A stretch of 30,680 nucleotides of DNA, taken from a virus. The stretch's first letter is position 1. Every line of letters starts with the position of its first letter. Positions 1 through 30,680 of this stretch are shown here, piece after piece. The notes beneath the pieces are model-generated. The model searched no databases and was not told the origin of the DNA. It was given only the letters and a program-made list of their open reading frames with translations. Made by a program: the position numbers and the translations under genes. The stretch is taken from positions 1 through 30,680 of IMG/VR virus record IMGVR_UViG_3300044630_000876; one strand, written 5' to 3'.

Positions 1-127
1 GTTTAATTCGTTATTTTTGAGAAAAAAAAGCAATACAAATGGCATCAATCATTGATACATTCAAACAATCCATTGCCAAAGCATTATCAAGCGGCACAAA
101 CGAGGCATACAATAAACTGATATACAC
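1..127. repeat. Direct repeat of the window end (circular overlap), left copy
   Basis: Bases 1-127 are identical to 30554-30680. The copy holds the last codons of the terminase gene, a -7-like promoter element and the start of the portal gene. The repeat does not disrupt either gene, so it most likely reflects a circular or circularly permuted molecule. A length of exactly 127 matches the largest k-mer commonly used in de Bruijn assembly, which favours an assembly overlap over a true physical terminal repeat. Confidence 0.93.
12..19 (+). promoter_or_regulatory. -7 promoter element (TATTTTTG) before portal
   Basis: This matches the Bacteroidota -7 consensus TAnnTTTG and ends 20 bases before the portal ATG, between the terminase stop and the portal start. 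I do not see a convincing -33 TTTG at the usual 17-23 base spacing, so it may be a weak promoter or a chance match in an AT-rich gap. Confidence 0.4.
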
Positions 128-1763
128 GTGGCTAGGCACGAATATCATAATGAATGAGGATAATGATTCCACATACATTCGTGATGGTTATCAACGTAAT
201 GCCACAATTTATTCAATCATTAACCTGATTGTTAAGGCAGCCACAACAATCCCTGTTTCTGTTTATCGTGTCACAAACGAAGGCACAGCAAAGCAATACA
301 AGGCAATGACATCAGGTGTAATGGATGGCCCTGCAATATACAAGGCCAACATATTACGCAAAAGAGCATTTGAGGAAATCAAAGATTCGGATTTAGAGGC
401 ATTATTAATGCGACCAAACCCAGAACAATCATTTTCAGCGTGGTTGGGTGAAATCGTTGCATTTGGTAAACTAACCGGAAACCGTTACATCTACGGCATC
501 GGGCCAGATTCAGGGCCAAACGCAGGCAAATTTACCGAGTTGTACAATTTACCATCACAATTAGTTGAAATCGTCTCAGGTGGTGTGATGGAGCCGGTGG
601 CAGGGTACAAAATCCAATACAATTCAATGATTGAGGTTGCACCTGAATACATTTGCCACATCAAAGATTTTAATCCGGATTACGACAGCAGCGGTTCAAA
701 CCTATATGGCCAATCACCCTTACGTGCCGGCCTGCGTGTTTTATCGGCCAACAATGAAGCCGTAACCACCGGATTAAAATATTTACAGAATCAAACATCA
801 CGTGGTATGTTGATTTCAAAGGATGGCAATTTGACTGAGGTGCAAGCACAGGCACTAAAAGACAAATTCCGAAAAAATTATCAAGGTGCAGGGAACGCAG
901 GTGATGTGATTATCACACCAAAGGATTTGAGTTGGGTGAATTTCGGTTTGTCAGCATCTGATTTGTCATTGATTGAGCAATACAATGGAACGGTGAAGGA
1001 TTTGTGTAATTTATACAACATCCCTGTGCAGTTGCTAAATAACACAGATGCATCCACATATAACAATATGAAGGAAGCTAAAAAGGCATTATATCAAAAT
1101 GCCGTGATTCCTGAATTAATCAAGATACGTGATGAATTAAACAGATGGTTAGCACCAAAGTACGGCAAAGAATATTTCATTGATTTCGATTTCACCGTGA
1201 TCAGCGAAATGCAAGAGGAGGTTGACAAATTGGTATCGCAATTAGCAGCAGCGTGGTGGGTTACACCAAACGAAAAACGTGATGCAATGAATTACGCTAC
1301 GGACAAAGAAAATGCGTTTATGGATGATTATTTCATCCCGGCTAATTTAATGGCACAGAATCCATCAATGACATCATTGGAGAATCCAAAATCATTGGAT
1401 ATTCAGTATTCAACAAAGGCGGCATCAAATGAAATGTATGATGACTATCCAAAGAAAGCATCATTGAATGCACAAAAGATGTTGGATTGGAAACAGGAAT
1501 ACCCGGATGAAATTCGTGGAGGCACAGAAATTGGTTGGACACGTGCAAGACAATTAGCAAACCGTGATGAAATCAGCCGTGACATTATAAGCAGAATGGC
1601 GCAATTTAATCGCCATCGCCAAAACGCAACGATTGCAGATGAATATAAAGATACCCCGTGGAAGGATGCAGGATATGTGGCTTGGAATTTATGGGGCGGA
1701 ACTGAGGGTGTTGATTGGGCAATCAAGAAAATAAAGGAAATAGATGCCGTTACCGAATCCTAA
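39..1763 (+). CDS. Phage portal protein (HK97 family) with extra C-terminal domain
   Basis: The portal forms the dodecameric ring at the capsid vertex through which DNA enters and leaves. At 574 residues it is longer than the usual 400-500 for HK97-type portals. The N-terminal 450 residues show the family layout, with a first helix ending in YSIINLIVKAA, the GNRYIYGI segment and the LYNIPVQLLNNTDASTYNNM region typical of the portal stem and wing. Residues about 481-574 form a separate module (RARQLANRDEIS, then GYVAWNLWGG and DWAIKKI), a compact Trp-rich unit I have seen appended to other phage proteins. It lies directly after the terminase across the circular join and overlaps the next gene by 20 bases. 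The ATG follows an A-rich leader. Confidence 0.92.
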   Translation: MASIIDTFKQSIAKALSSGTNEAYNKLIYTWLGTNIIMNEDNDSTYIRDGYQRNATIYSIINLIVKAATTIPVSVYRVTNEGTAKQYKAMTSGVMDGPAIYKANILRKRAFEEIKDSDLEALLMRPNPEQSFSAWLGEIVAFGKLTGNRYIYGIGPDSGPNAGKFTELYNLPSQLVEIVSGGVMEPVAGYKIQYNSMIEVAPEYICHIKDFNPDYDSSGSNLYGQSPLRAGLRVLSANNEAVTTGLKYLQNQTSRGMLISKDGNLTEVQAQALKDKFRKNYQGAGNAGDVIITPKDLSWVNFGLSASDLSLIEQYNGTVKDLCNLYNIPVQLLNNTDASTYNNMKEAKKALYQNAVIPELIKIRDELNRWLAPKYGKEYFIDFDFTVISEMQEEVDKLVSQLAAAWWVTPNEKRDAMNYATDKENAFMDDYFIPANLMAQNPSMTSLENPKSLDIQYSTKAASNEMYDDYPKKASLNAQKMLDWKQEYPDEIRGGTEIGWTRARQLANRDEISRDIISRMAQFNRHRQNATIADEYKDTPWKDAGYVAWNLWGGTEGVDWAIKKIKEIDAVTES

Positions 1764-2796
1764 TAATGGCGAAAGCCAAAATGATTTTATGGCCCGTTGT
1801 GTTGTTGATCCTAATATTGTCAATGATTTTGGCACTATTGATCAGCGTGTGGCGGTGTGTAGCAATCTATTTAATCCACAGAAAGAAACAAAGGCGCAGA
1901 AAGATTGGGAAAACGATTTTGAAAACCAATTGACCAAAGCGGAACGCATATCAGTTCGTGATTTTACGGAGTTTTACAAGGCCGAATACAATGATGCCAT
2001 TGACCTATTTTTAAGAGTTAAGGCAATGACACCGGCAACAGCACAAGGGTTTTTTCAAGACAGCAAATATGTTGGAATGTACGAGGGGATGTATTCAAAA
2101 ATAGGTTTACAATTTGCAAATTGGTATTCTAAAAACGTGCAGAAATATATGCCAAAAGCCGATCCGGCTAATATGCAATCTATTTGGGCGAACGCATTTG
2201 CATTTATGGGGAATCAGGTGGCAGGGCAACGTGTCACGTTAGTATCGGCAACAGCACAGGCAACATTGACAAATACAATTCGCCAATTTATGTCCGATCC
2301 TGTTTTTATGTCATCTGGGGAGGTTGTACAATCAAAAATGTTGCGACAAAAATTTGATGGGTTGGCTGATTATCAAGCACGTAGAATTGTTAGAACGGAG
2401 GCAACAAACGCAGCCAATTATGCAACAGAACAGGCAGCGGTCAATTTGTTTGCCGGTCAGGATTTAACTAAAACGTGGCGATCTGGATTTGATGCAAGGG
2501 TGCGAGATGCACACAGGGCAGCCAATGGACAGGTTGTTCCATTTAATAGCAAATTTTCGGTTGGTGGGGAGTCATTACAAAGGCCGGGCGATCCTAATGG
2601 ATCAGCAAGCAATGTAATCAATTGCCGTTGTTCAATGATTGTATTGCCAAAGGCAAATGCAAACACAATTGGTGAGCCAATCACAGACATTGGATTTGGT
2701 ATTGCACAGGCAACCATAATTGATGCAATTAATAGTGCTGAAATAATAACAGGTGCAACAGGTGCAATTGTGGCTGAGGAAAATTTGGGCGGATAA
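1744..2796 (+). CDS. MuF / SPP1 gp7-type minor head protein
   Basis: This 350-residue protein is probably a minor capsid component carried or used near the portal during head assembly. The C-terminal half (about residues 213-300) has the MuF pattern: a helix with RIVRTEATNAANYA, then RVRDAHRAANGQVV, then the closing NVINCRCSMIVLP strand with its Cys pair. The first 45 residues form a distinct short module (PNPNNGESQNDFMARC, then DQRVAVCSNLF) that recurs at the ends of unrelated phage proteins. The ATG lies 20 bases inside the portal gene, which suggests translational coupling. A third frame open at 1715-1933 is a shadow. Confidence 0.9.
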   Translation: MPLPNPNNGESQNDFMARCVVDPNIVNDFGTIDQRVAVCSNLFNPQKETKAQKDWENDFENQLTKAERISVRDFTEFYKAEYNDAIDLFLRVKAMTPATAQGFFQDSKYVGMYEGMYSKIGLQFANWYSKNVQKYMPKADPANMQSIWANAFAFMGNQVAGQRVTLVSATAQATLTNTIRQFMSDPVFMSSGEVVQSKMLRQKFDGLADYQARRIVRTEATNAANYATEQAAVNLFAGQDLTKTWRSGFDARVRDAHRAANGQVVPFNSKFSVGGESLQRPGDPNGSASNVINCRCSMIVLPKANANTIGEPITDIGFGIAQATIIDAINSAEIITGATGAIVAEENLGG

Positions 2797-2836
2797 AATT
2801 AATTTTTGTATTCCGTTTTCTAATTAGCAATTTGAC

Positions 2837-2844
2837 TAATTTTG
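2837..2844 (+). promoter_or_regulatory. -7 promoter element (TAATTTTG) before prohead protease
   Basis: TAATTTTG matches TAnnTTTG. It overlaps the upstream TTG codon at 2842 and ends 15 bases before the ATG at 2860, which supports the ATG as the start. A CTAATTAG octamer lies 8 bases upstream. Nearly the same composite layout occurs at 19578-19604. Confidence 0.5.
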
Positions 2845-2859
2845 AGCAAAAGAAAGGTT

Positions 2860-3543
2860 ATGATTTACAAACAAACATCCATTGGGATTGATGACATTGA
2901 TGAGGCAAACGGTATTGTTTCTGGATATGGTTCAATTTTCGGCAATATTGATTCAGATAATGACATCATTTTGCAAGGTGCATACACCAAAACATTATCT
3001 GAAAACGGATCACGTGTAAGATATTGCAACCAACACAGAATCGATCAGCCATTAGGTAAATTCACAGAATTACGTGAGGATGGCACAGGATTGTATTTTG
3101 TTGCGGAAGTCCCAAAAACACGAATGGGTGAGGACATTTTGTTGTTGATGAAAAATGGTGTGATCACGGAAAATTCCGTTGGTATTATGCCCATTGTAAA
3201 GAATTACAGACAGGATGGTGTGCGTGAATTGAAAGAAGTAAAGTTGTACGAAATTTCTTGCGTTACATTAGCCGCAAACCCAATGGCATTGATTACAGAT
3301 GCAAAGGGTGAAATCAATCAGGAGTTATTGGCAAAACGTTTTGATGTTTTAGCCAAAATGATAAAAAAAGAAAACGTATCCGATGAATTAGGGTATGCAA
3401 TCGAAGGTGAGTTGATGAAATTAAAATCATTGTTTATTGATGTTACCACACGGCCGGCAAAAATTGTCACCGTGCCGGAAGTTAAACAGGTTGAGATTTC
3501 CGAAATATTTTCATATTTAAACAAACAAATTAAGTCAAAATAA
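2860..3543 (+). CDS. HK97-type prohead protease
   Basis: This is the capsid maturation serine protease (peptidase U35/S78 type), which trims scaffold or delta domains during prohead expansion. From the ATG at 2860 it is 227 residues. Visible family motifs are IVSGYGSIFGNID near the N-terminus, NQHRIDQPLGK with the catalytic His59, ITENSVGIMP with the nucleophile Ser106, and LYEISCVTLAANP with Glu131. An in-frame TTG at 2842 would add six residues but lies within a promoter-like element, so the ATG is preferred. The C-terminal 80 residues are variable and may act in scaffolding. The gene sits directly before the major capsid gene, as is usual. Confidence 0.92.
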   Translation: MIYKQTSIGIDDIDEANGIVSGYGSIFGNIDSDNDIILQGAYTKTLSENGSRVRYCNQHRIDQPLGKFTELREDGTGLYFVAEVPKTRMGEDILLLMKNGVITENSVGIMPIVKNYRQDGVRELKEVKLYEISCVTLAANPMALITDAKGEINQELLAKRFDVLAKMIKKENVSDELGYAIEGELMKLKSLFIDVTTRPAKIVTVPEVKQVEISEIFSYLNKQIKSK

Positions 3544-3544
3544 G

Positions 3545-4741
3545 ATGACAGAAGAAATCAAAAATCAATTAGATGAATTGAATTCAGCTATTGATAGCCG
3601 TATCGCAAAAGCGGAAGGCCAAGCAGTTGCATCAGCAACAGGAAAAGCGGATGAGTTATTAAAATCCGAAATCAAGAATTTAGAAACTAAATTCACAGAA
3701 ATCCACAGCCGTATTGATGCAGCAGAAGTTGCAGCAAAGAAAACAGCATCAGGAGCAAACGCACAATCATTCAAACAATCTTTGATTGATGGTATCACAA
3801 AGGGTGGTTTAGATGGTTTAGTAAATGGCAATAGCCGTTCAGCTAAATTTGAGATCAAAGCAGGTGATATGACCGTTGCAAACAATTTCACAGGTGAGGT
3901 AATCCCTGCGCAATATGTTCCGGGTATCAAATACGATCCAACTCGTCCTGTACACGTTCGTCAATTATTGGCGCAAGGTTCAACAACATCTGAGGTTGTT
4001 CGTTACGTACGTGAAACAGCATATGACAATGGAGCAGGTGCAGTTGCACAAGGATCAACATTGGCTGAATCAGATTTCGATCTTTCAGCAATCGATGCAA
4101 ACGTTCAGAAAATCGGTACTTATTTCCGTATTTCAGAAGAAATGCTAGCAGACACGCCACAGCTAACATCATATTTGGCAGCACGTGCGCCAGAGAAATT
4201 ATTGACTGTTGAAGATGCACAATTGCTTTATGGTAACGGTACAGCACCAAACATCAGCGGTATTTCTACATCAGGTGCAACAGCGTTTGCAGCAGGTGCA
4301 TTTGCGGATACAATTACAGCAGCAAACCAATTTGATGTTTTAACCGTAGCGATCAACCAATTAGCATTGGTTAATTATCGTCCTGATTACATTATGTTGA
4401 ACCCAACAGATTTTTCAAAAATCTTGTTATTAAAGGCGACAACAAACGAGTATTTAAAAGATCAGGTTTACGCAGGTTTACAGCCACAATTCTTAGGAAT
4501 TCCGGTTGTTGTAAATACAGCGGTAACAGCAGGAACATATCTTGTTGGAAACTTTGCAATGGCTACTCAATTATGGGTACGTGAGAATCTTTCATTGGAG
4601 TTTTTCCGTGAGGATGGAACAAACGTACGTGATGGTTTTGTGACCGTTCGTTTGGTAGAGCGTATTGCATTAACAAACTACGCACCACTTGCAATTGTGA
4701 AGGGTGTATTTGCAACGGACATCGCTGCAATCGGAGTTTAG
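3545..4741 (+). CDS. Major capsid protein (HK97 fold)
   Basis: This 398-residue protein forms the icosahedral shell. Residues 1 to about 75 are charged and predicted coiled coil, fitting a delta/scaffold domain removed by the upstream protease. The mature portion contains GEVIPAQYVPGI, the VVRYVRETAYDNGAGAVAQG P-loop region, PDYIMLNPTDFSKILLLK and a C-terminal FVTVRLVERIALTNYAPLAIVKG, all typical of HK97-fold capsids. Codon use favours CGT, GGT and similar codons, fitting very high expression. The gene starts one base after the protease stop and is followed at once by an intrinsic terminator. Confidence 0.95.
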   Translation: MTEEIKNQLDELNSAIDSRIAKAEGQAVASATGKADELLKSEIKNLETKFTEIHSRIDAAEVAAKKTASGANAQSFKQSLIDGITKGGLDGLVNGNSRSAKFEIKAGDMTVANNFTGEVIPAQYVPGIKYDPTRPVHVRQLLAQGSTTSEVVRYVRETAYDNGAGAVAQGSTLAESDFDLSAIDANVQKIGTYFRISEEMLADTPQLTSYLAARAPEKLLTVEDAQLLYGNGTAPNISGISTSGATAFAAGAFADTITAANQFDVLTVAINQLALVNYRPDYIMLNPTDFSKILLLKATTNEYLKDQVYAGLQPQFLGIPVVVNTAVTAGTYLVGNFAMATQLWVRENLSLEFFREDGTNVRDGFVTVRLVERIALTNYAPLAIVKGVFATDIAAIGV

Positions 4742-4768
4742 TTTTAATACAATTCCAAATTAAGAGAG

Positions 4769-4799
4769 GCCACCTAAATTTTGGGTGGCTTTTCTTTTT
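4769..4799 (+). terminator. Intrinsic terminator after major capsid gene
   Basis: GCCACC (4769-4774) pairs perfectly with GGTGGC (4784-4789), and inner A-T pairs can extend the stem. The T-rich run TTTTCTTTTT follows. It lies 28 bases after the capsid stop codon and directly before a TATATTTG element, so it separates the head operon from the connector operon. Confidence 0.85.
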
Positions 4800-4806
4800 A
4801 TATTTG
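4799..4806 (+). promoter_or_regulatory. -7 promoter element (TATATTTG) for connector operon
   Basis: This matches TAnnTTTG exactly, directly after the capsid terminator and 19 bases before the ATG at 4826. A TTTG at 4780-4783 lies in the terminator loop with a 15-base spacing, slightly short for a -33 box. Restarting transcription after a terminator makes a promoter here likely. Confidence 0.6.
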
Positions 4807-4825
4807 TTCAAAAAATAGCACAATT

Positions 4826-5077
4826 ATGGGCAAAGTTTTAATGAAAAAAACGGTATTTGATAACAAATCAGGATACCACAAAGCCGGTGAAATTGTAACA
4901 TTATCGGCCGATGTTGAAAGACATTATTTGGCAAATAATTTTGGCACAAAGGTTGAAGATCAGCCAGAAGTTATTGCACCAATTGTGGAGGCCGTAGAGG
5001 TTGAAACAAAAGAGGAAAAAATAGTTTACAAGACAAAAGGCAACAAAGCAAAAAAGGATGCGGCAGATCAAGATTAA
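4826..5077 (+). CDS. Small protein of unknown function, head-tail region
   Basis: This 83-residue protein begins MGKVLMKKTVFDNKSG and ends in a highly charged Lys/Glu tail. The first half (KAGEIVTLSADVERHYLANNFG) resembles the small beta-rich proteins often encoded between capsid and connector genes, but I cannot assign a family. An upstream in-frame start at 4781 would lie within the terminator and upstream of the -7 element, so 4826 is chosen. It overlaps the next gene by 20 bases. Confidence 0.7.
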   Translation: MGKVLMKKTVFDNKSGYHKAGEIVTLSADVERHYLANNFGTKVEDQPEVIAPIVEAVEVETKEEKIVYKTKGNKAKKDAADQD

Positions 5078-5567
5078 TGATGTAATTGGTGTTCCAATTA
5101 TTTCACGTGCAGATGCAAAAAATTACATCCGTATTGATACAACGGCAGATGATACGTTGATTGATATGATGATTGAGGCAGCGCACACAGCGGCTGAAAA
5201 TTATATGAGCCGGGATATTATCGCAAAGGAACGCACATATTATTTGGATTATTCTGATTCAGGTTTTATTGATGTTCCATTTGGGCCGGTGGCATCCGTT
5301 GATGAGGTAACGGTCAAAGATGTTGCGGTTTCATTTACCGTTTACGGATTAGGCGATCCAATTGTGGAAATAACCCCATTAGGAACAAATATTAAAATTG
5401 ATTTTACAACGGAGGGAATGAGTGATGGCCTATTGAAACAGGCATTGTTAATGATGGTTTCCACATATTATGATAATCGTACAGATTTCGTGACAGGGAT
5501 GACCGTGAATGAAGTTCCAAGCGCATCCGCTAAATTATTGGATGGCATAAAATCTGTATTTATCTAA
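5058..5567 (+). CDS. Head-tail connector protein (phage gp6-like)
   Basis: This 169-residue protein fits the gp6-like/phiE125 gp8 connector family, which forms the ring below the portal. It starts with the typical ISRADAKNYIRIDTTADDTLIDMMIEAAH segment, where the first helices of this family are built, followed by YMSRDII, a central beta-rich part with PFGPVASVDEV, and a C-terminal helix (LLKQALLMMVSTYYDNR). The start overlaps the preceding gene, and the stop overlaps the next ATG by one base (TAATG). Confidence 0.85.
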   Translation: MRQIKINDVIGVPIISRADAKNYIRIDTTADDTLIDMMIEAAHTAAENYMSRDIIAKERTYYLDYSDSGFIDVPFGPVASVDEVTVKDVAVSFTVYGLGDPIVEITPLGTNIKIDFTTEGMSDGLLKQALLMMVSTYYDNRTDFVTGMTVNEVPSASAKLLDGIKSVFI

Positions 5568-5911
5568 TGGCAACAAGCAACAACGCATCAATTTTAAAAC
5601 AACGGATTCTGATTAAACGTTTATCACGCACATCAGATGGATTTGGTGGCACAACACCGGGTGGATATGTAACCATTGACACCGTATGGTGCAGGATAGA
5701 GGAAACCAAAGGGCCAATTGATGAAAGAATGGGAATCAGGTTGAAATCAACGGAAATTGAAATCACTATCCGAAAGGAAACGGCTGATTTGATTGCCAAT
5801 GAAGATGTGTTGCAAGTTGAGGGATTTTCGGCATTGTATCGCATAAATTCCGGATTTCAAACGTTTGAGAATTTTTGGGTTAAAATGACAGCCACCAAAA
5901 TTGAGGGATAA
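5567..5911 (+). CDS. Head closure / head-tail adaptor protein
   Basis: At 114 residues this matches the size and pattern of the SPP1 gp16-like head closure (Phage_H_T_join) family. It has the opening RILIKRLSRTSDGFGG, the VWCRIEETKG strand, a central TEIEITIRKE strand and the closing FWVKMTATKI. Such proteins cap the connector after packaging and join it to the tail. It is tightly coupled to its neighbours by one-base stop/start overlaps on both sides. Confidence 0.85.
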   Translation: MATSNNASILKQRILIKRLSRTSDGFGGTTPGGYVTIDTVWCRIEETKGPIDERMGIRLKSTEIEITIRKETADLIANEDVLQVEGFSALYRINSGFQTFENFWVKMTATKIEG

Positions 5912-6354
5912 TGATAAAAATTCGGGTAGATTCGAATCAAATTTTGATGCTACGCAAACAGATTGCGGATTTAAAATATTTTGCAGGGCAAGAATTATCA
6001 AATGAATTAACAACGACAGCAGCAAAGGCGGTTGGCCGAATGAAAGAAACAGCACCACACGATAATGGTAATTTGCGTAAAACAATTTCGTTTGAAAGGC
6101 AAAATGATTCCAATGTGGCAATTATTGCACGTGCGCCATATGCACCATATGTTGAATTTGGAACAGGTCGTGGTGTAACTTTAAAATTTTTGCAAGAAGC
6201 CGGATTCCCATCATCTTATGCAGAACAATTTAGAGGCAAAGGAATAAGGAAACAAAATATGTATGCAAGGCCGTTTTTTTTCCCTGCAATACGTACAGAA
6301 ATGAGATTGTTGAATATTAGATTGTACAACAAATTAAAAAAATTGACTAAATAA
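5911..6354 (+). CDS. HK97 gp10-like neck/tail protein
   Basis: This 147-residue protein shows the HK97 gp10 signature: AAKAVGRMKETAPHDNGNLRKTISF, then APYAPYVEFGTGRG, and a C-terminal ARPFFFPAIRTEM. The family lies between the closure and tail-terminator genes in many siphophages and is needed for head-tail joining or tail completion, though its exact place in the virion is less settled. One-base overlaps tie it to both neighbours. Confidence 0.85.
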   Translation: MIKIRVDSNQILMLRKQIADLKYFAGQELSNELTTTAAKAVGRMKETAPHDNGNLRKTISFERQNDSNVAIIARAPYAPYVEFGTGRGVTLKFLQEAGFPSSYAEQFRGKGIRKQNMYARPFFFPAIRTEMRLLNIRLYNKLKKLTK

Positions 6355-6794
6355 TGTTAGAACCGATACAATTTATCCGTAAGGCAATCATCACACGTTT
6401 GACAAATAATGTGGTGATTGGTGGTGTGACATTTGGTGTTTATAACCGTGTGCCATCAACGGCATCGTTTCCGTACATTTTGGTGTATTCTGTTTCATCC
6501 GATGAAACCGATTTTAATCAATCATCGTATATCACAGAAACAATCACACGCATTGAAGTGGTGACACGTTTCCAATCTGATTCAGGCGGTGAAATCACAG
6601 CCAACAGCGCAATCAATAGAATTTTAGAATTAATTAGAACACGATCAAACGGATATTTTGATTTATCAGCGGATGGATTTAATGTATTTACGTGCGTAAA
6701 GGAGTCATCAACTTATATTGTGGATGATGAACCAGATCACACGTATTTTCGTGGTATTTTAGAAATAAGCAATAAAATCCAACAAACAATTTAA
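6354..6794 (+). CDS. Tail terminator / completion protein (DUF3168-like)
   Basis: This 146-residue protein has the DUF3168/gp17-like arrangement: an N-terminal helix (FIRKAIITRLTNN), VYNRVPSTASFPYILVYSVSS, then IEVVTRFQSDSGG, and an ending with a long beta-strand pair. Such proteins cap the tail tube and interface with the head. It is the last gene of the connector block, followed one base later by the lysis cassette. Confidence 0.8.
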   Translation: MLEPIQFIRKAIITRLTNNVVIGGVTFGVYNRVPSTASFPYILVYSVSSDETDFNQSSYITETITRIEVVTRFQSDSGGEITANSAINRILELIRTRSNGYFDLSADGFNVFTCVKESSTYIVDDEPDHTYFRGILEISNKIQQTI

Positions 6795-6795
6795 A

Positions 6796-7083
6796 ATGGA
6801 AACAAGGGATGCCATTATTGGCCTAGCATCATCAACAGTCACGGCATTTATATCGTGGATATTAGGGAAACGCAAAGAAAACGCGGACATCAGTACAATA
6901 CAATTAGAAAATTCCCAACGTGTGATTGATATGGTAACCCAAATGAATGAAAAGTTGGAAGCGAAAGTGGATCAATTGAGCAAAAAAGTTGATGAATTAA
7001 CGGTTGAAATTGAAAACCTGCGTGAGGAAAATCACAAATTAAAGCACGGAAAACCTGCAAAAAAGAAAGAGGAAAACGAATAA
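6796..7083 (+). CDS. Putative holin (one membrane segment plus coiled coil)
   Basis: This 95-residue protein has one N-terminal hydrophobic segment (about residues 6-24, AIIGLASSTVTAFISWILG), then a Lys/Arg stretch and a long coiled coil (about residues 35-85, rich in Glu/Lys with regular Leu/Val). It ends one base into the endolysin gene. A single-span protein directly before an endolysin fits a class III-like holin or other lysis membrane protein. I infer this from position and topology, not from a recognised holin family. It could instead be a tail-assembly membrane protein. Confidence 0.55.
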   Translation: METRDAIIGLASSTVTAFISWILGKRKENADISTIQLENSQRVIDMVTQMNEKLEAKVDQLSKKVDELTVEIENLREENHKLKHGKPAKKKEENE

Positions 7084-7571
7084 TGAAAGATCAAATCACA
7101 TTGGATAGAATCAAATTGATGCACCCGAAATTACGTGCTGAGGTTGGAATCATTTACGATGAAATTGTGAACGCATTAAGAGGCAAAGCATTTTGCAGAT
7201 TTACACACACATTACGCACATTTAAAGAACAAGAGGCAATATATGCACAGGGCAGAACAAAGCCCGGCCCGATCGTTTCAAAGGCAAAACCGGGTTTAAG
7301 TTTACACAATTACGGATTGGCAATTGACATCGTTTTAATTGATGGCAAATCTGTTTCGTGGGATATGAAAAAGGATTTTGATGGGGATGGCAAAGCAGAT
7401 TGGATGGAGGTTGTGGCCGTGTTTAAAAAGTACGGATGGGAATGGGGTGGTGATTGGAAAAAATTCCCAGATGCGCCACATTTTCAAAAAGCATTTGGAA
7501 AAACACCATCGCAATATTTAGCATTGTGGAATGCTAAAAAAGTAGATGCAGATGGGTATGTGATTTTGTAG
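7083..7571 (+). CDS. Endolysin: M15 family L-Ala-D-Glu peptidase
   Basis: This is a peptidoglycan peptidase releasing progeny phage. In 162 residues the zinc site is clear: His75 and Asp82 in GLSLHNYGLAIDIV and His133 in DAPHFQ, with Arg45 in the upstream LRTFKEQ motif typical of M15 enzymes. Residues 98-106 (DFDGDGKAD) form an EF-hand-like calcium loop, as known for the phage T5 endolysin. No signal peptide is visible, so export needs a holin. It ends in TPSQYLALW followed by a short tail. It overlaps the holin candidate by one base and is followed by a spanin candidate. Confidence 0.93.
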   Translation: MKDQITLDRIKLMHPKLRAEVGIIYDEIVNALRGKAFCRFTHTLRTFKEQEAIYAQGRTKPGPIVSKAKPGLSLHNYGLAIDIVLIDGKSVSWDMKKDFDGDGKADWMEVVAVFKKYGWEWGGDWKKFPDAPHFQKAFGKTPSQYLALWNAKKVDADGYVIL

Positions 7572-7572
7572 T

Positions 7573-7594
7573 TATATTTAAATGCATATAAAAT
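7573..7594 (+). promoter_or_regulatory. Promoter-like TATATTTA with GCATATAAAAT repeat
   Basis: TATATTTA at 7573-7580 is one base from the -7 consensus, followed by GCATATAAAAT at 7584-7594. The same 11-mer returns at 7624-7634, running into the next ATG. The gap of 61 bp between endolysin and spanin genes is long for this compact genome, which supports a regulatory role, but no -33 box is clear. Confidence 0.35.
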
Positions 7595-7632
7595 TTAACA
7601 AATCATTGTAATCATATCCAAAAGCATATAAA

Positions 7633-8082
7633 ATGAAAAAATTCCTAATCATCGCCATTGTTTTGTTTGCAAGTTGCAAACCATCAAAAACAATTATCAA
7701 AGAAAACACGATTGTAAAATACGACACGATTCACACATCGGATGTGATTTATAAAACAAAGGCAATCAGGGATTCAATTATCATTGAAAATCCGTGCGAT
7801 TCTACGGGCATTTTAAACAAGTTTTATTCAAAATTTGTAATACCACAAGGCACAATCACATTGCGTTCAGCACGTGGCAGAATTGAGGCCAAAATCGACA
7901 TTGATTCAATTGAATCTGTGTACAAATCCAAATACCAATTGTCAAAATCGGACAATGTTCGAATTTCAAACAAAGAGGTGATCAAAAATGTAGTGCCTGC
8001 GTGGGCCATTATTACCATCTTTTTTGAATCGGTTATCATTATCGGATACGTGTTTTATAAAATGAGGCTATTTATTTTTTAA
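7633..8082 (+). CDS. Putative unimolecular spanin (lipoprotein with C-terminal membrane segment)
   Basis: This 149-residue protein starts MKKFLIIAIVLFASCK, a signal peptide with a lipobox ending at Cys15, which predicts outer-membrane anchoring. The middle is polar with many strands and helices (residues 20-120). Residues about 122-143 (PAWAIITIFFESVIIIGYVF) form a C-terminal inner-membrane span. Lipoprotein at one end and membrane span at the other is the u-spanin topology, as in phage T1 gp11, which fuses inner and outer membranes as the last lysis step. The position right after the endolysin supports this. Sequence similarity to a known spanin family was not established. Confidence 0.72.
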   Translation: MKKFLIIAIVLFASCKPSKTIIKENTIVKYDTIHTSDVIYKTKAIRDSIIIENPCDSTGILNKFYSKFVIPQGTITLRSARGRIEAKIDIDSIESVYKSKYQLSKSDNVRISNKEVIKNVVPAWAIITIFFESVIIIGYVFYKMRLFIF

Positions 8083-8098
8083 CTTGCATTAAAATAAG
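8080..8098 (+). promoter_or_regulatory. Promoter-like element before tail fibre
   Basis: TAACTTGC at 8080-8087 followed by ATTAAAATAAG resembles the TATATTTGCATAAAATAA arrangement seen at 13724, but lacks one T of the consensus. It sits in the short gap between spanin stop and fibre start. Confidence 0.3.
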
Positions 8099-8108
8099 CA
8101 GGTAGAAA

Positions 8109-11100
8109 ATGGCATCATTAACCGGTCAATTAGTAGCGGAAACATACAAAGCATTGTTAAAAACCATTGACAATGACATCCTAACAGCAAGCGAAAAGCA
8201 AATCACAGATGGATTGGGTGGCGGATCAAATGTTTTCATTGATTCACAGGGGTTTTTAAGAGCAAATAAATACAAGGTCACTAATGGTTTAGCAACGCAA
8301 TTTTTAAAAGCAGATGGATCATTGGATGCAAATACTTATTTGACCAGCATTACAAGTTCACAAATCATCACGGCATTAGGTTACACACCTGTTCCGACAA
8401 CACGTACATTGACAATCAATGGCACAACGTATGATTTGAGTGCAAATAGATCATGGACGGTCGCAGGAACGGCAGCCGTGTGGGGTAATATTTCAGGCAC
8501 ATTGTCCAATCAAACAGATTTACAAACGGCATTAAATGCCAAATACAATAATCCAACCGGTACAATTTCACAATACATTCGTGGGGATGGTTCATTGGCT
8601 ACATTCCCAACATTGCCGGGAGGGTTACCAACAGGTGGAACAGCAGGTCAAATTTTGGCCAAAATTGATGCAACCGATTACAATACACATTGGATTGATA
8701 ATTTTGCCACACAAACCAAAAATGAGGTCAAATTAGGCGCAACATTAGCCAAAGGCACAGCGGTTTATGTTTCTGGATCAACCGGTGGCAGCGGAACAAA
8801 TATGATTGTGATGGCCGCATCAAATGCAAGTGAGGCATTAAGTTCAAAAACGTTTGGTTTACTTGAAACAGGTGGTGTGACTAATGATTTGGTAAAATGT
8901 GTGACATTCGGATTATTAGCCGGATTGGATACATCAACAGCACAGGCAGGTGATCCGGTTTGGTTGGGTGTTAATGGTGCATTATTGTTTGGTTTAGCCA
9001 ACAAACCTGTTGCACCGGCAAATATGGTTTATATTGGAGTTGTGACACGTGTACAATCAAACAATGGTGAAATATTTGTAAACGTTCAAAATGGATTTGA
9101 AATTGAGGAATTACACGATGTATTGATTCAATCAAAAGCCAACAATCAAGGTTTATTTTACGAATCATCCACAGGATTGTGGAAAAATAAGAGCATCGCA
9201 ACGGTATTGGGTTATACACCACAGGCGCAGTTAGATGGCACAGGTTTTGTGAAAGCATCAGGCACGACAATATCGTATGATAATAGCACGTATTTAACCA
9301 CAAGCGATGCAGCAAGCACATACCAAAGATTGGACAGAATGGCCATCAATTTGCTTGCAAGTGATATTCAATACCCTAATAACAATGCCGTAATTGCAGC
9401 ATTAGCATTGAAAGCAAATGCGGCCAATCCTGTATTCACAGGTAATATGACAATTTCAGGTGCAGAACCAAAGTTGTTTTTTACCGATACAGATAATAAT
9501 CCAGATTACACAGTTTTCATTGATTCTGGTGTATTTTTTATATACGATCAAACAGCCGGAGCAACACGTTTTTCAATTAGTTCAACCGGTAATATTAGCT
9601 CAGGGGTTGGGAAATCAATCACAGCAGGATCATTTGTAAAAGAAAGCGGATTGGCAACTCAGTTTTTGAAAGCAGATGGATCAATTGATTCAAGCACGTA
9701 TGTAACATCAACAGCATTGGCTGATTATTTATTAATTACAACAGCGGCATCAACATATCAGCGATTAGATAGGATTGCATCATCATTATTTGCAAGCGCA
9801 ACAAATTACCCAAATAACAACGCAGTCATTGCCGGATTGGCTTTAAAAGCAGATGCCGCAAATCCTGTATTTACAGGATCAATGAACATTCAAGGGTTGG
9901 AATCAAGAATCAATTTTTATGATGAAAACAATTTAAGGAAGTTTTTTATTGGTTATAGTTCGGGGCAATTATCAATTTTTCAAGATGCCGGATCAGCAAC
10001 AAGATTCCAAATAAATTCAAGCGGAAACATAACAACAGGTGTTAATAATACAATTACATCGTGGGGTTTTATAAAATCGGGTGGCACATCAAGTCAATAT
10101 TTAATGGCTGATGGGTCGGTTTCCACCGGACTTGCAAACGCAATTTCAGGATCATTGACATCAGGATATGTTCCAAAGGCAACAGGTGTAAATACATTGG
10201 GTAATAGTTTAATGTATGACAATGGAAGTCAAATTGCAATTAGCGGAAATTTAGAATTAACAAAAGGAGCAAATCGATCAATTATTATTGGAAGTGCGCC
10301 AAATTATGATTGGAGAATTAGAACATCTGAAAATGATTTGGAAATTAGGATGGCTGATGCTTTAACGGCTTTAAAATTTTATTACCCTGATGGATCGGCA
10401 ACATTTATTAATTCAGTTACAGCAACATCATTTGTCAAAACAGGTGGAACATCAAGCCAATTTTTAAAGGCAAATGGCAGTATTGATTCAAATTCTTATG
10501 CACTTTCATCGGCATTAGGAAATTATTTACCATTAACAGGGGGAACATTATCAGGTACATTAGAAGTTTCTAATTCATCGGGGGCTGCGTGGTATTTTGC
10601 AAATAGAAATGCTACTTTTTCAGAGGCAGGTATAAAACTTACTACGGCAGGAGTTGGAGATTTTTATTTTGGTACGCGGAATACAGATACTACATCGTCA
10701 TTACATTTTTTTTCCTATACAACATCGACTACAATAGCACAATTTACAAGTGGTGGCAATTTTTTAATAGGCACAAATACAAATTCAGGTTATAAATTAG
10801 ATGTTAATGGATCCGTAAGATTTAGTGGAGATTTAAGAATTGAAAAAGCAACACCATTGTTTGTTTTGCAAGCATCCGCATCGGATTCATTTCACGGAAT
10901 CGAATTTAGACAAGGTGGAGGATTTGATGCATTTATAAAACAATTACCACAGACAGGTGAATTTAAAATATCTAATGGAAGGGGTGCAGGATGGGGCGGA
11001 TTTATGACATTTTATACTGATTCTGTTGAACGTGTAAGAATAACACCAAATGGCGAATTTGGTATTGGAGTTACTCCATCAGGTGGGAATAGATTTTGGG

Positions 11101-12044
11101 TAAAAGGAAGTGATTCAACAGCATCAAATACAACATTAGTTTTACAAAATAGTAATAATACAATTGTTCATTTAGTTAGAAATGATGGATCAGCATATTT
11201 TCAAGGTGGCAATATAGCAATTGGTACAACAAGTGCAATAAGTCAATTACAAGTTGGAGACGTTAATACATCAGGAACGGGAATAACAATTGCTGCAAGA
11301 TATGATCAATCAAATGCTTTTTTAAGATTCAGAAGCGGCCATCCTAATAATTCTAATATTTGGGAATTAGGAAATATATCAATGACTGATGACGGGAATT
11401 ATAATGGTGTAATGTATTTTAGGACAGCCACATCAGGTATGGCAACACCCGATATTAAAATGACATTAAAAGCTAATGGAAATTTTATGATTAACACAAC
11501 ATCGGACAATGGATATAAATTAAATGTTAACGGAACAGGATATTTTAATACAGGATTGGTTGTTGGTAGTGATATGTCAATGTCAGGTAATTTGACATTA
11601 AACACAGGAGCAAATAGATTTATTCAAATAGGTAGTAATACAAATTATTATTGGAGGTTAAGAGCAACAGGGGATGATTTAGAAATTCGAATGGCCGATA
11701 ATTTTGCAGCCTTAAAAATGTATTATCCAAATGGTGCAGCCACATTCATTAATACGGTCACAGCAACAGCATTTTTTGAATCATCAGATTTTCGTTTAAA
11801 AACATTAATTAACGATAATCCAATAATTCATGGAATTGAGCATTTACAAGCTAAATTGTACGAAAAAAATGGCAAAATGGAATTAGGATATTTTGCACAA
11901 GATGCCGAAATCTTTATGCCATATGCCGTGACAAAAAATGCAGATGGATTTTTAAATTTATCATATCGAGAAGTTCACACAGCTAAAATTGCAAGATTAG
12001 AAAAAGAGGTGGCAGAATTAAAAGCAAAATTAAACGCAGCATAA
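8109..12044 (+). CDS. Tail fibre / receptor-binding protein with S74-type chaperone domain
   Basis: At 1311 residues this is the largest protein and the best host-range candidate. The N-terminal 350 residues contain repeating QFLKADGS units and a compact domain around GATLAKGTAVYVSG. The middle has duplicated segments: PNNNAVIAALALKANAANPV is echoed about 145 residues later, and GANRSIIIGS...DLEIRMAD recurs near the end. NSGYKLDVNGSVRF and NGYKLNVNGTGYF are typical fibre-stalk motifs. Residues about 1225-1311 form an intramolecular chaperone (SSDFRLK, then LGYFAQDAEIFMPYAV and LSYREVHTAKIARLEKEV), which trimerises the fibre and then cleaves itself off before SSDFRLK. The second half uses more AGA and AT-ending codons than the first. 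Confidence 0.9.
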   Translation: MASLTGQLVAETYKALLKTIDNDILTASEKQITDGLGGGSNVFIDSQGFLRANKYKVTNGLATQFLKADGSLDANTYLTSITSSQIITALGYTPVPTTRTLTINGTTYDLSANRSWTVAGTAAVWGNISGTLSNQTDLQTALNAKYNNPTGTISQYIRGDGSLATFPTLPGGLPTGGTAGQILAKIDATDYNTHWIDNFATQTKNEVKLGATLAKGTAVYVSGSTGGSGTNMIVMAASNASEALSSKTFGLLETGGVTNDLVKCVTFGLLAGLDTSTAQAGDPVWLGVNGALLFGLANKPVAPANMVYIGVVTRVQSNNGEIFVNVQNGFEIEELHDVLIQSKANNQGLFYESSTGLWKNKSIATVLGYTPQAQLDGTGFVKASGTTISYDNSTYLTTSDAASTYQRLDRMAINLLASDIQYPNNNAVIAALALKANAANPVFTGNMTISGAEPKLFFTDTDNNPDYTVFIDSGVFFIYDQTAGATRFSISSTGNISSGVGKSITAGSFVKESGLATQFLKADGSIDSSTYVTSTALADYLLITTAASTYQRLDRIASSLFASATNYPNNNAVIAGLALKADAANPVFTGSMNIQGLESRINFYDENNLRKFFIGYSSGQLSIFQDAGSATRFQINSSGNITTGVNNTITSWGFIKSGGTSSQYLMADGSVSTGLANAISGSLTSGYVPKATGVNTLGNSLMYDNGSQIAISGNLELTKGANRSIIIGSAPNYDWRIRTSENDLEIRMADALTALKFYYPDGSATFINSVTATSFVKTGGTSSQFLKANGSIDSNSYALSSALGNYLPLTGGTLSGTLEVSNSSGAAWYFANRNATFSEAGIKLTTAGVGDFYFGTRNTDTTSSLHFFSYTTSTTIAQFTSGGNFLIGTNTNSGYKLDVNGSVRFSGDLRIEKATPLFVLQASASDSFHGIEFRQGGGFDAFIKQLPQTGEFKISNGRGAGWGGFMTFYTDSVERVRITPNGEFGIGVTPSGGNRFWVKGSDSTASNTTLVLQNSNNTIVHLVRNDGSAYFQGGNIAIGTTSAISQLQVGDVNTSGTGITIAARYDQSNAFLRFRSGHPNNSNIWELGNISMTDDGNYNGVMYFRTATSGMATPDIKMTLKANGNFMINTTSDNGYKLNVNGTGYFNTGLVVGSDMSMSGNLTLNTGANRFIQIGSNTNYYWRLRATGDDLEIRMADNFAALKMYYPNGAATFINTVTATAFFESSDFRLKTLINDNPIIHGIEHLQAKLYEKNGKMELGYFAQDAEIFMPYAVTKNADGFLNLSYREVHTAKIARLEKEVAELKAKLNAA

Positions 12045-12045
12045 T

Positions 12046-12489
12046 ATGCAATGGATAAATGTAGCATCAAATCAAACGTGTTCGTGGGATAGTTTACAAA
12101 ATGCCTGTGATAATGGATATTTTTTGCAAATATTACCAATGCCACCATCAGGTGTTCCGGCAAGCCGTTGCGTTCGTAAGGAATTAATTCAATCGTATAT
12201 TGAAATACAATCAGCACCATTATCAGGTGTGCCAAATAATGAATTGGTTGTCAAAAGCCAATTAGTGGCCATTCAATACACATATTATCAATTAACACCG
12301 TGTGATGGTGGTGCAGGTGCGTGGACACGTATTTTCCCAACATTAGGAGTTGGCCAACGGTATATTTTGCCCGGATTTACTAATAGATTTTTTTATTACA
12401 ATGGAATATCGCAAGGGCCACAGGTGATGATACCATCTGGATACAACGGATCAATTCAAATTGTAAGTGGTGCAACGTATTGTCCATAA
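12046..12489 (+). CDS. Unknown small protein after tail fibre
   Basis: This 147-residue protein is not recognised. It contains five cysteines (in NQTCSW, NACDNG, SRCVRK, TPCDGG and the C-terminal TYCP), many aromatic residues and a Gly/Pro-rich end (RYILPGFTNRFFYYNGISQGP). No membrane segment is evident. It starts one base after the fibre stop, so it may be a fibre-tip or accessory virion protein, or a fibre assembly partner. That role rests on position only. Confidence 0.75.
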   Translation: MQWINVASNQTCSWDSLQNACDNGYFLQILPMPPSGVPASRCVRKELIQSYIEIQSAPLSGVPNNELVVKSQLVAIQYTYYQLTPCDGGAGAWTRIFPTLGVGQRYILPGFTNRFFYYNGISQGPQVMIPSGYNGSIQIVSGATYCP

Positions 12490-12493
12490 TCTG

Positions 12494-12501
12494 TATATTT
12501 G
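12494..12501 (+). promoter_or_regulatory. -7 promoter element (TATATTTG)
   Basis: An exact TAnnTTTG match followed by CATATTAAA lies 27 bases before the ATG at 12529. It shares the GCATA downstream motif with the element at 13724. No clear -33 box is seen. Confidence 0.5.
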
Positions 12502-12528
12502 CATATTAAACAACCAAATCAACATAAA

Positions 12529-12924
12529 ATGAAAAAGAAGTACGCAGAAATCATTGTTTTGTCACGTGTATTGAGCCATTTTGCCGGTGAGCAAAAGACA
12601 AAGGCACAAAAGAAATTGGCTAAAATCAACGAAAAATTGAAGCCATATTTGGATAAATACGAGGAACAGGCTGAGGAATACCGTTTGGACAATGCATCAG
12701 TTGATAAAGATGGCAACCTAATTTTAAAAGAAAATGGCGGTTATTCATACACAAAAGATGGATTAAAAAAATTGACTGAAAAATCAAAGGCATTGAATTT
12801 AACTGAGGTTGATTTTGAATTAATTCAGGTAATCAATCCGGAGGGATTAGAAGAATTTGGATTCTTGAAAGATTGGGTTGAGGGTGTTGAGTTTACAAAT
12901 ATTGATGAGGAAATAGAATTATAA
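12529..12924 (+). CDS. Unknown coiled-coil protein, tail region
   Basis: This 131-residue protein is rich in Lys and Glu, with a predicted coiled coil in the first 60 residues (KTKAQKKLAKINEKLKPYLDKYEEQAEEYRLD described here by its parts) and an acidic end (NIDEEIEL). I recognise similar proteins in other Bacteroidota phages but know no function. The ATG at 12529 is preferred to an in-frame TTG at 12499 that lies inside the -7 element. Confidence 0.75.
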   Translation: MKKKYAEIIVLSRVLSHFAGEQKTKAQKKLAKINEKLKPYLDKYEEQAEEYRLDNASVDKDGNLILKENGGYSYTKDGLKKLTEKSKALNLTEVDFELIQVINPEGLEEFGFLKDWVEGVEFTNIDEEIEL

Positions 12925-12927
12925 GAT

Positions 12928-13263
12928 ATGAAAACAATCGAACCGGTTTCAATTTGGGACAATGGCAAAACACTAAGTGCAACCATTTTAAATGCGTATG
13001 CGGTGAATGTAACGTTGGGTAATTCAGCCACGTTTTATTATTCATTAAGTGCGCAAAATGAGGATCAGACAATTGGATCACAGGTTGCACAGGGCAATTT
13101 GTCAATGACAGGTGAGGCATACACACAATGGACAATGGATGATTATGCATGGGATTGGGTTGCACAGCAATTAAATTTGACCATTACAGGCGATTATATC
13201 CCACCGGTTCCACCGGAACCAACACCGGCACCTGAACCTGAAATTGAATCACCTGCGGTTTAA
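12928..13263 (+). CDS. Unknown protein with Pro/Glu-rich C-terminus
   Basis: This 111-residue protein has a beta-rich first part (TLSATILNAYAVNVTLG, then FYYSLSAQN) and a C-terminal tail of about 25 residues dominated by Pro and Glu. It lies immediately before the tail-tube gene with a one-base stop/start overlap. It may be a minor tail or tube-decoration protein, which is an inference from position. Confidence 0.72.
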   Translation: MKTIEPVSIWDNGKTLSATILNAYAVNVTLGNSATFYYSLSAQNEDQTIGSQVAQGNLSMTGEAYTQWTMDDYAWDWVAQQLNLTITGDYIPPVPPEPTPAPEPEIESPAV

Positions 13264-13712
13264 TGGCATTAGTAAACGGCACAAACGTAGTTCTGTATGA
13301 GGGCGATATAGCACTTGGTCATTCCAAGTCAGCTACGATGTCTTTGCAAATGGATATGGCCGAATTTACCAATAAGGATTCACAGGGATGGAAGGAAGTA
13401 TTGGCCGGTAAACGATCGGCATCATTTTCAGCGGAAGGGTTGGTGGATTATTCCGATCAGGTCAATTTTAATGACTTTGCAGAACGAATAATTACACGAT
13501 CTGAGGTGCAATGGGTATTTCAAACGGCCGGGATGTTTTATTACGGATTGGGATACATTAACAATGTGGAGCAGGTTTCCCAAATGGAAAACGTTTCAAC
13601 ATATTCGGTTGATTTTACAATTTCGGGCCGGATTTATACTGATCAAAGATTGATTTGGAATTTGGTGTTTACCAATTGGGAAAACTTAAATATTCAATGG
13701 CAAAATCTATAA
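13263..13712 (+). CDS. Tail tube protein paralogue 1 (TP901-1-like)
   Basis: This 149-residue protein has the tail-tube family pattern: an N-terminal NGTNVVLYEGDIALGHSKS strand, then a MAEFTNKDSQGWKEVLAGKRSASFSAEGLVDY-like region (family motif: T-K-x-S-x-G-W-x-E-x-L-x-G), and a C-terminal beta hairpin. It is clearly related to the next gene at 13764 in the first 80 residues, with GW and GLV(D/N)Y aligned. The C-terminus (LIWNLVFTNWENLNIQWQNL) differs and is rich in Trp/Asn. Which copy builds the main tube is uncertain; this one may be a minor or terminal subunit. Confidence 0.8.
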   Translation: MALVNGTNVVLYEGDIALGHSKSATMSLQMDMAEFTNKDSQGWKEVLAGKRSASFSAEGLVDYSDQVNFNDFAERIITRSEVQWVFQTAGMFYYGLGYINNVEQVSQMENVSTYSVDFTISGRIYTDQRLIWNLVFTNWENLNIQWQNL

Positions 13713-13723
13713 TGCATTTTGAA

Positions 13724-13754
13724 TATATTTGCATAAAATAAGAGCATAAAATAA
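13724..13754 (+). promoter_or_regulatory. Promoter: TATATTTG followed by GCATAAAATAA direct repeats
   Basis: TATATTTG at 13724-13731 is a perfect -7 match. GCATAAAATAA occurs at 13731-13741 and again at 13744-13754, a 13-base period in the expected 5' leader of the tail-tube mRNA. This is a strong candidate for a dedicated late promoter for the abundant tube protein. Confidence 0.6.
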
Positions 13755-13763
13755 AACAAAAAT

Positions 13764-14174
13764 ATGGCAACATCGGGAGTATTTAACGGCACGAACCTAT
13801 TGATCAAAGTTGAGGGGACTGCAATTGCACACACAACATCATGTTCATTGTCTATTTCACAGGACATTGCAGATGCAACAACAAAAAATTCAGGCGGTTG
13901 GTCTGAGGGAATCAGCGGTTTACGTTCAGGTGAAATTTCATTTGATGGTTTAGTAAACTACGCATCGGCTGCAAATGCTGAGGAATTAGTTGATTTCGTT
14001 TTGAACCGTACAATCATCACTTGTGTATTCGGAACAACAGCAACAGGTGATGTGATATACACAGCAGAAGGTTACATTGCATCAATTGAGCAATCAGCAG
14101 AAATGGAAGCGGCGGTGACATTCTCAGGTTCAATCACATTGACAGGCGCAATCGTAAAATCAACAAACGCATAA
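13764..14174 (+). CDS. Major tail tube protein, paralogue 2 (TP901-1-like)
   Basis: This 136-residue protein shows FNGTNLLIKVEGTAIAHTT, ATTKNSGGWSEGISGLRS, ISFDGLVNYAS and a C-terminal TFSGSITLTGAI strand, the TP901-1-type tail tube pattern. It is paired with its own promoter and its own terminator, and uses highly expressed codons (CGT, GGT, ATC), so it is the likely abundant tube subunit. The tandem paralogue upstream has a different C-terminus. Confidence 0.88.
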   Translation: MATSGVFNGTNLLIKVEGTAIAHTTSCSLSISQDIADATTKNSGGWSEGISGLRSGEISFDGLVNYASAANAEELVDFVLNRTIITCVFGTTATGDVIYTAEGYIASIEQSAEMEAAVTFSGSITLTGAIVKSTNA

Positions 14175-14194
14175 TTTGTTGAATTAAAATACAC

Positions 14195-14225
14195 CCCCTG
14201 CATCGGTAATATGGTGCAGGGGTTT
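14195..14225 (+). terminator. Intrinsic terminator after tail tube gene
   Basis: CCCCTGCA (14195-14202) pairs perfectly with TGCAGGGG (14215-14222); the loop is about 12 bases and can close further with T-G and C-G pairs. The following T run is short (TTT, then AGAGTTTAT), so termination may be partial, letting some transcription reach the tail chaperone genes. Confidence 0.75.
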
Positions 14226-14251
14226 AGAGTTTATCACCTAATCAAACACAA

Positions 14252-14644
14252 ATGGAAGTCAATCAAAAAAGGGGCTATTGTCAATTAAATATTGGCGGTA
14301 AAATTCGCACCCTACATTTTTCAATGAATTTTTGGGCCGCATTCGAACAGGCATCGGGATTCAGCATTTCAGAAATCGACAAAGTTTTTGGAAATGGTTT
14401 GTCATTATCTTCAATGAGGGCATTGGTTTATTCCGGCCTAATAGCATACGATCAGGAAAATGGCAACGAAATTGATTACACAATTTATTCGGTCGGTGAT
14501 TGGATGGAGGATGTGGATCAAAGTGCATTGACATTATTAGTTGAAACCCTTATGCAATCCCGAATTTTAGGCAATGACCTAAATGCCGGTGTACGCAGAA
14601 ACGTTGAAAAGTCCACAAAAAACCCAAAGCCGAAAAACCCCTAA
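14252..14644 (+). CDS. Tail assembly chaperone, short form (gpG-like)
   Basis: This 130-residue cytoplasmic chaperone is expected to bind the tape measure protein. It sits between tube and tape-measure genes, and has NIGGKIRTLHFSMNFWAAFEQASG followed by helical segments, as in other chaperone genes of this position. Its reading frame ends at 14642-14644, but a slippery heptamer at 14617-14623 lets part of the ribosomes continue into the next frame. Confidence 0.82.
   Translation: MEVNQKRGYCQLNIGGKIRTLHFSMNFWAAFEQASGFSISEIDKVFGNGLSLSSMRALVYSGLIAYDQENGNEIDYTIYSVGDWMEDVDQSALTLLVETLMQSRILGNDLNAGVRRNVEKSTKNPKPKNP
14617..14623 (+). other. Programmed -1 frameshift site (A AAA AAC)
   Basis: In the chaperone frame the codons read ACA-AAA-AAC, giving a perfect X XXY YYZ heptamer at 14617-14623. 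A -1 shift continues PKAEKPLTWDS and then enters MLDFYIGQAG of the 14656 frame without any stop. The fusion would be 235 residues. The relative frames (14252 vs 14656) and the gene position match the conserved G/GT frameshift of siphophages. Confidence 0.85.
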
Positions 14645-14958
14645 CGTGGGATTCAATGCTTGATTTTTACATTGGTCAAGCAGGAATACCACCGGACAAT
14701 TTTTGGCGCAATACGTGGAAGGAAAATGCGTTGTTGGGGGAGTCTTGGAGTGTAAACATCAATTTACATTGGGAGATGCACAGATTTACAAGCACAATGA
14801 TTATAAATTCACAAGCAACGAAACGTTCACAATTGATCACACCTGATAAATTATTCCCATTGCCACAGGATGTGTTTTTGGACAAAGGGAAACCAAAGTC
14901 TACACCGGAACAATTCAAAGCATTTTTGGATCAAATTGAAAAAAGCCAAACCAAATAA
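14623..14958 (+). CDS. Tail assembly chaperone, frameshift extension (GT-like T domain)
   Basis: This is the -1 frame segment made as the C-terminal part of the long chaperone form, which in lambda bridges tape measure and tube subunits. It includes WDSMLDFYIGQAGIPPDNFWRNTWKE and ends in PEQFKAFLDQIEKSQTK. An ATG at 14656 could start a separate 100-residue protein, but it has no leader and sits 11 bases after the previous stop, so frameshift expression is more likely. A terminator hairpin overlaps its last codons. Confidence 0.8.
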   Translation, partial: PKAEKPLTWDSMLDFYIGQAGIPPDNFWRNTWKENALLGESWSVNINLHWEMHRFTSTMIINSQATKRSQLITPDKLFPLPQDVFLDKGKPKSTPEQFKAFLDQIEKSQTK

Positions 14959-14976
14959 TGGGTTGGCTTTTTTTTT
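14941..14976 (+). terminator. Terminator overlapping the end of the chaperone gene
   Basis: AAAAGCCAA (14941-14949) pairs with TTGGCTTTT (14963-14971), with an inner CC/GG pair, followed by a run of T. The hairpin includes the stop codon. It would attenuate read-through into the tape measure gene and so set its low copy number. TAACTTTA at 14976-14983 may then restart transcription, but leaves only four bases before the ATG. Confidence 0.7.
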
Positions 14977-14987
14977 AACTTTACATC

Positions 14988-17516
14988 ATGGCAAATTTAC
15001 TAGAAGTAATAATCAGCGGTAATTCTAAGGAACTTGAAGCCGCATTATCAAGGGCAGATAAGGAATTACAGAATTTCGGGAAAAAAGCATCTGAAATTGG
15101 CAAATCAATGTCAATGTATGTCACAGCCCCTTTGGCATTAGCCGGTGGCGCAGCGATCAAATTAGCATCCGATTTCAATGAGTCAATGAACAAAGTGGAT
15201 GTATCATTCAAAAGTTCAGCGGCTGAGGTTCAGGCATTCGCAAAAACTGCATTGACATCGTTTGGTATTGCTGAGGGAACGGCATTAGATATGGCGGCAT
15301 TGTTTGGCGATATGGCAACCGGTATGGGTGTAAGCACAGCGGAGGCGGCAAAACTTTCAACATCTTTGGTTGGATTAGCCGGTGATTTAGCATCATTCAA
15401 AAATATTGGGATTGATCAGGTTCAAACAGCATTGGCCGGAATCTTTACAGGTGAAACCGAATCGTTGAAACGTTTGGGTATTGTAATGACCGAAGCCAAC
15501 GTGAAAGCGTATGCATTTTCAACAGGGATTAAAAAATCTTATGATGAAATGTCACAGGCTGAAAAAGTAATGTTGCGATACAATTATGTTTTATCAGTAA
15601 CTAAAAATGCACACGGAGATTTTGCACGAACAGGCGGTGGAGCAGCCAATCAGATGCGTATGTTTGCCGAGTCATTGAAACAAGTTGGTGCGCAATTTGG
15701 TCAGATAGTATTGCCATACGTTACATCGGCATTTAAGGCATTTAATTCTTTTATGGTTTCCGTTTCTGAGTCATCAAAAACTACAAAAACTATTATTATG
15801 GTTTTAGGTGGTTTAGTGGCTGCAATTGGGCCGGTATTAACAGCGGTTGGATTTTTATCACAAAATATGATAGCTGGATTCACAAACACAACAAAGGCAG
15901 TCAAATACCTTTGGGCGGCAATGTTGGCAAATCCTTTGGTTGCAATTACATCATTGGTTGCCGGATTAACTGCGGTTTATTTGATTCAAGAAGGTGTGTT
16001 CAAAAAAATGACAAATGTTCAAGAAGAAATGAACAATTTGAAAGATGAATCCATAAAATCAACAATAAAAGAGGAAAATGAAATGCAACGTTTAGTGAAG
16101 TTGGCGCAAAATCAAAATGTGTCAATGTCAGAACGTAAAAAAGCAATTGAAGCATTGAATGCAATGTCACCTGAGTATTTAGGGAACATTACATTAGAAA
16201 CGGTTGGAACGGACAAAGCAAAAGCAGCAATGGATAAATACATTGGATCGCTAAGGCAAAAAGCATTAGTGATGGCCGGCAATGCTAAGATTCAGGAATT
16301 AATGGCCAAAAAATTGGCATTACAAACCGGTGAAACAGATGCAGGTACAACAATGTTTGGTGCATTAAATGATATGATTGGTAAAGTGGCGATGGGTTAT
16401 GGTTTTGTGTCAGATGCCGCAGTCACAGGATCAAAAGAACGGAAAAGACTTGTAAAAGAGGAAATAAACAATTTAGATCAATTAATTGAAAAAATTGCTA
16501 AAGCAACAGGTCAAGATTTGAACAAGGTTGATTCACCAACATCAACAGCTAAACCATTAACAGGCCCACCCAAAAAAAGTGGGCAACCAAGTGCAGGATA
16601 TTCGGCAGAATTTAAAGCATTTCAGGCAAGAATTAAAGCAACAGAAGAAACTGAAAAGGCATTATTTGACATCAAAAAAAGAATGAATGAAGCATCTTTA
16701 AAAGATGGTGAAATCATACAGAAAAAAATGATGGCTAATTTGGGCGAAAATGGCCGTGCAAATGTTGAATTATTAAAAAAATGGTTTAATTACGATATTT
16801 CAACAAGTGAATTTTTTACATCATTGAACAAATTGCGTGGAATTACAATGGATATTCCATCACCAATGGCAATGTTAGATAAAAAAATTGCAGAATCTAC
16901 AATTGCACAGAAAACGCAATTGGATTTGCAAGCAGAGCAATATGGTCTATATATGGAACAAGTGAACACAATGGCATCAACGGTTGGCAATGCATTTGGT
17001 CAATTAGGCAATTCCATTGTTGCATCATTTGGATTGGCGCAGACAGGATTAGAAGGATTTTTAGGCACATTATTGCAATTTGGTGTTCAATATGCTGCGG
17101 AAGCATTAAAAAATGCATTAATTACAAAGGGACAGATTGCGGCATCAAAAGCATCAGCAACAGCAAACGCAATTGATGCAGGTACTAAGTCAGCAACGGC
17201 GGCCGGGCCGGGTGCAATCTTTGCATTATTACCATTCATTGCAATGGGTGTGGCTGCAGTAGCATCAGCATTCAGTAGTGTTCCAAAGTTTGCGGCAGGT
17301 GGTATTGTATCAGGCCCAACAATGGGTTTGATGGGTGAATATCCGGGCGCAAAATCAAATCCAGAGGTGATTGCACCATTGAGCAAATTACAGGGAATGT
17401 TAGATCAAGGCAATGGAGGCGGAACGGCAAACGTATCTGGTGAATTTGTATTGAGAGGTCAGGATTTGGTGGTGGCATTACAAAGAGCAGAAAAGCAACG
17501 AAATAGAATTGGATAA
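14988..17516 (+). CDS. Tape measure protein
   Basis: This 842-residue protein sets tail length and is packed inside the tube. The N-terminal 250 residues follow the usual pattern (KASEIGKSMSMYVTAPLALAGGAAIKLASDFNESMNKVD, in part, then IGIDQVQTALAGIFTGETESLKRLGI). About residues 265-335 are hydrophobic (LGGLVAAIGPVLTAVGFL, then AMLANPLVAITSLVAGLTAV), then a long helical, Lys-rich region follows. Near the C-terminus are Ala-rich hydrophobic stretches and the motif KFAAGGIVSGPTMGLMGEYP with NPEVIAPLSKL, very common in tape measures. By the known scale of about 0.15 nm per residue the tail would be near 125 nm. Confidence 0.95.
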   Translation: MANLLEVIISGNSKELEAALSRADKELQNFGKKASEIGKSMSMYVTAPLALAGGAAIKLASDFNESMNKVDVSFKSSAAEVQAFAKTALTSFGIAEGTALDMAALFGDMATGMGVSTAEAAKLSTSLVGLAGDLASFKNIGIDQVQTALAGIFTGETESLKRLGIVMTEANVKAYAFSTGIKKSYDEMSQAEKVMLRYNYVLSVTKNAHGDFARTGGGAANQMRMFAESLKQVGAQFGQIVLPYVTSAFKAFNSFMVSVSESSKTTKTIIMVLGGLVAAIGPVLTAVGFLSQNMIAGFTNTTKAVKYLWAAMLANPLVAITSLVAGLTAVYLIQEGVFKKMTNVQEEMNNLKDESIKSTIKEENEMQRLVKLAQNQNVSMSERKKAIEALNAMSPEYLGNITLETVGTDKAKAAMDKYIGSLRQKALVMAGNAKIQELMAKKLALQTGETDAGTTMFGALNDMIGKVAMGYGFVSDAAVTGSKERKRLVKEEINNLDQLIEKIAKATGQDLNKVDSPTSTAKPLTGPPKKSGQPSAGYSAEFKAFQARIKATEETEKALFDIKKRMNEASLKDGEIIQKKMMANLGENGRANVELLKKWFNYDISTSEFFTSLNKLRGITMDIPSPMAMLDKKIAESTIAQKTQLDLQAEQYGLYMEQVNTMASTVGNAFGQLGNSIVASFGLAQTGLEGFLGTLLQFGVQYAAEALKNALITKGQIAASKASATANAIDAGTKSATAAGPGAIFALLPFIAMGVAAVASAFSSVPKFAAGGIVSGPTMGLMGEYPGAKSNPEVIAPLSKLQGMLDQGNGGGTANVSGEFVLRGQDLVVALQRAEKQRNRIG

Positions 17517-17518
17517 TT

Positions 17519-19450
17519 ATGGCATACGGTGTGAAATATCGTTTGGAATTTGCCGACATAAAAGGCAACAAACGAAAGGTTGAGATTTTCAAAAATGGGT
17601 ACACCGGTGAGGTTTTACCAATGATTGGAACAGGTGAGCCGGTTGAAATTGAGTGGAAGGCTGAGGAAGATTTGTACGAGCCATTAATAGGATCATTATG
17701 CACATTGAATTTATTGGTGACAGATGATGTGACCTATGATGACTTTTATTTGTATGATGAACGTGAATACAAAGTCGTGATTTATTACGAATCATCGGCA
17801 GGCAATTGGGGAACATATTGGTCGGGTTGGGTTGTGAATGATTTATATTCACAAGCATTGGTTTCTACACCATATTCATTGTCAATAACAGCCACAGACA
17901 ATTTAGGTCAATTAGATGGATTTGATACGTGGATGCCGGATGTCAATGTGGACAATCAAACGCTGTGGAAATTTATGTGGAATGCATTAACCAATTTAGG
18001 ATTGGATTATGACATTTACATCAGCAATGATTTAAGGATTGCAACCGATTCTGCTTGGAAAAACGTGTTTGATCAGGTGACAATCAAAAAGGTCGGATTT
18101 TATCACGATTATTATATCATCAACGATGCAAAAATGACATTGCGTTCAATTTTACTTGGATTTAATTGCCGTTTATTTCAATCATTTGGCCGTTGGTATA
18201 TTGTAAACAATTCATCTTATGGCGATCAACGAATCATTGCAGGAATTCAAGCAGGAACATACACAGGATCGGGGATTTTAACAGCCAAACAAGCATTTTT
18301 AAATGGTGGATCAGAGGAAATAAAATATTGGATTTATAATGCATCTGGGGTTGAGCAATCAACGGTGACAACCAATATGTTGAAGGTAGTGCCAACAAAT
18401 ATGCAACCGATTGGGCAAAACCTATTCAGAACACCACGCAGACCGGTTAAAAAATATCAGGAAATTGTGGACATTTCACAACAACAGGTTGATTTAAACC
18501 TAAATGCATCGTTTGAATTTGGTTACGAAAATTGGGATACCACATTTGGGGCAGTTGGAACATTTGAGCCAAACGCATTTGCAGGCCGTAAGGCAATCAA
18601 ATTTACAGGCACAAGTGCATTGGGTGTATATCAAACAAAATTGTTTAGCACAGGGGCAGCAAATGCCATCAAAGGCAATCAATATCAGGTTTTGTTTTCG
18701 GTAAATATAGACAAAGGCGGAAGCGACAACAGATTGCCATGGTATTTGCGGATCGAATATGCCCCGGGAGTTTATCAATATTGGAGTGAAACAAATAAAA
18801 CATGGGGTACATCACCCGGATCGGTACTATGGAATGAAACGGCGGTAGTTGGGGCAGGTACATTTGAATCATTCAAATTTACGGCAAAGGAAGCACCAGA
18901 ACCGGGGCAAATTCAATTGGGTTTTGCATTACCTTATGTAAACGCAACCGGATCGTACACAGGTGTGTATTTGGACAATTGTGCGGTACGTAATATTGAT
19001 AAAGAACAAAACGTTTACAAAGAGGCATATTTTATCAGGGAACAATCAGGCACATTTGTGACATCCGATGTGATGGAGCATAAAGATGTTGTACAGGCCG
19101 ATGTTGATTCAGTTGTATTTTCGGGTGCATTTACGGATAATAATTCATTTAAACGTGCGCAGGATGCTAATGGTTTATTTTTGGAACAAATAGTCACACA
19201 GCAAAGATTGAATGATTTTAGGCAATATTCAATGCAATATGAAGGTGATTTATATAATATGGATGATTTTGGTGTGATGTCAATGGCTCATAAATTATGG
19301 ATTAAATTTGACACATTAACCGAAACAGATTCGGCAATTGTTGATTCAATCCGTGTTCAATTAAAATCAAACATATATACCTGTCAATTCCATATTCCGA
19401 ATAATTACACGGATGTGGCAAGCAATTACAGGGTATCGTATCAGGAATAA
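17519..19450 (+). CDS. Tail tip / baseplate protein with carbohydrate-binding-like insert
   Basis: This 643-residue protein is the only gene after the tape measure in the tail block, so it probably combines distal-tail and tail-associated roles. It opens with VKYRLEFADIKGNKRKVEIF and contains YWSGWVVNDLYSQ and TATDNLGQLDGFD, typical of tail proteins in Bacteroidota phages. Residues about 325-490 look like a jelly-roll binding module: NASFEFGYENWDT, GRKAIKFTG, a long beta-rich stretch and ending YTGVYLDNCAVRNID, similar to CBM4/9-type modules. Such a domain may contact host glycans. The start is three bases after the tape measure stop. A hairpin and terminator follow. Confidence 0.75.
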   Translation: MAYGVKYRLEFADIKGNKRKVEIFKNGYTGEVLPMIGTGEPVEIEWKAEEDLYEPLIGSLCTLNLLVTDDVTYDDFYLYDEREYKVVIYYESSAGNWGTYWSGWVVNDLYSQALVSTPYSLSITATDNLGQLDGFDTWMPDVNVDNQTLWKFMWNALTNLGLDYDIYISNDLRIATDSAWKNVFDQVTIKKVGFYHDYYIINDAKMTLRSILLGFNCRLFQSFGRWYIVNNSSYGDQRIIAGIQAGTYTGSGILTAKQAFLNGGSEEIKYWIYNASGVEQSTVTTNMLKVVPTNMQPIGQNLFRTPRRPVKKYQEIVDISQQQVDLNLNASFEFGYENWDTTFGAVGTFEPNAFAGRKAIKFTGTSALGVYQTKLFSTGAANAIKGNQYQVLFSVNIDKGGSDNRLPWYLRIEYAPGVYQYWSETNKTWGTSPGSVLWNETAVVGAGTFESFKFTAKEAPEPGQIQLGFALPYVNATGSYTGVYLDNCAVRNIDKEQNVYKEAYFIREQSGTFVTSDVMEHKDVVQADVDSVVFSGAFTDNNSFKRAQDANGLFLEQIVTQQRLNDFRQYSMQYEGDLYNMDDFGVMSMAHKLWIKFDTLTETDSAIVDSIRVQLKSNIYTCQFHIPNNYTDVASNYRVSYQE

Positions 19451-19478
19451 TTTTGTTTTTCATAGGTTTGGTAGTGCG

Positions 19479-19508
19479 CATCCGTTCATCTTATGGGTGA
19501 ATCGGATG
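19479..19508 (+). other. Stem-loop between late and phosphoesterase genes
   Basis: CATCCG (19479-19484) and TTCA (19485-19488) pair with TGAA (19498-19501) and CGGATG (19503-19508), a 10-bp stem with one bulged T at 19502 and a 9-base loop. No T run follows. It lies 20 bases upstream of the terminator hairpin and may protect the 3' end of the late mRNA. Confidence 0.55.
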
Positions 19509-19528
19509 TTGATTAGGTTGAATGCAGA

Positions 19529-19558
19529 ATGGTCGTGGAATTATCTACGGCCATTTTT
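19529..19558 (+). terminator. Late-operon terminator
   Basis: ATGGTCGT (19529-19536) pairs with ACGGCCAT (19547-19554) with one G-T wobble; inner G-T, G-C and A-T pairs leave a four-base loop. A T run (19554-19558) and GTTTTATTTG follow. It ends the structural transcription unit. Confidence 0.8.
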
Positions 19559-19577
19559 GTTTTATTTGTCGGTTTTA

Positions 19578-19604
19578 CTAATTAGTTAAATGGCTAATTT
19601 TGAA
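19578..19604 (+). promoter_or_regulatory. Composite CTAATTAG ... CTAATTTTGA element
   Basis: CTAATTAG at 19578-19585 and CTAATTTTGA at 19594-19603 repeat the arrangement at 2820-2845, with the same 8-base gap. The TAATTTTG part (19595-19602) matches the -7 consensus but overlaps the first codons of the phosphoesterase gene if the ATG at 19590 is used. If it is a promoter, translation would start at the ATG at 19617, 15 bases downstream. Confidence 0.4.
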
Positions 19605-20600
19605 AAAAAACTACAAATGGGTTTAAAACACGATCAAATCAAGGATCATTTTTTTTCATCGCCATTATCAATGAAACATTTTTCGGAAAAATACCACGAA
19701 ACGTATGGTTATGTAGATGCAAAGCAGATGAGAAAAATGATGAGCCGGTACAATATTTTGTCACGTGTAAGGGCTGAAAAAACATTGGCTGATTTACCAA
19801 AAGCACAAATCGAATCCACAACATTTTTCGAATTAGAAAATTTTGGAATTGAGGAATCAATTGGTAAAGAATACAAATCAGCACGATTGCCTGATCATTT
19901 AAAGAAAATTGGCATATTATCAGACATTCACGTGCCGTTTCATTCTGTTGAAGCAGTTGTGTGCGCAATTAAGTATTTAAAGGAACAAAAAATTGATTGC
20001 TTGTATCTGAATGGAGACACTTTTGACCAATATTCCATCAGCAGACACGAACGTGATCCCGATCTTAGGGATTATCCAAAGGAAGTAGAAATGTGCCGTA
20101 ATTTCCTGCAAACATTGCGTGGTATATTTCCAACAATCCCGATTTATTTTAAGGCAGGCAATCACGAAAACAGGCATCAAAGATATATTAACCAACAGGC
20201 AGAAGAATTTGCGCAGTTGCACGAATTGCAATTTGAGCAATTTTTTAGATTGGATGTGTTAGACATTAAATATATTCCTGATTGGCAAGGAATGGAAATG
20301 GGCGATTTGTTGGTGTGTCACGGTCACGAATTGATGGCAGGTGGAATGAATCCATCACAAAGCACGTTTAATAAAACATTCTGCAATACGTTGATTGGAC
20401 ACGTACACAGGACAACAAATACCACCAAAAAGACAGGTTTTAAAGAATACATCCACACGTATTCCACAGGATGTTTGACACAATTATCCCCAAAATACTA
20501 TCCTTTTGCACAGCACAATCACGGGTTTGCATTAGTAATGATAACCGATGGGAAAGCAAAGGTTGAAAATATAATGATAAAAGATGGGAAAATTGTGTAG
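19590..20600 (+). CDS. Calcineurin-like metallophosphoesterase
   Basis: All metal-site motifs are present in this 336-residue protein: ILSDIH (Asp112, His114), NGDTFD (Asp143), AGNHEN (Asn191, His192), CHGHE (His246) and GHVH (His271, His273). The first 100 residues are helical and may bind DNA or a partner. Phage members of this family are often assumed to be nucleases or phosphatases in DNA metabolism, but the substrate cannot be read from sequence. It stands alone, flanked by terminators, between late and early genes. The ATG at 19590 is the longest start; 19617 (MGLKHDQIK) is possible and would avoid a promoter-like element. The missing nine residues precede any conserved motif. Confidence 0.87.
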   Translation: MANFEKKLQMGLKHDQIKDHFFSSPLSMKHFSEKYHETYGYVDAKQMRKMMSRYNILSRVRAEKTLADLPKAQIESTTFFELENFGIEESIGKEYKSARLPDHLKKIGILSDIHVPFHSVEAVVCAIKYLKEQKIDCLYLNGDTFDQYSISRHERDPDLRDYPKEVEMCRNFLQTLRGIFPTIPIYFKAGNHENRHQRYINQQAEEFAQLHELQFEQFFRLDVLDIKYIPDWQGMEMGDLLVCHGHELMAGGMNPSQSTFNKTFCNTLIGHVHRTTNTTKKTGFKEYIHTYSTGCLTQLSPKYYPFAQHNHGFALVMITDGKAKVENIMIKDGKIV

Positions 20601-20648
20601 TTTTGTATCGGTAGTAAAGGTTTAATGATTCATACAGTTGTTGTTTAG

Positions 20649-20680
20649 AAAGGGCAGATCCGATGGGTTTGCCCTTTTTT
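20649..20680 (+). terminator. Intrinsic terminator after phosphoesterase gene
   Basis: AAAGGGCA (20649-20656) pairs perfectly with TGCCCTTT (20670-20677) around a 13-base loop, followed directly by a T run. It lies 48 bases after the phosphoesterase stop and isolates the early region. Confidence 0.88.
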
Positions 20681-20696
20681 ATTGCACTATTTTTTT

Positions 20697-20733
20697 AATA
20701 GGTTTTTAATAGGTAACCTATTTTTTACCTATT
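20697..20733. repeat. Symmetric array of four AATAGGT half-sites
   Basis: Two AATAGGT copies (20697-20703, 20708-20714) are separated by TTTT; after one central A, two ACCTATT copies (20716-20722, 20727-20733) are again separated by TTTT. The half-sites on each side are exactly 11 bases apart, about one helical turn. The array lies in an AT-rich gap upstream of the early promoter. It is a candidate operator for a dimeric regulator or an initiator-binding origin element. Confidence 0.85.
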
Positions 20734-20776
20734 TTTTGACCGTTAAATAAATAATTGATATTTTTTTGATTTATTT

Positions 20777-20796
20777 TGTTTGAAATTGTTTGAAAT
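20777..20796. repeat. Tandem TGTTTGAAAT repeat
   Basis: Two perfect adjacent copies of the 10-mer TGTTTGAAAT occupy 20777-20796. Each contains TTTG, and the second supplies the -33-like box of the early promoter at a 19-base spacing. Upstream, AAATAAAT and ATTTATTT form an inverted repeat around a T-rich loop. Confidence 0.8.
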
Positions 20797-20819
20797 GTAA
20801 AATAAAGGTTATATGTTTA
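20789..20819 (+). promoter_or_regulatory. Probable early promoter (TTTG, 19 bases, TATGTTTA)
   Basis: TTTG at 20789-20792 and TATGTTTA at 20812-20819 are 19 bases apart, within the Bacteroidota -33/-7 spacing; the -7 box differs from TAnnTTTG in the last base. It is the best-spaced promoter in the window and precedes the long early gene series. An in-frame ATG at 20813 lies inside the -7 box, so the start at 20855 is preferred. Confidence 0.6.
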
Positions 20820-20854
20820 CATCAACAAACAACAACAACAAAACAATAACAATT

Positions 20855-21127
20855 ATGAAAACGGTAACACAACAAGAAATGACATTATTAAACCAAATTA
20901 AAAATTTCATCGAAAATGAATTTTCTTCAAGCAATTATATGTGGATGTATTTATCATATATGTCTGGCGATATGAAAATAAATAGAGGTTTGATGTCATC
21001 ATTAATGCAAAAAGGAATTATCGCATTTAATTCATTTGAGGATGAAAACGATGCAATAGAAGTTAATCAAAAATATTGGGTGGAAGAAAATTTCATTGCA
21101 AATTTCATTAATATATCTGTAAAATAA
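20855..21127 (+). CDS. First early protein, unknown
   Basis: This 90-residue, mostly helical protein is not recognised (MKTVTQQEMTLLNQIKNFIE..., with SSNYMWMYLSYMSGDMKINRG in the middle and a C-terminal YWVEENFIANFIN). Being the first gene after the early promoter, it may act on host takeover or regulation; that is inference only. Its leader is rich in AAC/AAT repeats without a Shine-Dalgarno motif. A terminator-like hairpin follows it. Confidence 0.7.
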   Translation: MKTVTQQEMTLLNQIKNFIENEFSSSNYMWMYLSYMSGDMKINRGLMSSLMQKGIIAFNSFEDENDAIEVNQKYWVEENFIANFINISVK

Positions 21128-21138
21128 ATTAACACCGT

Positions 21139-21163
21139 GCCGGGCGGATTCCCGGCAATTTTT
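21139..21163 (+). terminator. GC-rich terminator or attenuator hairpin
   Basis: GCCGGG (21139-21144) pairs with CCCGGC (21151-21156) around CGGATT, followed by AATTTTT. It lies after the first early gene and before the remaining early genes, so it may limit read-through. Confidence 0.7.
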
Positions 21164-21176
21164 AAACAACAACAAT

Positions 21177-21287
21177 ATGTGGAATCTATTAAAAACAATC
21201 GACAAAAATGACATTGCAGGCTTAGTTATCGTTTTAACAGCCATTGCAATTTGTGTGAAACTTATGTACATCGTTGGAAACATTTAA
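21177..21287 (+). CDS. Small single-span membrane protein (36 residues)
   Basis: ATG at 21177 follows an AACAACAACAAT leader much like that of the preceding gene. The protein reads MWNLLKTIDKNDIAG, then a hydrophobic stretch LVIVLTAIAICVKLMYIVG. A single membrane span with a short polar head fits a small early membrane protein such as an antiholin or superinfection factor, but no family is recognised. It fills a gap otherwise lacking a gene. Confidence 0.55.
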   Translation: MWNLLKTIDKNDIAGLVIVLTAIAICVKLMYIVGNI

Positions 21288-21298
21288 TCACTACGGCA

Positions 21299-21487
21299 AT
21301 GATCTACAAAATCACATTCAAAGATAGTTCAGGGTATTACACCGTGACAAAAGATTTTGCCAACACAGATGAGTTGGGCAAATACATCCAGAATGAAATG
21401 GCCAATTATGGCGGAAAAGAAATAGGCATTGAGGAATTTGAATCAATGCAGGAAATGTTAGAAAAAAGATATGAGGGTAAAAATTAA
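21299..21487 (+). CDS. Unknown early protein (62 residues)
   Basis: From ATG 21299 the protein begins MIYKITFKDSSGYYTVTKDF and ends with a charged helix (EEFESMQEMLEKRYEGKN). A GTG at 21251 would extend it through the previous small gene and is less likely. It overlaps the next gene by 17 bases. Function unknown. Confidence 0.65.
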   Translation: MIYKITFKDSSGYYTVTKDFANTDELGKYIQNEMANYGGKEIGIEEFESMQEMLEKRYEGKN

Positions 21488-21680
21488 TCACGGTGAATTG
21501 CACCAAAAGGTGGCAGACGATTTGAACAAACGAGGGATTCTGCCACCACGAAAAGACAAATGGGAATCGCACAATGTGCAGATGGCCATTTCAAGAAAAT
21601 TAAATTATCCCCTAATGTGGGAGGCAATCAATAGAATATCTAAACAAATGTATGATGAATCAGAAATCAAATCTAATTAA
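21471..21680 (+). CDS. Unknown early protein (69 residues)
   Basis: This basic 69-residue protein (HGELHQKVADDLNKRGILPPRKDKWESHNVQMAIS, described in part) looks like a small helical DNA-associated protein, with a second half around YPLMWEAINRISKQMYDE. It overlaps the ERF recombinase gene by 29 bases, so it may be translationally coupled to it. No family recognised. Confidence 0.68.
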   Translation: MRVKINHGELHQKVADDLNKRGILPPRKDKWESHNVQMAISRKLNYPLMWEAINRISKQMYDESEIKSN

Positions 21681-22341
21681 AGCAATCATTAACGTGATGA
21701 ACGATGTCAAAGGGATTGAAAAATCAATGACTATTGGCACAGGGCAAATGGCATACAAAGGTGTTCCAGATAAAGAGGTCAAAAAAATCATTGGCCAATC
21801 AATGGCAAAAAATGGTTTATGCATTTTACCGATTGGCATCACACCAACAATTAAAATTGAACGTTGGGATGAATTGGATTACAACGGCAAAATGAAGGCA
21901 AAGCAGTCAGTATTTACGGAGGTATATTCAACGTTTTTATTGATGCACGAAAGCGGTGAAAGTCAGGAAATATGCGGATATGGTCACGGAGTTGATCCGC
22001 AGGACAAAGGCGCAGGCAAAGCAACAACGTATGCGTTAAAATATGCATTGTTGTATTCATTTTTAGTTCCAACAGGCGATATTGATGACACCGATGCAAT
22101 CCATAGCAACGAGATTCAAACAAAGCCACAGGCCAAAGCATCAAAGCCACAGGCAAAAGGTGCAATACCTGCGCCATCGCAATTTGATATTGAGTTCAAA
22201 GAATTGATTGCAGATGTTAAAAGTGTGATTGCAATTGGTGAATTAAAGGGAATCTGGGAAAAATTGACCGATGAGGCAAAAGCCAACAAAGAAATTCAGC
22301 AATTATTCAACCACAGAAAATCAGAATTATCCATCAAATAA
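21652..22341 (+). CDS. erf: ERF family single-strand annealing recombinase
   Basis: This 229-residue protein promotes annealing of single-stranded phage DNA in recombination and replication. The family signature GHGVDPQDKGAGKATTYALK occurs at residues 111-130, with IEKSMTIGTGQMAYKGV and VYSTFLLMHESGES upstream. A Gln/Lys-rich linker near residues 150-175 (including two PQAK repeats) separates the core from a C-terminal helical domain. It is followed by an unknown gene and an SSB-like gene, a common recombination cluster. ATG at 21652 or 21655 both fit. Confidence 0.92.
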   Translation: MMNQKSNLIKAIINVMNDVKGIEKSMTIGTGQMAYKGVPDKEVKKIIGQSMAKNGLCILPIGITPTIKIERWDELDYNGKMKAKQSVFTEVYSTFLLMHESGESQEICGYGHGVDPQDKGAGKATTYALKYALLYSFLVPTGDIDDTDAIHSNEIQTKPQAKASKPQAKGAIPAPSQFDIEFKELIADVKSVIAIGELKGIWEKLTDEAKANKEIQQLFNHRKSELSIK

Positions 22342-22352
22342 ATAAACAACCT

Positions 22353-22817
22353 ATGAAAAACGAATTGATGGCCGTTGATGGCCAAATCCTAGAATTAAGC
22401 AAAAAAGAAATCACGCAGTTGGCCGAAAACTTTATGGCCAACGCAGATTCAATCAACACCGTGAAATTGGCGGCACAATTGGCAAAATTCACGCATTTGT
22501 CAGCCGAAATGGATAAGCTATTAAAAGAGCATTTATTTGTTGATCTGCGCCAAAATAAGGATGGCAAATTATCAGCATTCGGTGTGGACTTTTCAGAAAT
22601 GGAGGGCGGTGTAAAATATGATTATTCAGAAACCGAATCGTGGTGCAAATTACAATTTGAAATTGATCGCCTAAAAGACAAACAAAAAGAGGTGGAGGCA
22701 TTTTGCAAGGCATTGAAATCAAAGGTTTCTATATTGGATGAGGAAACAGGTGAATTGGCTGATTTTTATCCACCATCAAAATCATCCACAACCACAATCA
22801 AAAAAGTAATTAAATAA
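22353..22817 (+). CDS. Unknown coiled-coil protein in the recombination cluster
   Basis: This 154-residue protein is mostly helical. It has EITQLAENFMANADSINTVKLA near the N-terminus, a FGVDFSEMEGGVKYDYSETES segment in the centre and a long charged coiled coil (WCKLQFEIDRLKDKQKEVE) after it. It lies between the ERF recombinase and the SSB-like gene, with 11 bases before and 22 after. I know similar proteins from phage recombination clusters but no established activity. Confidence 0.72.
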   Translation: MKNELMAVDGQILELSKKEITQLAENFMANADSINTVKLAAQLAKFTHLSAEMDKLLKEHLFVDLRQNKDGKLSAFGVDFSEMEGGVKYDYSETESWCKLQFEIDRLKDKQKEVEAFCKALKSKVSILDEETGELADFYPPSKSSTTTIKKVIK

Positions 22818-22839
22818 ACAATCTAAATAAAAAAATCAC

Positions 22840-23148
22840 ATGGCACGTTTAGTAAGCATTAAAATTGACCTTTCAAAAATTGATGAAAACAGGGTTTTTC
22901 ACAGCATAAAAACAGGGGCAAGATATCTGGACATTACAGGTGTGTTGACCGACACACCAGATCAATACGAAAACAATGGATTCGTAAAGCAGAACACAAC
23001 AAAGGAGGAACGTGAGGCAGGATTGAAATTGCCAATAATCGGGAATTTTAAATTGTTGAAAATCTTAAATGATCCGGGCGCACCTGTATCGGCACAGCCT
23101 ATTCAACGTGAAGTGAATCCAATTGAAACAGATGAATTACCATTTTAG
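22840..23148 (+). CDS. Putative single-stranded DNA-binding protein
   Basis: This 102-residue protein starts with a beta-rich region (residues 1-40, VSIKIDLSKIDENRVFHS, YLDITGVLTDTP) and ends IETDELPF, close to the conserved acidic tip (DDDIPF) by which bacterial SSBs recruit partners. A Pro/Gln-rich linker (about residues 78-95) precedes the tip, as in SSBs. The core is shorter than the usual OB fold of about 110 residues, so the assignment rests on tip, layout and the ERF neighbour rather than a full domain match. It could be a small replication accessory factor mimicking the SSB tip. Confidence 0.6.
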   Translation: MARLVSIKIDLSKIDENRVFHSIKTGARYLDITGVLTDTPDQYENNGFVKQNTTKEEREAGLKLPIIGNFKLLKILNDPGAPVSAQPIQREVNPIETDELPF

Positions 23149-23150
23149 CA

Positions 23151-23420
23151 ATGAGAAAAATTGTAGATAGTTACACAACACGGCACGGAGAATTGAGGGC
23201 AATTTATTCCGTTGCAACGGCCAACATTAAGCACAGGGATATTGAAATTGGTGCGGTATATGAATTGGAATACCGTTTGGGAAATCAGGTTTTATTTTTG
23301 AAATCCCAATTGGATCACGTAACAGATGGGAACCGGACATTGTTTTTTAAACATCCGGATCCCGAACGCAGATTGATTGGGATTCCGATTATGTCAATCA
23401 TTAGATACGTAAAAAAATGA
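23151..23420 (+). CDS. Unknown early protein (89 residues)
   Basis: This small basic protein is predicted to be beta-rich (GAVYELEYRLGNQVLFLKSQ, then NRTLFFKHPDPERRLIG and IMSIIRYVKK). It starts two bases after the SSB-like gene and its stop overlaps the next ATG. No family recognised. Confidence 0.68.
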   Translation: MRKIVDSYTTRHGELRAIYSVATANIKHRDIEIGAVYELEYRLGNQVLFLKSQLDHVTDGNRTLFFKHPDPERRLIGIPIMSIIRYVKK

Positions 23421-23527
23421 GCATAGAAACAAAAATTGATTTAGTATTTTATTGGGCCATTGCACAAATGTTTTTTACGATATTAGGTGCATTAATCAAT
23501 ATTTATAATGAAAACAAAAACAAATAA
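23417..23527 (+). CDS. Small membrane protein (36 residues)
   Basis: The ATG shares an ATGA overlap with the preceding stop, good evidence for a coupled gene. It reads MSIETKIDLVFYWAIAQMFF then TILGALINIYNENKNK, one hydrophobic span with a charged tail. Function unknown; it overlaps the next short gene by 20 bases. Confidence 0.55.
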   Translation: MSIETKIDLVFYWAIAQMFFTILGALINIYNENKNK

Positions 23528-23681
23528 AACAAACGAATTGGGGTACACGTTCAATCAGGTTTGGGCGCATATCGCAAAAGAATTAGAAAATAATTTAGAA
23601 AAATTAAATAAAATTCAACCTAAACAACAAAAATATGGTAACGTTTCAGCAATATCATCAGGCCAACCCGCATCTTTATGA
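23508..23681 (+). CDS. Possible small protein (57 residues)
   Basis: ATG at 23508 opens a Lys/Asn-rich helical frame (MKTKTNKTNELGYTFNQVWA, then HIAKELENNLEKLNKIQ), running 47 bases into the next gene. The N-terminal 40 residues look protein-like while the overlapping end (VSAISSGQPASL) does not. It fills an otherwise empty 107-base gap. Uncertain. Confidence 0.4.
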   Translation: MKTKTNKTNELGYTFNQVWAHIAKELENNLEKLNKIQPKQQKYGNVSAISSGQPASL

Positions 23682-23913
23682 GTTGTACAAGGCCATTGCA
23701 ATGCAGTTAATTCAGCAAAATCGCAAGGTAATTGGATCAGGATACATATTCCAAAAAATGCGTTTTGAATTTCAGTTCACCACCAATGGCGATCCTTTCA
23801 AAATCAACAACAATTTTGCACCAATGTATGCACGTAAATTTGTTTTGGAGCATCCGCAATTTGGACACCTTTTTAAATTTAAGCAGCTAAAAGGTAGTTT
23901 ATTAATATCCTAA
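23635..23913 (+). CDS. Unknown phage protein of the FKINNN type (92 residues)
   Basis: This protein starts FQQYHQANPHLYELYKAIAMQ and contains FKINNNFAPMYARKF with a following HPQFGHLF. The pattern of NP, then an I-x-R/F segment, then FK-NNN-YAR and a terminal hydrophobic segment is widespread in phage genomes, near replication or nuclease genes, but without known activity. It ends directly before the structured-RNA promoter. Confidence 0.75.
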   Translation: MVTFQQYHQANPHLYELYKAIAMQLIQQNRKVIGSGYIFQKMRFEFQFTTNGDPFKINNNFAPMYARKFVLEHPQFGHLFKFKQLKGSLLIS

Positions 23914-23916
23914 TAT

Positions 23917-23924
23917 TATATTTG
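23917..23924 (+). promoter_or_regulatory. -7 promoter element (TATATTTG) for the structured RNA
   Basis: A perfect TAnnTTTG match directly after the previous gene. Transcription from it would start near 23931, exactly at the first base of hairpin 1 of the RNA element. A TTTA at 23898-23901 is a poor -33 candidate. Confidence 0.55.
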
Positions 23925-23930
23925 TGATGT

Positions 23931-24020
23931 AATCAGCGAAAGGGGTGAGAGTCTTTCGGTGATTAATTGGGTTTAAAAACCAACAAAGCCGGTCTGTTCT
24001 CTCACACAGCCGGCTTTTTT
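23931..24020 (+). ncRNA. Structured RNA with kissing hairpin loops and a terminator
   Basis: Hairpin 1: AATCAGCGAAAG (23931-23942) pairs with CTTTCGGTGATT (23953-23964) with a single G-G mismatch, loop GGGTGAGAGT. Hairpin 2 is weak: GGTT/AACC near 23970-23981. Hairpin 3: AAAGCCGG, bulged T, CTGT (23985-23997) pairs with ACAGCCGGCTTT (24006-24017), loop TCTCTCAC, followed by T6. GTGAGAG in loop 1 (23945-23951) is perfectly complementary to CTCTCAC in loop 3 (23999-24005). The RNA may be a free small RNA of about 90 nt or a leader that controls the replication initiator gene whose ATG is at 24030. No known RNA family was recognised. Confidence 0.75.
23985..24020 (+). terminator. Strong intrinsic terminator before the initiator gene
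   Basis: Eight outer pairs (AAAGCCGG/CCGGCTTT), a bulged T at 23993, four inner pairs (CTGT/ACAG), an eight-base loop and TTTTTT. It lies just 10 bases before the initiator ATG, so read-through control here would set initiator level. Confidence 0.88.
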
Positions 24021-24029
24021 ATTTTCAAA

Positions 24030-24701
24030 ATGGCAAAATTAAAAATTGCAAGCAGGTACGCAACGGTGCCAAATGAGTTATTAAATGACAATTTAATTTC
24101 TTTAAAATCAAAAGGTATGTATGCCTTTATTCAATCAAAGCCTGAAAATTGGGAATTTAGTGCGGAAAAAATTAGCCGATTATTAAGGGAAGGTTTGCCT
24201 AGTGTTAAATCATCTTTGCAAGAATTAGAAGAAAATGGATACCTAGCAAGAAGAAGGTATCAAAATTCAAAAGGTTTTTGGGAAGTTGAATATATCCTAT
24301 TTGAGAATCCTATGGTCGGAAATCCTACGGCGGAAAACCTAACATTAGGAAATCCTACGCAGGAAAATCCTACATCAGGAAAACCATCAAATAATACTAA
24401 ACAAGAATCCACTAAACAAGAATCTATTAAATCAATTATAGAAAATAAGAAAAACGATTTTCGAAATTTTATTGATTCGCATTCATATTTATTAGGTGAC
24501 CAATATGAATCATTCTTTGAATATTGGACAGAATCAAATCAGAAAAATGGGAAACTAAGATGGGAGGATCAAAAGTTTTTTAATATTGAAAGACGGATTA
24601 GCACTTGGATGGCTAACAAAAATAAATTTAATAACAATGGATCATCAGACACAAAACTTGGTACAAGTGCAGCGAGAATGGCTGCCCTCAGAAATTTTTA
24701 G
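24030..24701 (+). CDS. Winged-helix replication initiator (lambda O / DnaD-like role)
   Basis: From the ATG at 24030 this is 223 residues. Residues 1-90 form a helix-turn-helix/winged-helix domain: YATVPNELLNDNLISLKSKGMYAFIQSKP, in part, with LPSVKSSLQELEENGYLARRR as recognition helix and wing. Residues 92-121 are six five-residue repeats of the type (G/E)NPTx, followed by two TKQES repeats; both are encoded by 15-bp DNA repeats. The C-terminal part (FFEYWTESNQKNGKLRWEDQ, then RISTWMANK) resembles the end of phage replisome organisers. It should bind origin iterons and load the replication machinery with the next gene. A TTG at 23967 would extend it through the terminator and is rejected. Confidence 0.82.
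   Translation: MAKLKIASRYATVPNELLNDNLISLKSKGMYAFIQSKPENWEFSAEKISRLLREGLPSVKSSLQELEENGYLARRRYQNSKGFWEVEYILFENPMVGNPTAENLTLGNPTQENPTSGKPSNNTKQESTKQESIKSIIENKKNDFRNFIDSHSYLLGDQYESFFEYWTESNQKNGKLRWEDQKFFNIERRISTWMANKNKFNNNGSSDTKLGTSAARMAALRNF
24303..24425. repeat. 15-bp iterons inside the initiator gene (origin candidate)
   Basis: Six in-frame 15-bp units run 24303-24392 with core GGAAATCCTAC or variants (GGAAAACC, GAAAATCC). Two further units of ACTAAACAAGAATC(C/T) run 24396-24425, followed by an AT-rich stretch. Iterons next to AT-rich DNA in the middle of an initiator gene are the layout of the lambda origin in gene O. Confidence 0.7.
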
Positions 24702-25386
24702 AGGCACAGCAAATACAATCATTAAGGCACAAAGCACACAAAACATCAGGACACGATCTGAGGAAGATTTGAAACAGGTTTTGCGTATGGCAATGCTTAT
24801 GGTGGGCCTACGTGGGGCAAATATGCCAACAGATGAAGAAAAATACGTATTGCTTGCATTTATCAAATCAAATTATGGCAACCAAACACCAGAGGAAATA
24901 GCCATTGCATTTGAAATGGCAGTTGCAGGCAAATTAAATACTGATTGTAAATGTTATGAGAATTTTTCGTGTGAATACTTTGGCCGGATAATGAACGCAT
25001 ATATTGAATATGCAAGGCAAGAAACAAAATTGGTTAAAAAGCCGGAACCCGAAATTGTCAAACCGATTCCAACGGATGAGGAATTGAAGTTGTTGGCCAT
25101 TGCAAATGTTAATTCATACGTTAAAAGAATAAAATTAGCAGATGAAACAGGGCAAAAATTTGAATGGACAGCCGGTGGATTTGCGCACCTATATGATTAT
25201 TTGGTTAAATTTGAAATTTGGCAATGCCCTGAATCAGATCGGGTTGAAATATCAAAACGATTACGGCCCAAATACAATGACTTTGAATTGTGGAAAGCAG
25301 GATGTAAAGCGGAGGCATACAAATTGTTTTGCCATCAATTGGCTGATATGGATATGACATTAAATGAAAACGGAGAAATTATTTAA
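24637..25386 (+). CDS. Replication-associated protein, probably helicase-loader role
   Basis: From ATG 24637 this is 249 residues, starting MDHQTQNLVQVQREWLPSEIF and overlapping the initiator gene by 65 bases. Residues about 40-130 include RMAMLMVGLRGANMPTDEEK and AFEMAVAGKL with CYENFSCEYFGRIMNAYIEY, a pattern I know from replication regions of Bacteroidota phages and prophages. No Walker A motif is present, so it is not a DnaC-like ATPase. A role as primosome adaptor is inferred from position and conservation of the pair. A TTG at 24586 is a less likely start. Confidence 0.72.
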   Translation: MDHQTQNLVQVQREWLPSEIFRGTANTIIKAQSTQNIRTRSEEDLKQVLRMAMLMVGLRGANMPTDEEKYVLLAFIKSNYGNQTPEEIAIAFEMAVAGKLNTDCKCYENFSCEYFGRIMNAYIEYARQETKLVKKPEPEIVKPIPTDEELKLLAIANVNSYVKRIKLADETGQKFEWTAGGFAHLYDYLVKFEIWQCPESDRVEISKRLRPKYNDFELWKAGCKAEAYKLFCHQLADMDMTLNENGEII

Positions 25387-25389
25387 ACT

Positions 25390-25596
25390 ATGAAAGCAGA
25401 GGAAACAGAATTTGGCACATTGGTGCTAAAAGCATTAGAGCAAAAAAATATGAGCCGGCAGGAATTAGCCGATGAGATTGACAGCACCCATTCATCGGTG
25501 TGCAATTGGATAGGTGGCAAAATGGTGCCAAATCTTATCACGGCATTGAGAATTTGTAAAATGTTGGATATTGATGCAAATCAGATAATTAAATAG
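25390..25596 (+). CDS. XRE/Cro-type transcriptional regulator
   Basis: This 68-residue protein is a single helix-turn-helix domain: LVLKALEQKNMSRQELADEI, then STHSSVCNWIGGKMVPNLIT and ALRICKMLDIDANQIIK. It has no dimerisation or peptidase domain like CI or LexA, so it is Cro-like in size. Its operator may be the symmetric array at 20697-20733; this is unproven. It starts three bases after the preceding stop. Confidence 0.87.
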   Translation: MKAEETEFGTLVLKALEQKNMSRQELADEIDSTHSSVCNWIGGKMVPNLITALRICKMLDIDANQIIK

Positions 25597-25598
25597 AT

Positions 25599-25844
25599 AT
25601 GGCAAAGCAAACAACGGCGGTAGAATGGTTGGTTGAAGAATTAGCTAAAAAACATAATTATTTTCAAGCATTAATTTTTTATCATGACAATAATGAAGTA
25701 ATTAAAAAAGCCAAACAGATGGAAAAAGATCAAATAGAAATGGCACATTACCACAACAGGTGCATTGATGATCAATCATATGATTGTACAATGAAGGCAT
25801 TTTATGATGCACAGGAATACTACATCGATAATTATGAAAACTAA
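25599..25844 (+). CDS. Small phage protein with AVEWLVEEL motif
   Basis: This 81-residue protein starts KQTTAVEWLVEELAKKH and contains IKKAKQMEKDQIEMA, then a Cys- and Tyr-rich end (YDCTMKAFYDAQEYYIDNY). The QTAVEWL and AK-ME-QI patterns recur in many Bacteroidota phages, always as hypothetical proteins. Function unknown. Confidence 0.78.
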   Translation: MAKQTTAVEWLVEELAKKHNYFQALIFYHDNNEVIKKAKQMEKDQIEMAHYHNRCIDDQSYDCTMKAFYDAQEYYIDNYEN

Positions 25845-25859
25845 ACCAATAACCGACAT

Positions 25860-26093
25860 ATGAAAAAGAATTTGATTTTAAGCGCAGTTTTTATCACGAT
25901 TGGATCAATTGTATGTATTGCAATTAATCAGTTCAGAAAATCAAAGAATGGTGGCAAAAAACAAGTAATTGCCAAACGTTCTGAATTTAGTCAGGCATTT
26001 ATGATGGATACCTTTGAACCCATTGAGGATTTTGAAATGATTTATTTTGATGATCACAGGGGATTAGTTCAAATTAAAACAAAGAAAAAATGA
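25860..26093 (+). CDS. Small membrane-anchored protein (77 residues)
   Basis: An N-terminal hydrophobic segment (residues 4-23, NLILSAVFITIGSIVCIAIN) precedes a basic stretch and a soluble C-terminal part ending FDDHRGLVQIKTKKK. The topology suggests a single inner-membrane anchor with a cytoplasmic tail. No family recognised. Its stop overlaps the next ATG. Confidence 0.68.
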   Translation: MKKNLILSAVFITIGSIVCIAINQFRKSKNGGKKQVIAKRSEFSQAFMMDTFEPIEDFEMIYFDDHRGLVQIKTKKK

Positions 26094-26239
26094 GTATTTT
26101 AAAAAAAATGAAAAAGCAATGGTATTTGCTTAATAAAGATAATTATGAGGTTATTAAGCAAGAAAAAGAAAGACAACAGGTCATAAATTTTTTTAAGGAT
26201 TTAGGCAAAATTTATAATATTAAACCTTATAAAGAATGA
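26090..26239 (+). CDS. Small basic protein (49 residues)
   Basis: ATG overlaps the previous TGA (ATGA) and its own TGA overlaps the next ATG, strong signs of coupled translation. The protein is helical and Lys-rich (MSILKKMKKQWYLLNKDNYE, then VIKQEKERQQVINFF and a short tail). Function unknown. Confidence 0.6.
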   Translation: MSILKKMKKQWYLLNKDNYEVIKQEKERQQVINFFKDLGKIYNIKPYKE

Positions 26240-26775
26240 GAAACGAACACGAACACAGATTGCAAACGGTATTGGCTAAATATCTTGATGGATATGATGG
26301 CAAATATCAAGTTTATTCAGATGGAACAATTTTAAGTCTTAAAAACAACCATTTGAAAATGCGTGAAATACCGTATAAAATGAATCAGCGATTAGATAAA
26401 AATGGATATTTAACCGTTTGTATTAGTCACAAATCATATCACAAACCAATAAAGGTTCATAGATTGGTGGCATTATCATTCATTGAAAATCCAAATAATT
26501 ACCCAATTGTAAACCACAAAAACGGAATTAAAACAGATAATCGTGTTGAAAACTTGGAATGGTGTACAAATGATTATAATATGGCCCATGCAAAGCAAAA
26601 TGGATTAATAAAGTCAGGTGGTGAATGTTATTCGGCACAAAAGATTGTTGATACCAAAACAGGCAAAATATATGGATCTATAAAAGAGTTGTGGAATACC
26701 ATAAATTTCGAGTTTAATTATGACAGATTGAGATATTTAATTAAAACCAATAAAACACAATATCAATATGCGTAA
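26236..26775 (+). CDS. HNH homing endonuclease with borrowed N-terminus
   Basis: This 179-residue protein begins MRNEHEHRLQTVLAKYLD, 14 of 18 residues identical to the start of the following VRR-NUC protein. Then comes a NUMOD4-like module (GYDGKYQVYSDGTILSL), an HNH_3 core (VHRLVALSFIENPNNYPIVN with His75 and His94, then DNRVENLEWCTNDYNMAHA) and a NUMOD1-like C-terminus (IYGSIKELWNTI). Such free-standing endonucleases cut DNA lacking them and spread by repair. It overlaps its neighbours by 4 and 8 bases. Confidence 0.9.
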   Translation: MRNEHEHRLQTVLAKYLDGYDGKYQVYSDGTILSLKNNHLKMREIPYKMNQRLDKNGYLTVCISHKSYHKPIKVHRLVALSFIENPNNYPIVNHKNGIKTDNRVENLEWCTNDYNMAHAKQNGLIKSGGECYSAQKIVDTKTGKIYGSIKELWNTINFEFNYDRLRYLIKTNKTQYQYA

Positions 26776-27193
26776 TCAACATGAACACATTTTGCAGACA
26801 GCAATCGCAAAATATTTGGATTGGAATAATTACACATTCTTTGCAATCCCTAATGGCGCACTACGTTCCAAAGCAGTTGCGGCCAAATTAAAGGCTGAGG
26901 GAGTGAAAGCCGGTGTGGCTGATTTATTAATCCTATTGCCAAATCAAACGTTTCACGGCCTATTTGTTGAAGTTAAAATTGCAGGCAATTATCAACAGCC
27001 AAACCAAAAGGATTTCGAACAGAAAGCAAGGGATTGCGGATATGAATACATAATTGTGCGTTCATTGGATGAGTTGATTGAAAAGCTAAAATACTATGAG
27101 GCGCAACGATTCGTGGAACAGGACAAAATTAGTGCTGCATATCGGTCAGGATACATTGATGGCAAACTTGAAAATCAAATGACAATACGATGA
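26768..27193 (+). CDS. VRR-NUC domain nuclease
   Basis: At 141 residues this is a stand-alone VRR-NUC (PD-(D/E)XK superfamily) protein. The motifs are PNGALRS (28-34), GVKAGVADLLIL with Asp52, VEVKIA with Glu68 and Lys70, and QPNQKDF with Gln80. Such phage nucleases cleave branched DNA and serve in replication or recombination. It directly follows the HNH gene that carries a copy of its first 18 codons. Confidence 0.92.
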   Translation: MRNQHEHILQTAIAKYLDWNNYTFFAIPNGALRSKAVAAKLKAEGVKAGVADLLILLPNQTFHGLFVEVKIAGNYQQPNQKDFEQKARDCGYEYIIVRSLDELIEKLKYYEAQRFVEQDKISAAYRSGYIDGKLENQMTIR

Positions 27194-27402
27194 CACCAAA
27201 ACAAAAAGCAGTTGAATTAATGACAAAATTTGTAGGATTTTGTACAGAATTTCATCCTAATGATACATCAATGGCAAAAGAATGCGCATTGATTGCAGTT
27301 GATGAAGTTATAAAAGAATATGGGACATATTATAAAATTAACATTGATGATAAATATGTTTCGTATTGGCAAGAAGTTAAACAAGAAATAGAAAACCTAT
27401 GA
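27190..27402 (+). CDS. Small phage protein of unknown function (70 residues)
   Basis: MTPKQKAVELMTKFVGF opens the protein, with AKECALIAVDEVIKEYG in the middle and YWQEVKQEIENL at the end. This TP-K-KA-EL ... CALIAVDEI ... YWQEVK pattern is common in Bacteroidota phages and prophages without assigned activity. It is joined by ATGA overlaps at both ends. Confidence 0.8.
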   Translation: MTPKQKAVELMTKFVGFCTEFHPNDTSMAKECALIAVDEVIKEYGTYYKINIDDKYVSYWQEVKQEIENL

Positions 27403-27626
27403 ACATAAATCGCCAAAAGGCCATTCAATGGGCCAATGAAAGAATTGCCGATCCAAATTTTAGTGAACAACCAATCCGTGTGAACGCATGGGAACTGATT
27501 CACAATCCAAAATTGTTTCTGGAAACCTGTGTGGCCCGGCTTACCTACGGATCAGAAAGGGAAAAAATTGTAGTTTATAACCGTGTGCGAAATTTTAAAA
27601 TGTTTTATAATGAACTTAATAAATGA
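27399..27626 (+). CDS. Unknown early protein (75 residues)
   Basis: A soluble helical protein (RQKAIQWANERIADPNF, LIHNPKLFLETCVARLTYG and a basic C-terminus RVRNFKMFYNELNK). It overlaps the next gene by 17 bases. No family recognised. Confidence 0.7.
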   Translation: MNINRQKAIQWANERIADPNFSEQPIRVNAWELIHNPKLFLETCVARLTYGSEREKIVVYNRVRNFKMFYNELNK

Positions 27627-27804
27627 CAATGAAATATTTGTGCATGGTGACATCAAATGTTCCGATGGATTAACGCATGAGGATGCAAGCGAATTGATTC
27701 AAGAAATACAGGAATTGATGATATTCCATAAAATTGTGAAAATTGATTTGTGTATTGATCCATACAAATTTCCACGTGAATTGTTGGACATAGGCAAACC
27801 ATAA
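27610..27804 (+). CDS. Unknown early protein (64 residues)
   Basis: From ATG 27610 the protein reads MNLINDNEIFVHGDIKCSDG and continues with an acidic helix (HEDASELIQEIQELM). An in-frame upstream start at 27583 would lie deeper inside the previous gene and is less likely. Function unknown. Confidence 0.62.
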   Translation: MNLINDNEIFVHGDIKCSDGLTHEDASELIQEIQELMIFHKIVKIDLCIDPYKFPRELLDIGKP

Positions 27805-27849
27805 AAATACAAGGCAATAAATGTCCAGAATTAACAAAAAAACAAACCG

Positions 27850-28236
27850 ATGAAAACTACAAAAGACAAAATACGTTTATTAACATTTTTTGCATTGTGC
27901 CAAAATATGTTGGATTTCATTGATGGATCGTGGCACGGCCATCCGGCAAACAAACAGGCCGTGAAGATGGTGACAAAGCAAATGATCAGGGAGTTGGAAA
28001 AAACAATGGCAGTTTTATTCCCTGCAAACAAAAACGATGATCCGGATTTGCCTGATGCGTTGGATACATTCCAAAATGCCTGCACAGCAATGGAGTCATT
28101 TTTTATGCTAGGGATGGAAATGGATCAAATGGATCAAACAAAGAAAGATTCATTGAATACACAAATTAATATTTTACTAAAATCATATGGGATTGATACT
28201 TGGGAAAAACCAATGTCAAACCTATGGAAAGATTAA
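27850..28236 (+). CDS. Unknown early protein (128 residues)
   Basis: This 128-residue helical protein begins MKTTKDKIRLLTFFALCQNM and contains SWHGHPANKQAVKMVTKQM and FPANKNDDPDLPDAL. The Met-rich centre (MESFFMLGMEMDQMDQ) is notable. It has an A-rich leader and no overlap with its neighbours. No family recognised. Confidence 0.72.
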   Translation: MKTTKDKIRLLTFFALCQNMLDFIDGSWHGHPANKQAVKMVTKQMIRELEKTMAVLFPANKNDDPDLPDALDTFQNACTAMESFFMLGMEMDQMDQTKKDSLNTQINILLKSYGIDTWEKPMSNLWKD

Positions 28237-28308
28237 TTAATTTTGTTGTGCAGTTGGGTGATGAATAACTGCCGGATCAAAAGCACATATTTACCTAATC
28301 AATACAAA

Positions 28309-28527
28309 ATGACAAATGAGAGCCGTGAAATGGTGGATCATCCGCAACATTATCAATCTAATGGAGGCATCGAGGCAATTGATGTAATCGAAGGGTTTAG
28401 CCTGAATTTTAATTTGGGGAACGCAATCAAATATATTTTGAGAGCCGACAAAAAAGGCAACAAGAAACAGGATTTGGAAAAATCCCTATGGTATATCAAA
28501 CGAGAATTAGACAAATTTCAGGGATGA
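28309..28527 (+). CDS. DUF3310 family protein (SaV-like)
   Basis: From ATG 28309 this 72-residue protein contains VDHPQHYQSNGGIEAIDVIEGF, in part, then FNLGNAIKYILRADKKGNKKQDLEKSLWYI described here by the motif N-x-GN-x-I-KYI-x-RA-x-KKG. This is the DUF3310 signature, found in many phages of Gram-positive and Gram-negative hosts, with no settled function. A frame extending back to 28243 lacks a credible start context. It overlaps the next ATG. Confidence 0.88.
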   Translation: MTNESREMVDHPQHYQSNGGIEAIDVIEGFSLNFNLGNAIKYILRADKKGNKKQDLEKSLWYIKRELDKFQG

Positions 28528-29036
28528 TTGAAGAAATAAACATCAAATTGGTAATTCCACATCCAAACAATCCCAGATTGATTCGCGATGATAAATTCAA
28601 AAAATTGGTGAAGTCCATTAAGGAGTTCCCTGAAATGTTACAATTGCGCCCTATCATCGTGGATGATAATTGTGTTGTATTGGGTGGAAATATGAGATTG
28701 CGAGCCTGTATTGAAGCCGGATTGAAACGTGTGCCGATTATCAAAGCATCAGCATTGACAGCCGAACAACAGAAACGTTTTATCATTACCGACAATGTGG
28801 GATTTGGTGAATGGGATTGGGATTTGTTGGCTAATGATTGGGAAATGGCTGATTTAGAAGATTGGGGATTGGATTTGCCGATTTATAAAGAATTAGGCGA
28901 AGATTTACCGGTGGATAATGAGAATGATCCAAAAGATAAATTTGTGATTGAGGTGTCGTTTGAATCTGAGGAACAAAGGCAAATTGCATACAAACATTTC
29001 ATTGAAAATGGACTAAATTGCTTTTGCAAAAAATAA
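28524..29036 (+). CDS. ParB-like nuclease domain protein
   Basis: From ATG 28524 it is 170 residues. Residues 1-90 match the ParB/sulfiredoxin fold: INIKLVIPHPNNPR, FKKLVKSIKEFP, LRPIIVDDNCVVLGGNMRLRACIE and AEQQKRFIITDN. In many phages this domain is fused to a DNA methyltransferase, but here no methylase motif follows; the C-terminal part instead is short and acidic, ending with a helix-strand and FCKK. It may be a DNA-binding or nucleotide-using regulator. It lies just before the terminase genes. Confidence 0.85.
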   Translation: MIEEINIKLVIPHPNNPRLIRDDKFKKLVKSIKEFPEMLQLRPIIVDDNCVVLGGNMRLRACIEAGLKRVPIIKASALTAEQQKRFIITDNVGFGEWDWDLLANDWEMADLEDWGLDLPIYKELGEDLPVDNENDPKDKFVIEVSFESEEQRQIAYKHFIENGLNCFCKK

Positions 29037-29039
29037 ATT

Positions 29040-29405
29040 ATGGCAGTACCTAAAAGTGTGACAAAACTGAACAAAAAACGTATGTTGGAGGCCCTTGAAA
29101 AGTCTTTGGGCATTGTCACATCCGCTGCAAAGATTGCAGGGATACACAGGGCGCAGCATTACGAATGGATTAATATTGATCCAGAATATAAAAAGGCAGT
29201 TGATGATTTGGCCGATATGACATTGGATTTTGCTGAATCGCAGTTGCATAAGCAAATCAAAGATGGCAACACAACAGCCACCATTTTTTATTTAAAGACC
29301 AAAGGCAAAAAGCGTGGATACATTGAACGCACGGAGGTTGTACACGAAACCGGCATAGAATCTGCCATAATAGAATGGACACCGGCACAAATCGAAAACG
29401 AATAG
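29040..29405 (+). CDS. terS: Terminase small subunit-like protein
   Basis: This 121-residue protein has an N-terminal helix-turn-helix (residues 10-45, MLEALEKSLGIVTSAAKIAG, then HRAQHYEWINIDPEYKKAV) and a C-terminal part with TTATIFYLKTKGKKRGYIER, the pattern of phage small-terminase-like proteins. It should recognise the packaging site on phage DNA and recruit the large subunit. It overlaps the large-subunit gene by 31 bases. Confidence 0.82.
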   Translation: MAVPKSVTKLNKKRMLEALEKSLGIVTSAAKIAGIHRAQHYEWINIDPEYKKAVDDLADMTLDFAESQLHKQIKDGNTTATIFYLKTKGKKRGYIERTEVVHETGIESAIIEWTPAQIENE

Positions 29406-30559
29406 CGCAGAAATGCAATATTCAGTTTTATCAGACATTAAACAGCACCAAAAGAATCAAAGTTCATCAGGGCGGAACACGTTCGGGAAAAACTTATGCC
29501 CTGTGCCAATACCTAATTTATAAAATGACATCATCACAGAAACCGTTGGTGATTTCGATTGTCCGTAAAACATTGCCGGCATTAAAAGGATCGGTGATGC
29601 GTGATTTTCTCGAAATATTAGACACGTTGGGCATTCTTTATGTGGGCCAACACAACAAATCCGAAAACACATACACGTTTGGCAATCACGTTGTTGAATT
29701 TCTTTCAGTTGATGAGCCACAAAAAATCAGGGGTAGAAAACGCAATATTTGCTATTGTAACGAGGTAAACGAATTAGATCACGAAGATTTTCGGCAATTA
29801 TTAATGCGTACAACGGATGAAATGATTTGCGATTTTAATCCATCCGATCCTGTGCATTGGATTTATGATGAGGTCATCACACGTGATGATTGTGATATGT
29901 GGATCACAACGTATTTGGATAATAAGTTTTTGCCGGCTGAGTTGGTGAAAGAAATTGAAAGATTAAAAGCGAAAGATCCGGATTATTGGAGGGTGTACGG
30001 TGAGGGAAAACGTGCGGTGTTTAGTGATCGCCAGATATTCCCTAATTGGCAATTCATTCCAAAGGCAGAATTTCCTGAATTTGATGATGTGTTTTATGGC
30101 CTTGATTTTGGATTCAGTCACGATCCAACGGCCATTGTACAATTAGCAAAGGTTGGTGATAAATTGTACATCCACGAAATTATGTACAAAAAGGGAATGA
30201 CAAACCGGGATATTGCCGATTTTCTAAAAGAAAAAAAACTAAATGAACACATAATTTATTGCGAATCAGCCGAACCAAAATCAATTGAGGAATTGAGGCA
30301 GATGGATATTTTGGCAGTTCCTGCAATAAAAGGTGAGGGATCAATAAAGGCCGGAATTAGTTTATTAAAGGAACACGAAGTGATTTGTTCATCTGAATCA
30401 CAGAATTTGCAAAATGAATTTCAGTTTTATTTCTGGGAGCAATTGAAAGATGGAACGATTATAAATAAGCCAATAGACAAACACAATCACCTAATGGATG
30501 CAATTCGATATGGGGTTTATACTAAATACAAAAACCGTTCTGATTTTTTTGTAGTTTAA
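29375..30559 (+). CDS. terL: Terminase large subunit (Terminase_3-like)
   Basis: This 394-residue packaging motor combines an ATPase and a nuclease. Walker A GGTRSGKT is at residues 33-40, Walker B NICYCNE at 124-130 with Glu130, and the coupling motif is near TTDEMICDFNPSDP. The RNase H-like nuclease has GLDFGFSHDPTA (Asp244), YCESAEP (Glu297) and HLMDAIRYG (Asp375). The start ATG at 29375 overlaps the small-subunit gene by 31 bases. The stop at 30557-30559 lies within the 127-base repeat, so the gene is intact at the join. Confidence 0.95.
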   Translation: MDTGTNRKRIAQKCNIQFYQTLNSTKRIKVHQGGTRSGKTYALCQYLIYKMTSSQKPLVISIVRKTLPALKGSVMRDFLEILDTLGILYVGQHNKSENTYTFGNHVVEFLSVDEPQKIRGRKRNICYCNEVNELDHEDFRQLLMRTTDEMICDFNPSDPVHWIYDEVITRDDCDMWITTYLDNKFLPAELVKEIERLKAKDPDYWRVYGEGKRAVFSDRQIFPNWQFIPKAEFPEFDDVFYGLDFGFSHDPTAIVQLAKVGDKLYIHEIMYKKGMTNRDIADFLKEKKLNEHIIYCESAEPKSIEELRQMDILAVPAIKGEGSIKAGISLLKEHEVICSSESQNLQNEFQFYFWEQLKDGTIINKPIDKHNHLMDAIRYGVYTKYKNRSDFFVV

Positions 30560-30680
30560 TTCGTTATTTTTGAGAAAAAAAAGCAATACAAATGGCATCA
30601 ATCATTGATACATTCAAACAATCCATTGCCAAAGCATTATCAAGCGGCACAAACGAGGCATACAATAAACTGATATACAC
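30554..30680. repeat. Direct repeat of the window start (circular overlap), right copy
   Basis: Identical to bases 1-127. It repeats the terminase end, the TATTTTTG element (30565-30572) and the first 29 codons of the portal gene from the ATG at 30592. Those codons are not a second gene but the same portal start. Confidence 0.93.

Follow-up and report, generated by a model that had tools for sequence, protein, structure and literature searches.

In plasmids, antisense attenuators of the pT181/pIP501 type act in the leader of the gene for a replication initiator, where kissing hairpins precede an intrinsic terminator, and recognition hairpins of the pT181 type carry an internal loop or mismatch and variable recognition sequences that lead to orthogonal specificity (PMC3753616). 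The put RNA of phage HK022 is a phage leader of about 70 nt in which two stem-loops behind an early promoter affect termination (PMC9378689). By analogy, these two systems appear to be the nearest functional counterparts of a leader RNA element at 23917-24029 of the window (the whole 30.7-kb virus record that was analysed), between a small conserved gene and a replication initiator gene. The phage RNA resembles pT181/pIP501 in its potentially kissing hairpins, its terminator, its place in an initiator leader, its mismatched recognition hairpin, and its variable codes. However, there is no sequence relation, and the partner loop of the plasmid systems lies on a counter-transcribed RNA, whereas the phage RNA bears both loops, one of which is the loop of the terminator. 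A minus-strand TAATTTTG is present at 24034-24041, inside the initiator gene, but this region is replaced by unrelated genes in relatives and is thus not conserved. With put, the phage RNA shares the form of a stem-loop phage leader right behind a promoter; put differs in having no terminator of its own and in acting on distant terminators via RNA polymerase, and the accessible account of it mentions no loop-loop code. In neither system is the loop of a terminator known to pair with a loop further upstream in the same molecule, and the phage RNA is regarded as a new variant of leader-RNA control and not as a member of the pT181 or put families.

Long-range loop pairing is also found in the rep leader of IncB/IncI-alpha plasmids (pMU720 and ColIb-P9), where a leader loop pairs with a site immediately ahead of rep. 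This pseudoknot differs in that it exerts translational control, involves an antisense RNA, and has a partner site that is not a terminator loop. In the packaging RNA of phi29, complementary loops join copies of one RNA. Quaternary loops likewise join copies of one RNA in the RNA-only complexes of ROOL, GOLLD, and OLE (PMC12286853). The leader RNA differs from these in size, position, and structure, and it shows no link to packaging genes; the packaging genes of the window phage, a portal and a large terminase subunit of the Terminase_3 family, are those of an ordinary tailed phage, which sets it apart from the phi29 case. A covariance-model search of Rfam 15 gave no match for the window or for 12 relatives (types I, IB, II, and III), in line with the original prediction, which had recognised no known RNA family; the sub-threshold match with the lowest E-value was RcsR1, at 19.8 bits against a threshold of 60. 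No description of such an RNA was found in the open literature on loop-loop attenuators, small RNAs of Bacteroidota phages, and flavophages.

Besides a replication region, the window encodes the portal, the large terminase subunit, and an ERF recombinase; nearly all of its genes are on the plus strand. Relatives infect Flavobacteriia. An origin signal was not found by GC skew. Upstream of the RNA lies a small conserved gene of phrog_13625 (23635-23913, plus strand), the usual 5′ neighbour of the RNA (102 loci), and the promoter box of the RNA stands directly behind its stop codon. Downstream, a replication initiator gene (24030-24701, plus strand; HTH_36/DnaD-like according to Pfam and PHROGs) begins with an ATG at 24030, 9 nt past the end of the terminator U-run. 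Elsewhere in the window, a second box, TAGTTTTG, and a terminator (stem 20652-20674, U6) occur at 20598-20680 directly after a metallophosphoesterase gene and are kept in relatives; the loop of this terminator matches the 5′ end of the leader RNA by about 6 bp only, and the conservation of this match is not clear. AATAGGT/ACCTATT repeats (AATAGGTTTTTAATAGGTAACCTATTTTTTACCTATTTTTT) at about 20690-20740 recur in several relatives and could be operators or iterons.

All parts of the RNA lie on the plus strand, and base-by-base re-reading placed the box, hairpin 1, weak hairpin, bulged terminator, and U6 where they had originally been described. The -7 promoter box TATATTTG, of the Bacteroidota type, is at 23917-23924; the window itself has a weak -33 element, a point against the leader reading given below. 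A TAnnTTTG-like box stands at the same distance from the RNA in 119 of 122 relatives, and the predicted transcript start, at about 23929-23931, agrees with this fixed box-to-hairpin spacing; the predicted RNA is about 92 nt long. Hairpin 1 (23930-23965; TAATCA g CGAAAG / CTTTCG g TGATTA) consists of two 6-bp stems flanking one G.G mismatch, which is G.G or A.G in 79 of 87 relatives, and a 10-nt loop at 23943-23952. A small, weak middle hairpin follows at 23967-23983; it averages 4.3 bp in relatives compared with 3.2 in shuffled linkers, which is weak evidence for it. The terminator hairpin (23985-24017) has one bulged U and an 8-nt loop (23998-24005) and runs into the U6 stretch at 24015-24020; this arrangement of a G+C-rich hairpin and a U-run, typical of an intrinsic terminator, extends over 23985-24020 and is conserved in relatives. 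The fold z-score of the element is -3.9 to -4.7. The pairing strand of loop 1, GTGAGAG (23945-23951; GU-NNN-AG, code GAG), and that of the terminator loop, CTCTCAC (23999-24005), are perfect complements over 7 nt, as had been claimed. No further copy of this 7-mer occurs on either strand of the window, and the loops have no extra partner there.

Upstream of initiator homologues, both sides of the loop pair change together, as GUGAGAG/CUCUCAC, GUGGUAG/CUACCAC, GUCGGAG/CUCCGAC, and GUAGGAG/CUCCUAC. In order to avoid selection for pairing, IMG/VR was scanned with the pattern GGGTNNNAG...CTNNNACRCA...GGCTTTTT, in which NNN was left free on both sides. Among 56 distinct matches, all 52 with the family hairpins were perfectly complementary, compared with none of the four non-family matches. 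The identical pattern gave 33 matches in 84,980 bacterial genomes, none of them complementary and none real, and a prophage or bacterial origin was rejected. The single weak match in 397 genomes of one flavobacterial family (L317) proved by eye to be an ordinary terminator in which the partner loop is absent. Because one early detector had selected for pairing, its loci were not used as pairing evidence, and reliance was placed on the free-middle scans and on covariance-model matches.

In an alignment of 31 distinct relatives, the loop helix is paired in 217 of 217 cells, and the three of its seven columns that vary do so doubly each time. Hairpin 1 is paired in 99.1% of cells, with double changes in 10 of 11 pairs, and the terminator stem in 99-100%. 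None of about 101 distinct covariance-model matches (the E-values of which are rough) has a broken loop pair, and they fall into six loop codes: AGG (56), CGG (17), GAG (14), GGT (8), CAG (3), and GGA (3). At least 24 changes of code are required on the tree built from the neighbouring gene. In one pair of loci with near-identical flanks (L064/L125), an A-U to C-G double transversion has occurred in the loop pair with no wobble intermediate, and a similar double transversion separates L138 and L143, which are among the most alike RNAs. The comparison of related phages that had been suggested as a check thus found compensation in every relative, and a compact RNA with two pairing loops before a replication initiator is supported by comparative sequence. 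The loop pairing is real and under selection, as judged from this covariation, which would fit a kissing complex, an alternative nested helix, or pairing between two molecules alike.

The two main stems contain 29 G-U cells versus 10 A-C cells, an excess indicating that the plus-strand RNA is what is selected. A DNA-level element, such as origin repeats or an operator, would suit a position adjoining the initiator gene, and chance might also be invoked; both are extremely improbable in view of the strand-specific G-U tolerance, the U-run, the promoter box, the hairpin architecture, and the convergent types described below. A DNA repeat or operator was rejected on the excess of G-U over A-C. 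Chance was rejected on the scans, the covariation, and the results of a generic detector, which combined a promoter box, a loop, a complementary terminator loop, and a T-run. This detector gave 160 matches in 5.7 Mb of real sequence and 1 in 1.44 Mb of shuffled sequence, a ratio that expresses specificity and not frequency, since most real loci in the 5.7 Mb had been chosen by pattern match. The window itself gave one match, which bears out the statement that the loop complementarity is hard to explain by chance.

The same architecture was found in RNAs of other types. Type II, at the same site in other phages, has different stems and swapped polarity, with a pyrimidine loop in hairpin 1 and a purine loop in the terminator. 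The complement is present in all 24 pattern-scan loci that have upstream sequence, with four loop sequences, and the loop pair GTTCTCAC/GTGAGAAC is present in L292 and L304. In 11 distinct rows every pair is formed, and four of eight loop pairs are doubly changed; the sequences suggest that type II reached this site by convergence. Type III (CUGCAAC/GUUGCAG) occupies a second genomic place, before a NUMOD4/HNH homing endonuclease gene in L028 (3060-3160), and occurs also in L283 and L307-L316. Both L028 and L283 combine it with a type I or type II RNA of another code; in L028, a type I RNA with GUCGGAG accompanies the type III RNA with GUUGCAG.

With regard to cultured phages, nucleotide searches with the window region or an AGG-type RNA gave no real match, and relatives were detected by architecture only. 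Their RNAs are unrelated to the window RNA in sequence and likewise lie ahead of replication genes. In whole genomes, Flavobacterium phage 11b has one site, CGGGCAGG/CCUGCCCG, before a gene of phrog_19415, a family that the window initiator matches as well, in its C-terminal part, and Polaribacter phage Freya_1 has one, GGUGGAA/UUCCACC, before genes for a DnaD-like loader and a DnaC-like loader. The gene product Freya_1 gp55 (NC_062746.1, 36748-37638), carries the annotation of a transcriptional regulator; its matches are DnaD-like helicase loaders and replisome organisers. One site each was also found in the replication regions of Danklef, Cellulophaga phi13:2 and phi19:3, Elemovirus A and E (B-D being identical to A, and F to E), Muminvirus tooticki, and Lillamyvirus sniff, hemulen, and snork. 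In tooticki, sniff, hemulen, and snork, the leader is followed by a hypothetical gene homologous to the initiator-like gene of 11b, and a primase comes next. Searches for the architecture in Cellulophaga phi12:1 (whole genome), Riemerella CRP6, and Bacteroides LoVEphage were negative.

Through the end of the promoter box, identity between Elemovirus A and E is 98%, and in the RNA behind it falls to 52%; the loop pairing is preserved despite a completely different code. Between Elemovirus A-D (L324, L332-L334) and E-F (L325, L335), the RNA and initiator have been swapped as a single cassette, and its joint falls exactly at the end of the promoter box. The Danklef and Freya RNAs are identical, and the sequences diverge directly past the U-run. 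From such comparisons, the edges of the RNA look like recombination joints.

The placement of the RNA bears on its function. The start codon of the next gene lies 3-18 nt behind the RNA, mostly 7-13 nt. The next ORF (at least 70 aa) begins no more than 20 nt from the leader terminator in 126 of 145 loci, compared with 3 of 51 for other terminators on the same contigs. This gene is an initiator in 115 of the 145 loci and otherwise an HNH gene or a small ORF, and the initiators belong to at least three N-terminal families (HTH_36-like, Lin1244_N/phrog_2562, and phrog_6251). In L010 (2381-3001), an HNH endonuclease gene has been inserted between the RNA and the initiator, and its start codon is again just past the U-run. 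The predicted order is that of a cis-acting leader, with promoter, structured leader, terminator, and gene following one another and no intervening promoter, and any transcription of the downstream operon, whether begun at the box or farther upstream, would have to pass the leader terminator. Chiefly for this reason, a leader or attenuator is preferred over a free small RNA, the two readings originally offered: the attenuator is favoured because the terminator is about 10 nt from the start codon, which leaves no space for another promoter, and the free small RNA is less favoured. As a whole, that interpretation is partly supported. An independent small RNA directed at messages of the host or at other messages of the phage, with the loop pairing merely compacting and stabilising it, could account for the RNA having its own promoter and terminator, and its targets would lie outside the window, where the loops find no other 7-nt partner. 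Such an RNA is nevertheless very unlikely: the fixed gap of about 10 nt to the next start codon and the constant co-orientation would go unexplained, the loops are already occupied by self-pairing, and besides the loops no conserved unpaired seed was recognised.

It is moderately probable that the element serves the replication operon of the phage as a leader RNA acting in cis, in which the loop pairing would tune terminator read-through. Comparative sequence shows that a promoter box starts the RNA at hairpin 1, that the transcript ends at an intrinsic terminator, that the loop of this terminator pairs with the loop of hairpin 1 by 7-9 bp, and that the next start codon, usually of a replication initiator, is no more than about 10 nt away. 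According to the model, polymerase would make loop 1 first, and the emerging terminator-loop segment may pair with it before the 3′ arm of the terminator exists. The long-range helix would be coupled to terminator folding and may thereby set the fraction of read-through into the initiator gene, each terminated round would leave a compact RNA of about 92 nt, and the variable middle of the loop pair would keep pairing specific to each phage lineage. In the type I prefix lacking the terminator 3′ arm, the loop-loop helix has an energy of -15.5 kcal/mol versus -15.3 for hairpin 1 plus the small hairpin (93 RNAs). The helix is better by 2 to 12 kcal/mol in the prefixes of 11b, Freya, elemo, tooticki, phi13:2, and type II, and beats hairpin 1 in all seven other RNAs tested besides the window. 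From these prefix energies, the long-range helix is expected before the terminator and coupled to its folding. With the full sequence, the hairpin/terminator state wins, except in 11b.

The prefix energies also bear on a classical attenuator, in which a nested helix of the loop strands would break hairpin 1 and hold the terminator 5′ arm, allowing read-through until a signal arrives. The nested helix equals hairpin 1 in energy in type I and is clearly favoured in the other prefixes, and the same covariation would be predicted. On the other hand, the nested state is about 9 kcal/mol worse with the full type I sequence, no covariation is seen between the 3′ arm of hairpin 1 and the terminator 5′ arm (which hardly varies), and complementarity beyond the loops is not consistent; this form of control is considered unlikely. 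Minimum-energy folding showed real competition in the prefix but no clear mutually exclusive antiterminator, and the pairing is compatible with the terminator hairpin. Since the two can coexist, the model of a cis-acting leader does not fix the sign of the effect, that is, whether pairing promotes or hinders termination.

In a rod model, a straight intramolecular kissing complex of about 90 A does not fit a linker of about 66 A with the middle hairpin folded, which suggests that such a complex is incompatible with hairpin 1 and the middle hairpin both being formed. A fit would be obtained if the complex were bent by nearly 90 degrees, if the lower stem opened, or if two RNAs formed a two-fold dimer, and the misfit leaves room for a dimer. 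Alternatively, copies of the RNA of about 92 nt may act in trans, kissing a second copy (a double-kissing dimer) or the nascent leaders of other genomes, so that the RNA concentration would report copy number and set initiator read-through, with codes like plasmid incompatibility groups. One RNA bears both complementary loops and would be able to self-pair in trans, a two-fold dimer may suit the rod geometry better than a straight monomer with all hairpins, and the location before initiators resembles plasmid antisense control. In addition, the loop codes are discrete and never intermediate, and one phage (L028) can carry two RNAs with different codes. Pairing in cis predicts the same covariation, however, and the ATG-adjacent placement requires no trans action; trans recognition is thus a possible but doubtful alternative. 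It is a rather speculative proposal that the RNA, self-complementary and of sense polarity, monitors its own concentration, its terminated copies pairing with the nascent leaders of sister genomes and metering initiation by copy number. The extension of this proposal, that hypervariable matched codes separate co-infecting lineages in the manner of incompatibility groups, is just as tentative.

Read as a cis-acting leader, the RNA is probably the switch that turns the replication genes on or leaves them off. The design, in which the loop of a terminator recognises a loop further upstream by a variable code, is common to at least six cultured genera or lineages of Flavobacteriia phages and to a large set of lake phages, and it is apparently undescribed. 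The cultured hosts Flavobacterium, Polaribacter, and Cellulophaga make the RNA testable. The loop codes that occur in nature differ from one another and are candidates for direct use as parts of orthogonal RNA regulators.
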